NCBI RefSeq assembly: GCF_002310815.1 | Contig: NZ_CP011032.1 | Coordinates: 2,272,001-2,336,000 of the forward strand | DNA: 64,000 nt | DNA from: Pseudoalteromonas tunicata | GTDB taxonomy: Bacteria; Pseudomonadota; Gammaproteobacteria; Enterobacterales; Alteromonadaceae | Reading direction: 5' to 3' | Shown: positions 1 to 64,000 of the stretch, piece by piece | Numbering within the stretch: position 1 is the stretch's first letter | Layout: each line of letters starts with the position of its first letter | Program-made: the position numbers and the translations under genes | The notes under the pieces: generated by a model | Databases searched by the model: none | The model's input: only the letters and a program-made list of their open reading frames with translations | What the model was told of the DNA's origin: nothing

Positions 1-1054
1 TTGCATTGCCCAAGAGATAACTAATAAAAAATAGTAATCCAGTTTGCAATAATAACTGAGTAAACACCTGACGAGGTGTCGCACCGAGTGCCATTTCAAT
101 CGCCAGTTTTTTTTGCTGCTCGGTCACGCGCATAATAAACAAGGCCAATACATTCACTAACGCAATCAGCAGTAATCCAATGGCTGCCAGTAACAGGGTA
201 TGGCTTGTGGATTCACTCTTGCCGTGTAACTGCTCTTTCAAAGACACCAGTTCAAAGCGCACCTCATGATCTTTAAACGGAGTATTGAGGTGATCTTGCT
301 TAAATGTTTGTTGTTGCTGCGGCGTAATCAACTGCGCGGCTTGATTGGCTGAAAACTGATTATTTAGCCGCCCAAGTACTTTTATTTGCGGGCGAATAGC
401 CCCGCTATTTCCTGGCATTAAATCCACCCAGTTACTGGCTAAAAACGGTAAATACACCTCGCTAAAGCGCCCTGGTTGATAAAGTTCAGCTTCTTGGCTT
501 TGCTGTGTTAATACACCCGTAATACGATAACTTTGCTCACGTAAACGAATGGTTGTACCAATCACATCGCTGGCGCCTGCTAATTGGTTTTGCCAAAACG
601 TATAACTCACTACCACTTCATGATTAAACGCATTGCGACTGCTTGGCTCACTAAACGGCCCACCAAGCTCGAACTCCATGCCCATCAATTCAAATAAAGT
701 GGCAAAACCAAAGGTGGCATTTAGCCTTGGGCTTGCCTGCTCAGTGATCATTAAAATATCGTGATAAACCAACGGGCTGGCTAAATCAAACACGGATTCT
801 TGTGCGATATCAAAGGCAGCCACAGCCGATAGTGCATTACTGTAAAATGGCTTATCTTGATGATAAATGTGGCCTTTAACGCTATACAAATGCTCAGCGT
901 GTGGATACGGTAAAGGTTTCACCATTACTTGCAAATATAAGGTGATGGCGGCCATTAACGCGCCTATACTGACCGCTAAAATAAACAGCACATTAAGGCT
1001 AAATACTCTGTGATGGCGTAACGAGCGCCACGCTTGCAGTATCAAATAGCCCAT
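1..1054 (-). CDS. ABC transporter permease, FtsX/MacB type (partial, 3' end off window)
   Basis: Translating the minus strand from the ATG at 1052-1054 gives an open frame that runs off the left edge. It begins with a membrane segment, then KPLPYPHAEHLYSVKG, a periplasmic MacB_PCD-like region with VIGTTIRLREQSYRITGV, and a second membrane helix near LLLAAIGLLLIALVNVLALF. These blocks match the three permeases upstream, so it is a fourth tandem paralogue of probably about 800 residues. Its start shares one base with the stop of the upstream permease (TAATG), which implies translational coupling. The second half cannot be seen. It presumably forms the membrane part of the exporter with the ATPase at 8365-9126. 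Confidence 0.85.
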   Translation of the reverse strand, partial: MGYLILQAWRSLRHHRVFSLNVLFILAVSIGALMAAITLYLQVMVKPLPYPHAEHLYSVKGHIYHQDKPFYSNALSAVAAFDIAQESVFDLASPLVYHDILMITEQASPRLNATFGFATLFELMGMEFELGGPFSEPSSRNAFNHEVVVSYTFWQNQLAGASDVIGTTIRLREQSYRITGVLTQQSQEAELYQPGRFSEVYLPFLASNWVDLMPGNSGAIRPQIKVLGRLNNQFSANQAAQLITPQQQQTFKQDHLNTPFKDHEVRFELVSLKEQLHGKSESTSHTLLLAAIGLLLIALVNVLALFIMRVTEQQKKLAIEMALGATPRQVFTQLLLQTGLLFFISYLLGNA

Positions 1055-3522
1055 TATTTTAGCCCCCTTAAACTATACATTGCCGGGCGAGTAATAAATC
1101 GGCGCAGCGGGGCATAACAGGCCCAGACTTGCACCATCAAAATGAGTGTTAATGTTAATAACCAACTATAACCAAATGATATATTAACTATTAATAGCTC
1201 AGTATTAGAGATTATCAGCATCAAAAAAACGCTTGCAAAGGTAAAACCCAGTAGCAGAGCTTTGCTATTTTCACCCAATAATAACCGCAGTATATCGCGC
1301 CCTTTAGCACCAAGCGCCATGCGTGTGCCCCACTCTAACGCCCGCTCATGCACAGTGAAACTGACCATCGCATACAAGCCAGCGGCTCCAATAAACAAAG
1401 TAAAAATAATCAGTATCAAGGTCAGATAAAACGTCATATTAGATAAAAACAACAACTGAGTTTTGTCTTTTTCAAGGCTTTGATAAGAAAAGAGTTGGTA
1501 CTGTGAACCCAGCTGCCCGATAAGTGTCGCAAGCTCATTGCGGCTCATTGCCTGCTGTTTTTGTTTGAACTTGAGCATAATATTATTACGAGTACCATTG
1601 TCAGGTGCATACAAACGGGCAATTGAGCGAGTTTGATTTGGTAAGACCAAATCCTCAACCACTCCCATTATTCGATAGCTCTGCTCAAACAAGGTAATTG
1701 TTTGACCAAGCACCTCGCCATTTTTTGCCAGCATCTTTGCAAAGGTTTCATTAACGATAACCTTTTTGTCTCGTTGCACTAATTGGTTTTGAGTAAAGTT
1801 ATCGCCGCGTAATAATTTTTGGCCAAGTAAACGAAAATAATCTTCATCAATAAATTTTGTTTCTGGCAAATACGGGGTATTGGCTACATCTGTAATCGAG
1901 AATTGACCAAACCATGCCAAAGGTGACAAAGAAACACTCACATCACTTATTGTTGGCTGCTCAAGTAAAGCTAATTTGAGTTGCTGCATTTGCGCTATAT
2001 TCTCCATCCGACCTAAACCTGATGGATTTTTTGGGCTCAACCTTAACTGATAAAGGCCTTCGACTGGTAAATTACTTTTTGCAAACACCAGTTTGGCAGC
2101 CTGCTCAAAATGACTGATATTCAAACAAATAATGGTTGCGCATAGCGCTATTTGGCTGGTCACTAAACTTGTACGAAGTACTGAATTAATACCTTGGCTA
2201 ACGCCTTTGCCACTACTTTTTAAACTGAAAATAATATGTTTGAAATCAATGCTGCGCGCGCTGATGTAAACAAACCAAAGTGCAATGCTGACTAAAACGA
2301 GCAGCAAAATAACCACGACTTGAGCTGTTAAACGCAATTGTGTCATGCCAGCTAGCCATTGGCCTGCATAGTTGGCGAATAAGTACACTCCTAGGTAGGC
2401 GATTAAACCAGCAAAAATAAACGCTAAAAACAATAAAATACTTAATTCAATCAATAACATTTGCTTTATCGCACTAGGCTGTGCCCCGAGTGAAAGATGA
2501 ATGGCAAATGTACGGTGTTTTGCACCATTATATGCCATCACCAAATTACTGACATTGACCAGAGCAATCAAAAACAATGCTAATGCCGCTATCATAACAA
2601 ACATAGCAAAGCGTTGGCTGGGTCCAAACATGGTCTCTTTTAATGGCGTTTGTTTGATTTTAGTGTGCCAATCTTGATAGTTATTTTGGTTAGCAATCCC
2701 TTGTTTAAATATCTCGTTTAACGCTGCTGAAAAGCTAAACTGCATTTGTGCCGCTTGTGGGTGAGCGACATCGATTTTACTCACCACTTTTATTGCTTCA
2801 TCCGGAGTTGTCCACTGCCCCCAATTCATTTGAATTGACCAGTTAAACCGCCACGGCAAAAAAACGGCTGTTTTTCTACCGGTTTGAAATAACTCCGGCT
2901 CAACAAAATTCTCTGCAACGACACCCACAATAGTATAAGAAACACCACGAAGCTCGATACTCTGGCCAATAATGTCAGGGGTTTGTGACAACTCAGTGTG
3001 CCAAAACTCATAACTAATCAGCGCCTCAGGCAAACTATCATTAATATGCGTAACCGAACTGAAATCACGCCCCAATACCAGTGGTACATCAAACGTACTC
3101 ACCCAATTAGGGCTGACATACACACTGTTTACCCTCGGCGTATTGGCTAACGAGCTGATCACATCTGCAATATAATACGACAAAATCACCTGTTGCTTCA
3201 GTGGTGAAAATGCCGAAGATTCGGTCTTGCCATTAACATTTGGGCTGTTTTGTTGCTCAGTATTTAATTCATACCATGCGTTGGCTGCGGGCAGACTAAA
3301 CTGGGTTGAGATAAGCGCTTGTACTTGATTAAAAATTTGATGCTCTGTAACAAACAGCATTGATTTTAAATCATAATCGAGTGGTTTAAAAAACAACACC
3401 CATGAAATACTCATCAAGGCACCAAGCGCCCCTAAGGTAATTGCTAAACTACTCATTACGGTCATTGCATACATAGGTGCTTTGGCGATGTTCATCAAAG
3501 CTACTTTTAAGGTGTAATTCAT
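1054..3522 (-). CDS. ABC transporter permease, duplicated MacB_PCD/FtsX type
   Basis: This is an 822-residue inner-membrane permease. The order is an N-terminal helix (about 20-45), a periplasmic MacB_PCD-like domain, three or so helices (about 305-425), a linker with LKSSGKG, a second helix-plus-periplasmic unit, and a C-terminal FtsX block with ERALEWGTRMALGAKGRDIL. It ends RPAMYSLRGLK. That makes it a double-FtsX protein, about twice the length of MacB and lacking MacB's own ATPase domain. The linker and tail are shared with the two upstream permeases. Its start overlaps the upstream stop by four bases. The substrate is not evident. Powering by the ATPase at 8365 is inferred from the operon. 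Confidence 0.9.
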   Translation of the reverse strand: MNYTLKVALMNIAKAPMYAMTVMSSLAITLGALGALMSISWVLFFKPLDYDLKSMLFVTEHQIFNQVQALISTQFSLPAANAWYELNTEQQNSPNVNGKTESSAFSPLKQQVILSYYIADVISSLANTPRVNSVYVSPNWVSTFDVPLVLGRDFSSVTHINDSLPEALISYEFWHTELSQTPDIIGQSIELRGVSYTIVGVVAENFVEPELFQTGRKTAVFLPWRFNWSIQMNWGQWTTPDEAIKVVSKIDVAHPQAAQMQFSFSAALNEIFKQGIANQNNYQDWHTKIKQTPLKETMFGPSQRFAMFVMIAALALFLIALVNVSNLVMAYNGAKHRTFAIHLSLGAQPSAIKQMLLIELSILLFLAFIFAGLIAYLGVYLFANYAGQWLAGMTQLRLTAQVVVILLLVLVSIALWFVYISARSIDFKHIIFSLKSSGKGVSQGINSVLRTSLVTSQIALCATIICLNISHFEQAAKLVFAKSNLPVEGLYQLRLSPKNPSGLGRMENIAQMQQLKLALLEQPTISDVSVSLSPLAWFGQFSITDVANTPYLPETKFIDEDYFRLLGQKLLRGDNFTQNQLVQRDKKVIVNETFAKMLAKNGEVLGQTITLFEQSYRIMGVVEDLVLPNQTRSIARLYAPDNGTRNNIMLKFKQKQQAMSRNELATLIGQLGSQYQLFSYQSLEKDKTQLLFLSNMTFYLTLILIIFTLFIGAAGLYAMVSFTVHERALEWGTRMALGAKGRDILRLLLGENSKALLLGFTFASVFLMLIISNTELLIVNISFGYSWLLTLTLILMVQVWACYAPLRRFITRPAMYSLRGLK

Positions 3523-5909
3523 ACCTCTCCCCTTAAGCTTTCAATTGCTGGGCGCACAATAAAACGGCGCAGAGGTAAATACTGTGCAACAGCACTTACA
3601 GTCATCACTAATAAACTACTAATAAAAAAGCTAACCAAATTAAAATCTGTGGCAAACACCAGCAAAGAAACCAGCCAACCAGCACCTAACCCAAGTAGTA
3701 TCGCTTTAAGGCGTTGGCCAAATACACATTGGATAATATCAATCGGCTTTGCGCCCACAGCCATTCGTGTGCCTATCTCATGTTGGCGCATTTGAGTGCT
3801 GACACGAAACACCCCATAAATCCCTAAAGTTGCAATCATTAAGGTAAACAGGCCCACAAATAAAGCGCTTACGAGCAGTAGACGTTCGGTTTGCTGTAAC
3901 TGAAAATACTTATCGCTAAAATGATAAAAATCATCAATCACATAGTCATTATTTAAACGTTTGAGCACCGCAATCACCTCTGATTTTTTAATCGGCCGGT
4001 CTGCTTTGAACAAAAAATCAGTTGTACTTAATGCTGAGGGTTGATAAATGGTAAAGCGGTCATTATCTACTTGTGGAATGACGCTATTGGCAACCACGCC
4101 AATCACCGTAAAAGCGGGTTCTCCCGGTGTGATTCTCATTCCTACCGCAGACCCATTGGGTGCAAGATACTGCGCCAGGTTTTTATCAATAATCATGTTG
4201 TTTGTTTGTAATTGTCTGTCTTGATTATCAAAAAAACGTCCCTCCAATAATGGCCTATCAATCAGATTAAACGACGTTTCGCTGGCAGTATTAATAAACA
4301 GGCTAAAGCGTTGATCAGTGACTTGGTCATGAATGGGCCACCCCCAATAATGAGCAAAGGGCGAACGTGCCTGACTGACCTCTACCATACCTGGAATTAA
4401 CATTAGGGCGTGCTGAAAATCCACCATGTGTTGCGCCCTTTGTTCCTCTGATGGACGCAAAACACCGGCATGTGTAAGCGCTAGGCTGTAGCGCCCTTCT
4501 AATGCAAAACCACTCTTTTGAGTAAGAGCCTGATAGGCCTTTGCTAGTACCATGCTTGCGCCACAGATAATCACAACAGCAACACCCACTTGAATGGCAA
4601 TAACAATCTGTTGCTTACTGGAACTTATTTGTACATTCGTACCTTTTCCTGATTGTTTTAATGCACGATGAATAAGTCTTAAGTTGACTGAAGACCCCCC
4701 ATAAAAACGCATGAACACCGTCATCAATACCAGCAGAACACTCGACAATAACATTGAATAAGGCGTCATTTCGAGTTCACTAGCACGTAAAATAAAGCCT
4801 GAAAAATAACGCTGACAAAGCGCTAATAAACCACTTGATAAAGCTACTGCGCACAAGCCTGCCGTTAACATCAATAAACCAAGGTAAAGGCTATGCTGCA
4901 AAGTAATATCACTTTGTTTTGCACCAACAGCAATATGCACAGCTATGGTATGGTTATTTTGTTGTTGTTTTACTTGCATAAAATTAGCAATATTAACGGT
5001 GGCGATCACTGCCAATCCTAAAACCGCTAAACATAAAATCAGTAAATTTTGAGTATTATCACCCAGTAAAACGTCATTGAGGGGTGTGAGCGTACTTTTA
5101 ATCGACCAATCGTTAAAAAATGGCGTATCACTTAAGTTGTCTTTCCATAATTGGTTCATACGCAGCGTCAAGGTGTCGCCAAGCGATGAATTTACATTTT
5201 GAGGCTCGGCGATTTTAGCCAGCATCGCCAAGGGGGGGCTAATTGAACCCCAAGCGCTCTCCCTTGTTTTATGGGGGTTAAAAGCAAAGGGTAACCACAC
5301 CTCTCTTGGCTTATCGCGATGTAATAAGGGTTCAATAAAATCTTTGCTTATCACCCCTTTAATCTGAAATGAATCACTATACAAGGTAATATATTGCCCG
5401 ATCACATCAGGGGAACCTGCAAATTCGCGCTGCCACAACGCTTCACTAATAAACGCCTCTGGGAGTTGATTGCCAAGGATTAAATCGTTTTCAGAAGTGC
5501 TCATTTTTTGCCCCAGCACCATGGGTATATCCAGCAACGTAAACCACTCAGGGCTGACATAACTGACCATTAATTTCGGTTGATTCGGTAATGAACTTAT
5601 TACTACCTCGTCATAAAAATTCAGTGCAACTGAGCCTATGTCTGCACTTTCACGGTACACCTGCATCATGACTGGGTACGTCCAAGCCCGGTTATCGACT
5701 TTACCGGCATGATTTAGCTGTATTTGCTCAATTTTTACTAGTTTATCTTGCTCTGGATACGGCAGTGGTTTGTAGAGCGCGACATAAATCAATGTTGCCA
5801 CGGTAAATAACGTCGCCATGACTACCGCCATAGTCGCCACAATACTAAAACTCATTAAAGGAGCGCGAGTAATACTCAGCCAAGCTTGTTTTAAAGTATA
5901 AGTATTCAT
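3519..5909 (-). CDS. ABC transporter permease, duplicated MacB_PCD/FtsX type
   Basis: This 796-residue permease has the same double layout: first helix, periplasmic domain (contains SDSFQIKGVISKDFIEP), a central group of helices, the LKQSGKG linker near residue 417, a second periplasmic domain, and a final FtsX block with RQHEIGTRMAVGAKPIDII. It ends RPAIESLRGEV, the same tail as the next permease upstream. Four-base ATGA overlaps at both ends tie it into one translationally coupled operon. It is clearly paralogous to its neighbours, but divergence in the periplasmic parts suggests that the copies have separate roles in a heteromeric complex. Its substrate cannot be read from sequence. Confidence 0.9.
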   Translation of the reverse strand: MNTYTLKQAWLSITRAPLMSFSIVATMAVVMATLFTVATLIYVALYKPLPYPEQDKLVKIEQIQLNHAGKVDNRAWTYPVMMQVYRESADIGSVALNFYDEVVISSLPNQPKLMVSYVSPEWFTLLDIPMVLGQKMSTSENDLILGNQLPEAFISEALWQREFAGSPDVIGQYITLYSDSFQIKGVISKDFIEPLLHRDKPREVWLPFAFNPHKTRESAWGSISPPLAMLAKIAEPQNVNSSLGDTLTLRMNQLWKDNLSDTPFFNDWSIKSTLTPLNDVLLGDNTQNLLILCLAVLGLAVIATVNIANFMQVKQQQNNHTIAVHIAVGAKQSDITLQHSLYLGLLMLTAGLCAVALSSGLLALCQRYFSGFILRASELEMTPYSMLLSSVLLVLMTVFMRFYGGSSVNLRLIHRALKQSGKGTNVQISSSKQQIVIAIQVGVAVVIICGASMVLAKAYQALTQKSGFALEGRYSLALTHAGVLRPSEEQRAQHMVDFQHALMLIPGMVEVSQARSPFAHYWGWPIHDQVTDQRFSLFINTASETSFNLIDRPLLEGRFFDNQDRQLQTNNMIIDKNLAQYLAPNGSAVGMRITPGEPAFTVIGVVANSVIPQVDNDRFTIYQPSALSTTDFLFKADRPIKKSEVIAVLKRLNNDYVIDDFYHFSDKYFQLQQTERLLLVSALFVGLFTLMIATLGIYGVFRVSTQMRQHEIGTRMAVGAKPIDIIQCVFGQRLKAILLGLGAGWLVSLLVFATDFNLVSFFISSLLVMTVSAVAQYLPLRRFIVRPAIESLRGEV

Positions 5910-8326
5910 ACCTCGCCCCTTAAGCTTTCAATGACTGGGCGCGAACAAAATTGCTGTAGCGGTAACAAACTTGCCACAAAAGCCAAGCTTAAGGTAATGA
6001 TAAAACTCGTGGTGATAATAAACACCGAGGCTGAATCAACCACCCACTGATAGCCAAAAGGCTGCCAATAATACGCCATGACTAAACCAAGGGCACTTAA
6101 TCCACACCCCATACTCAGTGCAATACTATTATCTTTAAATACAAGTATGAACAATCGGTTAAGTGGTGCACCCACCGCCATGTGGATCCCAATCTCTGTT
6201 CGCCTTAATGTGACTGCGTAGCGCAATACACTAAACAAACCTAAACCTGTCAGTAATAAGGTCACCACAATAAGCCCAGCACTTATCACTAATGTGCTAT
6301 AAGGGCGAAAGAGTGCTTTTTGACGTTGTGCTGCAAGTGGGGTGTAACTAAACACCGCAAGCCCTGCATCAAGTTGCTGTAATTGTTGATTAAGCAGTGC
6401 TTTGCTGACCGACTGCCCCGCTTTAAATTGGATCAGTAAATCTGATGAGCCTCGTCTGGCACGAAATACTTTGGCTGGCGTTGCACCTTTACCAGGGATG
6501 TCGAGCGTGCGCACCACACCAATTATGGTAAATGCATTTTCAGGCCCCGCAGTCACATCAAAACTGAGTTTTTTGCCAATCGCATTACCGCCAAGCTGCT
6601 GTGCAAACACTTGGTTTATCACCAAATAATTGTCATTTTCACCGTAGTGATCTGGCGTAAAAGACTCACCTGCCACCAGTGTTTGAGCCATTAAATTAAA
6701 ATAATGGGCATCAATTACTTTACCTTTAGGGAGCACTTGTTGCTGTTCACTGAGTTCAATCAACGACCATGTAATAAGGTTATCTTCAAAAGGAGATCGC
6801 GACCTGCTAACTTGGTCAACTTCTGGCAACGCCGAGATTTTTTGCACCGCTTGTTCAAGCAAATTGCGCCGATTATCGCCGCTCAAATGCGTAGCGGTAC
6901 TGATCCTTAAACTGGCCAAATTCGCCACAGGCATCTGCTCGGCGATTAAAACCTCTTGCCAATTTTGCTTGAGCGTGACACTACTCATCGCCACTAAAAA
7001 ACTGGCCACAGCCACCTGAAAAGTTATCATCAATTGCCGAGCAATCGGCCTTACTTGAATACCCGTGCCTTTACCTGATGATTTTAAATGACTTGCCAAG
7101 GTTCGGTAGTGGATCATCTGCATACTCATAGCTGCAAACAACCACGCGAGTACAACACCAATCACCATGATGGCTGCAACCGAAATACCATTAAGCTGTA
7201 TTTCTTGCGCTCTTGGTAATAATACTTTAAAAAAATCGGCCAGTAGGCGCAGCATGCCATAGGCAAAACCCAGCGCAAGCACCGCTGAAATACCCAATAA
7301 CAGGCCCGCTTCAGACAAAAAAAGGCGAAATAACGCGCTTTTTTTCGCACCAATTGCACACATAATAGCGATGACTTGACCACGCTTAACAGTCCGAGAA
7401 ATAAATAAATTACTCATATTCGCAGTGGCAATTATCAACAACCCCAAGACCGCCACCAGCAGCCACACCACGCTCTGCCCTTTGTCACCTAAAATAACGC
7501 CATCAAGGGCGTTGAGCTCAAGGGCAACCTGCCAACCTTTAAAAAACTCAGAATCTGAAACATGTTGTTGCCACACATTATTCACATTGATTGATAAACG
7601 TGCTGCCAGTTCATCTTTATCTGTACCTGCTGGCAATTTGGCAATAAAGTGACTGTCAGAATAACGGTTCCACCAAAAGCTACGGGCTCTTTCTGAGGTT
7701 AAATTAAAATCCCAAGGTAACCAAATTGCAGTTTTGCGCCCCGTTTTTAAAATCTCCGGTTCAATAAACTGCTGCGCAGCCACCCCAATAATTTCAAAAC
7801 TCACCTGATTTATCACTACAGTTTTGCCAATAATGCTGTTATCGCTGGCGAAGTCTTGCTGCCAACTGGTATAACTTAATACCGCAACCGGATGCTGTTG
7901 ATTGAGGCCATCACGGGCATCAAAAACACGCCCCAAATGCATTTTCACTGCAAATAAATCAAACCATTCAGGGGTAATAAACGCGGTATTTTTAACCGGT
8001 AATTGCGCTAAAGAATCAACAATTTGTTCGCCATAATAGACCAATGCGACTTGCTCAAATACGTCATGATTTTGGTACAAATGGATAAGTGCTTGGTAAT
8101 TAAACGCACGAGTATTAATTTCTCCTGTTTGGTCAATTTGTACATATTCAGCTTTCACTAACCGCGCCTGATCTGGGTAAGGCAATGGTTTATAAAGCAG
8201 TAAATACGCCATTGTTAGTACCGTGATCAATGCTCCAAGCGTTAAACCTAAAGTACCAATAACCGCACCACTAAATAAGGGAGCCTGTTTTAAACTCTGC
8301 CAAGCAGCCTGAAGTTGATATATCAT
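5906..8326 (-). CDS. ABC transporter permease, duplicated MacB_PCD/FtsX type
   Basis: This 806-residue protein is the first permease after the ATPase gene. It has an N-terminal helix (about 18-45), a MacB_PCD-like periplasmic region with VSFEIIGVAAQQFIEPEIL, central helices, the LKSSGKGTG linker near residue 419, a second periplasmic region and a terminal FtsX block with RRTEIGIHMAVGAPLNRLF. It ends RPVIESLRGEV. An AAGGA Shine-Dalgarno sequence lies about nine bases before the ATG, unlike the downstream copies, which rely on overlapping stops and starts. A 38-base gap separates it from the ATPase gene. The role in export is inferred from family and context. Confidence 0.9.
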   Translation of the reverse strand: MIYQLQAAWQSLKQAPLFSGAVIGTLGLTLGALITVLTMAYLLLYKPLPYPDQARLVKAEYVQIDQTGEINTRAFNYQALIHLYQNHDVFEQVALVYYGEQIVDSLAQLPVKNTAFITPEWFDLFAVKMHLGRVFDARDGLNQQHPVAVLSYTSWQQDFASDNSIIGKTVVINQVSFEIIGVAAQQFIEPEILKTGRKTAIWLPWDFNLTSERARSFWWNRYSDSHFIAKLPAGTDKDELAARLSINVNNVWQQHVSDSEFFKGWQVALELNALDGVILGDKGQSVVWLLVAVLGLLIIATANMSNLFISRTVKRGQVIAIMCAIGAKKSALFRLFLSEAGLLLGISAVLALGFAYGMLRLLADFFKVLLPRAQEIQLNGISVAAIMVIGVVLAWLFAAMSMQMIHYRTLASHLKSSGKGTGIQVRPIARQLMITFQVAVASFLVAMSSVTLKQNWQEVLIAEQMPVANLASLRISTATHLSGDNRRNLLEQAVQKISALPEVDQVSRSRSPFEDNLITWSLIELSEQQQVLPKGKVIDAHYFNLMAQTLVAGESFTPDHYGENDNYLVINQVFAQQLGGNAIGKKLSFDVTAGPENAFTIIGVVRTLDIPGKGATPAKVFRARRGSSDLLIQFKAGQSVSKALLNQQLQQLDAGLAVFSYTPLAAQRQKALFRPYSTLVISAGLIVVTLLLTGLGLFSVLRYAVTLRRTEIGIHMAVGAPLNRLFILVFKDNSIALSMGCGLSALGLVMAYYWQPFGYQWVVDSASVFIITTSFIITLSLAFVASLLPLQQFCSRPVIESLRGEV

Positions 8327-8364
8327 TGCAACATTCCTTTTGTTCGACCTTGCAAGGCGATCAA

Positions 8365-9126
8365 TTAAATAGCCGTTTGAATAACATCATGCTGTGGTTG
8401 ATTTTGTTGCACTTCACCTAAAATCTCACCGTCGAGCAATTTAAGTTGGCGCGTGGCCATATCTGCATAACGTGGGTCGTGTGTCACCATACAAATAGTG
8501 GTACCTGCAAGGTTGAGCTCTTGCAGCACTTGCATCACTTGGTCGCCCGATTTTGAATCAAGGTTACCGGTTGGCTCATCGACCAGTAATACCGCAGGCT
8601 CCGCGACAAGGGCACGAGCAATCGCAACCCGTTGTTGTTGCCCACCAGAGAGCTGGTTGGGTTTATGACTCATACGGTGACCTAAACCTACTTTTTCAAG
8701 ACAGGCTTTTACTTTACGTTGAATGGTTTCTTTATTTGGTTTGCTGGCATGGTAGCGCAGCGGTAAGGCCACATTATCAAATACACTGAGTTCATCTATT
8801 AAATTAAACGACTGAAAAATAAAGCCTATTTTCTCATTTCGGATTTCAGCCGCTTGATTCAACGTCAGCGACGATACGTCTTTATCTTCAATAAAATATT
8901 CACCACTACTCGGTAAATCAAGTAAACCGAGCAATGACAATAAAGTGGATTTACCGCAGCCTGATGGCCCAGAAATTGATAAGTACTCGCCGCGATAAAT
9001 GGTTAAATTAACATTGCGCAGGGCGTACGTTTGCAACTCTTCAGTTTCAAACACCTTACTGATATTGCGCATTTTTATGACAATTTGTTGTGGTTCAGTG
9101 CGTGCGTTATCGCGTGTATTGTTCAT
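8365..9126 (-). CDS. ABC transporter ATP-binding protein (MacB/LolD-like)
   Basis: This 253-residue nucleotide-binding subunit carries all core motifs: Walker [10 protein letters not shown] (about 53-61), Q-loop FIFQSFNLI, signature LSGGQQQR, Walker [13 protein letters not shown] and the switch histidine in MVTHDPRYA. The GNLD after Walker B is typical of the MacB/LolD/FtsE group that partners FtsX-type permeases in mechanotransmission. It is the only ATPase in the operon, so it probably serves all the downstream permeases. An AAGGA ribosome binding site precedes the ATG. The gene sits 69 bases after the membrane-fusion gene, as in other MacA-MacB-like export loci. Confidence 0.93.
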
Positions 9127-9195
9127 TGTGCTTTCCTTGTTAAATTTTTTATACCATTGGTGATGAAATGTTTCAGAGTATTCCCAAGTATTGCT

Positions 9196-10446
9196 TTAAT
9201 AAATGTCGAGCTCGGGATGCGTCTGCGCCAAATTAGTTAAATCCGAAATAATAAGTTGACTGTTTAATTCAAGCCCCTGTTTTATTTCTATAAAACGGCC
9301 AGCTTGACGACCAAATTCAATATCGGTCAACAATGCTTTATTTTGCGCAGCATCAATGCGATATAACTGCGCTTGGCTATTTGACTTAATATTGGCTGGG
9401 CGTTCTATGTAACGAACATTGGTTAAACTTGCGACTAAAATATTGGCGTCGATATTAAGCTGAGGCCGCGCGTTTTCAGGCAATTGTTCTGGTAAACTCA
9501 CTTCGACTTCAACTGTGTTATTAATCACTACAGGGTTAATGCGCGTTACCTGCCCCATCACTTTTGCCAAGCGCGTATCGACTTCAACCGCTTGACCTAC
9601 GGCCACTTGGTCGACCTGATTTTGTGACACATTAATTAAGGCAATTAGCTCCTTGGTTGAGCCAATCAGCGCAATTTCTTGCCCCGGAGCTAAGCTTTGA
9701 CCAAGCTCCACTGCTAAATTTTGCAGCACGCCTGCAAAGCCAGCCCTCACCGTAAGGCTGTCGAGTTTTCGCTTTGCCGTATTCACTAACCCTTGCTGTT
9801 GATTAATCCATTCTAATTGAATATTTTCGGCTTCTTGATGCACCGCTTTTAGTTGCACTGCTCGCTGCTTGGCAATCTCTAAACGTTGTTTTAACTGCGC
9901 TTCATTTAAAATACTGCGCTGATAATTAAGCGATGATACAACGCCTTGTTTCATTAATGTGGTTTCGGCCGCGAGATTCAATTTAGCGTTTTCGTATTCG
10001 GCGTTAATTTGGGCAAAGGTTGCGGTTTCGTTAAGCACTTCACGGGTATTATTCAGTGTTAACTGACGTAAATTGGCGCGCAACTTGGCCAGCTCCTGTT
10101 TCGCATTATCAAGTTGTTGCTGGAGCTCAGGGTTGTCTAGGCGCACAATCACACTGTCGGCTGCGACAATTGCGCCAGGTTTTAGCACAATTTCCTGCAC
10201 CGTTGCGGCCGTTTTAGCGCTCAGCAGCTGTTGGCGATGAGACTTTAAAATGCCATAACCCGAGACCAATACATCAAGATCACCTTGCTGCACCTGCGCC
10301 ACAATAATTTGCGAACGCGCAACACTCACTTTGTTGCTCTTGAGCTGTTGATACAAAACCGTTAATACAATTATTACAGCCACTGCCAGCAATGCTTGTT
10401 GCCACAACGCTAAACGATTTACTACTTTTGTTTTTACTACATCCAT
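9196..10446 (-). CDS. HlyD/MacA-family periplasmic adaptor (membrane-fusion protein)
   Basis: A 416-residue adaptor that would link the inner-membrane permeases to an outer-membrane channel. It has one N-terminal membrane anchor (about 14-31, LALWQQALLAVAVIIVLTVL), a first lipoyl half (TVQEIVLKPGAIVAADSVIV), a long Gln/Leu/Ala-rich coiled coil (about 105-225), the second lipoyl half (LDSLTVRAGFAGVLQNL) and a beta-barrel region. No TolC-like gene is in the window, so the exit duct must be encoded elsewhere. It is the first gene of the operon. A sigma-54-type promoter lies about 50 bases upstream, while its own ribosome binding site is weak. The substrate is unknown. Confidence 0.9.
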   Translation of the reverse strand: MDVVKTKVVNRLALWQQALLAVAVIIVLTVLYQQLKSNKVSVARSQIIVAQVQQGDLDVLVSGYGILKSHRQQLLSAKTAATVQEIVLKPGAIVAADSVIVRLDNPELQQQLDNAKQELAKLRANLRQLTLNNTREVLNETATFAQINAEYENAKLNLAAETTLMKQGVVSSLNYQRSILNEAQLKQRLEIAKQRAVQLKAVHQEAENIQLEWINQQQGLVNTAKRKLDSLTVRAGFAGVLQNLAVELGQSLAPGQEIALIGSTKELIALINVSQNQVDQVAVGQAVEVDTRLAKVMGQVTRINPVVINNTVEVEVSLPEQLPENARPQLNIDANILVASLTNVRYIERPANIKSNSQAQLYRIDAAQNKALLTDIEFGRQAGRFIEIKQGLELNSQLIISDLTNLAQTHPELDIY

Positions 10447-10496
10447 CGCAGTTTCAACTCATTTTTGTCACTGAAGGTATCTATGTCAGAACACTA

Positions 10497-10512
10497 AGCG
10501 ATACTCGTGCCA
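10497..10512 (-). promoter_or_regulatory. Sigma-54 (-24/-12) promoter for the exporter operon
   Basis: Read on the minus strand the site is TGGCACGAGTATCGCT. It matches the RpoN consensus TGGCACG-N4-TTGCW at every defined base except one T to C in the -12 box, with the required GG/GC spacing. Transcription would start near 10486, leaving about 40 bases before the adaptor's ATG at 10446. The divergent neighbour encodes a sigma-54 activator, which supports the call. Not tested; it is a sequence match only. Confidence 0.8.
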
Positions 10513-10580
10513 AAATTAAAACCATTTAAAATCATGACGTTAAATAATTTACAATGTTATTAACCATATTTTTATTTCAT

Positions 10581-10727
10581 TTTCGGACCAATTAGTTCAG
10601 TTTTGAACTGCGTGATACGTTTTTGTGCCCAACAGAGCGGTTTAAAGCGCGGCACAACTAAAACGTGACGTAAAAAAAGCGGCGCCTTATCATCCCAAAA
10701 TCGGACTTCTGTAGTTCGATTTCGGAC
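10581..10727. promoter_or_regulatory. Putative enhancer sites for the sigma-54 activator
   Basis: TCGGAC occurs three times here: at 10583-10588, 10701-10706 and 10722-10727. The first two are followed by AGTTC (10594-10598 and 10713-10717), giving the imperfect dyad CGGAC-N5/6-AGTTC. A perfect dyad AGTTCA-N4-TGAACT lies at 10594-10609. These repeats lie about 60-215 bases from each of the two flanking -24/-12 promoters, the usual distance for upstream activator sites. Binding by the adjacent regulator is inferred. Confidence 0.55.
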
Positions 10728-10788
10728 AAGGTGACTCAATTTAGTGTTACTCTATCACTAACACACTGAAAAATTAGCGTTAAAATGC

Positions 10789-10804
10789 TGGCATACTTAT
10801 CGCT
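10789..10804 (+). promoter_or_regulatory. Sigma-54 (-24/-12) promoter for the regulator-kinase operon
   Basis: TGGCATACTTATCGCT matches TGGCA and the -12 GC with exact spacing, and shares the TCGCT -12 box with the divergent exporter promoter. The predicted start is near 10816, about 28 bases before the ATG at 10844. It would make the regulator autoregulated through the shared upstream sites. Confidence 0.65.
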
Positions 10805-10843
10805 TTATCATAACGGTTAGCACAGCAATAACTTGGAAAAACA

Positions 10844-12205
10844 ATGTCCGCCACGATTTTAATTATTGAAGACAGCCCCGAAATTCGCTTAAGCGCCCGC
10901 TTCATTTTAGAAGATCACCATTTTAAGGTGCTTGAAGCCGAAAATCCGTTTTATGCCCAAGAGCTACTTGATCAAGGCATTGAGGTGGATTTATTACTAC
11001 TGGATATGAATTTTAGCCGCGATACTACCTCAGGCGAAGAAGGGCTGAGTTTTTTAAAATACTTGCAAAAGCAGCAACTGAACCTGCCCGTGATAGCCAT
11101 GACGGCCTGGTCGAGTGTTGATTTAGCGGTAACAGCCATGCAACAAGGTGCCGTTGACTTTATCGAAAAACCATGGCAAAACCAGCGCCTAATTAGCCTG
11201 ATAAAACAGCAACTTAAATTAGCTGAACTGGCTAAACAAAACCAAAAACTCAATCAACAACTACAAAACAACGCATCGCCCACTTTTGTCTATCGCAGTG
11301 ATGTGATGACGCGTTTATTTAATGCACTTGGCAGCGTGGCGCAAACCGATGCAAATATTTTACTCACTGGAGAAAACGGCACAGGCAAAACTCAAATTGC
11401 CCAGTGGATCCACCAGCAATCTCAACGCCATAGCCACCCTTTTGTCGCTGTTAATATGGGGGCTATTCCTGAGAACTTATTTGAAAGTGAAATGTTTGGT
11501 CATAAAAAAGGCGCGTTTACAGATGCCAAAGAGCAACGAATTGGCCGTTTTGAGCTGGCCGATAGCGGTAGTTTATTTTTAGATGAAATGGCCAATATTC
11601 CGCTCTCACAACAAGCAAAATTGTTACGGGTGCTAGAAAAAAATGAATTCGAAATGGTCGGCTCAAGCCATACCCAACAAGTGGATGTTCGCTTGATTTG
11701 TGCCTCAAATGGCGACTTTAGCAAGCTGATTGACAATGAGCTGTTTCGCCAAGATCTTTATTACCGCGTTAATACCCTTGAATTTAGAGTGCCGGCACTA
11801 CGAGAGCGCACCGATGACATAGTGCCCTTAGCCGAACACTTTATTGCCCAGCATTGTGCTAAATATCAACGACCTGTATTAACCTTAACTGACGATGCAA
11901 AACACGCTCTGCGCCAATACCGCTGGCCTGGCAATGTGCGCGAGCTTGGCCATGTAATGGAACGTGCGGTGTTATTATCAAGTACAAATCAGATTGCTGA
12001 GGCGAACTTAAATTTACAACCGACCATTCACACTCAACGCTTACCCTTAATGACCTTGGCCCAAGCGGAGCGCACATTAATCGATTTGGCGCTTGAGCGC
12101 AGCCAAGGTAATATTCCTGCGGCGGCAAAATTACTGGGATTAACCAAGTCATCGATGTATCGCCGCCTCGAAAAGTACGCGATTGCGCACCATAAAGAAT
12201 CATAA
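10844..12205 (+). CDS. Sigma-54-dependent response regulator (NtrC family)
   Basis: This 453-residue activator has three domains. The receiver (1-120) has acidic residues E9/D10, phosphoacceptor D54 (LLLLDMNF) and K109. The AAA+ domain (about 145-375) has Walker A GENGTGKT (176-183), Walker B LFLDEM (244-249) and the sigma-54 contact loop reading GAFTDA at 223-228 instead of the commoner GAFTGA. The C-terminal Fis-type helix-turn-helix contains AAAKLLGLTKSSMYRRL. It overlaps the kinase gene by one base (TAATG), so the pair is co-translated. It faces the exporter operon across two sigma-54-type promoters and is the likely activator of both. Confidence 0.94.
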   Translation: MSATILIIEDSPEIRLSARFILEDHHFKVLEAENPFYAQELLDQGIEVDLLLLDMNFSRDTTSGEEGLSFLKYLQKQQLNLPVIAMTAWSSVDLAVTAMQQGAVDFIEKPWQNQRLISLIKQQLKLAELAKQNQKLNQQLQNNASPTFVYRSDVMTRLFNALGSVAQTDANILLTGENGTGKTQIAQWIHQQSQRHSHPFVAVNMGAIPENLFESEMFGHKKGAFTDAKEQRIGRFELADSGSLFLDEMANIPLSQQAKLLRVLEKNEFEMVGSSHTQQVDVRLICASNGDFSKLIDNELFRQDLYYRVNTLEFRVPALRERTDDIVPLAEHFIAQHCAKYQRPVLTLTDDAKHALRQYRWPGNVRELGHVMERAVLLSSTNQIAEANLNLQPTIHTQRLPLMTLAQAERTLIDLALERSQGNIPAAAKLLGLTKSSMYRRLEKYAIAHHKES

Positions 12206-13575
12206 TGCAGACAAAAAACACCGCCAAACCTCATACTTTTAGCTTTAGATGGTCACTCGAACAGACGCTCATTTGTTTTGCACTGCTCTCGTGCCTACTA
12301 AGTAGCGTGGCCTGTTATATCTTACTTGACCAGGTTGTGCTACATCAGAGTTTGCCTATCCTTGGCACGCTTTGCTTCATCGCTTTGTTTGGCTGGCTGT
12401 TTATGCTTTTTTATCGCACTGTGATTAATAGTTTTCATCGTAATCAGGCACATCTGGATGCCATCTTAAATGAAGACTACAACCAAATTGTTAAACCAAG
12501 TTACCCTGCGGGCTGCGTAAATACCCTCCAGCAGCAGCTAATCGCCCTCAGTGAGTCGCTGTATCAAAAAAAATCACGTTACGATCAACATGTTTTTCTA
12601 GTTTATCAACTGATCGCCCATTTTAATGTGCCCATTGTGGTGCTCGACCAGCGCGATAAACTCGATTACGCAAACCAAGCCTATGGTGATTTAAAGGGCA
12701 TGCCTTGGCAAAGCCTGCGCCATATGGGGGTAAGTAGTTTAGGTTTAGTGTTTAATAACGGGCAATGGCAATTTAGCGATGTGATCACCCAACAGCATTG
12801 GCAAATTCGCCACAGTGAATTTGTCGAGCAAGGCCAAACCCATCAACTATTAGTCATGATCAACATCAGCAGCGCCCTGCGCGAAAGCCAACTGAATGCT
12901 TGGCAGCAAATTATTCGGGTATTAGGCCATGAAATTCGCAATTCACTTACCCCAGTGGCCAGCATGGCCGAGAGCTTAGCAAGTCAACTGACTACCGAGC
13001 GCCAACAACAAGCGCTGGGCATTATTTCTGAGCGCTGTAATCACCTCAATGAATTTGTGGGACGCTACGCTTCAATCAATCAAAGGCTCACGTTAACGCC
13101 AAGCCTTATTGACTGTGAACCACTAATTGAACAAATTAAATTACTGTATCCTAAAGCACAGATCACTGCTGCTATTGACTGTTCACCGATTTATGCTGAT
13201 CGGACATTCTTATTCCAAGTGCTGATTAATTTAATTAAAAATGCGGTTGAAGCAAGTGCAGAGCCCGCGAAAATTAGCGTAAATATTAGTGCGCAAATTA
13301 GCCTCAATACGAGTGCACCAAACAGCCGCCAAAAAGCACCTAGCATCTATCAGATTATTGTGAAAGATTGTGGCCAAGGGCTCGCCAATCCCGATAATAT
13401 TTTTGTGCCTTTTTACACCACAAAACAAGGGGGTCAAGGCATTGGTTTAAGTTTTTGCCGCAACATTATAGAGCAGCATGGCGGCAGTTTAACCCTGACC
13501 AACAATACCGACCAACCCGGCGCGAGTGCCACCATTCTATTACCATACTTACATCGTGAATTAGGCTGTAAATAA
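12205..13575 (+). CDS. Membrane sensor histidine kinase (NtrY/NtrB-like)
   Basis: A 456-residue kinase with two N-terminal membrane helices (about 21-41 and 50-70) and almost no periplasmic loop, so it probably senses a membrane or cytoplasmic signal. A PAS-like region (about 125-225) is followed by the phosphoacceptor H242 in GHEIRNSLTP. The HATPase domain has N-box LINLIKNAVEAS, G1 KDCGQGLAN and F/G2 FVPFYTTKQGGQGIGLSF. The cognate partner is almost certainly the sigma-54 regulator whose stop codon its ATG overlaps. The lack of a sizeable sensor domain suggests it responds to envelope stress or exporter activity, which is inference. Confidence 0.92.
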   Translation: MQTKNTAKPHTFSFRWSLEQTLICFALLSCLLSSVACYILLDQVVLHQSLPILGTLCFIALFGWLFMLFYRTVINSFHRNQAHLDAILNEDYNQIVKPSYPAGCVNTLQQQLIALSESLYQKKSRYDQHVFLVYQLIAHFNVPIVVLDQRDKLDYANQAYGDLKGMPWQSLRHMGVSSLGLVFNNGQWQFSDVITQQHWQIRHSEFVEQGQTHQLLVMINISSALRESQLNAWQQIIRVLGHEIRNSLTPVASMAESLASQLTTERQQQALGIISERCNHLNEFVGRYASINQRLTLTPSLIDCEPLIEQIKLLYPKAQITAAIDCSPIYADRTFLFQVLINLIKNAVEASAEPAKISVNISAQISLNTSAPNSRQKAPSIYQIIVKDCGQGLANPDNIFVPFYTTKQGGQGIGLSFCRNIIEQHGGSLTLTNNTDQPGASATILLPYLHRELGCK

Positions 13576-13789
13576 GGTCTCTAGCGAAGCTCGATAAACA
13601 AGCTACCTCATCAGCGACGTAATATGTAACCTCAATACTGGATAATACATCAATCTTTGGCCACTATTTTTAACCAAAGCAGCGTTGGGTTAACGTCAAT
13701 AAAATCGACGCAGCAATAATTTTTCAAACAATCAGTAATCTGATGCTACCCTCAAGTCGTATCTAACAATAAGCAACTGGAGCCCAACG

Positions 13790-14059
13790 ATGAAAAACGA
13801 CTTGTCGAGTAAAACAATATTATCGGTTTTTGATTATATTCAGCGTAATGGTGAGCGATACGAACAAGGTTATTTGTATCAAGGAATAACCGCCTTTACT
13901 GACTTCGATGGCTATACAATTTATTTGCAAGGCAGTGGTGTTGTTATGCGGTTTGGCTTTCACAATACCTATCACCTTGACTACGAACAAGAAAAACAAA
14001 AAACCAATTTTATCCAAAAAATTGAATCCATAAAACATCAGATAGATCATACCCCATGA
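13790..14059 (+). CDS. Small conserved protein, probably DUF3081 family
   Basis: An 89-residue soluble protein with no signal peptide. The pattern YDYIQRNGERYEQG-like start, GITAFTDFDGYTIYL and FHNTYHLDYEQ resembles the DUF3081 family of Vibrio and Alteromonadales as I recall it. That assignment is from memory and needs a profile search. GGAG lies about ten bases before the ATG. It overlaps the next gene by four bases (ATGA), so the two are co-expressed. Function unknown. Confidence 0.75.
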   Translation: MKNDLSSKTILSVFDYIQRNGERYEQGYLYQGITAFTDFDGYTIYLQGSGVVMRFGFHNTYHLDYEQEKQKTNFIQKIESIKHQIDHTP

Positions 14060-14373
14060 GTCCTTTAGCAGGTCGCACTTACCGACAAAAACCAAAACGT
14101 AAAACATCATTACACCAACTTGAATTCATTCGTTTAGTTATTGCTGAATTAAAGCGTTCTCCTGATAAAATCAGCATTATCAAGCAAAATTGTGATTATT
14201 ACCGGCAACAAACCTTTCTTAAAAAAGGCTTTTTACTGGCGATTGAGCGTTTTGACTGGGTATTTGAAGTTGATGATGACATTGAACGGATTTGCCAGCA
14301 GATTCAAGCTGATGACTTTATTGGCAATCGGTTAAGGCGTTACCCGCTTTTATTTAAAGGCATAATTACTTGA
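14056..14373 (+). CDS. Small basic protein of unknown function
   Basis: A 105-residue protein I do not recognise. The first 20 residues are strongly basic (RTYRQKPKRKTS) and the rest is predicted mainly helical with charged clusters (FEVDDDIERICQQIQADD). There is no membrane segment or signal peptide. The ATG overlaps the stop of the DUF3081-like gene, so it is probably translated by coupling. A nucleic-acid-binding role would fit the basic N-terminus but is not shown. Confidence 0.65.
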   Translation: MSPLAGRTYRQKPKRKTSLHQLEFIRLVIAELKRSPDKISIIKQNCDYYRQQTFLKKGFLLAIERFDWVFEVDDDIERICQQIQADDFIGNRLRRYPLLFKGIIT

Positions 14374-14661
14374 TTGGTTTTGACTGACGTAAATTTAACT
14401 CAAGGTGATGTTTTAGACCGTTTGTGGCATTACCAAAACCAATGTATTACTTCAACGGCAAACACTCTCACATCACAAAGCTGACACTATACTATTTACT
14501 ATTGCTTATTTATCTAGTGGCTAGGATCAGTCGCGGACTCAGCCATTGTTATCAAACAAATACCGCTGCTTATCACCGTAGTTGACCTTTCATCATTAAG
14601 TTTAAATATTGGAACGTAATTAAACGATACTCAAGTCATCTTCTTGAATCGAGAAATTATT

Positions 14662-15123
14662 ATGAACACAACTTCAACTCAATCTGGCTATTATCAAGCT
14701 GTTTCGGACACGCACAATGCCGGTTTTATGCGCAGAGCCCTAGCCCACCTTATTGATGGTATCTTATTAAGTACGTTCTTAGCGGCCTGTTTTATTGTGT
14801 TTTACGGTGATAGCCAATGGCTCACTTTACAAAATTCTTGGAGCGTAAATTATATATTTTATGAAGAGTTATTACCCTTGGTGCTTGCGGTAGCTTTTTG
14901 GGTAAAAAAAGCGGCTACACCAGGTAAAATGGTGATGAATACCAAAGTGGTTGACGCAAATACTGGCTTAAACATATCCACCAGCCAAGCCTTATTACGT
15001 TACATAAGCTATTTTATTTCAGCATTACCGCTTGGTTTAGGTTTTATTTGGATTTTAATTGATGAGCAAAACAGAGCATGGCATGACTTGATTGCTGGTA
15101 CTGTTGTGGTAAAGCAAGCGTGA
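14662..15123 (+). CDS. RDD-family membrane protein
   Basis: A 153-residue inner-membrane protein. The RDD signature is near the N-terminus (FMRRALAHLIDGILL: R, then the D of HLIDG), with helices at about 30-50, 65-85 and 115-140, and the family's closing motif QNRAWHDLIAGTVVV. The frame is open back to a TTG at 14644, but the ATG at 14662 fits the family start better. RDD proteins are poorly characterised; some have been linked to ion exchange. It is followed by a strong bidirectional terminator. Confidence 0.85.
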   Translation: MNTTSTQSGYYQAVSDTHNAGFMRRALAHLIDGILLSTFLAACFIVFYGDSQWLTLQNSWSVNYIFYEELLPLVLAVAFWVKKAATPGKMVMNTKVVDANTGLNISTSQALLRYISYFISALPLGLGFIWILIDEQNRAWHDLIAGTVVVKQA

Positions 15124-15161
15124 GTTTAAATTAGATGGTTTTATTGCACTCACTTCATTTT

Positions 15162-15197
15162 AAAAACCAGCATTAATCAAGTTTAACGCTGGTTTTT
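15162..15197. terminator. Bidirectional rho-independent terminator
   Basis: A perfect 10-bp stem (AAAAACCAGC / GCTGGTTTTT) with a 16-base loop and a T-run on both strands. It lies between the RDD gene and the convergent serine-hydrolase gene and can serve both. Confidence 0.85.
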
Positions 15198-15236
15198 ATC
15201 ACTCTTCACTCTCTTTAAATTATCTCGCTCAGATCA

Positions 15237-16268
15237 TCAAGGATTCAAAATCCGAACTACGCGACTGAATATAATTTCTGACAAGTTCCAGTAATACAGT
15301 TTGCTATCAGTAGTATTGTTAAATTGCACCACGACTGTATCAATCTCTGTGTAGTATTTAGCATGGCTTTGAAATCCCGGTACCCAGCCACCATGTTCAT
15401 ACTCATAAATTGTAGAATAAATCTCCCGACCACCTTGTTTAAAAACCGAGCCATCATTCAGAGCTCGTAAAAAAATACCGACATCTTGTGCTGTCGCTAT
15501 CATAGAGCCGTAATCTGTTGCCTTGATGTTTTCGTCCACCCCAACATGATAGCCGCCCATTAATTTATCAAGCGTGACGTCACTTAACGAACCAAAAGTA
15601 TTGTGCAGTTGCAAAGGGATTAATATTTCATCTTTTATGAATTGAAACCTTGATTTTCCTGTTGTTTTTTCAATTAGTTTACCAATCAACAAATAATTAG
15701 TATTCGAATATTGATAATCGCTATCAGGTGCAAAATTAGCAGGTAGGTCAACAATGAGATCCAGCGCGCCTTGATAGCTGTCGGTTGGATTACTCCAAAA
15801 ATTTGGCGTATCGGTATAATTAGGAATACCACTTCTGTGCTGCAACAACATTTGAAGAGTGATTTTATCCGCGTTTTCTATTCGCCCAACTAGCTCTGGA
15901 AAATAATCTGCCACTGTTTTATTTAAAGCAAGTTGCTGACGATTGACCAACTTGGCAATCGCAACTGCGCTATAAAGCTTACTGATACTGCCAATTTTAA
16001 ATAACGCGTTTGGCAGAGCTGGTATTTTATTGACTCTGTCATGCCAACCAGCGGCATAAAATTCAGGCGGTTTACCACCTTGATCGACAAAAACCAAGAT
16101 GCCATCAAAACCATGATCCAATGCCTCATCAAGTTGAGCTTCAATCGTATTAGGTAAAGGCAATATCCAAGCTTTTACTAAAATCCACGGCACATATGTC
16201 AATGAGATTAAGGTGCTAATAAGCAAAATTATTCTTATTGATAGTTTTTTTTGTTTTTTATTCATCAT
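15237..16268 (-). CDS. Serine hydrolase, beta-lactamase/PBP4*-like family
   Basis: A 343-residue protein with an N-terminal membrane anchor or uncleaved signal (about 11-36), so it is probably periplasmic and membrane-tethered. The serine-penicillin-recognising motifs of the class C/esterase family (PF00144) are present: SISK (S94, K97), YSN in YQYSNTNYLLIG, and HGG in HGGWVPG replacing the KTG box, as is common in the EstB/peptidase branch. Such proteins are usually D-aminopeptidases, DD-peptidases or esterases rather than true beta-lactamases. It stands alone on the minus strand; the substrate is undetermined. Confidence 0.88.
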   Translation of the reverse strand: MMNKKQKKLSIRIILLISTLISLTYVPWILVKAWILPLPNTIEAQLDEALDHGFDGILVFVDQGGKPPEFYAAGWHDRVNKIPALPNALFKIGSISKLYSAVAIAKLVNRQQLALNKTVADYFPELVGRIENADKITLQMLLQHRSGIPNYTDTPNFWSNPTDSYQGALDLIVDLPANFAPDSDYQYSNTNYLLIGKLIEKTTGKSRFQFIKDEILIPLQLHNTFGSLSDVTLDKLMGGYHVGVDENIKATDYGSMIATAQDVGIFLRALNDGSVFKQGGREIYSTIYEYEHGGWVPGFQSHAKYYTEIDTVVVQFNNTTDSKLYYWNLSEIIFSRVVRILNP

Positions 16269-16713
16269 ATTTAGCTTTATAGCCCTTTTCTAGTAAGTCT
16301 TTTGCGACCCCCATGAAAATAGGGGACATAAATTCCGACTGGGTACGAAAAAATAACAAGCAATAATTTTTATAGTGGCAAATACTCGTCGCTTTAATTT
16401 ACATAAATCATTTTATTAGCGGTTAATTAAGTCTTAATTTGATTTTGATTACAACAACCAAATGGTTAGTTATTGCACCTAAAACAAAAAAGTACCTTGA
16501 ATAAATACCTTTAATAAAGACATTCAATAAAAAGTAGCTTGCACTGAATATTAACCGGCTGCAAACAACAAAACCTTCTCGCTTAGCGTCACATAAAGAC
16601 TAAATATGAATAAGCCGGCTGCTACAAAGGCGCTCGTCTATTTCTTTTTTATCTCGGTCAAAACAGTACAATAAGTGATAAAATCATCGAATTTATAAAA
16701 AGATGCATTAAAA
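16269..16713. other. Intergenic region without a recognised gene
   Basis: This 445-base AT-rich divergent spacer must hold the promoters of the serine hydrolase and the S66 peptidase. At 16310-16345 is a stretch reading ATAGGGGACATAAATTCC, which looks like relic ends seen near REP-associated transposase genes, but no transposase frame is present. The octamer CCGGCTGC occurs twice, about 60 bases apart (near 16555 and 16615). No RNA gene or convincing open frame was seen. Confidence 0.4.
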
Positions 16714-17769
16714 ATGAAAAAACCAAACAGATTAAAAATTGGCGATACACTTGCCATTGTTACACCCTCTTGGGGTGGACCAGCTTGTTTTGCTGAAGTA
16801 TTTAACTTGGGGATTAAAAATCTTGAATCACTAGGGTTTAAGGTCATCATCATGCCATCAGCCTGCTTAGATGCGCAGACTATTTATCATAATCCCAAGT
16901 TAAGAGCGGATGATATTCATCAAGCCTTACAAGACCCTAATATTGCAGGAGTTATCTCTGCGATCGGAGGGACAGATTCAGCAAGAGTATTACCCTATCT
17001 TGATCCTGAGATATTTCTAGAAAATCCTAAGTTTTTTATGGGCTTTTCAGATGCAACAACAATAACTACCTTTATTAACCAGTTAGGAATAGTATCGTTT
17101 AATGGCCCTTCTATTATGGCTGGTTTCTCTCAATTAAAAACGCACTCTGTTGAATATCAAACCTATCTATCAGACTTTATCTTTTCTAATCCTTGCGCAT
17201 TGAAGCTCCCTGCTTTTGATTACTACAGTGATGGTTATCCTGAGTGGTCAGAGCCCAAAAATCTAGGTCTATTAAAACCATTAAAAGTGAATAGCGGTCC
17301 GCACTTTATCCAAGGAAATGGGGTCGGCAGTGGCCAGCTTTTTGGCGGCTGTATCGAAGTATTGGAAATGCTAAAAGGAACACAATTTTGGCCTAACAGC
17401 GATTTTTGGCATAACAAGATACTGTTTTTAGAAACATCTGAAGATAAACCAAGTATTGATTACATCCAATTTTGGCTTAGAAATTATGGTGTTATGGGGG
17501 TGTTTGATAAGTTATCCGGCCTAATTTTTGGCAGAGCTCGAGACTATTCGGATGAGGAAAAACAGCAGTTAGATAAAGTTATTCTGCAAGTTATCGCTAT
17601 CGAATTTGGGCAAGGTGATTTACCGATTGTTACTAATATGAGTTTTGGCCACACAGACCCGCAAATCATTCTTTCGCTAGGAATAAACTATCAAATTGAT
17701 ACACAAAATCAGAGCATTACTCAACTGGAATCGAGTTTTAATGAAACCTATTTCAACCGTGAGCTGTAA
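16714..17769 (+). CDS. S66-family LD-carboxypeptidase / MccF-like peptidase
   Basis: A 351-residue cytoplasmic serine peptidase. The N-terminal part begins IGDTLAIVTPSWGGPA and carries SAIGGTDSARVLPYLD and the nucleophile elbow FMGFSDATT (S112). The C-terminal part has the catalytic Glu in LFLETSED and His in SFGHTDPQ, so the Ser-Glu-His triad is complete. The full-length GGCIEVLEMLKGT motif also fits the family. Family members either recycle murein tetrapeptides (LdcA) or give self-immunity to microcin-C-like compounds (MccF). Length and the long C-terminal region lean to the MccF-like branch. No microcin genes lie nearby. Confidence 0.88.
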   Translation: MKKPNRLKIGDTLAIVTPSWGGPACFAEVFNLGIKNLESLGFKVIIMPSACLDAQTIYHNPKLRADDIHQALQDPNIAGVISAIGGTDSARVLPYLDPEIFLENPKFFMGFSDATTITTFINQLGIVSFNGPSIMAGFSQLKTHSVEYQTYLSDFIFSNPCALKLPAFDYYSDGYPEWSEPKNLGLLKPLKVNSGPHFIQGNGVGSGQLFGGCIEVLEMLKGTQFWPNSDFWHNKILFLETSEDKPSIDYIQFWLRNYGVMGVFDKLSGLIFGRARDYSDEEKQQLDKVILQVIAIEFGQGDLPIVTNMSFGHTDPQIILSLGINYQIDTQNQSITQLESSFNETYFNREL

Positions 17770-18008
17770 AAATATCGACTAAAATAGGCCGAATTACAAA
17801 AGTAAAATAATTAACCTCAGCTCTGAATAAGACATTTACCAATTCATTAAATTAAAAGTAAATATTTAAATTTTTCATCGCTAGCCTGAGATAGATTTAT
17901 TATCCTGTATTGAGGTTAATGAGATCAACGCAATATTCAAAGGCATAGTACAACTCATCATAGTTTTATCTATGTCGCCAAACCGAAATGACTGCGTTGA
18001 TTGTCGAG

Positions 18009-18206
18009 TTATCTGAGAGGTTTAAACTTTTTGCTCATACCTTGACTAGCAGGAGATACCAGCTTGTAACCGAGCTTTTCATAAAATGCAGGTTCATCGG
18101 CAATCATTGAAATGTATGAACCAGCAGGGGCCACTGACGATAAGTAGTTATCGATTGTTAGCTCTATAAATAAACTGTTATTTGCTTTACATAATAAAAA
18201 AGCCAT
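18009..18206 (-). pseudogene. Remnant of a GNAT acetyltransferase (C-terminal fragment)
   Basis: The 65-residue frame ends in ADEPAFYEKLGYKLVSPASQ, the typical C-terminus of a GNAT acetyltransferase (beta 6 / helix 4 with FYEKLGY). The acetyl-CoA-binding motif (Q/R-x-x-G-x-G/A) and the whole N-terminal half are absent, the first 20 residues do not align with the family, and no ribosome binding site precedes the ATG. I see no remaining N-terminal half upstream in any frame. It is probably a decayed gene with an internal deletion. Confidence 0.7.
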
Positions 18207-18308
18207 TTTCTGTTGATGTGGTTTGAATTAAGTAATCGAGCACAGAGCAAGATTTTGCTACATATTGTGATTTATCGAATCATGTTTTAAAGATGATTTT
18301 TACCTATT

Positions 18309-18334
18309 AAAAAGCCCCATTGACTAATGAGGCT
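18309..18334 (-). terminator. Rho-independent terminator after the thioredoxin-like gene
   Basis: On the minus strand AGCCTCATT / AATGGGGCT forms a 9-bp stem (one G-T pair) with a 4-base loop, followed by TTTTT. It begins about 20 bases after the stop codon at 18354. Confidence 0.8.
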
Positions 18335-18353
18335 GATGAGTCAATACATGCAC

Positions 18354-19271
18354 TCAGTGTACTTTTTTTAATCGCGCTATTACGGCTGCTGAGTCAGTAA
18401 AATCGCTAATTTCTGTTAATACTTTGCCATCTTTAACTTTTAATAATACAGGGATTTTTCGTATATTAAACTGCTGGAACAAAACACCGTTGTGATCGAT
18501 TTTAAAAGGTAACTTCATCTCATACTTTACATTAAACTCTGCAAGCGCTTTATCATCTGTCCATAAGTGATTAACTATGCCAGTCCAGTTTACATTGGGT
18601 AATTTCGCAGCTAATGAATCGAGACCTTGTTGAGCATTTTTACACTGTGCAGCCATCTTGGGCCGAGAATCTGCAAGATACCAATCACACCAAGTGGCGC
18701 TGAAAAATAAATAGTGCTCTCCTCGCTGATAAGGTGCAAGTAGTCGATTTTGCTCGCTGACACTTACAGAGTCTGAAGATGCTAAAGGCAAATTTTGCCC
18801 TTGTGCTAGGCGCTCGATAAAACCTCCAAGCACCTTATCTGACTCATGACTGGTATAAACCTGTTGACCCTGATTATTCATTAATACCGAGTATGGGGTT
18901 CCTACAAGTCCCAGTTCTAAAGCTAGCTGCCCTTTGGCATCGGTCCAAATTGGCATTGTTAAACCGAAACGTTCAATAACGGCACTTACTTCCTCAGGTT
19001 TTTCATTAAAATCGATATTTACGGCGATAAAATTCACCTTGTCACCAAAACGTTGATAGAGCGACTGAAAATGTGGCATTTGTTCCATACAGGGCTTGCA
19101 CCAACTCGCCCACATTTTGACATAAAGCGGTTTATCTTTTGGTAATGTACTGAGATTAACCGAGGTAAAGCTTGGAAATGTTCGCAACTCCACCAACTGT
19201 AAATCGGTCGCTTTTGCTATTACGGGTTGAACTAAAACCAAGCACAGTAACAAGTAAAATATCTTACGCAT
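18354..19271 (-). CDS. Exported two-domain thioredoxin-like protein
   Basis: A 305-residue protein with a signal peptide (MRKIFYLLLCLVLVQPVIAKA). The first domain is TlpA/ResA-like with the redox motif WASWCKPC and FGLTMPIWTD / LGLVGTPYSVLMN (cis-Pro loop). The second domain (about 190-305) is thioredoxin-like with FFSATWCDWYL and IRKIPVLLKV, but its cysteines are not in a CxxC. It should act in periplasmic thiol redox. The ATG at 19271 is chosen over an upstream in-frame start because AGGAG sits eight bases before it and the signal peptide begins there. The AraC regulator gene ends 16 bases upstream, so they form an operon. Confidence 0.88.
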   Translation of the reverse strand: MRKIFYLLLCLVLVQPVIAKATDLQLVELRTFPSFTSVNLSTLPKDKPLYVKMWASWCKPCMEQMPHFQSLYQRFGDKVNFIAVNIDFNEKPEEVSAVIERFGLTMPIWTDAKGQLALELGLVGTPYSVLMNNQGQQVYTSHESDKVLGGFIERLAQGQNLPLASSDSVSVSEQNRLLAPYQRGEHYLFFSATWCDWYLADSRPKMAAQCKNAQQGLDSLAAKLPNVNWTGIVNHLWTDDKALAEFNVKYEMKLPFKIDHNGVLFQQFNIRKIPVLLKVKDGKVLTEISDFTDSAAVIARLKKVH

Positions 19272-19287
19272 TTGTATCTCCTTTTTG

Positions 19288-20118
19288 TTAAATGCTGAAG
19301 ATAGTAGCGGCTGCGTTTGAGTCGGTATTGTAAATTTGCGACAGCTTGCGCAAACGATAATTTGCAGGTGTTTCATTTACACAATCACGAAATGCATGAT
19401 TAAAGTGTGATTGATCATAAAAGCCACATGCCAGCGCAATATTCGCTAATTGTAAGCTTGGATTACAAAGCTTACCTCGGGCTTTTTTAATTCGCTGACA
19501 TTGTTGAAAATAGGCCGGATTAAAACCCGTTTGTAAAGTCATCTGACGCTCAAGTGTCCGACGACTGACGCCAAGAGTTGTTGCAACAGACAACACAGTC
19601 TGTTCGCTTTTACCTAGCAACACCAATGCAATTTGTAGGCGAAAAGGCTGCGCAACATTAAGGCTAAGCTCAATCAGCCATAGTTCAAACTCAGCCACCG
19701 CTGACGTCAGTCCAAGGTATGGCAGCCTATCTAACAACCTTTGAAAGCTGAGCTTTGTTTTGCCTGTCAGTGCGATGGTTCCATCGACTCCATGCTCAGG
19801 CAGCTGCGCTGGTGACAAACCAAATAACATGAACAATGAACCAGGTGTAAAGCGGGCACTAATGGTCAAATTACATGTTGAGAACTGTTGCACCTGCAAA
19901 CGTCGATTGCATTCAAATTTAGCACTTGTGTGATTCGGTTCTATAACAAATGTTAGACTGCAACCTCCATCTGGATATAGCTTTTCTGTAGAGCAAAATG
20001 GTGTAGTATCAATACCGCCTATTGCCCAAAAACAATCAACCAAGCCGATTAATTCAGCACGAGGGTTAAATCGACGAAAACCCAGATGCGAAAGCCCTTG
20101 GTATAATATCTTACTCAT
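19288..20118 (-). CDS. AraC-family transcriptional regulator
   Basis: A 276-residue regulator. The N-terminal part (LIGLVDCFWAIGG, RFTPGSLFMLFGLSP) resembles the DUF6597 sensing region found in this AraC subgroup. The C-terminal AraC DNA-binding domain (about 170-265) has two helix-turn-helix units: LSVATTLGVSRRTLERQM and LANIALACGFYDQSHFNHAF. The ATG at 20118 has GAGG eight bases upstream and is preferred to the GTG at 20127. It is transcribed with the thioredoxin-like gene, which it may regulate. Confidence 0.9.
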   Translation of the reverse strand: MSKILYQGLSHLGFRRFNPRAELIGLVDCFWAIGGIDTTPFCSTEKLYPDGGCSLTFVIEPNHTSAKFECNRRLQVQQFSTCNLTISARFTPGSLFMLFGLSPAQLPEHGVDGTIALTGKTKLSFQRLLDRLPYLGLTSAVAEFELWLIELSLNVAQPFRLQIALVLLGKSEQTVLSVATTLGVSRRTLERQMTLQTGFNPAYFQQCQRIKKARGKLCNPSLQLANIALACGFYDQSHFNHAFRDCVNETPANYRLRKLSQIYNTDSNAAATIFSI

Positions 20119-20763
20119 CCTAAGCACCTCGCTCTATCGAGTACGCAACCCCAGTGAATTATTCCACACAACATAAATCAGCGCGAATCTTATAGCAAGT
20201 TGATCACCTAGACTTGGCCCTGTGTTAGTGAGTTAAACAATTTAAGTTCTCGATATTACATCTATCTCAAGTTGCTCAATTCAACATCACAACGTGGAAT
20301 TAACAAAGGATAGGACTGCAATTAATACTTTTAATGAAATTGTCGCCTTTCACAACGTCAGGCAAAGAGAACAACGGCTTAAATATTCAAAGCTAACTCA
20401 ATGTGTTAGTAAATCCCTTCCCTAAAACCCAGATTAAATATTAACGCTGCTATTAATAGCGATACTTTCTAAAGCGCATATGTGCGATTTATTGGCTATT
20501 TACGATCGAGCGTTTAGATTTCGACGTCTGTTTGTGTAATTTTAACATCTCCACAAGCGGCTGATTTATTTTAGATATAAGCTAGACCGGGATAGAATTT
20601 TTTTCGTAAGTGGAGCATAGAATTTTTGAATAAAAAGGATATGCCAAGCACAATCTACAGTTTGCAGCTATGTAGCAAGATCATGTTCTTTGTGCAAAAA
20701 TAGTACCTCTGTAAACTCGAGCAGGTTAAATATTTAAGTCTGATTTTTCAAAGGATTGTGACC
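20119..20763. other. Long intergenic region without a recognised gene
   Basis: These 645 bases separate the AraC gene from a small lipoprotein gene on the other strand. It holds promoters for both by position. ATAGAATTTTT occurs twice near 20595 and 20620. A 20-codon frame at about 20640-20702 lacks a properly spaced ribosome binding site. I found no tRNA, terminator-like hairpin or decayed gene. Confidence 0.35.
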
Positions 20764-21066
20764 ATGAAAGTAAGATTACTCCCCCTCGCCCTAACAGCCT
20801 TTATTTCTGGATGTATTGTATTACCAGTCACTGATCCCACTCATTACAATAAATGTGAGATTTCAAGCGATAAAAAAACATTTAAAGTATTTAATCTTCA
20901 TGAAGACAACAATAACTATTATTCCATTGGTGGCATTCTTTTATTACCGCTGACTGGAGTGGTGTCTGGTACCTATGTCGCAGTGCATAATGTGTATCAT
21001 TTAGGAGAAGAAATAATTGTCTGCGGTTCACAAGAGTCTGACAATCAAGAGCCAGTGCTAGATTAA
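20764..21066 (+). CDS. Small putative lipoprotein
   Basis: A 100-residue protein with a lipoprotein signal: basic start MKVRLLP, hydrophobic stretch and lipobox ISGC, with the acylated Cys at about 17. The mature part is short, with a hydrophobic segment GGILLLPLTGVVSGTYVAVHN that may contact or span the membrane. AAGGA lies eight bases before the ATG at 20764, favouring it over the in-frame GTG at 20758. No family was recognised. It stands alone in an otherwise empty region. Confidence 0.7.
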   Translation: MKVRLLPLALTAFISGCIVLPVTDPTHYNKCEISSDKKTFKVFNLHEDNNNYYSIGGILLLPLTGVVSGTYVAVHNVYHLGEEIIVCGSQESDNQEPVLD

Positions 21067-21398
21067 ATGACCCTGTTCAGTTGAAAATAACAATGACTAC
21101 AATATAAATATATCTTGATGATTATTAAACAAAACCCTCGTCGAAGTCTGATTTTCGAATGAACAATATGAAAAGTAATCAAAGTGATACTAATATTGAC
21201 GCACCTAAGTTTGATAAATAAATCACGAACAACGTTTTTAATTACAACCATAACAAACGAGCATTTTAATTAAAAACACATACCCAAATTCCCTCAGTTA
21301 CAGTAATATGGCGCGTTTTTCGCCTTGAGCTGCCATTTTCGTTTACCTTTTGGTGTATGAACAGCCGCTTTTTGTTCTATCCACTCAAGTAGGTAACC
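21067..21398. other. Intergenic region, nothing recognised
   Basis: This 332-base AT-rich spacer lies between the lipoprotein and the methyltransferase genes. It should contain the methyltransferase promoter. No hairpin with a T-run, RNA gene or plausible small coding region was seen. Confidence 0.35.
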
Positions 21399-22142
21399 AT
21401 GACTTCCAACGCCCTTTATACCGATTTATCGGGTTATTATGACTTAATGTGTGCTGATATTGATTATCTTCAACAAAGTCATACTGTACACCGTTTACAG
21501 CAGCTCTTTGGTAACAATGGCCGCCAACATTTAGATTTAGCCTGTGGCACTGGCCCACATGTGGCGCATTTTATTGATTTTGGTTACCAAAGTGGCGGTC
21601 TTGATATTAATCAGCCAATGCTTGATTTAGCTCAAACTCGCTGCCCCGATGCAGACTTTAGCCTGCAAGATATGTGTAGCTTTAGCACCGAAACGCCGCC
21701 CGATCTGATCACCTGTTTTTTGTATTCGATTCATTACAGCGCGCAACTTGAGCGATTAAGCCAATGTATAGCTAGTGCACATGCTGCACTTAATGCACAA
21801 GGCTTATTTTGTTTTAATGCCGTTGATAAACATAAAATTGATAACAACTCGTTTGTTAGCCACAGCGCACAGCATGGCAACAGCCTATTTAAATTTGCAT
21901 CTAATTGGCATTACCAGGGCAACGGCAATGCACAAGCATTAATGTTGAGCATAGATAAAACCGATAACGGTATTACACAGTCGTGGCAAGACAGCCATTC
22001 TATGGTTGCGGTAAGTTTTAGCCAACTACAACAACTGCTTGAACCTTATTTTGACGTGCATATATTTGAGCACGATTACGATAAACTCGTGCCTTGGCAA
22101 GGCACAGCGGGCAACGCATTATTTGCCTGTGTTAAAAAATAA
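21399..22142 (+). CDS. Class I SAM-dependent methyltransferase
   Basis: A 247-residue cytoplasmic protein. Motif I is LDLACGTGPH (about 49-58), followed by the acidic ribose-binding residue in GGLDINQPMLDLAQ and motif IV-like PDLITCFLYSIHY. This is the Methyltransf_25/11 fold with an N-terminal helix (YTDLSGYYDLM) common in small-molecule methyltransferases. The substrate cannot be deduced. It is convergent with a LysR gene nine bases away and has no operon partner. Confidence 0.85.
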   Translation: MTSNALYTDLSGYYDLMCADIDYLQQSHTVHRLQQLFGNNGRQHLDLACGTGPHVAHFIDFGYQSGGLDINQPMLDLAQTRCPDADFSLQDMCSFSTETPPDLITCFLYSIHYSAQLERLSQCIASAHAALNAQGLFCFNAVDKHKIDNNSFVSHSAQHGNSLFKFASNWHYQGNGNAQALMLSIDKTDNGITQSWQDSHSMVAVSFSQLQQLLEPYFDVHIFEHDYDKLVPWQGTAGNALFACVKK

Positions 22143-22148
22143 CAGGCC

Positions 22149-22181
22149 GACTTACTGAGCAAAACTACTGCTCAGTAAGTC
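22149..22181. terminator. Perfect inverted repeat over the end of the LysR gene (candidate terminator)
   Basis: GACTTACTGAGCA / TGCTCAGTAAGTC form a perfect 13-bp stem with a 7-base loop. It contains the last codons and stop of the LysR gene and begins 7 bases after the methyltransferase stop. On the minus strand a TTATTTTTT run follows about ten bases later. It probably terminates both convergent genes. Confidence 0.6.
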
Positions 22182-23051
22182 AATAAAACAACGTACTTTT
22201 GGCGACAAATGCTTGCGACTTGGGTAAATGGCATACACATTCACTTCAGGCTCTTTATAATCACAAAACAGCACTTCAAGCTCCCCACTTTGCAGCGCAT
22301 CATTTAGATAAAAAGCCGGTAATCGGGTGATCCCCTGATGAGCTTGCACTAACGCCAATTGCATTTGTCCATTATTGCAGCGTACTTTTTGTCGCACATC
22401 GACCTGAAACGGTGTGCCATCTCGCTCAACAAAATCCCAGCGCCCGGGCATTTTAAGATTGGAATAACAAATACAATGATGGGCAGCCAATTCTCGAGGG
22501 TGATGCGGGCGACCATACTTTTCAATATATCCTTTTGAGACCACCACATGGGCTTTACAGTGAAATACCCGCTTGCAAATTAAACTCGATTCAACTAACT
22601 GCTCACTGGCTCGAATGGCTAAGTCGTAGCCATCAGCAATTAAATCTATCCGTTTATCGCTCAAATCCCATTCAAGAGTGACATTTGGATACATATCTAA
22701 ATACTGAGCAATTACCGATTGCAGATATTGCTGACTAAATCCGATGGGGCAACTGATTTTCAGCGTGCCTTTTGGCTGCACATCATCGGCGGTGATAAGG
22801 CTCACGGCTTGCTCGGCGTCGCTAATTAATTGTACACATTGTTGAAAATACGCCTCACCTTCGGGCGTGAGCGACAACGAACGTGTGGTGCGGTTCATTA
22901 ACCGCACACCAATGCGGCTTTCAAGTTTGCTTATTTCTTTACTGATGTGCGAACTTGAATGGCTAAGCACACTCGCTGCAGCATTAAAACTGCCACATTT
23001 GACCACTTGAACAAAAATTTCGATGCCATCAAACAGCTGATTACTAATCAT
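22152..23051 (-). CDS. LysR-family transcriptional regulator
   Basis: A 299-residue LysR regulator. The N-terminal winged helix has FNAAASVLSHSSSHISKEISKLESRIGVRLMNRTTRSLSLT-type spacing (residues about 18-60). The effector domain starts near residue 90 (GTLKISCPIGFSQQYL). It belongs to the large YafC/AaeR-like group. It is divergent from an FMN-reductase gene, with 159 bases between the start codons, and this is the usual layout for control of a neighbouring redox gene. Its inducer is unknown. Confidence 0.92.
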   Translation of the reverse strand: MISNQLFDGIEIFVQVVKCGSFNAAASVLSHSSSHISKEISKLESRIGVRLMNRTTRSLSLTPEGEAYFQQCVQLISDAEQAVSLITADDVQPKGTLKISCPIGFSQQYLQSVIAQYLDMYPNVTLEWDLSDKRIDLIADGYDLAIRASEQLVESSLICKRVFHCKAHVVVSKGYIEKYGRPHHPRELAAHHCICYSNLKMPGRWDFVERDGTPFQVDVRQKVRCNNGQMQLALVQAHQGITRLPAFYLNDALQSGELEVLFCDYKEPEVNVYAIYPSRKHLSPKVRCFIDLLSSSFAQ

Positions 23052-23210
23052 ATGGAAACAGTGACTCCACTTTTACATCATTAATAAACATATAAACTTA
23101 ATATACACTGTTTCTATCGGTTAAGGCACGCGCTTAGTTGCATTTGAGAAAACGTTATCCGCATCTTGCGAGTGCAACAACCATCACTTAACACATTAAG
23201 GATATTTATT

Positions 23211-23732
23211 ATGAACGTACTCGCTTTTGCAGCCAGTAACTCTCGTCAATCAATCAATAAACAATTAGCACATTATGCTGCGAGCATTGTGAGTGATACG
23301 GTTGAATTAGTTGATTTAAATGATTACGAAATGCCAATTTACAGCAGTGATCGTGAAGCGCAAGATGGCATTCCTGAACTTGCTCAGCGCTTATTCACTA
23401 AAATTGGCCAAGCCGATGCCGTGGTTATTTCATTTGCAGAACACAATGGCTCTTATACCGCAGCATACAAAAATATTTTTGATTGGATGTCGCGTATTAA
23501 CCAAAAAGTATTTCAAAACAAAGCCATGGTTTTATTAGCCACATCACCAGGCCCAGGTGGAGCAAAATCAGTATTAGCTGCAGCAACGGGATCTGCCCCT
23601 TATTTTGCTGCCGATGTAAAAGCGAGTTTTTCAGTACCTAGTTTTTACGATAATTTTGATGCCGACACCAAACGCATTAAAAATACAGAACTTGATGCAG
23701 AGCTGCGTGCAGCTCTCGCAACACTTAAATAA
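23211..23732 (+). CDS. NADPH-dependent FMN reductase
   Basis: A 173-residue flavodoxin-like protein. The FMN phosphate loop is AFAASNSRQSINKQLA near the N-terminus, followed by VELVDLNDYEMPIYSSD and a second flavin loop ISFAEHNGSYTAAYKNIFDWMSR. It is the NADPH-dependent FMN/azoreductase family (PF03358), cytosolic. The ATG at 23211 follows AAGGA at about nine bases, so 15 upstream in-frame codons are excluded. It is probably regulated by the divergent LysR protein. The physiological substrate is unknown. Confidence 0.9.
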   Translation: MNVLAFAASNSRQSINKQLAHYAASIVSDTVELVDLNDYEMPIYSSDREAQDGIPELAQRLFTKIGQADAVVISFAEHNGSYTAAYKNIFDWMSRINQKVFQNKAMVLLATSPGPGGAKSVLAAATGSAPYFAADVKASFSVPSFYDNFDADTKRIKNTELDAELRAALATLK

Positions 23733-23783
23733 CACCTTAAAAAATTAGCTCTTAAATCAAGTATTTTAAATCTTGGTCAAAAT

Positions 23784-23816
23784 AAAAACCCCCAGAGTGA
23801 TTCTTTGGGGGTTTTT
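23784..23816. terminator. Rho-independent terminator
   Basis: A stem CCCCCAGAG / CTTTGGGGG (one G-T pair) with a 5-base loop is flanked by AAAAA and TTTTT, so it can act in both directions. It lies 52 bases after the FMN-reductase stop. Confidence 0.88.
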
Positions 23817-23830
23817 ATTGGCAATTTTAG

Positions 23831-23963
23831 TTTATACCCGTCCTCTTTTAAGATGCTCAGGTGTTGGCTGCGCGCCTTGACCTCAATCACATAGCCTCTC
23901 TATGCTCATGAGGATTCAGTCACTTGCCGCCAACGAGCATCTTGAAAGCCATTGGGTTTATAC
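23831..23963. repeat. Palindromic intergenic repeat (MITE/REP-like)
   Basis: About 133 bases bounded by TTTATACCCG and GGGTTTATAC. The outer arms are AAGATGCTC (23850-23858) and GAGCATCTT (23935-23943), extended by GTTGGC (23863-23868) and GCCAAC (23929-23934) with a 4-base bulge. The centre has a smaller hairpin, CATAG-N5-CTATG. It carries no coding frame. Its structure is that of a non-autonomous mobile or repetitive extragenic element; the wording is familiar from Alteromonadales genomes, but copy number cannot be checked here. It ends 26 bases from the katG stop. Confidence 0.7.
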
Positions 23964-23989
23964 TCATACACTAATTGTCAAGTTAATCT

Positions 23990-26188
<2,199 letters not shown>

Positions 26189-26341
26189 TTAGTATCGTTT
26201 GGTACAACACAAAATTGCCTCTATAGGTATAGTGCTAAAGTGTTGTTGTGGCTAACGATTTAAAACTAATAGCATCATCGCTTTTTTCGATGGTGTGAGT
26301 CTAAAGTACAAGGTGATGAAAGAGTTGTTAGGAGGAATGAG

Positions 26342-26761
26342 TTAAATAAACGCACACATTCCCGCACCAAATTGCTCACTTGGGCGAAGCAAATAACCAT
26401 AGCGTTGATAAAATGGTTCTTTACCTTTGGCAGATAAAAGCCCCACAGTCGCCCCTTTGCTTGCGGCCGTGGCCAAATACCCTTGTATTTGCTCCATTAA
26501 TACAGCACCCAACCCTTGCTTTTGATAACTAGGCGCAACAATCACATCTTGAATATAAAAAAATAATGCGCCATCACCAATCACCCTAGCCATTGCAATT
26601 AACTCGCCTTGCATACGGATCGCCACATGAAACAGTGATTGTTCCAGCGCTGCTTGGGCTAAATCAAGCGGCAATTCACCCCAACCGACCTCTTGGCGCA
26701 AATGCACAAACTCGGCGGCAGTGGGCTGAGTTAATTCAACCGTATAATTGTGTTTGCGCAT
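26342..26761 (-). CDS. GNAT-family N-acetyltransferase
   Basis: A 139-residue acetyltransferase with the full core: ARVIGDGALFFYIQDVIVAP (beta 4) then the acetyl-CoA loop SYQKQGLGAVLM (Q-x-x-G-x-G/A), and a C-terminal FYQRYGYLLRPSEQFGAGM. The ATG at 26761 has AGAGG six bases upstream and is preferred to a TTG 36 bases further on. Substrate unknown. It is preceded by the pseudo-esterase gene on the same strand, 53 bases away, and may be co-transcribed with it. Confidence 0.88.
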   Translation of the reverse strand: MRKHNYTVELTQPTAAEFVHLRQEVGWGELPLDLAQAALEQSLFHVAIRMQGELIAMARVIGDGALFFYIQDVIVAPSYQKQGLGAVLMEQIQGYLATAASKGATVGLLSAKGKEPFYQRYGYLLRPSEQFGAGMCAFI

Positions 26762-26814
26762 TCGATGCCTCTTAATTTTATTTGCCTGCAATAACAAGCC
26801 CAGAGTTATTTTGC

Positions 26815-27993
26815 CTATTGTTTAGCTTTTTGTTCCGCGAGTTGCAGTTGATATTGTTCAAGTTGACCTTGCTGTTTTAACTGATGCCACTCAACCAAAT
26901 TTTTAGCTTTTTCGACCGCTTTTTGCTGCGCGGCAATCGCTTGTTCAAGATTGCCTTGGCTTGCATAAAAAGCCGCTAGAGACGATTGTGCATAAGACGA
27001 CTCAGGATAAAGCACAATAATACGACTGAATAAGGCTTGTGCTTTATTTGGCTCGGTAGTAATCCAAGACTCAGCTAAATGTTTTAACGAACCTTCGGCT
27101 GAGACTTCAAAGCCATATTTTTTAGCTGATAGCTGTTGGTAGTAGGCAATAATAGCATCGGCACCTTGCTGAGAAATCGCCGAATCTGCTGCTAACGGGG
27201 TAAATTTATCGGCAAAAAGGCCTTCTATACCATTGATAAGTGCAATAATAGGTTGCGACATGTAATTGTTAGTACGGTTATACACCACTTGCCACTCTAA
27301 TGTGCTGGGCGCGGTTTGACTCAAGGCATATTCAAACTTTTTTACCGCATCTATACTATTTTGTTCATACGGATGACCTCCAATAGAAATATAGAGGTAA
27401 CGAAGTTTATCGTCTTTGACTTTTAATTTTTCAATAGCACTTTGGCTGATATTAAACATATTGTCGCCAAGGGTTGGGCTTGCCAAAATATAGCCGGTAA
27501 ATAACTGCGGCCGATTAAGCAAAATGTGCAAACCAAATGCGGCATTGCCCATAAAGCCGCTATAAGTACGAAAACCATTAGTACGATATTGTTTATCAAT
27601 GCTTGCGAGTAAATCATGTTCGATATAATTGAGTAACACTGCATTATTTGGCTCGTGGATCAATTGCTCAAACTGTTTAGCAAATCCGCTATGGTAATTT
27701 TTTGGCGTAACCACTATGGTTTGTGGCCATGGCCATTCACCATTATGACTGAGCCAATCATTAAGTTGACTAATATAACCCTGGCTACGCGGATGGATAT
27801 CAAGATGCAGGTAATAACGTTTATCTTGCTTATTTTCACTGTGGTAATCATTTGGTAGCGTGACTGTATATTCAATCGGCGTTTTAAATTGTGCTGAGGT
27901 AATGGTCAGTGTTTCGCTTTGCCCTGCGTGTGCGTGTGTGGTGACACCTAACAGCACAATAAAAAACATTGCCAAAACTCGCGACTTAAACAT
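26815..27993 (-). CDS. Exported esterase-like protein lacking catalytic Ser and His, with TPRs
   Basis: A 392-residue secreted protein with a signal peptide (cut near HAHA-GQ, residue 24). Residues about 30-265 follow the alpha/beta-hydrolase esterase family PF00756 (siderophore esterase-like): YTVTLPNDY, LHLDIHPRSQGYI, HDLLASIDKQYRTNGFRTYSG. The nucleophile elbow, normally G-H-S-L-G-G, reads GFMGNA, so Ser is Met148. The usual late His block (NHMS before P-x-x-A-L) reads NNYMSQP, with Tyr244 at the His position. The C-terminus (about 290-380) carries tetratricopeptide-type helices (EQAIAAQQKAVEKAK). I infer a non-enzymatic binding or scaffold role in the periplasm. Confidence 0.8.
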   Translation of the reverse strand: MFKSRVLAMFFIVLLGVTTHAHAGQSETLTITSAQFKTPIEYTVTLPNDYHSENKQDKRYYLHLDIHPRSQGYISQLNDWLSHNGEWPWPQTIVVTPKNYHSGFAKQFEQLIHEPNNAVLLNYIEHDLLASIDKQYRTNGFRTYSGFMGNAAFGLHILLNRPQLFTGYILASPTLGDNMFNISQSAIEKLKVKDDKLRYLYISIGGHPYEQNSIDAVKKFEYALSQTAPSTLEWQVVYNRTNNYMSQPIIALINGIEGLFADKFTPLAADSAISQQGADAIIAYYQQLSAKKYGFEVSAEGSLKHLAESWITTEPNKAQALFSRIIVLYPESSYAQSSLAAFYASQGNLEQAIAAQQKAVEKAKNLVEWHQLKQQGQLEQYQLQLAEQKAKQ

Positions 27994-28179
27994 GAATCCT
28001 TCCCTATTATTAAGTTAAAAACATATGTTTTTATTCATTTTTTACTTTGCCAACCTTTGTAGGTATTGTCAAACTCACACCTGTGTAAGGCATTGCGTTG
28101 AACACAGGTTTATTGGTCTTTTTGGCCTGATGATGCGTATTGGCAAATCATCTCAATGACAATACTGTGATATGTCCTT

Positions 28180-29493
28180 ATGAAAAAAATTGGCTTATTT
28201 ATTTTTGATCACGATTTGCGGGTACTCGATAATCCAGCGCTCAAAGTGCTAGCCGATAGCGTTGATACCCTAATTTGCTTATATGTTCATGTACCACAAG
28301 ATGCGTTTAGTCAGCAATTTAGCCAAACCCAACCAAGTGCAGCCAAACTTGGTTTTTTACAACAACATCTGGTTGAGCTTGATGAAAACTTACGTTTATT
28401 GAATCAGTTTTTAGTGATTGAACACGGCTCAGTGCCAAGTGTCGTCAGCAATTACATAAAACATTATGGCATTACTGATATTGGCCGCACAATTCATGCT
28501 GGATTTAACGAACAACACCATTGGCAGTATTTGCAAGCAACCTTTCCAGCTGTCAAGTTTTGTGCGCATTCAGGCAGTAGTTTATTTCGTCTTGCTGATT
28601 TACCATTTGAACTTGCAGATTTACCAAAAAGCTTTACCCCGTGTCGCAAACTATTTGAGCAACTTACTGTGCCAGCGCCTTTAGAGGCGCTCACTTATTT
28701 ACCACCTCCACTACTCTCAACTGAGCATAAAAAACACGATTTAAAGCCCTCGGCGTTTAATCGTTATTATAATGGGGGCGAAATCACGGCCCATGCTTAT
28801 CTTCATCACTACTTTTCAAGCAAAGCCCCTAGTATTTATAAAGAAACACGCAACGCGCTAATGGGTGATGATTTTTCAACTAAACTTTCGGGGTTTTTGG
28901 CACACGGGGCACTGAGCCCACGGCAAATTATGGCGGCACTTAAACGCTATGAATCAACCCAGGGGGCCAATGAATCAACCTATTGGATTTATTTTGAATT
29001 ACTATGGCGCGAGTATTTTTATTGGTATGCACGTAAGCACCAACAGCGATTATTTAGCGCAGGCGGTGTGAGGCAAAAATCGCTTGCTACCAGCTTTTAT
29101 CCGAGTCGTTTTAAACAATGGTGCGAAGGCTCAACACCCTACCCTTTGGTTAATGCATTAATGCGCGAACTCAATGAAACCGGTTGGATGTCAAACCGAG
29201 GGCGACAAATTGTGGCAAGTTGTTTTGTCAACGAACTTGAACTTGATTGGCGCTATGGCGCAGCGTATTTTGAACAACGTTTGATTGATTATGATGTTGG
29301 CAGCAACTGGGGCAACTGGCAATATTTAGCAGGCGTTGGACCAGATCCCCGTGGAGGTCGTCATTTTCATATTAAAAAACAAGCAGCGTTGTACGATCCA
29401 AACAACGCCTTTGTTACTTTTTGGCAAGGCGACAAACATTGTCAAGCAATCAATCACACAGACATGGTCGATTGGCCAATTGGAGCATTATGA
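28180..29493 (+). CDS. DASH-family cryptochrome
   Basis: A 437-residue flavoprotein of the cry-DASH type, which repairs cyclobutane pyrimidine dimers in single-stranded DNA. The N-terminal Rossmann domain starts KIGLFIFDHDLRVLDNPAL. The C-terminal FAD-binding domain has TKLSGFLAHGALSPRQI, WIYFELLWREYFYWYARKH, TGWMSNRGRQIVASCFVNEL and the closing DYDVGSNWGNWQYLAGVGPDPR, a DASH hallmark. It overlaps the next gene by four bases (ATGA), so two photolyase-superfamily proteins are made from one message. Blue-light sensing in addition to repair is possible but not shown. Confidence 0.94.
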   Translation: MKKIGLFIFDHDLRVLDNPALKVLADSVDTLICLYVHVPQDAFSQQFSQTQPSAAKLGFLQQHLVELDENLRLLNQFLVIEHGSVPSVVSNYIKHYGITDIGRTIHAGFNEQHHWQYLQATFPAVKFCAHSGSSLFRLADLPFELADLPKSFTPCRKLFEQLTVPAPLEALTYLPPPLLSTEHKKHDLKPSAFNRYYNGGEITAHAYLHHYFSSKAPSIYKETRNALMGDDFSTKLSGFLAHGALSPRQIMAALKRYESTQGANESTYWIYFELLWREYFYWYARKHQQRLFSAGGVRQKSLATSFYPSRFKQWCEGSTPYPLVNALMRELNETGWMSNRGRQIVASCFVNELELDWRYGAAYFEQRLIDYDVGSNWGNWQYLAGVGPDPRGGRHFHIKKQAALYDPNNAFVTFWQGDKHCQAINHTDMVDWPIGAL

Positions 29494-31043
29494 GCGCCTC
29501 ATTTTCAACTTTACGCTTTATTTTAGGTGATCAACTAAACGCTAATCACTCTTGGTTCAAACAAGACAAAGACAATATATTATATGTGATTGCCGAACTG
29601 CGCCAAGAAACGGATTATGCGCCGCATCATATTCAAAAAGTGTGTGGTTTTTTTGCCGCTATGGGCCAATTTGCCAACGCCTTAAAACAAGCGGGTTTCA
29701 ACGTTCTACACTTAACCCTTGATGATACCGAGCACGATGCCAATTTACCCCATTTAATCGCACGTTTATGCCTACAATATCAATGTAAAAGCATTGAATA
29801 TCAACAACCAGACGAGTACCGTCTCGCACAGCAGCTTAATGAGTTTGACTTTACACCCATCACCAAAGTGTGTGTTGATAGCGAGCATTTTATGTTGCCT
29901 TTTAACGAAATAAGCCAGTATTTTAAAAAAGACAAGCACGTCACCATGGAGCATTTTTATCGCAAAATGCGCAAGCGTTTTAATCTGTTAATGCACGAAA
30001 ACGAGCCGCTAGGTGGGCAGTGGAATTTTGATGCCGATAACCGTGTAAAACTCAAAAAAACCGATTTAGCGGCCATTCCTGCGCCACTCTTATTTGAAAT
30101 TGATGTCAGTGACATTAAAGCGCGCTTAGTTCGCCATCACGTCAAAACCATAGGTCAACTGACTGAGCCTTTTATCTGGCCCGTCAATCGCACCCAAGCT
30201 AAAGAGCTACTAGCTTTTTTTTGCCAGCATTTATTACCCAACTTTGGCCGCTTTCAAGATGCAATGACAGCCAACAGTGAGCATAGCTGGAGCTTGTACC
30301 ACAGCCGGCTCTCGTTTGCGATTAACTGTAAAATGCTGCACCCTTTGCAGGTTATTCAGGCGGCAGTGTCGGCTTATGAGCAATCTGATGGCTTGATTAA
30401 TTTAGCGCAGGTAGAAGGGTTTGTGCGGCAAATTTTAGGCTGGCGTGAATATGTACGCGGTGTGTATTGGACTAACATGCCCGATTACAAAACCTACAAT
30501 ACCTTAGACGCAAAACGAGACTTACCTGGCTATTTTTGGCATGGTAAAACTAAAATGCGGTGCTTGCACCATGCCATCAGCCAAAGTTTAACCACCGCTT
30601 ACGCCCACCATATTCAGCGCTTGATGGTAACGGGAAATTTTTGTTTACTCACTGGGATTGACCCCGACCAAGTAGATGACTGGTACTTAGGGATTTATAT
30701 CGATGCGATTGAATGGGTCGAATTGCCCAATACTCGTGGCATGACTCAATTTGCCGACAACGGCATTGTGGCCACTAAACCCTACGCCGCGAGTGGCAAT
30801 TACATTAATAAGATGAGTGATTATTGCACCGATTGCCACTACCAAGTGAAAGATAAAGTGGGTGATAACGCCTGCCCTCTTAATAGCTTATATTGGCAGT
30901 TTATGATCCAACATCGCGAGCGACTTGAGCGCAATCCGCGCATTGGCATGATATATCGCAATTGGGATAAACAATCACCACAAAGCCAAACTGACACGCT
31001 CAGCCGTGCAAAGTGGTGTTTAGACAATATCGAGCAGCTTTAG
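29490..31043 (+). CDS. FeS-type bacterial cryptochrome / (6-4) photolyase
   Basis: A 517-residue protein of the photolyase-related FeS-BCP family (PF04244), whose studied members are prokaryotic (6-4) photolyases carrying FAD, a ribolumazine antenna and a [4Fe-4S] cluster. The start LRFILGDQLN, GWREYVRGVYW and the C-terminal cysteines in MRCLHH, YCTDCHYQ and NACPLNSLYW match, the four cluster ligands being C in MRCL, two in CTDC and one in ACPL. The ATG at 29490, with GGAG just upstream, overlaps the cry-DASH stop; earlier in-frame codons lie inside that gene. Paired with cry-DASH, it covers both major UV lesions. Confidence 0.92.
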   Translation: MSASFSTLRFILGDQLNANHSWFKQDKDNILYVIAELRQETDYAPHHIQKVCGFFAAMGQFANALKQAGFNVLHLTLDDTEHDANLPHLIARLCLQYQCKSIEYQQPDEYRLAQQLNEFDFTPITKVCVDSEHFMLPFNEISQYFKKDKHVTMEHFYRKMRKRFNLLMHENEPLGGQWNFDADNRVKLKKTDLAAIPAPLLFEIDVSDIKARLVRHHVKTIGQLTEPFIWPVNRTQAKELLAFFCQHLLPNFGRFQDAMTANSEHSWSLYHSRLSFAINCKMLHPLQVIQAAVSAYEQSDGLINLAQVEGFVRQILGWREYVRGVYWTNMPDYKTYNTLDAKRDLPGYFWHGKTKMRCLHHAISQSLTTAYAHHIQRLMVTGNFCLLTGIDPDQVDDWYLGIYIDAIEWVELPNTRGMTQFADNGIVATKPYAASGNYINKMSDYCTDCHYQVKDKVGDNACPLNSLYWQFMIQHRERLERNPRIGMIYRNWDKQSPQSQTDTLSRAKWCLDNIEQL

Positions 31044-31336
31044 CTACTTTGTACCACTAACTCACTTAAGTTTGCTGCCGCTTTAGTGACGCTAAACTCA
31101 GTAATTTCATACACGGCAATGCCATCGCGATAAAATGGGTCATTTTCAAGTAATGTATGCAGTGCTTCGCGGCTTGGTATATTAGCCAAAATAATACCAC
31201 CCGTGCGCGGCACTTTTGGCCCCGATGCTAAAAAATGCCCCGCTTGGTAATTAGCATCTAAAAACCTTAAGTGCTCTGCTAACAACAATTCAACTTGGCT
31301 TAAATCGGTGCGATACGTAATTGATACAACAAACAT
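31040..31336 (-). CDS. YciI-like protein
   Basis: A 98-residue ferredoxin-like-fold protein of the YCII family. HLRFLDANYQAGHFLASGP contains the family's conserved His-Asp region and glycine turn, and DPFYRDGIAVYEITEF is the usual C-terminal strand. Members bind or alter small molecules; a specific reaction is unknown here. Its stop overlaps the convergent photolyase stop by four bases. Confidence 0.85.
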   Translation of the reverse strand: MFVVSITYRTDLSQVELLLAEHLRFLDANYQAGHFLASGPKVPRTGGIILANIPSREALHTLLENDPFYRDGIAVYEITEFSVTKAAANLSELVVQSS

Positions 31337-31362
31337 TTTTCACCCTTCTTGTGTTATGAGTT

Positions 31363-31608
31363 TTACCATACCATCACGTTTAAGGCCAAATAAGGCACAA
31401 TAAAAAAGATAACCATTAACATTTTATACTGGGCTAAGTATTTGAGATAAATCATATTTAACTCATCTTCTGCCACATTAAAAAGCTGACTGTGTAAGAT
31501 TAAAATACTTTTATTAAATACCAACAACAAAATAAAAATAATACTGAGCATGGCGATGCTAATGCAGCTGGCCCAGCCAAAAAAGGTGGTAAGTTGGTCT
31601 AAAGTCAT
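31363..31608 (-). CDS. Small two-helix membrane protein (DUF6868-like)
   Basis: An 81-residue protein with two membrane helices (about 10-32 and 62-80) joined by an amphipathic stretch, FNVAEDELNMIYLKYLAQYK. The start LDQLTTFFGWASCISI and this middle stretch resemble the DUF6868 family as I remember it; a profile search is required to confirm. Function unknown. It lies between a YciI-like gene and a transporter-like gene on the same strand. Confidence 0.7.
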   Translation of the reverse strand: MTLDQLTTFFGWASCISIAMLSIIFILLLVFNKSILILHSQLFNVAEDELNMIYLKYLAQYKMLMVIFFIVPYLALNVMVW

Positions 31609-31679
31609 CTATCTATCACTTGTATTTTTTAGTTAACCCACTGTAACAAATGGCAGCAATAAAGATAGGTACTATTTAA

Positions 31680-32906
31680 TTAACCAAAAAACCAGTAACA
31701 CACCGCAATTGCCGTCACAATACCTGCAAAATCAGCAGCTAAGCCGCAGCCAATTGCATGGCGTGTATGCTTTATTCCAACCGCGCCAAAGTACACAGCT
31801 AAAACATAAAAAGTGGTTTCTGTTGAACCTTGAATGGTTGAAGCTAGTCGCCCAGCAAATGAATCTGCACCATGGGTATTCATGGTTTCGAGCATCATAG
31901 CACGTGCCCCTGAGCCACTCAGCGGTTTCATAAATGCCGTTGGCATGGCATCAACAAAACGGGCATCGCCATTGGCAAGCGCAACCAAGTAGCGCACACC
32001 ATCTAATGCCACATCAAGCGCACCGCTGGCACGTAATACCCCTATCGCACAGAGCATGGCTAACAAATAAGGAATAAGCGATATCGAAAATTCAAAGCCT
32101 TGTTTGGCACCTTCAATAAATTGCTCATAAACATTTTGTTTTTTATAAAATGCCCAACAAAAACAGAGCAATACAAACGTAAATATTAAAAAATTACTCA
32201 ATACTGCTGATTGGTAACTCAGTTGCTGCGCCGCTAAGGTTGAAAAATATAAGACTAAGGCCAAAATGGCAGCGATAATCGTGCCCAAATAAGCCAAGGT
32301 AACAGCATGATAAAGCTTTAATTTTTGTATCCACGCCACCACCAATAACCCGACTAGGGTCGAGCTAAATGTCGCCAATAAAATAGGAATAAAAACATCA
32401 GTTGGCGATGCCGCGCCTTGCTGGGCACGATAAACAAAAACAGCAATAGGAAACAAGGTTACTGAGCTGGTATTGAGAACTAAAAACAGGATTTGCGCAT
32501 TACTGGCGGTGTCTTTCTGCGGGTTGATACTTTGCAAGTCGTGCATCGCTTTGATGCCAAGTGGCGTGGCCGCATTATCGAGCCCTAATAAATTAGCACT
32601 TAAATTCATAGTGATAGAACCAAATGCAGGGTGATTTTTTGGCACCTCAGGCATTAATCTACCAAACAAGGGTGACAAAACTCGCGCCAGCACATTCACC
32701 AGCCCTGCTTGCTCTGCCACCTTCATCACCCCCAGCCAAAAGCACAATGCACCAACAAGGCCAATCGCTATTTCAACGGAGACTTTTGCCATAGTAAACA
32801 GTGCTTGCACCATGCGTTCAAACACCAAGCCATCGCCGCCTAACCAAGTGGCTAAGGCTGAAAAAAAAGCGATGATAAAAAAAGATAACCAAATTTTATT
32901 AAGCAT
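31680..32906 (-). CDS. Nucleoside-recognition (Gate) domain transporter, SpmA-SpmB fusion type
   Basis: A 408-residue integral membrane protein with about ten helices. Two Gate domains are visible: the first with [20 protein letters not shown] and [22 protein letters not shown] (SpmA-like), the second with [24 protein letters not shown] and [18 protein letters not shown] (SpmB-like). In spore formers these are separate proteins; in proteobacteria the fused form is common and its transport substrate is not established. It is transcribed divergently from rsmF. Confidence 0.87.
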
Positions 32907-33051
32907 AATGAGTTTTTATTATTTTTTATCGTTGAATTGTTTCATTTTAGCGGCAAAAAGTCACAATAAATGGCTATTTATCGGCTTTTATTTAATCCCA
33001 CCCCGCTTTGCTGATATCATTACTTTATCGCAAAAATCCAAGGCAACCACA

Positions 33052-34491
33052 TTGGACAAACATACTTATATCCCCGCAGAATTTATCGCAGATGTGCAGC
33101 GCTATTTACCAAGTCATTTATCATTAGACGACTACCTCACCAGCTGCCAAAGTCCTCTTCGCCCAGCGCTTAGAGTCAATACCTTAAAAATGTCAGTGGC
33201 CGACTTTAAAACCTATGCTGCAAATCATGATTGGCAAATTACACCTGTGCCTTGGTGCGAGGAAGGGTTTTGGTATCAGCGCCCGCAAGCGCAACAAAAT
33301 TTATCCATAGGCAATACCGATATCCATTTAAGCGGCGCGATTTATATTCAAGAAGCAAGCTCTATGCTGCCTGTATTTGCGCTACAACATCAAAATGATT
33401 TAACCGATTGCATTTTGCTTGATATGGCAGCGGCACCGGGTTCTAAAACCTCACAAATCGCAGCACAAATGAAAAATACTGGCGTATTAGTTGCCAATGA
33501 ATTTTCATCATCGCGGCTCAAATCACTCAGTGCCAATATGCAACGTTTAGGCATTGCCAATGTTGCGTTGTCGCATTTTGATGCGGCTGTGTTTGGCCCT
33601 TATATGGAACAAAGCTTCAGCCATATTTTATTAGACGCCCCTTGCTCTGGCGAAGGCACTGTACGCAAAGATCCCGATGCTCTGAAAAATTGGTCAATTG
33701 AATCAAACCAGCAGATAGCACAAGTGCAAAAACAACTCATTGAAAGTGCTTTTTATGCGTTAAAAACAGGCGGTACTTTAGTGTATTCAACCTGCACTCT
33801 GACCCCTCTTGAAAACCAAGAGGTGTGTCAGTATTTACTCGATACCTTTGCCGGACAAATTGAAGTCGTTAAACTCGATGATTTATTTTTTGATGCCAAG
33901 CGCGCTGCAACGTCCGAGGGATACCTGCACATTTGGCCACAACTTTATGATACTGAAGGCTTTTTTGTCGCTAAATTCAAAAAATCCAGCCATTCATCTC
34001 ATCCAAAACCACAGACTAAAAAAGGCCAATTTCCTTTCACGCTTTACGGTAAAAAAGATGCTCAGACATTATTAAACGAATTAAAAAAACAGTTTGGGAT
34101 CGATTCACTACCAGGACAACTGCATTTACGGGATAAAGAAGTGTGGTTATTTCCGAGTGAATTTGCCCTCATAAATGAAAAAATAAAATACAGCCGAATG
34201 GGAATTTTAGTGGGGCAAACTCACCGCACGGGTGTGAGATTATGCCATGAGTTTGCAACCTGTTTTGGTCACTTAGCCCTTAAAAACACCTACGAGCTGT
34301 CATCTGTTCAAGCAAATGATTATTTTCAGGGAAAAGACATTAGTTTACCCACATCAACCAACGACACGGGTGAAGTATTATTACGATTATGCGGTTCAGT
34401 GATTGGCTTGGGGAAATGGCAAAAATCGAAAATTAAAAACAGTCTACCGCGCGATCTAGTTAGGAATAACCAGTTAATAACTTGGGTATAA
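33052..34491 (+). CDS. rsmF: 16S rRNA (cytosine(1407)-C(5))-methyltransferase
   Basis: A 479-residue RNA methyltransferase, exactly the length of E. coli RsmF. The N-terminal part has [30 protein letters not shown] and [13 protein letters not shown]. The Rossmann core carries motif [15 protein letters not shown], the catalytic-cycle cysteines in [13 protein letters not shown] and [15 protein letters not shown]-terminal PUA-like region follows. The frame is open further upstream into the divergent gene, but the family start aligns to TTG at 33052, with AAGG eight bases before it. A TTG start implies modest translation. Confidence 0.93.
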
Positions 34492-34639
34492 ACCGCGTAA
34501 AAAGTGTGGCTAAAATGTGATTTAAATGTGCACTCAATGCATAACATTATGTTTTTAAAAAGATTAAATATTTGTAAATTTTTTATACTTTTTTAGTTTT
34601 GTTAACTACACTTAACGTTACTTTCACTTCTCCCTAAAG

Positions 34640-34730
34640 TATGTGGAATTTTTTAAGTTAGCGCACGGCTCAGTCTGAGCCATTCCCCTATGCCTAGGAC
34701 AATTCGGATTCGTCCTAGGCGTTTTTTCTT
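34640..34730 (+). ncRNA. Candidate small RNA with terminator
   Basis: In the 369-base gap after rsmF two consecutive hairpins occur: GGCTCA-GTC-TGAGCC (near 34667-34681) and GCCTAGGAC-N11-GTCCTAGGC (34692-34720), the second followed by GTTTTTTCTTTT. The pair lies about 170 bases after rsmF, too far for a simple rsmF terminator. A possible promoter is TTAACG-N17-TAAAGT, ending about 34640. The layout fits a 75-90 base small RNA. No known family was recognised. Confidence 0.4.
34692..34730 (+). terminator. Strong rho-independent terminator
   Basis: A perfect 9-bp GC-rich stem (GCCTAGGAC / GTCCTAGGC) is followed by GTTTTTTCTTTT. It ends rsmF transcripts, or the candidate small RNA, or both. There is no T-run on the opposite strand. 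Confidence 0.88.
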
Positions 34731-34860
34731 TTATTTTCTTTAAAATTTCAACCAATGAATAGATAACCTTATATTTTTTAAGACGTTATAAATCTAACAA
34801 TCGAGTTTTTGATTGTTATTCGAACAAAATCGCTTAAAAGGTTACTTCTATCACTTTGTT

Positions 34861-36720
34861 TTACGCTTTGTTTAAATCAAATTCGCTTAATTGACCATTA
34901 CCATGCAAAATTTGGTAACTCACTAATTTATGATCTGCTAATACAATCAGGCTGATGCCACTTTTACTGATCAAATGCTGATTTTGATTGTGCACTAACG
35001 TATGTTTAGCAACTTTCATTTGCCAACGTTTAGTGAAAAAATTGAGGGGGCTGAATCTTCCATATAAAACACTATCAATTTTATTTAAGCATCTTAACAA
35101 CTTAGTTGGAAATTCATTTTTAATTCCACTGGCAGTTAATTGCCAGATACGGTTATGACGTTGGCTAAAGCGTGCTTGGACCGAAAAGCAAAAAGAATAA
35201 TGAACATCACCCGATAAAATTAAGGTTTCACAAGGAGTATCGCCACGGCGAAAAATTTGCATTAGTTTTCGCGCTGCGCCCTCATGAGCCATCCAGTTTT
35301 CGACATCAACTAACAAAGGTTGACCACAAAAGTTAAAAACGGCTTGAATGGCTTCAATTGATTTAACACCAAAAACTGGCGCAGGTGAGACTAAAATTAC
35401 TTCATCCTTGCCAACAAGCGCTTCTTCTAATTGCGTCAGTTGCTGCCAATCTAACAACCCTGAAGGTTCATGAAAATTTTGTTCATTACGCCAACGTTGC
35501 GTGCGTGAATCAATCACCACCACACTCGGCTGACAATTTAGATGATACGACCACTGATCAAATTTAAAAATAGTATTGTCAAATTTTGTTAATTGCCATG
35601 TATTTTTAACTAAGCAACGTTTAAATTCAGGTAGTAAGGCTGCTGTTTTTTCACCATTATCATTACCAATTCCTTGAAATAACCAGTAACTAATAATGCC
35701 GTTCGCAACAATTCGTCGGCTATTTTTATTTTGATAAACCGCCCGCTCCCACGCAGCCGTTAAATTCCAGTCATCGGTCACATCATGATCATCAAACATC
35801 ATTAAGGTACTGATATTGGCATATAATCGGCTACAAGCAGGCAGAGCTTGTGAGAATGCTTGTATAGTTTGTTGCTCGTGCTGGTAAAGTTGCTGCTCTT
35901 TGGCCGTAAATAAGGATAAATCAGCAAGTCCATCACCCAGATACGACCAAATACGACTACTAAACGTTAAAACATATAATGCAATAAACTCTTCAAAATA
36001 AATCAGATGGTTGGCGGCTTTTAGGCTCGTAAAATGCACCCAATCTTTACGTAACCAATAACCAAATTCAGTTTTATCTCGTTCACGCCATGGAGTGATA
36101 GGTAAATAGCGTGCCCGTTTATAAAGTTGCTGCTCAAGCGTATTGGGTAAAGTTAAATCAATGCCTTTGTCGGGGTAAATACCAAGTAAACTAATTACTT
36201 GATGAATGTTGTACAGCATAGGTGCTGCAACATCATCACAATAAACTTGATCGCCCGATAAAATCAGTAACTCAGCACCAAACTCACCTGCGTCTCTACT
36301 TCTAGCTTGATAATGGTCGGCAGCAACGAGGCCATCTTGACTATCATGGTGAGGGTTACGACATGAACCATGAAGTACTTGGGTAAGATCAGTTGGAATA
36401 ATAAAGCGCGGTGTTGATGCACCATCATAACAAAATTCACTATGATCAATATCCTCAGCGCTTTGTAATTGATAGCTAATCAGTTGATTGGTTGGAAAAC
36501 CAGACTCAGAACGTAAACTAAAAAAACGTAAAAATAGCGACTTACCAAGCTCAATACAGGTTTGATCTATGTGGTAATTGTCTAAACCAATTAGCTCAAT
36601 AGTTAAATCAGCGGGAGTGGTTGTCGCAACGCTGATACAAATAGCATGAGGCTCAGCGCGGCGGATCTGCGGACCTAACAGTAAAAACGGTAACGAGAGC
36701 GCCGCAGATAACATGTTCAA
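34861..36720 (-). CDS. PhoD-like metallophosphatase
   Basis: A 619-residue protein of the alkaline phosphatase D/PhoD-like family. An N-terminal beta-rich region leads to VLHGSCRNPHHDSQDGL, then the metal-binding motifs LILSGDQVYCDD, MFDDHDVTDDWN and, near the C-terminus, LILSGDVHYSFCF. No convincing signal peptide or Tat motif is seen, so a cytoplasmic location is more likely than the export typical of PhoD. Its ATG is three bases after the tatD stop, placing it at the end of the pabC-tatD operon. The substrate is unknown. Confidence 0.85.
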   Translation of the reverse strand: MNMLSAALSLPFLLLGPQIRRAEPHAICISVATTTPADLTIELIGLDNYHIDQTCIELGKSLFLRFFSLRSESGFPTNQLISYQLQSAEDIDHSEFCYDGASTPRFIIPTDLTQVLHGSCRNPHHDSQDGLVAADHYQARSRDAGEFGAELLILSGDQVYCDDVAAPMLYNIHQVISLLGIYPDKGIDLTLPNTLEQQLYKRARYLPITPWRERDKTEFGYWLRKDWVHFTSLKAANHLIYFEEFIALYVLTFSSRIWSYLGDGLADLSLFTAKEQQLYQHEQQTIQAFSQALPACSRLYANISTLMMFDDHDVTDDWNLTAAWERAVYQNKNSRRIVANGIISYWLFQGIGNDNGEKTAALLPEFKRCLVKNTWQLTKFDNTIFKFDQWSYHLNCQPSVVVIDSRTQRWRNEQNFHEPSGLLDWQQLTQLEEALVGKDEVILVSPAPVFGVKSIEAIQAVFNFCGQPLLVDVENWMAHEGAARKLMQIFRRGDTPCETLILSGDVHYSFCFSVQARFSQRHNRIWQLTASGIKNEFPTKLLRCLNKIDSVLYGRFSPLNFFTKRWQMKVAKHTLVHNQNQHLISKSGISLIVLADHKLVSYQILHGNGQLSEFDLNKA

Positions 36721-36723
36721 AAG

Positions 36724-37503
36724 TTAACTTCTGGCAGCCAACTGAAACAAGTTATAAAAATTAGCCGTTGTGGCACTGGCCAATTGTTGATAACTCAATC
36801 CTTTTAAGTCTGCGATAAAATAAGCAACATCTTGTACATAAGCAGGTTGATTGGTTTTGCCACGATGGGGGACAGGGCTTAGATATGGCGAATCAGTTTC
36901 AATTAATAAGCGATCTAATGGGATTTGTTTTACCACATCGCGCAATTCAACTGCATTTTTAAAAGTGGCAATGCCTGAAATTGAAATATAAAAACCTAAA
37001 TCAATCGCCGCTTTTGCCATTTGCCAATCTTCAGTAAAGCAGTGTAATACTCCACCTACCTCATCGGCTTTATGGCTTTTTAATAATGATAACGTATCTT
37101 GACGTGCATCTCGGGTATGAACAATCAATGGCTTATTAAGCTCACGTGCTACTTCAATATGACCAACAAATGAATCTAGCTGGACTTGTTTTGTATCTGC
37201 ACTGTAAAAATAATCAAGCCCAGTTTCACCTATCGCAACTACTTTTGGATCTACAGCGAGCTTTAACAGCAATTCTTTATCGAGCGCATCTTTTTGATCA
37301 AGAGGGTGAACCCCACAAGAGGCCGAAACGTCAGGATAATGGGCAATTTTTGCTAACATGTCAGGAAATTGCTGCAAAGTAACCGAAACACATAAAAAAT
37401 GTTCGACTTGTTTTTGTCTGGCTTGTTCGAGAACTTGATCGAGGTTTAAATCAAGTTTGTCAAAATCGAGTCTATCGAGATGACAATGAGAATCTACTAT
37501 CAC
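36724..37503 (-). CDS. tatD: TatD-family metal-dependent deoxyribonuclease (YcfH type)
   Basis: A 259-residue TIM-barrel hydrolase. It starts MIVDSHCHLDRLDFD with the HxH metal ligands, has IGETGLDYFYS (Glu ligand), PLIVHTRDA (His), GVLHCFTEDW (His) and LIETDSPYLSP (Asp). All ligands are present. It corresponds by position to E. coli YcfH, downstream of holB. The role is 3'-5' nuclease activity in DNA repair or turnover. Confidence 0.9.
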   Translation of the reverse strand: MIVDSHCHLDRLDFDKLDLNLDQVLEQARQKQVEHFLCVSVTLQQFPDMLAKIAHYPDVSASCGVHPLDQKDALDKELLLKLAVDPKVVAIGETGLDYFYSADTKQVQLDSFVGHIEVARELNKPLIVHTRDARQDTLSLLKSHKADEVGGVLHCFTEDWQMAKAAIDLGFYISISGIATFKNAVELRDVVKQIPLDRLLIETDSPYLSPVPHRGKTNQPAYVQDVAYFIADLKGLSYQQLASATTANFYNLFQLAARS

Positions 37504-37515
37504 AATATCTACTTA

Positions 37516-37842
37516 CTACATAGTGTAGGTCACATCGCCCGAATTGAGCATGCCACCTAAAATTCGTTCTATTTTATCACGTAACAGATGCTTATCGTCG
37601 ATAAAACCAATACCAATACCTGGTGGATTCGCATTTTGACTACCTTGCGGAGTGAGCCATACTACGGAACCTGTCACTACATCTTCTTCAAGAGCATCAG
37701 GCAAAGTCACGCGCAGTGCCATGGGTTGGCCCATTTCGTAATGCATATTAGTACGAACAAATAAACCACCGTTTTTTAAATACGGCATGTACGATTTATA
37801 TAGTTCACGTAAATCTTCAAAATCAATTAACAGTTCTTGCAA
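37516..37842 (-). CDS. pilZ: PilZ-domain protein (type IV pilus assembly type)
   Basis: A 108-residue PilZ-domain protein. LYKSYMPYLKNGGLFVRT and GSVVWLTPQGSQNANPPGIGIGF match the PilZ fold. It lacks the RxxxR arm and full D/NxSxxG motif required to bind cyclic di-GMP, like the Pseudomonas PilZ that acts in pilus biogenesis. As there, it lies next to holB. It is eight bases from the holB stop and 12 bases before tatD. Confidence 0.87.
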   Translation of the reverse strand: MQELLIDFEDLRELYKSYMPYLKNGGLFVRTNMHYEMGQPMALRVTLPDALEEDVVTGSVVWLTPQGSQNANPPGIGIGFIDDKHLLRDKIERILGGMLNSGDVTYTM

Positions 37843-37850
37843 AATACACC

Positions 37851-38759
37851 CTAACGTTTCAATTGCTGCTGTAAAGCAAACACTAAATCACTGACTGCCA
37901 GTGGAAAATTTAACCCCAAAACTTGTTTTACCGCTTGTTGAAAATTCAATAAATGCTGTAAACAAATTTGGTAAGCCTTAAAATCGAGTTGTTGTTTGAG
38001 TAAGGCTTGTTTTACATAATCACAAACGAAGATATAAAACACGCTGCTATATTCTGATTTTTGTTGCAAAATATCAACAAGTAACTGTGCCGAGATGCCA
38101 TTTTTTAGTTGTTGGACTAATTCATACAGATTAGTAAGAATAGTGTGATCTTCATTTTGCTGCCATTTTAATAATAATAAAGGCTGATGTAGGAACAGAT
38201 GTTGCCAGCTTTGCCAATCAATTTTAGAGTCGGTTTCAGCCATCCATTGCTCGACTAATTGCGCATCATCAACACTTAATGTCACTTGACTGCAGCGGCT
38301 AAGCACAGTGGCAGGCAAGCGCTCAGCTTGCGCTGATACTAAAATTAGAAATCGGTTGTTTGCAGGCTCTTCTAATGTTTTTAGCAACGCATTAGCTGCT
38401 GCGGTAGTCATTAAATCTGCATCATTCACAACCACGACTTTTGCACCGCGTTGTCCTGCTGACGTTTGGCAGAAATCAGCAATTTTTCGTACTTCATCGA
38501 CACCAATCGTCTTTTGTTCATGGCCTAAAACTAAATAATCAGGATGACTCTGCGCTGCAAGTAAATGACATGATTTACATTGACCACATGCTGTTAGATT
38601 CTGCTGATTTGGGCACAGCAATGCACCAGCAAGATGCACAGCCATGGTTTGTTTACCAATCCCTTGTACACCTTGTAACAGCAGCGCATGATGCAATTTC
38701 TTATTTTGAGAAGCATCTGCCAACATCTGATGCGAAGCACCAAGCCAAGGGTAAATCAT
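37851..38759 (-). CDS. holB: DNA polymerase III delta' subunit
   Basis: A 302-residue clamp-loader subunit. The P-loop is [11 protein letters not shown], degenerate as is usual for delta'. A zinc site is formed by [16 protein letters not shown], followed by [24 protein letters not shown] and [16 protein letters not shown] with the SRC motif in LSRCSQVTL. It acts in the clamp-loader complex with tau/gamma and delta. Its ATG overlaps the tmk stop by four bases, the usual gene pair. Confidence 0.94.
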
Positions 38760-39385
38760 TTTCCTTGCTCAACTAAAAACGCTGTCAGTACTGCGCGTAT
38801 ATCTTGATGCACTGCACTTATTTCTTGACCTGCCTGCACTACTTTAATGCTAGGATCGCTTGCTGCTATGGCTAAATATTGCGCCCGTGTTCGTTCAAAA
38901 AAGCTCAATTGCTCTTGCTCGATGCGATCGAGTGCACCCCGACCCGCTGCGCGCGCTAAGCCTACGGCAGGATCTATATCAAGGTAAATGGTTAAATCCG
39001 GTTTTAAACCTTTCAGTACGATGTTACTGAGCGCATTTAATGTACTGCTATCAAGCTCACGACCACCTCCTTGATATGCAAGCGATGATAAGTTGTGACG
39101 ATCGCCTAATACCCACTGACCATTTGCCAGCGCAGGTCGAATTACATTGGTGAGTAACTGAGCTCTAGCAGCATACATAATGAGTAATTCAGCCTCTGCA
39201 CTCATGATTTCTTGATGTGTTGCCTTCACTAAATTACGTAACGACTCAGCTAAAGGGGTACCACCTGGCTCGCGGGTATTAACAAAGTTAACCTGATGTG
39301 CCTTTAAAATTTCTTGGCACAAGGCAATCGCCGTTGATTTTCCTGCACCTTCTAAACCTTCAATTACAATAAACTTTGCTGTCAT
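38756..39385 (-). CDS. tmk: Thymidylate kinase
   Basis: A 209-residue kinase that phosphorylates dTMP to dTDP. The P-loop is [10 protein letters not shown], the DRX motif reads [15 protein letters not shown], and the LID segment is [37 protein letters not shown] supplies the base-binding arginine. Both flanks are close: one base from mltG and overlapping holB by four. Confidence 0.95.
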
Positions 39386-39386
39386 A

Positions 39387-40379
39387 TTACTTCTTTAATT
39401 GGTATTTACGCACAGCAGCATTATGCTCACTCAGCGTTTTAGAAAATTGGTGACTCCCATCCCCTTTAGCAACAAAATAATAATAATCTGATTGCAGAGG
39501 ATTTAAAGCGGCATCAATGGCCGCAGCAGATGGGCTCGCGATAGGTGTTGGAGGTAATCCATTGATCATATATGTATTAAAAGGAGTCAACTGCTTTAGA
39601 TGGCTTCGCTTAATATCGCCATCAAATGCCTCGCCCAAGCCATAAATCACTGTAGGATCGGTTTGTAAGCGCATTTTTTTATTCAGGCGATTAATAAAAA
39701 CGGATGCAATTAAAGGACGCTCGCTGGCAATACCAGTTTCTTTTTCGATAATTGAGGCCATGATCAACGCCTCATACGCATTTGCATACGGTAAATTCTC
39801 TGCTCGGCGCTCCCATGCTTGTTGTAAATAAGTTTTCATTTTCGACGAAGCACGTTTTAACAAGGAAATTGCGGTTTCATTAGCACGATAATAATAGGTT
39901 TCGGGATAGAGCCACCCTTCAAGATGATCACCGGTAAAATTAAGCGCGGCTTCAAGTTCATCAAGTTCAAATATAAAGTTCGGCACGCTCAAATAAGGTG
40001 CTGCGGCTATCTTATCAATGATTTGATATAAAGTTTGCCCTTCAATAATGGTAAAACTAAATAAGTGAGCATCACCTTGATTAATTCGTCTTACATTTTC
40101 AAGCACAGTACCCGGGCGCAATTGATACATGCCCGCTTTTAAATCTGTCAGACTTGGATCGAGTTTTGCTAAAATTTCCAGCCCAAGGCATGAGTCAACC
40201 AACGCAATTGTTTGCCATTGTTGACACAATTTTTTTAAGCCGATACCCGATTGCACTAAAAACAAACGAGGCTGCTCAATTGATATTCGCTGTAATGGTA
40301 ATTGTTTGAATTGCCAAACAGCAGCGCTCGTTAAAGCTAAAATCAGTAATGTTACTGTAATTAATAATTTAATACGCAC
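39387..40379 (-). CDS. mltG: Endolytic murein transglycosylase
   Basis: A 330-residue single-pass inner-membrane protein (helix at about 3-22). The YceG domain contains the LysM-like [19 protein letters not shown], then the catalytic region [29 protein letters not shown], where the Glu of EKET is the catalytic residue, and [12 protein letters not shown] and [16 protein letters not shown]. It cleaves nascent glycan strands and sets their length. It overlaps pabC by 11 bases. Confidence 0.95.
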
Positions 40380-41169
40380 TAGGGTTAAGCTCTGTTCGCC
40401 ATTTATTTGCTAAGGTCAGATCATAGCATTGATTACTAATAGATTTAATAGGCACAAGACCCATTAAGCTATTACAGCAAAACACTGCATCCATGGAGTA
40501 AATATCTTCCAGCGTCATTTTGATGATTTCAATGGTATTAATACAGCTTAAATGTTGCAAAAAAACGCCTAAAATACCCGATTGAGTTAAATCTGGAGTA
40601 TAAAACCGACCATTTCGTACTGCTATAATATTAGCAATAGAGGTTTCAATCACATTGCCACTGACATTAAGTACCAGTGCATCTTGTGCACTATTATGGC
40701 GAATTTCTTCTTTAATTAATACTTGTTCTAACCTGTTTAAGGTTTTTAACCCAGCAAGCAAAGGCTGGAGCCCTAATCGGGTTTGCGCAATGCTTAATGC
40801 TACGCCTGATTGTTGCCATGTTTCATAATGAATAGGAAATGGAGTAACAGTTACAAAAGCCTGTGGTTGTGTATCTTCTGGTGCACTATAACCTCGCCCA
40901 CCGACACCACGGGTGATCACAACTTTCACTACAGCTAATTTACACTCAGCTACATAATGCATTAGCTTGGTAGTCAAATCGTCTAAATCAAGCTCAGGAA
41001 AAAACAATCTTTGTTGGCATTGACGTAAACGCTCACGATGAAGTGGCCAAAGCTCAATTGTGCCATCAATCACCTTTGCGGTGGTAAAAAAGCCATCACC
41101 ATAATTAAAGCCGCGATCTAGAGTAGAAACTGTTGTTACATCAGATATATGGAGCTGTATTTTCTTCAT
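40369..41169 (-). CDS. pabC: Aminodeoxychorismate lyase
   Basis: A 266-residue PLP enzyme of fold type IV that makes 4-aminobenzoate for folate synthesis. It begins MKKIQLHISDVTTVSTLDRGFNYGDG-type sequence, the PLP lysine is in GLKTLNRLEQV, and SGNVIETSIANIIAV binds the cofactor phosphate. An upstream in-frame ATG at 41202 is rejected because those codons lie inside the fabF terminator hairpin and the family start matches MKKIQ. No clear ribosome binding site is seen, as it would fall on the terminator's T-run. The operon mltG-tmk-holB follows. Confidence 0.92.
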   Translation of the reverse strand: MKKIQLHISDVTTVSTLDRGFNYGDGFFTTAKVIDGTIELWPLHRERLRQCQQRLFFPELDLDDLTTKLMHYVAECKLAVVKVVITRGVGGRGYSAPEDTQPQAFVTVTPFPIHYETWQQSGVALSIAQTRLGLQPLLAGLKTLNRLEQVLIKEEIRHNSAQDALVLNVSGNVIETSIANIIAVRNGRFYTPDLTQSGILGVFLQHLSCINTIEIIKMTLEDIYSMDAVFCCNSLMGLVPIKSISNQCYDLTLANKWRTELNPSAY

Positions 41170-41194
41170 AAAAAAGCCCGGTATCAACCAGGCT
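41170..41194 (-). terminator. Rho-independent terminator after fabF
   Basis: On the minus strand AGCC-T-GGT / ACC-G-GGCT forms a stem with loop TGAT, then TTTTTT runs directly into the pabC start codon. It must attenuate read-through from fabF into the pabC operon. Confidence 0.85.
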
Positions 41195-41250
41195 CTCATC
41201 ATTTGTGGCTAATCTTGACAGTATATCAAGGTTAACGTATTGCTAATAGA

Positions 41251-42489
41251 TTAGATTTTCTTAAACAATAGTGACCCATTTGTGCCACCAAAACCAAATG
41301 AGTTACATAACGCATACTCAAGTTTGGCATCACGGGCGGTATGAGGTACGTAATCAAGATCACACCCTTCGTCCGGATTATCTAAGTTAATCGTTGGTGT
41401 AACTTTTTGATCTTGTAATGATAAAATACTGATAATTGATTCAACAGAGCCTGCCGCACCTAATAAATGACCCATCATTGATTTTGATGAACTCACCATA
41501 ACATTATGAGCATTGTGACCAAATACTGATTTTACTGCTGCGGTTTCAGCTTTATCACCCGCATTGGTAGAAGTACCATGAGCATTAATATAACCTACTT
41601 GCTCAGCGTTAACATGCGCATCATTAAGTGCATTCACCATGGCCAATGCAGCGCCTGAACCATCTTCTGGAGGCGATGTCATATGGTAAGCATCACCACT
41701 CATACCAAAACCAACCAGTTCAGCATAAATTTTTGCACCACGCGCTTTGGCATGCTCATATTCTTCAAGCACAATTACACCCGCACCATCGGCCAGTACA
41801 AAACCATCACGATCTCTATCCCAAGGGCGAGACGCAGCTTGTGGGTTATCGTTACGTGTTGACAGTGCTCGTGCGGCACAAAAGCCGCCCATACCGATTG
41901 GGGTTGATGCTTTTTCAGCGCCACCTGCAACCATAGCATCGGCATCGCCATACGCAATCATACGCGCGGCATGGCCAATATTATGTAAACCCGTTGTACA
42001 GGCCGTAACAATAGAAATATTTGGGCCTCGTAAGCCGTGCATAATCGATAAGTGACCTGAAATCATATTGATGATGGTCGATGGCACATAAAAAGGAGAA
42101 AGTTTACGAGGGCCACTATTTAATAATTTAATGTGGTTTTCTTCTATTAAAGTTAAACCACCAATGCCTGAACCAACAGCAACACCAATGCGCGTTGCAT
42201 TTTGCTCTGTCACTTCAAGACCGGAATCTTTAAACGCTTGAACCCCTGCAGCGATACCGTATTGGATAAATAAATCCATTTTTTTAGTATCTTTAGGTGC
42301 CATGTATAACGAAGCATCAAAGTTTTTTAATGTGCCAGCAAATTTAGTACCAAAGTCCGACGTATCAAAGTGTGTAATTAAATCAATTCCACTTTTGCCA
42401 TTTAGCAACCCTTGCCAAGTAGACGTAACGTCATTACCTAACGGGGTTAACATACCTAAGCCAGTAACTACAACTCGACGTTTAGCCAC
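41251..42489 (-). CDS. fabF: 3-oxoacyl-[ACP] synthase II
   Basis: A 412-residue condensing enzyme of fatty-acid elongation. The catalytic Cys is in [12 protein letters not shown], the two histidines in [11 protein letters not shown] and [11 protein letters not shown], and Lys in [10 protein letters not shown]. The GTG at 42489 is preferred: GGAGG lies six bases upstream and the protein then begins (V)[11 protein letters not shown] at the family length, while an in-frame ATG 12 bases further up contains that ribosome binding site. It follows acpP after a hairpin. Confidence 0.95.
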
Positions 42490-42546
42490 AGTGTCCTCCA
42501 ATGGGGAAAAAATGTTGGTTTTAAAATTTAGGGGATTATAGATAGA

Positions 42547-42572
42547 TTAAGGGCAGCGAATGCTGCCCTTAA
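42547..42572 (-). terminator. Hairpin between acpP and fabF
   Basis: A perfect 11-bp inverted repeat TTAAGGGCAGC / GCTGCCCTTAA with loop GAAT begins about 12 bases after the acpP stop. There is no long T-run, so it could be a weak terminator or an mRNA-end stabiliser allowing abundant acpP message and less fabF. Confidence 0.7.
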
Positions 42573-42583
42573 CTTGCTATGTA

Positions 42584-42820
42584 TTACTCTGCGTGTGCAG
42601 TTACGTAATCGATAGCAGCTTGAACTGTAGTAATTTTCTCAGCTTCTTCGTCTGGGATCTCAGTATCAAATTCTTCTTCTAAAGCCATTACAAGTTCAAC
42701 AGTGTCTAGAGAATCTGCACCTAAGTCATCAACAAAAGAAGATTCATTTTTAACTTCTTCTTCTTTAACACCTAGTTGCTCAATGATGATTTTCTTAACG
42801 CGTTCTTGGATGTTGCTCAT
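42584..42820 (-). CDS. acpP: Acyl carrier protein
   Basis: A 78-residue acidic carrier protein. The phosphopantetheine attachment serine is S37 in [24 protein letters not shown] lies close before the ATG. It has its own spacer with promoter-like sequences of about 60-110 bases upstream, in keeping with its high expression compared with fabG and fabF. Confidence 0.98.
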
Positions 42821-42871
42821 TCTTCTTTCCTTTATTAAAACGCTAAAGCGTTACTTTTCAGATTGCAGCGT

Positions 42872-42900
42872 AGTTTACGGTGCAAAATAATGTGATTCAA
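42872..42900 (-). promoter_or_regulatory. Candidate sigma-70 promoter for acpP (proximal)
   Basis: On the minus strand TTGAAT-N17-TAAACT gives ideal spacing and four of six matches in each box. Transcription would start near 42865, upstream of a small AACGCT-N2-AGCGTT dyad (42839-42852) and the acpP ribosome binding site. Confidence 0.5.
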
Positions 42901-42902
42901 GA

Positions 42903-42931
42903 ATTAAACCATACTTTTTGATCTGGTCAAA
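42903..42931 (-). promoter_or_regulatory. Candidate sigma-70 promoter for acpP (distal) with dyad
   Basis: TTGACC-N16-TTTAAT on the minus strand. The -35 box lies inside a perfect dyad TTTGA-N5-TCAAA (42917-42931), a possible repressor site. It is in the usual position for regulated acpP transcription. Confidence 0.45.
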
Positions 42932-43048
42932 CCTCATGAACCTAAAAACACTCTTTTATCGCTCATTTTAACAGCGATATCAATCTAAAATTCAGTAAGA
43001 TCGTCGAAGTTGTCTATTTTCAACTACGGCGATACTTTAGCACTGAGT

Positions 43049-43795
43049 TTAGATCATGTACATCCCACCATTTACATGGAGAGTCTCACCTGTGACATAC
43101 GCCGCCATATCAGATGCTAAATAAGCCACTGCGGCTGCAATTTCATTTGGTAAACCTAAACGACCTGCAGGCACATTGGCAAGCGTCGCAGCTTTTTGCT
43201 CAGCTGTTAATTCATCGGTCATATCCGTTTGAATAAAACCAGGAGCAACGACGTTGACTGTAATACCACGTGATGCAACTTCACGCGCAAGCGCTTTTGA
43301 AAAACCAATCACACCCGCTTTTGCTGCTGCGTAGTTTGCTTGACCCGCATTCCCCATTGTACCCACTACAGAACCAATATTAATAATACGGCCAGCACGT
43401 TTTTTCATCATCGGACGTAATACAGCTTTTGATAAGCGGAAAATTGACGTTAAGTTGGTATCAATGATGTCATCCCACTCTTGGTCTTTCATACGCATTA
43501 ACAAATTATCACGTGTGATACCGGCGTTATTAACAAGTACATCAATATCACCAAAATCAGCTTGAATTGCAGCTAATACCGCTTCAACCGATGCAATATC
43601 AGTCACATTTAACGCATAACCTTTACCAGCCTGACCTAAATATTCTGAAATTGCCGCAGCGCCAGTTTCACTTGTAGCTGTACCCACAACCGTAGCACCT
43701 TGTGCAACTAAGGTTTCTGCGATTGATTTACCAATACCGCGACTTGCACCTGTTACGAGTACAATTTTACCCGCTAAAGAAAATAAATTATTCAT
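43049..43795 (-). CDS. fabG: 3-oxoacyl-[ACP] reductase
   Basis: A 248-residue short-chain dehydrogenase. The NADPH site is VLVTGASRGIGKSIA, then NNAGITRDNLLMRM and the catalytic S, Y and K in NIGSVVGTMGNAGQANYAAAKAG. It ends GETLHVNGGMYM. The ATG at 43795 is the family start; upstream in-frame codons lie inside fabD. It is 14 bases from the fabD stop. Confidence 0.96.
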   Translation of the reverse strand: MNNLFSLAGKIVLVTGASRGIGKSIAETLVAQGATVVGTATSETGAAAISEYLGQAGKGYALNVTDIASVEAVLAAIQADFGDIDVLVNNAGITRDNLLMRMKDQEWDDIIDTNLTSIFRLSKAVLRPMMKKRAGRIINIGSVVGTMGNAGQANYAAAKAGVIGFSKALAREVASRGITVNVVAPGFIQTDMTDELTAEQKAATLANVPAGRLGLPNEIAAAVAYLASDMAAYVTGETLHVNGGMYMI

Positions 43796-43809
43796 TTGCT
43801 GTTCCGTTA

Positions 43810-44745
43810 TTATTCTTGCGCTAATGCAGCAGTTACCGATGCAACATCGTTTACTGATACACAAGACACTGATTTATCAATTCGTTTTGCAAGACCAGAC
43901 AATACTTTACCTGGACCAAATTCATACGTTGTAGTAATACCTAGCGCAGCAATATGTTGCACCGTTTCTGTCCAACGTACAGGGCTATAAAGCTGACGAA
44001 CTAAAGCGTCTTTTACCTGTGCTTGTTCAGTAACCGTGGCAACATCGACATTATTAATCACATTGATGTCAGCAATATTAAAATCAATCGCATTTAAATC
44101 ATTTGCTAATTTTTCAGCTGCAGGCTTCATTAATGCACAATGTGAAGGTACAGATACTGCAAGCGGCATGACCATTCTAGCACCGGCTTCTTTACAAGCC
44201 GCAGATGCACGTTCAACCGCCGCCTTTTCACCGGCTATTACTACTTGGCCTGGAGAATTAAAGTTAACAGGTGCTACAACGTCACCTTGCGCCGCACTTT
44301 GGCATGCTTGAGCAACTAAATCATCGGCTAGACCAATCACTGCGGCCATCGAACCCGTACCGGCTGGCACTGCAAGTTGCATATATTGACCACGCTTTTC
44401 AACCAGCACTACCGCATCACCCAAAGAGAGTACACCGGCACACACCAAGGCTGAATATTCACCTAAACTGTGACCAGCGAGTACCGCAGGTTTAGCACCA
44501 CCTTGTGACAACCAGTGGCGATAAATAGCAACACTTGAAGTTAATAAAGCCGGCTGGGTTTTATCAGTTTGATTGAGGCTTTCTTCTGGTCCGTTTAAAA
44601 CTAACGCCGCCAAGTCGTAACCAAGCGCAGCTGATGCTTCTGCGAAAGTTTCTTGAACAACCGTTGAAGAGGCAAGTAAATCGGCTAACATGCCAACTGA
44701 CTGAGAACCTTGACCGGGGAATAAAATTGCAAATTTTTCTGACAT
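43810..44745 (-). CDS. fabD: Malonyl-CoA:ACP transacylase
   Basis: A 311-residue acyltransferase that loads malonyl onto ACP. It begins FAILFPGQGSQSVGML, has the catalytic serine in LAGHSLGEYSALV, the substrate arginine in EKRGQYMQLAVP and the catalytic histidine in VPSHCALMKP. It precedes fabG. Upstream there is a 159-base spacer to plsX where many relatives have fabH. Confidence 0.96.
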   Translation of the reverse strand: MSEKFAILFPGQGSQSVGMLADLLASSTVVQETFAEASAALGYDLAALVLNGPEESLNQTDKTQPALLTSSVAIYRHWLSQGGAKPAVLAGHSLGEYSALVCAGVLSLGDAVVLVEKRGQYMQLAVPAGTGSMAAVIGLADDLVAQACQSAAQGDVVAPVNFNSPGQVVIAGEKAAVERASAACKEAGARMVMPLAVSVPSHCALMKPAAEKLANDLNAIDFNIADINVINNVDVATVTEQAQVKDALVRQLYSPVRWTETVQHIAALGITTTYEFGPGKVLSGLAKRIDKSVSCVSVNDVASVTAALAQE

Positions 44746-44786
44746 ATAATTTTCTTCTTTTACAAAAAAAATGACCTATTTCAAGC

Positions 44787-44802
44787 AGCTCATCGATGAG
44801 CT
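44787..44802. repeat. Perfect 16-bp palindrome in the fabD leader
   Basis: AGCTCATCGATGAGCT lies 41 bases before the fabD start in the plsX-fabD spacer. It could be a regulator's operator or a structured leader element. No known fatty-acid regulator site (FadR, FabR) was recognised in it. A second weak dyad (ACACCGC/GCGTGT, 44880-44896) lies just after plsX. Confidence 0.4.
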
Positions 44803-44904
44803 TAAAATCAAATAAGTATGACGATAAGCAGCAGGAATTTATTATTTTGACTATTTCCAAAGCGACTTAACAATTAATCACACCGCTTTAGCGTGTAACA
44901 GCCA

Positions 44905-45954
44905 TTAACTATTACAATCGTTTTTAGCAGTGCTTTGAGCTAAAACTTGTTCGAACTTGCGCTGGATTTTCTCTGGCAATTGACGTTCAACTTCGCGTAC
45001 AGCTTCTTTTATTGCGGCAAGAAATGCTTTTTCTGAGGCGTTTCCGTGACTTTTCACCACAATTCCGCGCAATCCTATCAGACTTGCACCGTTATACTGG
45101 TCGGGGTTCACCCTTTTATAGAGTTTTTTTAATACTGGAGTAAGTAATAAGGCTAAAATTTTATAAAAAAAGCTCTTATTGAGTGCTTTATTAAGTTTAT
45201 AAAAAATAAGTTTGGCAATACCCTCACAGGTTTTAAGTGCCACATTCCCCACAAATCCATCACAGACAATTACATCTGCTTTACCAGTAAAAATATCACT
45301 GCCTTCACTGTAACCAATATAATTGAGATGCTTACTGGCCTGCATTAATTTTGCAGCTTCTTTAATGCAATCATGCCCTTTAATTTCTTCAGCACCAATA
45401 TTGAGCAAACTCACTCGGGCTTGAGTTAAATTCTGAGCTTGTTCTGCTACCACTGAGCCCATGAGCGCAAACTGAAATAATGTTTCAGCATCACAAATTA
45501 CATTTGCCCCTAAATCGAGCAAATAAACTGGTTTCGGTGTTTGAGTGGGTACGGATGTGATTAAGGCTGGCCGCGAAATACCTGGCAGCATTTTTAAGAC
45601 ATAATGAGCGGTCGCTAATAAAGCACCGGTATTACCAGAACTCACGCAGGCTTGTGCTCGGCCGGATTTGACCAATTCTAACGCGACACGCATGGATGAA
45701 TCTTTTTTGTTACGCAGCGCTAAAGACGGCTTATCATCATTGTTAACCATTTCGGAACAATGTTGAATATGTATTCTAGGGTGAGTAAGTGCACCACGCT
45801 TGGTTAATTCGGTGCGGATCAAACGCTCGTTACCACAAAGGATAAGCGTTAAATTTTCAATAGAGTTAACCGCTTCGACAGCAGCAGGAAGAGATGAACG
45901 GGGGCCGTAATCGCCCCCCATTATATCTAACGCTATGGTTAGATTATTTGGCAT
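44905..45954 (-). CDS. plsX: Phosphate acyltransferase PlsX
   Basis: A 349-residue peripheral membrane enzyme converting acyl-ACP to acyl-phosphate for phospholipid synthesis. It begins [13 protein letters not shown], and has [19 protein letters not shown] motif ([12 protein letters not shown]), [34 protein letters not shown] and [19 protein letters not shown]. It is 21 bases from rpmF, the conserved order in gammaproteobacteria. Confidence 0.95.
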
Positions 45955-45975
45955 AATATAATCTCTAAAAAGAAA

Positions 45976-46140
45976 TTAAATTACTTTAACGCCTTTGTAG
46001 TAACCGTCAGCAGTTACATGGTGACGACGATGAGTCTCACCTGAAACTTGATCAACAGTTAAAGTTGGTGCGCTTAATGAATCGTGAGCGCGACGTGTAC
46101 CGCGACGTGCACGAGACTTTTTGCTTTTTTGTACAGCCAT
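45976..46140 (-). CDS. rpmF: 50S ribosomal protein L32
   Basis: A 54-residue basic ribosomal protein, translated by hand from the minus strand: it starts [20 protein letters not shown] and ends GYYKGVKVI, the classic L32 form. It lacks the four zinc-binding cysteines found in some bacteria. It is ten bases from the yceD stop and 21 bases before plsX, as in E. coli. Confidence 0.97.
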
Positions 46141-46150
46141 TAGCCTTCTC

Positions 46151-46675
46151 CTAAGAATCTTTCTTAAGTTGTTTTAAAATTTCAAATGGATTTGGTTTGT
46201 CTTCTACTTCATCAATTTCGCCAAAGCTGATAGGCTCTGGTGAATAACGGCATAGCGACTCTTCATGCATTGGTACTAATGGTATAGCCAATATCAACTC
46301 ATCTTCGATAAGTTGATGAAGATTGACCTCACCTTCCTCATTTAACTCAACAACTTCATAGTAGTCAGGCAAATGATCAGACGATTTGCCAGCAGCAACA
46401 GCTGCATAAGCTAAGTCTAGTTCCAAATCCAACCCAATATCGCCATTACAACGTTGACACGTTAAAGTGACTGGCGCTTTTACATTACTGTAAATAACCA
46501 GGCGCTTTTGCGCATCATAATCGCAATGGATTTTTACCTGTACCTCGCCTACTTTTTCTTGTACAACCTGCTCAAGACGAGCAAAGCTGTCAAACGTTAC
46601 AATGCCATCATAAGTCAGGCGTTGCTTCGCAATTTTAACAGGATCAATAGTTCTAGGAATCTTTACCTTTTGCAT
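46151..46675 (-). CDS. yceD: Large ribosomal RNA subunit accumulation protein YceD
   Basis: A 174-residue DUF177 protein linked to 23S rRNA accumulation. It begins [20 protein letters not shown], which matches the E. coli start, has the zinc-like pair TCQRCNGDI, and [30 protein letters not shown]. It ends [11 protein letters not shown]. There is no Shine-Dalgarno sequence, and a strong promoter lies directly upstream, so the message may be leaderless. A longer frame to 46738 is rejected because it reads through that promoter. Confidence 0.93.
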
Positions 46676-46684
46676 AGGGGCTGC

Positions 46685-46713
46685 ATCATATAGATAGTTA
46701 CCAATATAGTCAA
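46685..46713 (-). promoter_or_regulatory. Sigma-70 promoter for yceD-rpmF-plsX
   Basis: On the minus strand TTGACT-N17-TATGAT, five of six matches in each box with ideal spacing. Only nine bases separate the -10 box from the yceD ATG, so the transcript should begin two or three bases before it. Confidence 0.8.
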
Positions 46714-46792
46714 AATAAAAATAAACTTTCCTTTGCATTTCGCACCTTAGCGGCCTACTCTGCTCGGGTATCTATTATCACATAGGATTAGT

Positions 46793-47395
46793 ATGACCGC
46801 ACGCATCATTTTAGCGTCAACTTCTGTGTTTCGTCAGTCTTTGTTAAAAAAATTTAATCTCCCTTTTGAGACTGCATCACCCGATGTTGATGAATCAGCG
46901 CTTCCAAACGAAACAGCTCCTGCATTAGTTGAACGCTTAGCCTTATACAAAGCGCAGGCTGTCGCAAAAAACAACTCAAATGCCATTATTATTGGTTCAG
47001 ACCAAGTGGCTTTGTTTAATGAGAAAATACTTGGAAAACCTCATACTAAAGAGAACGCAATTGCACAATTGACGGCATTTAGTGGTCAAAAAGTCACTTT
47101 TTTAACTGGTCTTGCATTAATTAATAGCCACTCGGGTGAACAACAAACCACAGTTGAACCATTTGATGTTTATTTTCGCACGCTTACTTTATCTCAAATC
47201 GAGCACTATGTTGACGCAGAGCAACCATTTCAATGTGCTGGCAGCTTTAAAAGTGAGGGGTTGGGAATTTGCTTATTTGAACGTTTTGAAGGACGAGACC
47301 CTAATTCATTAATCGGATTGCCTTTAATGGCCTTAAATGAAATGTTACTCAATTGGAAGATAGATATTTTAGCCTTGCAACAACGCCAAGGCTAA
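46793..47395 (+). CDS. yceF: Maf/YceF nucleotide pyrophosphatase
   Basis: A 200-residue Maf-family enzyme. It begins ILASTSVFRQSLLKKFNLPFE with the conserved S/R-R-x-x-L, IIIGSDQVALFN with the catalytic Asp, and CAGSFKSEGLGICLFERFEGRDPNSLIGLP. E. coli YceF hydrolyses m7GTP. It is divergent from the yceD operon, the same neighbour as in E. coli. Confidence 0.93.
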   Translation: MTARIILASTSVFRQSLLKKFNLPFETASPDVDESALPNETAPALVERLALYKAQAVAKNNSNAIIIGSDQVALFNEKILGKPHTKENAIAQLTAFSGQKVTFLTGLALINSHSGEQQTTVEPFDVYFRTLTLSQIEHYVDAEQPFQCAGSFKSEGLGICLFERFEGRDPNSLIGLPLMALNEMLLNWKIDILALQQRQG

Positions 47396-47404
47396 ATGTG
47401 TTGT

Positions 47405-48046
47405 TTAGGTGAGTATCAACAATAACTCAGCAAACGAATCGACTACCGCAATTGGATTAAGTGGTCTTAATTCATCTGCGGTACAGACCCCAAAGGTCAC
47501 TCCTATTGCAGACATGTTTATCGCTTGAGCCATTTGCAAATCGATGGTGGTATCGCCAATCATCACTGCATCTTCTAAAGCTATGCCCGTAACAGCGAGG
47601 ATTTGAGCAAGCATGTCAGGAGAAGGTTTTGACTGTGCATCATCAGAACTTCTGGTCACAGTAAACAATGAACTTAATCCGGTCTCAGCCAATATACGAT
47701 CTAAACCTGGTCGCCCCTTCCCTGTGGCAACCGCTAAAACATAACCGCGGGCTTTAAGCGTTTCGAGCACCCTATTTACATCTTCAAATAAAGGCGTTTT
47801 TGGTTGACTGTCTAATTTATACTGACGTTTATAGGCATCAACCAAATCAGTATGAAGCTCTATGTGATCCGGGAATAAGCGCGCAACAGCAACGGGTAAA
47901 CTAAGTCCGATAATATTCTTAATTGCTGAGGCATCGGGTGGCTGCAACGAAAACTCCTGCGCGGCACATTGCATCGCGGCAATAATTCGCGCAATCGAAT
48001 CCATTATGGTGCCATCCCAATCAAAAATAGCTAGTTTATAACGCAT
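47405..48046 (-). CDS. HAD-family phosphatase (phosphoglycolate phosphatase-like)
   Basis: A 213-residue HAD hydrolase of the IA subfamily. Motif I is FDWDGTIMDS (nucleophile Asp), motif II VATGKGR, motif III lysine in SKPSPDML, motif IV VMIGDTTIDLQMA. The helical cap is class I. The substrate is not known; Gph and PpaX are relatives. The ATG at 48046 lies within the last codons of rluC; a GTG three codons earlier is possible. Confidence 0.88.
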   Translation of the reverse strand: MRYKLAIFDWDGTIMDSIARIIAAMQCAAQEFSLQPPDASAIKNIIGLSLPVAVARLFPDHIELHTDLVDAYKRQYKLDSQPKTPLFEDVNRVLETLKARGYVLAVATGKGRPGLDRILAETGLSSLFTVTRSSDDAQSKPSPDMLAQILAVTGIALEDAVMIGDTTIDLQMAQAINMSAIGVTFGVCTADELRPLNPIAVVDSFAELLLILT

Positions 48047-48998
48047 GATCAGCACGTAATCTTACAATTGTGCGCTTTAAGGTTTCATCTAACGGCGCTT
48101 CAACAGTCATATCTTGTTCGAGCTTTGGATGATAAAAAGTTAAATCATGGGCATGTAAAAATAAACGATTTAACCCAAACCCCTTCATTTTTTGATCAAA
48201 TTCAGTATCGCCGTATTTATCATCACACGCTATCGGATGCCCTTTACACTGGGTATGAACACGAATTTGATGAGTACGACCCGTTACAGGTGATGCTTGA
48301 ACTAAAGTGCCATCACGAAAACGCTCCAAAACTCTAAAACGAGTATGAGATGCTTTACCTTCTTCATGATCAACGCGTACAACGCGCTCACCTGATTGCA
48401 GCGTATTTTTGCGCAGCGGTTCAGTCACGTTTTTATCTTTTGATAACCATTCACCCGATACTAATGCCCAATAATTTTTTTGCATGGTTTTTTCACGCAA
48501 TTGTTCATGCAAACTTTTTAGCACAGAACGTTTTTTCGAGATCAACAAACACCCTGAAGTGTCACGGTCTAAACGATGAACCAATTCAAGAGCCGTTTCT
48601 TGTGGTCTTAGTGTTCGCATGGCTTCAATTAAGCCATAACTCAAACCACTGCCCCCGTGCACTGCCATACCAGCAGGTTTATTAATCACGATAAGGTACT
48701 TATCTTCAAATAAAATCGCATCTTCTAACCGACTGATTACATCTAGATTTTTTGGCACAAACTCTTCTTGTTCAGCCATTTTAATTGGTGGAATACGCAC
48801 TTCATCACCGATGTTTAATTTATAAATCGGTTTAATGCGTTTTTTATTAACTCGAACCTCACCTTTTCGTAAAATACGATAGATGGCACTTTTTGGCACA
48901 CCCTTTAACTTCGTTATCAGAAAGTTATCGATCCTCTGACCATCATGATCTTCTGTAACTGTATGAAAAATAACTTGCGTTCCGAGTTTCTCTGACAT
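48036..48998 (-). CDS. rluC: 23S rRNA pseudouridine synthase (955/2504/2580)
   Basis: A 320-residue pseudouridine synthase. An S4 domain (about 18-80; RIDNFLITKLKGVPKSAIYRILRKGEVRVN) is followed by the catalytic domain with LVHRLDRDTSGCLL (catalytic Asp) and VTGRTHQIRVH. Fits RluC by length and by position next to rne in the opposite orientation, as in E. coli. Confidence 0.94.
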   Translation of the reverse strand: MSEKLGTQVIFHTVTEDHDGQRIDNFLITKLKGVPKSAIYRILRKGEVRVNKKRIKPIYKLNIGDEVRIPPIKMAEQEEFVPKNLDVISRLEDAILFEDKYLIVINKPAGMAVHGGSGLSYGLIEAMRTLRPQETALELVHRLDRDTSGCLLISKKRSVLKSLHEQLREKTMQKNYWALVSGEWLSKDKNVTEPLRKNTLQSGERVVRVDHEEGKASHTRFRVLERFRDGTLVQASPVTGRTHQIRVHTQCKGHPIACDDKYGDTEFDQKMKGFGLNRLFLHAHDLTFYHPKLEQDMTVEAPLDETLKRTIVRLRADHAL

Positions 48999-49030
48999 TG
49001 CCTAATCACTGATTTGAGTAATAATTTTAG

Positions 49031-49060
49031 TTGCTAACCTGTAATGAATAGTGGGATAAT
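49031..49060 (+). promoter_or_regulatory. Candidate promoter for rne
   Basis: TTGCTA-N18-GATAAT. Transcription would begin near 49067, giving a 5' leader of about 380 bases, similar to the 361-base leader of E. coli rne. Confidence 0.5.
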
Positions 49061-49066
49061 CCCGCA

Positions 49067-49447
49067 GTAAATTACCTGTAAAGCAGGAATTTTGGTGCTT
49101 TTTTGCACAAATAGGAAGTGGTGTCGCACACTTCGGATACAAGATCATACAGATTCAAGCTAAGATTTCCAAAGCTTTTAGTAGATATCCGAATAACTCG
49201 TGTCTTCAGCCTACGACGATGAGCGTAATGTATCGTCAGATAGAGCTGAACGCCTGCCTAAAAAAAGCGAATAATATAACGGTTTTGTCCAAACTTAAGT
49301 GGTCGACAGTTCGTTTAGTTTAATTTTTAAATACATATCCCCGACAGACATCCAGTCGTGAGACTGCACAAAAATAAAGGGGTGTCTGAACTAATTGAAA
49401 CAATCTCCACCATTTAGGCCAATTAGACACATTAATAGAGTAACAAT
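49067..49447 (+). promoter_or_regulatory. Long rne 5' leader, probable autoregulatory region
   Basis: This part of the 449-base rluC-rne spacer has no coding frame. It contains hairpins CCTG-N5-CAGG (near 49077), GTGC-N6-GCAC (near 49096-49109) and GAAGTG-N8-CACTTC (near 49117-49136), then AU-rich single-stranded stretches. E. coli RNase E controls its own level by cleaving such a leader; a similar role is inferred here by position and length. Confidence 0.5.
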
Positions 49448-52400
49448 ATGAAACGTATGCTAATCAATGCTACGCAGCAAGAAGAAATGCGCGTCGCACT
49501 GGTTGACGGCCAACGCTTATACGATCTAGATATCGAAAGCCCAGGTCACGAACAGAAAAAAGCTAATATTTACAAAGGTAAAATTACCCGCGTTGAACCA
49601 AGTTTAGAAGCTGCATTTGTTGATTATGGCGCACAACGCCATGGTTTCCTTCCTTTAAAAGAAATTGCCCGCACTTACTTTCCTAAAGATTATAACTTCA
49701 GTGGTCGTCCAAATATCAAAGACGTGATCAAAGAAGGTCAAGAAGTTATTGTTCAAGTAGACAAAGAAGAACGTGGTCAAAAAGGTGCTGCATTAACTAC
49801 GTTTATCAGTGTCGCTGGTAGTTATTTAGTATTAATGCCAAATAACCCGCGTGCAGGTGGTATTTCTCGTCGTATTGAAGGGGATGAGCGTACTGATCTT
49901 AAAGATGCATTAAGCCGTTTAGAATTACCAAAAGGCATGGGACTCATTGTTCGTACTGCTGGTGTTGGTAAATCATTTGAAGAACTCGATTACGACTTAA
50001 AAGCACTACTTATTCACTGGGATGCCATTGTTACAGCCTCTGAAAAAGGCCCTGCTCCGTTTTTAATCCACCAAGAAAGCAACGTAATTTTCCGTGCTAT
50101 TCGTGATTATTTACGTCGTGACATTGGTGAAATTCTGATTGATAAAACACGCGTTTTTGAAGAAGCAAAAGCCCATATAGAGCGTTTTCGCCCTGATTTT
50201 ATGAGCCGCGTTAAACTTTACAAAGGCGAAGTACCGCTGTTTACTCATTACCAAATTGAAAGTCAAATCGAATCAGCGTTTCAACGCGAAGTACGTCTAC
50301 CTTCAGGAGGTTCAATTGTAATTGACCCAACAGAAGCCTTGACCTCAATTGATATCAACTCATCAAAAGCCACTAAAGGTGGTGATATTGAAGAAACAGC
50401 ATTTAATACCAATTTAGAAGCTGCTGATGAAATTGCCCGTCAATTGCGTTTACGTGATTTAGGTGGCTTAATTGTTATCGACTTTATCGATATGACACCA
50501 CCACGTCATCAACGTGAAGTTGAAAATCGTTTAAAAGAAGCCGTACGCCCTGACCGTGCTCGTGTTCAAATCGGTAAAATCTCACGTTTTGGTTTACTTG
50601 AAATGTCGCGTCAACGTCTTCGCCCTTCATTAGGTGAAGCAAGCCAAGGCACCTGTCCGCGTTGTAATGGCCAAGGTACAATTCGCTCGACGGAATCAAT
50701 CGCACTATCAATTTTGCGTTTAATCGAAGAAGAAGCGATAAAAGACAATACAGCACAAGTGAATGCTCAAGTGCCTGTGAGCGTTGCTGCGTACTTGCTC
50801 AATGAAAAACGCCGCAGCGTCAGTGCTATTGAAAAACATCATGAATGTGATGTGGTTATTGTGCCAAATCAGCACATGGAAACCCCTCATTATGAAGTGC
50901 ACCGTCTAAAACACGATGAAACCGTTGAATCGGTAAGCTACAGCCAAATTAAAAAGCCTGAAGCGATGTCGTTTGATGCCAGCAAAATTCAAAAAGTTGA
51001 AAAAGAACAACCTGCATTACAAGGTGTTATTTCACCTACTGAACCTGCTCCAGTTGCCAAAAAACCTGAGCCTGCTCCAGTTGCTGTTGCGCCAAGTGAA
51101 GGTCTACTGAGCAAGCTGACTCGTTGGGTAAAAAGTTTATTCGCGAGCGAAGAAAAGCCCGAAGTTAAAGAGGCCCAAGAGCGTACGACTCCTCCACGTA
51201 ATAACGATTCTCGTCGTCGCAATAACAGTCGTGCGCGTCCACCACGCAAATCGGTCGATGCAAGTGATTCGGCTACAAAACCAGCTGATAAGCCGGTTCG
51301 TGATAATAGCGATTCACGTGTGGAACGTGATAGCCGTGATAACAAAAACAAGCGTCGTCGCTCACCTAACCGTAAACCTGCAAGCGAAGTAGTTGAAACT
51401 GCCGCCGCTGCTGTTGAAGCAGTTGTTGAGCAACAACCTGAGCCGCGCTTTAAAGAGCGCCGTCAACGCCGTAATTTGCGTAAAAAAGTACGTGTAACTG
51501 AAGATGTGCTTGAGACTTTAACACTGGACGATATTAAAGTTGTTGAGCCAGCACCACAAGTGCAAGTAAAAACCGCTCAAGCAGACGTTAAAGTTGAAGA
51601 TAAGCCAAGCACTAAAACTGAGAAAGTTATCAGTGATGAAGACGTTGGTTTTGATAATGTTGATGCTTTAAACAATGAAGAAGATGGCGCAGACTCGAAA
51701 GAACCGCGTAGTCGCTCTCGTCGTTCACCTCGTCATTTACGTGCTGCGGGTCAAAAACGCCGCAAACCAAATGAAGGTGAAAATACTGCACAAATAGAGA
51801 CAGTGGAATCGCCAGGTTTCGTACCTGTTGCAGACCAAGAAATAGCAGCACAGCAATCTCGCAAACAACAAGCATTAAAAGTTGCGGTTGATGCGGTTGA
51901 TGCGGTTGATGCGGTTGATGCGAAAATTGTTGAGGATTCTGCTCCAGTTGCAACGACTGAAGTACCTGTGATTGAAGTTACATCAACGGAAGTCGCTTCA
52001 ATAGAGGTGAGTAAAACAACGGATATTGAACCTGCTGAAGTGGTAAGTGATGTATTAGCTGTTACGACTGCCGTTGTTGAACAGACTCAAAGCGATGAAG
52101 TTGCGCAATCTGTTGAAGTTAGTCCTGTGGTTGAAGTTAGTCCTGCGGTTGAACAAAGTGTTCTAGTATCTGAAGATGTAACGCAAACAGCGATTGAAGC
52201 CGAAACTACACCAGTAAATGATGTTGAAATATCGACAGACACTGCTCTGCAGTCTACGGATACGCCGCTTGTAATTGAAACTGAAGCGTCAGAAGCTGAA
52301 ACAGTAATTGAAACTGAAACGTCAGAAACTGAAGTAAACCAAGAATCTAAAGAAGCAGAAGCTACTGATGTAACAAATGCTGCTGTTGAACAAGTGGTTG

Positions 52401-52690
52401 AAACAGTTATGGCAGTTGAAGTTGAATCAACACCTAACGTTGAAGTTGAATCAACACCAGCTATTGGTGCTGAACAAAACCCTGTTACGGTTGTTGAAGC
52501 CCGAGTGTCTGCAATTGCCAGTGCACCAATGACTAAACCAACAGCTATTGCGTTAACTGAAAATGTTACTCTACCTAGCGCGATGCCAGCAGAGCAAAGA
52601 GTACAAGTACAATACAGTGAGCAACAATCAGGTTCAATTGCACCGACTAGTCGTGCAAGTGCACCAATGACTAAAGCTCAAGCAGTTTAA
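49448..52690 (+). CDS. rne: Ribonuclease E
   Basis: A 1080-residue endoribonuclease, the core of the RNA degradosome. The N-terminal catalytic half (1-520) has the S1 domain (about 35-125), the 5' sensor and RNase H regions, catalytic Asp in [10 protein letters not shown] and [10 protein letters not shown], and the Zn-link CPRCNGQG. The C-terminal half is disordered: a short amphipathic helix ([15 protein letters not shown]) for membrane binding, an Arg-rich RNA-binding stretch (about 580-650), and a very acidic Glu/Val repeat tail. It ends with two copies of SAPMTK, the motif at E. coli's PNPase-binding end. Confidence 0.96.
51884..51922 (+). repeat. In-frame 9-bp tandem repeat in rne
   Basis: Four exact copies of GCGGTTGAT followed by GCG, coding for (VDA)4. 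Copies are identical at the DNA level, including codon choice, so recent slippage is likely. It lies in the disordered tail, where changes of whole repeats would keep the frame. Confidence 0.9.
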
Positions 52691-52707
52691 CGTTTAGTTA
52701 AACCAAT

Positions 52708-52738
52708 AAAAAAGCAGCTCAAGTTGAGCTGCTTTTTT
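52708..52738 (+). terminator. Rho-independent terminator of rne
   Basis: A perfect stem GCAGCTCAA / TTGAGCTGC, flanked by AAAAAA and TTTTTT, begins 18 bases after the rne stop. It can work in both directions. Confidence 0.9.
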
Positions 52739-52851
52739 GTTTTTAGTTTAATGAAAACTGACTCTGTTAAGTTAATATCAATTGCTACCACTCACGACAA
52801 CATTGAGCCGTCAATATCTTTAGACAAAAAGGCATATTGACTAAGTTAATA

Positions 52852-53865
52852 CTAAGATTCTTCAGCAAAAAACTTTTGTAATTGGTCTTTTAGATTCGGT
52901 GGAATCCCTTTAATTGTCAGTGTATCTGAACGCTCATCATAATGAATACGCTCGCCTAAATGCTTACGCTCAAAACTAATACTCACGCCAGCACCTGCAC
53001 CGGCAAACTTCACCATACTGGTTACTGTTTTCTTATCAATTGGGAAACTTTCCGATAAGTCGTAATTTTGCTCACGATAAAAGGTATCAAAACTTGGGCC
53101 TTCGCCTTTGCTAATGGTATCCGATAACGCAACAACTTCAGCATCATTGCCGGTTGTAACACAATCACTACAGTAATCAAAAACTTGACGACGTAATTCA
53201 TTTTTTTCTTGGCGATCAAATTCTTGTTCAGAAAAATAATCTTCCACGGCTTCTAACATCACTTGGCTTTGCTGACGGGCATCAATCCCCTCTTCACAAC
53301 CTAAAAAATCTAAGAAGAAATCTGCAACTTTACGCCCAGCTCGTCCTTTGATAAATGAAACATAACGATTTTCATCCGCTTGTGCCGCCCATTGCGATAA
53401 GTTAATTCTTGCCGCAAGTTGCATACGGGTGATATCTAAATGACGAGACATCGCTAAATCAAGATCTGAGGTAATCGAATAATGATCTTTGATATTAATT
53501 AACGCTATCATCATAAAATCATCTGCCACATACTTATAATGGCAAAAGACTAAATAACCTGTTTCGTTAAAGGCGTATTTATTGAGTTCTTCTTTTAGCA
53601 CTTGTGTGGCTTGCTCTGTCATATTCCAGAAATGACAATCACCTTGCCGATATGACTGCAATGCTGATGCGACCACGCTATTCTTCTGGCCACTAAAGCC
53701 ACAAAATCCCTTACCAGGCTTGCCATTATAAGCATGATGGAGCTGTTCGATGAAAACCTCAACACGGTCATTCACAGGCATCTCATCGCCTCTGAGATGG
53801 ATCTCTATTTTTTCGTCTTTTTTGTCGACATAATGAACGACTAATCTTTCAACTTGTGTTGTCAT
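52852..53865 (-). CDS. yejK: Nucleoid-associated protein YejK
   Basis: A 337-residue NdpA-family nucleoid protein. It has the family's start QVERLVVHYVDKKDE, YNGKPGKGFCGFSG, YLVFCHYKYVADDFMMIALI and the conserved FIKGRAGRKVADFFLDFLGCEEG and SFERKHLGERIHYDE. The ATG at 53865 is used; GGAGG lies 14 bases upstream, further than usual, and an in-frame TTG at 53886 has no such site. It is divergent from yejL-yejM as in E. coli. Confidence 0.92.
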   Translation of the reverse strand: MTTQVERLVVHYVDKKDEKIEIHLRGDEMPVNDRVEVFIEQLHHAYNGKPGKGFCGFSGQKNSVVASALQSYRQGDCHFWNMTEQATQVLKEELNKYAFNETGYLVFCHYKYVADDFMMIALINIKDHYSITSDLDLAMSRHLDITRMQLAARINLSQWAAQADENRYVSFIKGRAGRKVADFFLDFLGCEEGIDARQQSQVMLEAVEDYFSEQEFDRQEKNELRRQVFDYCSDCVTTGNDAEVVALSDTISKGEGPSFDTFYREQNYDLSESFPIDKKTVTSMVKFAGAGAGVSISFERKHLGERIHYDERSDTLTIKGIPPNLKDQLQKFFAEES

Positions 53866-53928
53866 CTTTGTTTTTTGCGCCTCCAATGTTAATATGGTAG
53901 TAATTTTTGTTGTGTGAAGAATCCTAGA

Positions 53929-54141
53929 ATGCCAATTATATCAAAATACTCTAATGAACAAGTAGAAAAAATCGTTGATGAAGTGATTACATTACTACAA
54001 AGCCATAAAGCGCCTGTAGACTTAAGCTTAATGTGCTTAGGAAATGCAATTACCCATATCATTAGCGAACATGTTCCAGCTAAAAAACAAGCAGAAGTTG
54101 CGAGTAACTTCGCCCAAGCATTAAAACAATCGGTTAAATAA
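53929..54141 (+). CDS. yejL: YejL-family protein (DUF1414)
   Basis: A 70-residue protein. MPIISKYSNEQVEKIVDEVI and HKAPVDLSLMCLGNAITHII match YejL closely. The ATG at 53929 is the family start; five upstream in-frame codons are excluded. It is five bases before the yejM-like gene. Confidence 0.92.
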   Translation: MPIISKYSNEQVEKIVDEVITLLQSHKAPVDLSLMCLGNAITHIISEHVPAKKQAEVASNFAQALKQSVK

Positions 54142-54145
54142 CTGA

Positions 54146-55660
54146 ATGAATCTTGCAGAACAAAGTCAATTTACCTCTAAAGCAAGTCAACTATTAAGCT
54201 GGGGCCATTGGTTTACATTCGCCAATATTGGCTTAGCGCTCATAATTAGTTTTGCTTACCTTGCAGCAGATAACGCTCCTGAAACTTTTTTAGGTGGTGT
54301 CTATCTATTAATAAATTGGCTAGGCCATATTGGCTTTTTAACGTTTATTTGCTTTGTTCTGACCATTTTCCCTCTGAGTTTAGTTTTCCCATACCCACGG
54401 CATATTCGAGGTATGGCGGCGGTGCTTGCCACCTTTGGAGCGTCACTTTTAGCCCTTGATGCCTTTGTATATTTTAATTTAGGGTATCATTTAAGCTCCT
54501 CTGCGTTACCACAAATTATGTCATTAACATGGCAAACATTGGTAAAAGGTTCTTGGCTTGCAACATTTAGTGCCGGTGCCATTGTATTGCTCATTTTATG
54601 CTTTGAATTGGTTATCAGTAATTTTTGCTGGCACCATCTTGAGCGCCTAAAACAAATTACATGCGGTAAGAAGATAACCGCCCTATTTGTTTGCTGCTTT
54701 GCCGCCAGCCACTTAATGCATATTTGGGCTGATGCGAACTTAAATTTTGATATCACCAAACAAGATAACGTTTTACCATTATCATACCCAACAACAGCGC
54801 GTAGCTTACTGGCTAAAAATAATTTATTAGATATCGACCTTTATCAGAAACAGCGAGATATTAAAGTCACTGGCCTTGATAATCACTACCAGTTACCAAC
54901 TCATATTCCAGCTTGTCGCCTCACCAGTCAGGTTAAAAATAGCAGCAACATTGATTTTTTAATTTTTGATTCTGAGCAAGAATTACAGCGTTATATCAAA
55001 AAACAAACAATACAAACGTTTTATCCGCTTGAGCGCTTTTTACAGCCAACGCTCGCAGAAGATACTGTCTTTAATTTGGTTTATGGCCTACCAGCCTATT
55101 ACAAACCGTCGTTATTAAGTGAACAAATAAAGCCAGCTTGGTTAAATGAGCATATTCAGTTTACTAGTGAAGGTTGGCCTGAGTTTGAATTTTTAAATCG
55201 CCCAGCAACTTCAGCACACAATGCAAAAATCAACTTAGTTCGCGCAAGTGACTCAACTCAAAGTACCGCTGATCGTATTTTTGCTTTTAGCTTAGCAACA
55301 AACCATGTTCGAGTAGTCGAGTCATCTACTTTATACGTCAGTGATAAAGCGCTTCGTCAAGACAGCAATATCATTCAACCTATGGACTTAATTACAACTA
55401 GCTTGGCGTATTACTGGGGCTGCTCTGATGTAGCAGCCGCAACATTAATGGGTAATAATCTAATAAAAGAGCAAGCAGACAGTGGTATAAATTACTCTCA
55501 AGGCGTGTTTATTGCCTATAAAAAAGACCGTATTACCTTGATTGAACCTGATGGCAGCTTTAAAAATATATCTGCAGCTCAAGGTTTTGCACTCGAACAC
55601 AAGCTAGACGTTCCCTTTTTAGTTGAAAGTATTAAAGAGCTCAAACGCTTCAGTCCATAA
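54146..55660 (+). CDS. YejM/PbgA-like membrane protein with reduced sulfatase-like domain
   Basis: A 504-residue protein equivalent by position to E. coli YejM (586 residues), the cardiolipin- and LPS-sensing regulator of LpxC. The five-helix DUF3413 N-terminus (about 1-190) is well kept (SWGHWFTFANIGLALIISFAYL; FPYPRHIRGM; DAFVYFNLGYHL). The periplasmic sulfatase-like part is short and divergent: VYGLPAYYKPSLL aligns with the family's FYGLPGSYWDA, but the N-terminal metal block (V-D-x-R-x-D) reads DFLIFDSEQELQ, and the core is cut. It may keep the sensing role while losing structure. Co-transcribed with yejL. Confidence 0.82.
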   Translation: MNLAEQSQFTSKASQLLSWGHWFTFANIGLALIISFAYLAADNAPETFLGGVYLLINWLGHIGFLTFICFVLTIFPLSLVFPYPRHIRGMAAVLATFGASLLALDAFVYFNLGYHLSSSALPQIMSLTWQTLVKGSWLATFSAGAIVLLILCFELVISNFCWHHLERLKQITCGKKITALFVCCFAASHLMHIWADANLNFDITKQDNVLPLSYPTTARSLLAKNNLLDIDLYQKQRDIKVTGLDNHYQLPTHIPACRLTSQVKNSSNIDFLIFDSEQELQRYIKKQTIQTFYPLERFLQPTLAEDTVFNLVYGLPAYYKPSLLSEQIKPAWLNEHIQFTSEGWPEFEFLNRPATSAHNAKINLVRASDSTQSTADRIFAFSLATNHVRVVESSTLYVSDKALRQDSNIIQPMDLITTSLAYYWGCSDVAAATLMGNNLIKEQADSGINYSQGVFIAYKKDRITLIEPDGSFKNISAAQGFALEHKLDVPFLVESIKELKRFSP

Positions 55661-55695
55661 AAACTAGACTAAAGTATTGCTTGTCGCTACAGTGA

Positions 55696-55726
55696 TCCCT
55701 AGTTATGTTAAAAATGTAACTAGGGA
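55696..55726 (+). promoter_or_regulatory. Hairpin overlapping a ribosome binding site
   Basis: TCCCTAGTTA / TAACTAGGGA form a perfect 10-bp stem with an 11-base loop. The second arm contains most of the AGGGAG Shine-Dalgarno sequence six bases before the ATG at 55733. Folding would hide the ribosome binding site; it is not followed by a T-run, so termination is less likely. Confidence 0.6.
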
Positions 55727-55732
55727 GATGTT

Positions 55733-56239
55733 ATGTCAGTAATAAAAAATGGTTCTGTATTAGTCTCAATCCTTTTCATATCATATTCATCTTTTTGCAT
55801 GGCAAAAACTGATAATACTCGTTTTTATCAATGCCAAGGCGAAAAAGGAATTATAATCAGCCAGTTTCCTTGCTCTGCAGATGCTGAGCTGAAAACGGTA
55901 TCAACATTTGTACCTAAAGAAACTCGTGATACCCAGCAAGATATTATTCAACTTAATCAAACTCAATTTGAGCAACAAATTGAAGTTCTTGAATCAAAAA
56001 TAAAAACTGCGCAACAAAAGATCCGAAACTATCAAAGAGCCAAAATGACTGAGCGACGTGATGAGCTTGATAAACTCGAAAAGTTAATGGATCAAAAAAC
56101 CAAAAAAGCACTAAGCAAAACTGTAAAACAAGAAGTAAAAAATATCGAAAATAAATATGACGAGCAAGTAAAAGAGCAGCGCCTTATTTTAAAAGACTTA
56201 AAAAGTGAGTTAACCAGTCTCAAAAAACGTTACCAATAG
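55733..56239 (+). CDS. Secreted coiled-coil protein, DUF4124-like start
   Basis: A 168-residue exported protein. A signal peptide (cut near FCMA-KT, residue 24) is followed by FYQCQGEKGIIISQFPCSAD, a two-cysteine DUF4124-like motif. The rest (about 60-165) is one charged coiled coil rich in Lys, Glu and Gln. No enzyme motif. AGGGAG is six bases before the ATG but lies in a hairpin. Function unknown; a periplasmic structural role would fit. Confidence 0.75.
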   Translation: MSVIKNGSVLVSILFISYSSFCMAKTDNTRFYQCQGEKGIIISQFPCSADAELKTVSTFVPKETRDTQQDIIQLNQTQFEQQIEVLESKIKTAQQKIRNYQRAKMTERRDELDKLEKLMDQKTKKALSKTVKQEVKNIENKYDEQVKEQRLILKDLKSELTSLKKRYQ

Positions 56240-56333
56240 CCAAGCTGCTGAAATAATAAGATAAAAGATAAATACCTTGCGTATTAAGAGCATTTTATTA
56301 GACTGAAGCATTCCACTTCATTGAGGTTGTTTC

Positions 56334-57437
56334 ATGTACCAGTTATTTTTTGTTTTAGTTTTATTGTTTTTCTCTGTGTCTAGTGTTGCCCGTTTATTTG
56401 AGCCTCAACTCCCCACACAGGCTCTAACAATTAATACCAATACTGAAAAACTTTGCCAAGTAGCAGCATCAACCTCGGCGTACCTTCAGCGCGGGTTTGA
56501 GTACGACCCTAACGTAAACCACGCCAATGTATTAAAACAGTTCGGTGTAAGTAGTGACAGAATAAAAGCGACGTTAGATTTTATTTGCCAAATTACACAA
56601 GAAGATAAAGCACGTAACCAAGCATCAAGACTCAATTCATTTGCATTTATCGAGCAACATTTTGAGTTTATTCGCTGGTACCCTGATGGTGAAAATGCCC
56701 AACGATTTGCCGCTAAAAAACCATTATTGGCAAATTTACCTAATGATCGTTTATTAATGACGAAGTATTACGTACATCTTGCAAAAGGGCATTCAACCCC
56801 TTCGGTTGATTTCCCACATGCTTTATATGCACTACCTTTTGATGAAAGTGATTTGACTCTAGATCAAGCGAATGAGCAACCTGGTTTAACTCGCTTTCAA
56901 TTTGGTAAACAAGCTATTTTACAACAACCCCTTAGTGCAGATATTGCCAAGCCATTGGTGTATTTATCTCGTAGCGACTTAGAGTCGGCCTTATTACAAG
57001 GTACTGTAGTCGTGGATTCAGATAAAACCCAAACGGTTTATAACGTACATCGCAACAACGCCATCGCGTATGATCGTAACCTTAAACCTGAACAACAACA
57101 GCGATATTGGTACTTTAAACAAGTAGAGGGGATTTTAGGGTACGGTAAAGATGCAGAATTTAAAATAACAGTACAACCCGAAGTCACCTTTGCGGGTGAT
57201 TTATATCAACTCGGGTTAGGGCATTTATTATTAAGCCAATTTAATTTTAAACAACATCAGGAATATCGACTTGGCATTTTAGCCGATACCGGTGGCGCAT
57301 TTGATGACAACTTATATCAGTTAGACTATTTAGCCGGTAGTTATCATGGATTTGCCGAATATGCAGCTGCAAATCGCCATTTACCAGATTACATCAATGT
57401 CTGGTTTATGGTGCTAAAACAACCTCAACCACAGTAA
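56334..57437 (+). CDS. Exported MltA/3D-domain-like protein
   Basis: A 367-residue protein with a signal peptide (about 1-19). The C-terminus has LGILADTGGAFDDNLYQLDYLAG, resembling the 3D double-psi beta-barrel motif of MltA lytic transglycosylases (ADTGGAI..N..D.Y), with the candidate catalytic Asp in QLDY. The N-terminal part is not recognisable MltA. No lipobox is seen, unlike E. coli MltA. A divergent murein-acting protein is likely, at low certainty. It is ten bases before the LOG-family gene and probably co-transcribed with it. Confidence 0.65.
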   Translation: MYQLFFVLVLLFFSVSSVARLFEPQLPTQALTINTNTEKLCQVAASTSAYLQRGFEYDPNVNHANVLKQFGVSSDRIKATLDFICQITQEDKARNQASRLNSFAFIEQHFEFIRWYPDGENAQRFAAKKPLLANLPNDRLLMTKYYVHLAKGHSTPSVDFPHALYALPFDESDLTLDQANEQPGLTRFQFGKQAILQQPLSADIAKPLVYLSRSDLESALLQGTVVVDSDKTQTVYNVHRNNAIAYDRNLKPEQQQRYWYFKQVEGILGYGKDAEFKITVQPEVTFAGDLYQLGLGHLLLSQFNFKQHQEYRLGILADTGGAFDDNLYQLDYLAGSYHGFAEYAAANRHLPDYINVWFMVLKQPQPQ

Positions 57438-57447
57438 AGAGAATACT

Positions 57448-58092
57448 ATGATAGACAATCTCAAAGGTGATGAATCATGGCGTATGTTTCGGATCATCAG
57501 TGAATTTGCTGATGGATTTGATAAATTATCCGATTTAGGACCTGCCGTTTCAATTTTTGGTTCTGCGCGCTTAACTGAGCATTCTCCTTATTATCAACAC
57601 ACAGTCACGCTGGCACAAATGTTAGCTAAAAACAACTTTGCCATCATCTCAGGTGGTGGCCCTGGCATTATGGAAGCCGCCAATCGGGGGGCACACCAAG
57701 CAGGCGGGATCAGTGTCGGTTTAAATATTGAATTGCCCAAAGAGCAAATGGCTAACCCTTATCAAACCCTTCCTATTGAGTTTCGATATTTTTTTACTCG
57801 CAAAGTGATGTTTGTAAAACACTCTCTAGGCTATGTATGTATGCCAGGTGGGTTTGGTACCTTAGATGAAACCTTCGAGGCACTCACCTTGCTACAAACC
57901 GGTAGAGTCAGCAAAATGCCAGTGATTTTATTTGGTAAATCATTTTGGCAAGGACTGGTCACTTGGCTGAGCGAGCAATTAATTGCCAATGATTTAATCG
58001 AACCGATTGATTTAACATTATTTACTATTACAGATGATATTGATGAAGTAGTTGAAATACTAAAGCAACATAGGCTAAAGTCACATAAATAG
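57448..58092 (+). CDS. LOG-family protein (TIGR00730-type)
   Basis: A 214-residue Rossmann-fold protein with the LOG signature: IISGGGPGIMEAANRGAHQAGG and MPGGFGTLDETFEALTLLQTG (PGGxGTxxE). These are the phosphate- and ribose-binding motifs of nucleotide 5'-monophosphate phosphoribohydrolases. A nucleotide-salvage or stress-related role is likely. It lies 24 bases before aceK. Confidence 0.9.
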   Translation: MIDNLKGDESWRMFRIISEFADGFDKLSDLGPAVSIFGSARLTEHSPYYQHTVTLAQMLAKNNFAIISGGGPGIMEAANRGAHQAGGISVGLNIELPKEQMANPYQTLPIEFRYFFTRKVMFVKHSLGYVCMPGGFGTLDETFEALTLLQTGRVSKMPVILFGKSFWQGLVTWLSEQLIANDLIEPIDLTLFTITDDIDEVVEILKQHRLKSHK

Positions 58093-58116
58093 AGCAAAAA
58101 CTCTAAAGGAGTGTAT

Positions 58117-59847
58117 ATGGATAACCCTCAGCTGATCGCTAATTTAATTCTTAAAGGATTTAAGAAGCATTATCAGCTTTTTCAAGAAATTACCGCCATT
58201 GCACCCAAAGCGTTTAATCAAGCAAACTGGCTTGCTATTCAAAAAGCCAGCGCAGACCGAATTAGTTATTATGATGACCGAGTCAATGAAACCATCGCTG
58301 AACTTAAAGCCCGCTTAATTCTCGATCAAAGCGAGCAGCCAAATGTTCAATTATGGCGCGATATTCGAGCAATTTACCAACAACTACTGCTATTTCACCC
58401 ACAACCTGAACTGGCCGAATCATTTTATAATTCTGTTTTTTGTCGTTTGTTTCATTATGGTTATTTCAACAACGACTTTATTTTTGTCAAAAGTACGTTA
58501 TCGGAACAACCAACCATTCCTTCTGCAGCAGAATATAGAAGTTATTTCCCTGTGGTTGACGGCCTAAAACAAACTATTCGCGATATCATTAAACAGTTTA
58601 ATTTTGAAGTCCCGTTTGTAAATTTAGAACGGGATATTCGTTTATTAGTAAAAGCCTTTATAAAACAATCTCCCAATAGCCATCATCATGCGCATCAGAT
58701 GCGCTTTGATATTTTAAAAAGTCCATTTTATCGAAATAAAGCAGCTTATATTGTAGGTCGAGTAGTATCAAAAAGTGGTATTCAGCCATTTATTGTACCC
58801 ATTTTGCATCACTTTAACCATGGTTTATACCTTGATGCACTGATCACTCAGTCATCACACATGCGAGTCATTTTTGGTTTTGCGCGAGCCTATTTTATGG
58901 TGCAAACTGAAGCACCATCAGCCATAGTGCACTTTTTAAATCAACTAATGCCCAATAAAACTCCCGCTGAACTCTACAGTGCCCTTGGTTTTCATAAACA
59001 AGCTAAAACCCAATTTTACCGTGAACTACAGCACCAGCTTAACCAAACCAAAGAGCAATTCGAAAGTGCAGCGGGTACCAAAGGCATGGTGATGACGGTT
59101 TTTACCCTGCCCTCATTCCCTTATGTATTTAAAGTTATTAAAGATAAGTTTGGTGAAGGCAAACCATTTGGTCGCGATACCGTTTTAGCGCGCTATCAAT
59201 TAGTTAAACGTCATGACAGAGTCGGTCGCATGGCCGATACCATTGAATATTCAAATGTTGCATTCCCGCTTTGTACAATCAGTGACTCATTATTAGAAGA
59301 GCTTAAAACAACGGTTGCATCGGCGTTAGAGTTTCGCGATAACTTACTCATCATAAAACATCTGTATATTGAAAGGCGGATGACGCCGCTTAATTTATAT
59401 TTGCAAACCGCAACGCTAGAGCAAACTCGGACAGTAATGGATGAATATGGCCAAGCACTTAAAGAAATGATTTCAGTAAATATTTTTCCAGGTGACATGC
59501 TGCTTAAAAATTTTGGCGTAACCAGCCACCAGCGGGTAATTTTTTACGATTACGATGAAGTACAGTACCTCACCGATATGAATTTTCGCGCGCTACCCAA
59601 AGCCAAAAACTATGATGATTATTTAATGGCACATAGTAGCTATTCGGTGGCACCACAGGATGTATTTCCAGAACAACTCACCACCTTTGTCACAACCAAT
59701 GCCACGGTACGTAATTTATTAGAACAATTGCACCCACAGTTACTGGATGTCGATTACTGGCAACAAGCACAACGCAATATTAAAGCCAATAAATTTGCCA
59801 ATATCTGCCCATATCCTAAAGCCCTCAGGTTTAAAAATGATTGGTAG
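58117..59847 (+). CDS. aceK: Isocitrate dehydrogenase kinase/phosphatase
   Basis: A 576-residue bifunctional enzyme that switches isocitrate dehydrogenase off and on, sending carbon to the glyoxylate shunt. It has YFPVVDGLKQTIRDIIKQFNF, HLFNHG-like regulatory region (LHHFNHGLYLDAL), the ATP site GTKGMVMTVFTLPSFPYVFKVIKDKF and the catalytic MLLKNFGVTSHQRVIFYDYDEV. AAAGGAG precedes the ATG at 58117. Unusually it is not next to aceA/aceB but after a LOG-family gene. Confidence 0.95.
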   Translation: MDNPQLIANLILKGFKKHYQLFQEITAIAPKAFNQANWLAIQKASADRISYYDDRVNETIAELKARLILDQSEQPNVQLWRDIRAIYQQLLLFHPQPELAESFYNSVFCRLFHYGYFNNDFIFVKSTLSEQPTIPSAAEYRSYFPVVDGLKQTIRDIIKQFNFEVPFVNLERDIRLLVKAFIKQSPNSHHHAHQMRFDILKSPFYRNKAAYIVGRVVSKSGIQPFIVPILHHFNHGLYLDALITQSSHMRVIFGFARAYFMVQTEAPSAIVHFLNQLMPNKTPAELYSALGFHKQAKTQFYRELQHQLNQTKEQFESAAGTKGMVMTVFTLPSFPYVFKVIKDKFGEGKPFGRDTVLARYQLVKRHDRVGRMADTIEYSNVAFPLCTISDSLLEELKTTVASALEFRDNLLIIKHLYIERRMTPLNLYLQTATLEQTRTVMDEYGQALKEMISVNIFPGDMLLKNFGVTSHQRVIFYDYDEVQYLTDMNFRALPKAKNYDDYLMAHSSYSVAPQDVFPEQLTTFVTTNATVRNLLEQLHPQLLDVDYWQQAQRNIKANKFANICPYPKALRFKNDW

Positions 59848-59917
59848 TTGCATGGGGCAAACATTGTGATTAATATCATTCACCATAATTATAAAAAATA
59901 GCGTAAGCATCTAATTT

Positions 59918-60856
59918 ATGAATATAAGTAAAGTTGACCTCAATTTATTGGTCTATCTCGATACCTTATTGCGCGAGTGCAATGTCACCCGAGCAGCCAA
60001 TCAACTCAGCATTACTCAGCCTGCCATGAGCAACGGTTTAAAACGACTCCGAAACTTATTAAACGACCCAATATTAGTGCGCACTTCAGATGGCATGGTA
60101 CCAACAGAGCGAGCGCGTGAGTTGCAGCCGGTTATCCGAGGGATTTTGCTGACACTAGAAGAAACGTTGCAACCTAATCGTGATTTTGAACCGAGCTTGA
60201 GTAAGCGCTGTTTTCGTATTATGGCCAGCGATTATGCCGCCAGTACCCTCGCTCCTAAGTTGCTGTCTAAGTTACAATTACACGCCCCTGATACTACGCT
60301 CGATATTATGACGCCAAGCGATGTCACATTTCACGATGTTGAGAACGGTAAAGTCGACATGGCAATTAATCGCTTTGAAAATTTACCGCAATCGTTTCAC
60401 CAAAAGCGCATTTGGAAAGATAGTTTTTCGTGCTTAGTAAATGCAAATAACCCGATTATTGCTAATTTTAGTCTCGATACCTACCTCAAAGCCCGTCATA
60501 TTTGGGTAAGTAAAACCGGTTTTGGGGTCGGAGTCGGCATGGATCCCGCTGATGTGCAAAAGTTAGGTTGGGTTGATGAGGCGCTGGCTCATTTTGGTAA
60601 ACATCGTAATATTGCGTCATTCACTCGTAATTACCATGTCGCTATCCATTTGGCCAAAGAGCAAAACTTAATCGCAACTTTACCGACCAAAGCGGCTAAC
60701 ATTTATAAAAATGATCCGGAGCTCACCATTATTGATCCGCCATTTCCTATTCCACCGTTTGAACTGGATATGATTTGGAGCCCACTGCTTCACCGAGACG
60801 CCAGTCATATTTGGCTCAGACAACAAATTGCAGAAGTTGCATTAGAATTACAATAA
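59918..60856 (+). CDS. LysR-family transcriptional regulator (NodD/SyrM-like group)
   Basis: A 312-residue LysR protein. The helix-turn-helix is CNVTRAANQLSITQPAMSNGLKRLRNLLNDPILVRTSDGMVPTE-type (residues about 18-62). The effector domain begins RCFRIMASDYAASTLAPKLL. It follows aceK by 70 bases on the same strand and is convergent with the binding-protein gene. The ATG lacks a clear ribosome binding site. Target genes are unknown. Confidence 0.92.
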   Translation: MNISKVDLNLLVYLDTLLRECNVTRAANQLSITQPAMSNGLKRLRNLLNDPILVRTSDGMVPTERARELQPVIRGILLTLEETLQPNRDFEPSLSKRCFRIMASDYAASTLAPKLLSKLQLHAPDTTLDIMTPSDVTFHDVENGKVDMAINRFENLPQSFHQKRIWKDSFSCLVNANNPIIANFSLDTYLKARHIWVSKTGFGVGVGMDPADVQKLGWVDEALAHFGKHRNIASFTRNYHVAIHLAKEQNLIATLPTKAANIYKNDPELTIIDPPFPIPPFELDMIWSPLLHRDASHIWLRQQIAEVALELQ

Positions 60857-60888
60857 ATCAACCTCATTACTGGTAGTAAATATATCTC

Positions 60889-60915
60889 AGGCTGCTATTT
60901 AAACGCTCGCAGCCT
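60889..60915. terminator. Candidate terminator hairpin
   Basis: A perfect 7-bp stem AGGCTGC / GCAGCCT with a 13-base loop lies between the convergent LysR and binding-protein genes. No T-run follows on either strand, so the call is weak. Confidence 0.35.
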
Positions 60916-60963
60916 TGAATCAACGTGCAATAGAACTGAGGTTAAGTGAGCGCGTTACATTAA

Positions 60964-61695
60964 TCAATGTGATGCGATTGGTTCTTTAATCAGATTGAGC
61001 AAATCTAACATTTGCTGCACTTTAAAAACCAAAGCATCATCAGTATCTTGGTTAAATGCCATACAGATTTGAGCCGTTTGGGCTAATGGAATTTCAACAA
61101 CTTTCTCAAATGAACCATAGCTAAAATTAAGCCCTTTTAGCTCAGAAATAAGTGTTTTTTCAGAATAAATGACAAAATCAATGCGATTGGCAAACAACTT
61201 TTTAAGACTCGTTTGACCATTTGGTGAAATATCGAGATTGCGGCCTATTTCAAACCCTGCTTCAATGAGGTAATCATTGACCATGTCATCCCGAGTCACA
61301 CTGAGCAAAAAATCTTTCGCTTGTTCAATATTTTTTGCGGTGATATCACTACGACTTTTTAATTTATATAAAAAAAGTGGCACAGGCTCAAACAAGGGGC
61401 AGACCCATTTAAACTGTGTTTCGCGCGCTTTTGTCCGATAAATCGAATAAATCATCGTATTTGGGTTTTGCTGTACAAGCTGAATAGCACGGGCCCACGG
61501 ATAACTATTTAAAGTGTAATCAATTTCAGCTTGCTCTAAAACCCATCTCACTTTTGCAGTCGCGGTACCCACTACTTTATGGTTGGCATTGGTAACACTG
61601 TAGGGTGCCCACTCTTCTGTGACGATACTAAGCTGCTCTTTTGCATAAAGAGTGGTATTCAGAACCAACAATAAAAAATACACACTCAACCGCAT
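60964..61695 (-). CDS. Periplasmic solute-binding protein, family 3
   Basis: A 243-residue SBP_bac_3 protein with a signal peptide (MRLSVYFLLLVLNTTLYA). LSIVTEEWAPYSVTN, WVLEQAEIDYTLNSYPWARAIQLVQ and TMIYSIYRTKARETQFKWVCPL are typical of the orphan binding proteins of Alteromonadales that lack a linked ABC transporter. None is encoded here. The start could be nine or seven codons earlier; 61695 gives the most standard signal peptide. It may act as a sensor or receptor protein. Confidence 0.82.
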   Translation of the reverse strand: MRLSVYFLLLVLNTTLYAKEQLSIVTEEWAPYSVTNANHKVVGTATAKVRWVLEQAEIDYTLNSYPWARAIQLVQQNPNTMIYSIYRTKARETQFKWVCPLFEPVPLFLYKLKSRSDITAKNIEQAKDFLLSVTRDDMVNDYLIEAGFEIGRNLDISPNGQTSLKKLFANRIDFVIYSEKTLISELKGLNFSYGSFEKVVEIPLAQTAQICMAFNQDTDDALVFKVQQMLDLLNLIKEPIASH

Positions 61696-61815
61696 CAATA
61701 CAACAAACCCCAACATTAACAAGCCTACTTATGATGGTAGTTCAACTTCAGCCTTACCATCGAGAATCGAAAAGCTTTATTTTGAATACTTTGTAAGCAA
61801 TCAATATAATAAAGC

Positions 61816-64000
61816 TTATTTCACGCTTAACATACGGCCTTTTCGTCCTGTTACAGTGTCCTTCGCCCGTACTCGCACCGCTCCTGTTACTTTAATATTT
61901 TCCTGATATAACAACCAAGGCCCATTATTTTGTTGGTATTGGATGTCAAAGCCATCGATTGATGTAAAAGCATGTAAATAGCCTTGTTGGTCAATACTGG
62001 CAGCAACGGTTGGAATGCGATAAAACACCCCTGCTTGTGCTAATTTAGGTAGCTCTTTGTAGGCAAGTAAACTAGCAAATCGCAGCCAATCTTGTTCACG
62101 TTCAAATGCCTGTTGTTTATCAAAATAACCACTGCTTTTATGATATTTTTTACCCTGATAATCATACGCTAACTCCCAAGGCGCACGGTGCCAAGCACGC
62201 TCAGCTAAAGCCAGTAAACGCGGAAATAACATATAGTGTGCTTGTTGGTCACTGCGGATCATTTCGCTCCATAAATGCCCCTGTAACCCATAAAAACTTA
62301 CACCTGGTTTGAGCATCGACTCACTGTCATCGGCCTCATAAGGCTGTCCTAAAACACTTGGCCAAATTTCCGCATGGGCTGGCAAATTATCGGGCATAAA
62401 CTCAAATACTTTTCGACTATCGATTGCACGTGATGCCCAGTGGTTGCCAGGCTCTTTTGGATGCGCTTGGTAAGGAAAATCAAAATAAGTGACATCAGGC
62501 GCCGAAATCACCACTTGCCAACCAAGATTTGCATGTTGATGCGCTACTTTATGGCCATTATCGCTTAACATTGCCCATGCATTAGCTTGTACTTTTTTCG
62601 GCATTTTGCTTTGTTGCGTGCTATTTAAACCATCACTCCACGCTGCCACTTCAATATTTTTTTGCGCTAAAAACTGGCTTACTTTTTCAATAAAATACCC
62701 ATTAAAGTCCGACAGTTCAGGCTGTGATTGCTTGAGTGCTAAACACGCGGGAGAATTTAACCATGCCCCTGCGGTTTCATCAGCACCAATATGATAGACC
62801 TTCAGCGGGACTCCCACTTGATCATGCAAAGCTCGAGTCCTGACAAACATTAATTGTATTATCATCATAATGCTGAATAGAGGAATAAACCGTTGTATCT
62901 AATGGGTCAATTAAACGATATTGATTCGCTAACTCAAACTGATTAAGTGCAGCGTAATGATTAAAACGTTGCTCCATTGCCACTATTGCAGCGCGAGAAT
63001 GACCCGGCATATCTAGTGACGGGATCACTTCAATAAAATGCTTTTTGGCGGCTAATAAAATGTCTTTATAATCATCGCTGGTGTAATAGCCGTTTACTTT
63101 GGCATCTCGGTCTACCCCCGCGCCAAGCTGGGGTAGCAAGCAACTTTGTTCAGTTAAATCCAAACAGCGAGCAGCCCCAATGTTGGTGAGTTCAGGTAAA
63201 CCGGCAATTGCTAAGCGCCAACCTTCATCGTCTGCCAAATGTAAATGCAGTTTATTAAGCTTATAGGCAGCCATTTGTTCAATCGTTTTTAAAATAAACG
63301 CTTTGGAGCGAAAATTACGAGCAACATCAATGTGTAAACCACGAAATGGATAACGAGGGGCATCGATAATAGTTAATTCAGGCAAAATCGCACTCTCAAC
63401 AGAAATAAGTCCAGCTAAGGTTTGCATGGCATAAAATGCGCCTGCTGCGGTACCACTTTTAATCGTTATACCTGTATTTTTCACTGTGAGTTCATACCCT
63501 TCCTCACCGATGATTTTGTCATCTTTGAGTATATTCAGATTAATACCCATTGATTTAAATGTAACGCCAAAAACTCCTAATCGTGAGCTTGCAGCAGTTA
63601 ATTGTTCTTTAAAATCAGCATGTTCAGTAAAGCTTAGGCCCTGACGTAAATCAATCAACTTGCTGTCATCATTAATAGTTAAGTGCTTAACCTGCGGGAT
63701 CACTCCCAAAGCTGTACTCTTTAAAGGTTTAGTTTGAGTTTCAAACAAATAATTGGCATTCATCCAAGGCGTTTGGTCACGCTCACTGACCTGATGATTA
63801 TTTAAGCCTTCAAAATCAACTAAATAAGGTTGAATTTCAAGGCCTGTATCAGCATCAAGCTTAATCGCTGTGGAGCTAATATTTCTCGCACTAAGCCCTT
63901 TTGCTGTTGCAATATAATTGGGCATGTATTCTGATTCGGTAATTTGCGACTCTTGGGTATAAAACGAAATGACATAAGTGGTATTTTTGGTGAATCCTTT
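61816..64000 (-). pseudogene. GH20 chitobiase-like beta-hexosaminidase, broken by deletion/frameshift (5' end off window)
   Basis: Two overlapping frames (62822-63925 and 61816-62868) together form one GH20 protein. The upstream frame continues open to the window's right edge and contains the GH20 start of barrel FRGLHIDVARNFRSK, KLHLHLADDEGWRL and LDMPGHSRAAI, and stops after NVCQDSSFA. The downstream frame resumes with LHDQVGVPLKVYHIGADETAGAW, which holds the catalytic Asp-Glu pair, then the rest of the barrel and a C-terminal immunoglobulin-like region. Family members have about a dozen more residues between SSFA and M/LH, so the junction is a deletion that also shifts frame. Chitin oligosaccharide hydrolysis would be lost. 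Confidence 0.8.

Follow-up and report, generated by a model that had tools for sequence, protein, structure and literature searches.

Paired operators mirrored about divergent sigma-54-type promoters between a MacB/ADOP-type exporter operon and its putative NtrC-type activator in Pseudoalteromonas tunicata

On the evidence of its DNA, a histidine kinase and NtrC-type response regulator of Pseudoalteromonas tunicata very probably switch on both a MacB/ADOP-type exporter and the regulator's own operon from separate, mirrored enhancers, as a coupled, self-amplifying switch. The 397-bp spacer at 10447..10843 of the window (the whole 64,000-nucleotide stretch analysed) holds two -24/-12 elements, each oriented toward a gene, and the operator pair, IHF-like site and promoter on one side are the mirror image of those on the other side (Table 1). 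Directly seen are the elements themselves, the fixed geometry in which they stand, their conservation and the fact that they accompany exporters of this kind. In the proposed scheme, the kinase would phosphorylate the regulator, which would bind the two 16-bp palindromes of each promoter, situated some 77 and 97 bp upstream of its -24 box. Assisted by DNA bending at the IHF-like site, it would then open sigma-54 RNA polymerase at both promoters, that of the exporter and that of its own operon, and the outcome would be a coupled, self-amplifying switch. Binding, RpoN dependence, the part of IHF, the sign of the feedback, the signal and the substrate are those components of the scheme that we infer. 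Since each promoter has a matching operator pair, the activator probably turns on the pump and itself.

Table 1 Features of the spacer and of the flanking module (positions in the window unless a locus is given)
Feature	Position	Strand	Remarks
Exporter-operon -24/-12 promoter element, TGGCACGAGTATCGCT	10497..10512	-	Sequence; kept in 8/8 orthologs found
Regulator-kinase-operon -24/-12 promoter element, TGGCATACTTATCGCT	10789..10804	+	Sequence; kept in 8/8 orthologs found
IHF-like site between operators and exporter promoter, 8/9 specified bases	10530..10542	+	Match to general IHF consensus; putative function
IHF-like site between operators and regulator promoter, 8/9	10759..10771	-	Match to general IHF consensus; putative function
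Exporter-side operator, proximal, 10/12 to AGTYCRN4YGRACT	10574..10589	-	77 bp upstream of exporter -24 box; includes TCGGAC 10583
Exporter-side operator, distal, AGTTCAGTTTTGAACT, 12/12	10594..10609	.	97 bp upstream of exporter -24 box
Regulator-side operator, distal, 10/12	10692..10707	+	97 bp upstream of regulator -24 box; includes TCGGAC 10701
Regulator-side operator, proximal, AGTTCGATTTCGGACA, 11/12	10713..10728	+	76 bp upstream of regulator -24 box; includes TCGGAC 10722
NtrC-type response regulator, 453 aa	10844..12205	+	Receiver, AAA+ sigma-54 interaction domain, Fis-type HTH
Histidine kinase, 456 aa	12205..13575	+	Two N-terminal hydrophobic segments, very short loop
HlyD/MacA-type periplasmic adaptor, first gene of exporter operon	9196..10446	-	Domain and family profiles
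ABC ATPase, MacB/LolD type	8365..9126	-	Domain and family profiles
MacB/ADOP-type duplicated permease 1	5906..8326	-	Domain and family profiles
MacB/ADOP-type duplicated permease 2	3519..5909	-	Domain and family profiles
MacB/ADOP-type duplicated permease 3	1054..3522	-	Domain and family profiles
Permease 4, extends beyond window	1..1054 (L031:8625-11054)	-	Domain profiles

Sigma-54 promoters are characterised by TGGCAC/TTGCW-like boxes at -24 and -12 with GG-N10-GC spacing. The two spacer elements are of this type and share the GG-N10-GC spacing, their common -12 box being TCGCT and not TTGCW. A preliminary description of this DNA had placed two exactly spaced elements at these positions and given them a TCGCT box in common, and the sequence confirms both statements. 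The pattern TGGCAYN5TYGCW matched twice in the 64-kb window, exactly at the two spacer elements. Shuffled 64-kb sequences gave a mean of 0.49 matches and reached two in 7 of 100 shuffles; therefore, the number alone is only mildly unusual. The whole genome, which carries a single rpoN gene, contained 27 matches, whereas the reversed control gave 12. Match counts by themselves would thus leave chance open; it is the conservation that, at the level of sequence comparison, rules chance out. The elements stand above chance because they lie in one shared spacer, face their genes and are conserved with changed linkers.

Among 108 genomes of the genus, nine, including that of P. tunicata, had an ortholog at an E-value of 1e-172 or better. 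In all eight other genomes the gene is divergent from an adaptor-ATPase-permease operon and both -24/-12 elements are kept, with linker bases that differ from those of the window. The exporter element reads TGGCACGTGTTTCGCT in seven orthologs and TGGCATGTGTTTCGCA in one, and the regulator element reads TGGCATAGAAATCGCT in all eight. In each of the nine genomes the exporter element had the higher score, 16.3-17.5 compared with 13.5 for the regulator element. A search of relatives, which the preliminary description had proposed, thus found both elements and the whole layout conserved in 8/8 orthologs.

The operator of the spacer is one 16-bp palindrome, AGTYCR-N4-YGRACT, present upstream of each promoter as a pair 20-21 bp apart, i.e. 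two helical turns. The dyads lie at a conserved distance and helical phase, roughly -75 to -79 and -95 to -100 relative to the -24 box, as expected of an enhancer. Repeated TCGGAC and AGTTC dyads at activator-site distance had been described before; their presence and distance were borne out, but they are halves of one 16-bp operator, not separate dyads. As a hexamer TCGGAC is unremarkable, with 14 copies in the window where 8.9 are expected (three of the 14 in the spacer). Exact AGTYCRN4YGRACW occurs at six sites in the 4.96-Mb genome, two of them in this spacer, and with one mismatch the palindrome is rarer genome-wide than its reversed control (132 + 114 versus 250 + 240 matches). The ORFs near C1:2926641 and 3002559, considered as possible extra targets, showed no match to the module proteins. 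An alternative motif, TCGGACT-N5-AGTCCGA, was rejected as the primary operator, for it corresponds to a distal half-site overlapping the proximal palindrome. Its best site in the genome lies in the spacer (one mismatch), all others among the matches listed having three; the 16-bp form is preferred because it explains both sides and the relatives.

The IHF-like sites have the same offset (-30) and the same orientation relative to the promoter on both sides. Matches of 8/9 or better were found in 36 of 51 promoters, near-identical copies being counted, compared with 21% of base-shuffled sequences. The spacers of relatives contain perfect palindromes such as AGTCCGATTTCGGACT. On the regulator side, the proximal palindrome is kept at 11-12/12 and 77-79 bp in seven of the eight orthologs and is displaced in the eighth (L043), where about 195 bp are inserted between the regulator-side operator pair and the regulator promoter. 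This insertion is a natural test of distance tolerance.

The palindrome AGTYCRN4YGRACT was fixed on the clade of the window and only then applied to other modules. The survey covered 134 loci (54 + 80), of which 94 combined an adaptor gene and sufficient upstream sequence with a promoter score of 10.5 or more. After removal of near copies 82 were left, namely 34 non-clade modules with a regulator identity of 54.5% or higher, 42 modules at greater distance and members of the clade. In the 34 near-relative exporter promoters, a set from which the score threshold had removed modules without a recognisable promoter beforehand, the palindrome stood 75-79 bp away from the -24 box at 10/12 or better in 30 and at 11/12 or better in 25. 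At 95-99 bp, 20 of the 34 had a copy of 9/12 or better. Nine control windows of the same width gave 0-1 (10/12) and 0-3 (9/12) of 34, and 11/12 or better occurred anywhere in 180 bp in only 6 of 458 unrelated genes at the same loci. The exceptions lacking the 75-79 bp palindrome were L081, L119, L082 and L092. The regulator recognition helix is similar in many near relatives among the matches listed, with exceptions such as L048 and L087. In the more distant modules (regulator less than 54.5% identical), the palindrome stood at 75-79 bp in 3 of 42 only, so that other subfamilies probably use other operators.

Among non-redundant modules outside the clade (85, one more having been dropped for its short upstream sequence), 60 had a -24/-12 score of at least 12 in the interval -200..+60 relative to the adaptor start; of the unrelated genes at the same loci, 12 of 392 did so. 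In 43 of these 60 modules the element lies at -75..-40. The score near the adaptor was below 12 in the remaining 25, and 11 of them have a TTTCA -12 box as their top match. Related modules were found in Pseudoalteromonas, Colwellia, Thalassotalea, Rheinheimera, Alishewanella and other genera. The elements offer an unusually clear, conserved and testable cis-regulatory code for widespread, little-described marine exporter modules.

The genome of P. tunicata itself encodes 15 strong sigma-54-activator genes, and eight neighbourhoods were examined (the window, L032-L036, L039 and L040). At least seven adaptor-ATPase-permease-regulator-kinase modules are present (the window, L032, L033, L034, L035, L036 and L040); the neighbourhood of the L039 activator contains no exporter module. 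The six other modules have -24/-12-like elements before the adaptor with scores of 12.4-15.8, except L036 with only 10.6. None of their adaptor promoters has a good copy of the palindrome (8-10 of 12). Therefore, the operators look module-specific and the modules insulated.

Divergent sigma-54 promoters under one NtrC-type regulator are a known arrangement. ZraR is reported to control the divergent sigma-54 promoters of zraSR and zraP (PMC4987338), and zraP and zraSR are listed as divergent elsewhere (PMC8743547); the layout of the spacer is therefore of a known kind, with regulator and target operons behind sigma-54-type promoters in one spacer. As in E. coli and Salmonella, the promoters would serve the regulator's own two-component operon and an envelope-related target. 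The target of ZraR is a periplasmic zinc chaperone, whereas here it is an ABC exporter, and the present kinase, unlike ZraS, has no recognisable periplasmic sensor domain. By profile, the proteins fall outside the ZraSR family (regulator 283 of 760 bits, kinase 77 of 479 bits). A design resembling the one known from E. coli is found here in a large, little-studied pump family. For orp1/orp2 of Desulfovibrio vulgaris (DVU2106), divergent sigma-54 promoters, palindromic activator sites and intervening IHF sites are described, and the targets are put down to septum positioning (PMC3897727). That system differs in that its activator gene is transcribed by way of sigma-70 and subject to negative self-control, and in that its targets are not an exporter.

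The other likenesses are more partial. The top NCBIfam match of the regulator is PrsR of the XrtA/PEP-CTERM system (366 bits, below the 503-bit cut-off), and the kinase reaches 58 of 300 bits against PrsK. Distant matches to the darobactin exporter DarBCD came from the ATPase, from the adaptor and, among the three permeases scanned, from two, far below the equivalog cut-offs (250 of 375, 69 of 450 and 21 of 700 bits). The cluster around VC1522 of Vibrio cholerae may be similar. Among the titles and opening parts of abstracts listed from an open-licence library, there was no account in which sigma-54 controls MacB/ADOP exporter modules of this type.

The preliminary description had assigned one enhancer region to both promoters. 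The divergent promoters, the activator and the operators stand, and so, probably, does the predicted loop, but the sequence does not show one enhancer common to both promoters, because each promoter has its own pair at a fixed distance; there would be two enhancers, regulator-side and exporter-side, possibly cross-acting. A version in which the strong regulator-side pair serves both promoters, the exporter-side pair being a relic or of minor importance, is possible if somewhat unlikely. It would suit the eight orthologs, whose exporter-side copies match at 7-9 of 12 compared with 11-12 of 12 for the regulator-side proximal site (seven at the usual distance, one displaced), and because of this weakness the exporter in those relatives may rely on the pair of the regulator side. 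The regulator-side sites are 152-185 bp from the exporter box, a distance within the known reach of sigma-54 activators of this kind. The window itself, however, has strong copies on both sides (12/12 and 11/12), placed at canonical offsets common to the two, the exporter-side AGTCCG half-site at -77 to -79 is kept in 8/8 orthologs, and related modules typically have their own pair at about -78/-98, all of which argues for an enhancer on each side.

It is quite improbable that only the exporter promoter depends on sigma-54 while the regulator operon is transcribed mainly by sigma-70 and repressed from the bound sites, in the manner of the orp regulator of D. vulgaris, an activator gene reported to depend on sigma-70 and to be under negative self-control (PMC3897727). 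Sigma-70-like matches in the spacer are weak (four versus 1.2 expected); one of them (10758-10786) stops 58 bp short of the regulator start, where it overlaps the regulator-side IHF-like site, which would fit such a promoter, but it reaches only 9/12, and the regulator-side -24/-12 element is identical in 8/8 orthologs and comes with the operator and IHF-like geometry. A chance origin of both -24/-12 elements, as random matches in AT-rich spacer DNA, has a negligible probability. The shuffled sequences, of which seven in 100 reached two loose matches per 64 kb, would tolerate it, but the relatives refute it in practice, with conservation in 9/9 genomes despite changed linkers and with 30 of 34 other modules showing the same fixed geometry. 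Activation of both operons through sigma-54-type promoters, each from its own operator pair, is accordingly the reading that we retain.

The sigma-54-type promoter of the regulator marks the clade of the window. With a score of at least 12 at 15-160 bp as the criterion, it is present in 9/9 members and absent in all 82 modules of three other layouts (33/33 regulator-first, 48/48 exporter-first and 1/1 other divergent). A fourth, Thalassotalea-type layout (two of its four modules are named Thalassotalea) has it in three of four. In these three (L076, L133 and L134), a sigma-54-like element also precedes the regulator, apparently an independent gain, and the region upstream of it lacks the palindrome (8-9 of 12). 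In a tree of 117 regulators built by a quick method, the nine form one clade (SH-aLRT 99) within a group of 51 rows, 33 of which are ordered regulator-kinase-exporter; this group itself has a support of 88 and is drawn open. In this sample a single change on the tree suffices to produce the divergent layout with its second promoter, and we infer that this layout is a derived state. Self-amplification may be common and reached differently, since exporter-first modules would make the regulator by read-through from the promoter of the exporter. The modules provide a natural comparison of self-regulation, as the regulator may lie upstream, may follow as a downstream gene of the exporter operon or may have a sigma-54 promoter of its own. 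The tree also contains a clade of 12 regulator rows with a kinase and no adaptor gene detected nearby (L049, L089, L090, L091, L100, L141, L147, L159, L175, L176, L181 and L182), most of which adjoin genes of about 283, 650-685 and 937-954 aa.

The flanking genes agree with the earlier reading of a sigma-54 activator on one side and an exporter with multiple permeases on the other. The regulator contains PF00072, PF00158 and PF02954, the domain set of the NtrC type including the sigma-54 interaction domain, and its D54 and GAFTDA loop are invariant across the nine clade members. The start of the kinase gene overlaps the regulator stop by one base, and alignment and hydropathy revealed no periplasmic sensor domain in the kinase. 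On the other flank, FtsX and MacB_PCD domains together with a separate ATPase and an adaptor identify a MacB/ADOP exporter. TIGR03434, the ADOP subfamily, is the top NCBIfam match of each of permeases 1-3, at scores (385, 321 and 308 of 622 bits) that place them outside the subfamily. Four successive permease genes follow one adaptor and one ATPase, compared with a single permease gene in seven of the eight fetched orthologs and two in L043; the run in the window is apparently a lineage-specific amplification.

The absence of a sensor domain bears on how the signal may be received. BceS of the Firmicutes BceAB-BceRS system is not known to have a sensor domain, and by alignment and crude hydropathy the present kinase shares this Bce-type trait. 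BceR is an OmpR-type regulator; here, in contrast, an NtrC-type regulator and sigma-54-type promoters are combined with an exporter that has a periplasmic adaptor. In both cases a MacB-superfamily transporter is paired with its own kinase, and the Firmicutes kinase is reported to need the transporter to sense (PMC5985334). Crude hydropathy of 115 neighbouring kinases gave two segments in 81 and three in nine, with a first loop of 25 aa or less, and one segment in 25. A first loop longer than 25 aa was thus found in 0/115, a count that retains near copies and includes modules without an exporter. Because kinases of exporter-less modules were counted in the same test, the likeness to transporter sensing is a lead only. 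The broader suggestion of a large Gram-negative family of insulated switches, in which the MacB/ADOP exporter would, in the Bce manner, be the sensor for a kinase that has no sensor domain, each NtrC-type regulator would have its own operator code and pass the signal through a fixed two-site geometry to a sigma-54 promoter, and the cassette of the present clade would have been duplicated in mirror image, is unlikely as it stands. If it is true, mirror duplication of operator pair, bending site and promoter would have turned a simple switch into a self-amplifying one.

Several further features were noted around the module and elsewhere in the genome. An RDD-family membrane protein is encoded downstream of the kinase (window 14644-15123). 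To the left of the window, a tyrosine recombinase (L031:4842-5813, plus strand; PF13495 and PF00589) stands beside a run of small minus-strand ORFs, and this region may be a chromosomal integron. At C1:1168338-1173333, one 16-mer has at least 27 matches at multiples of 60 bp, the pattern of a long tandem-repeat gene or array.
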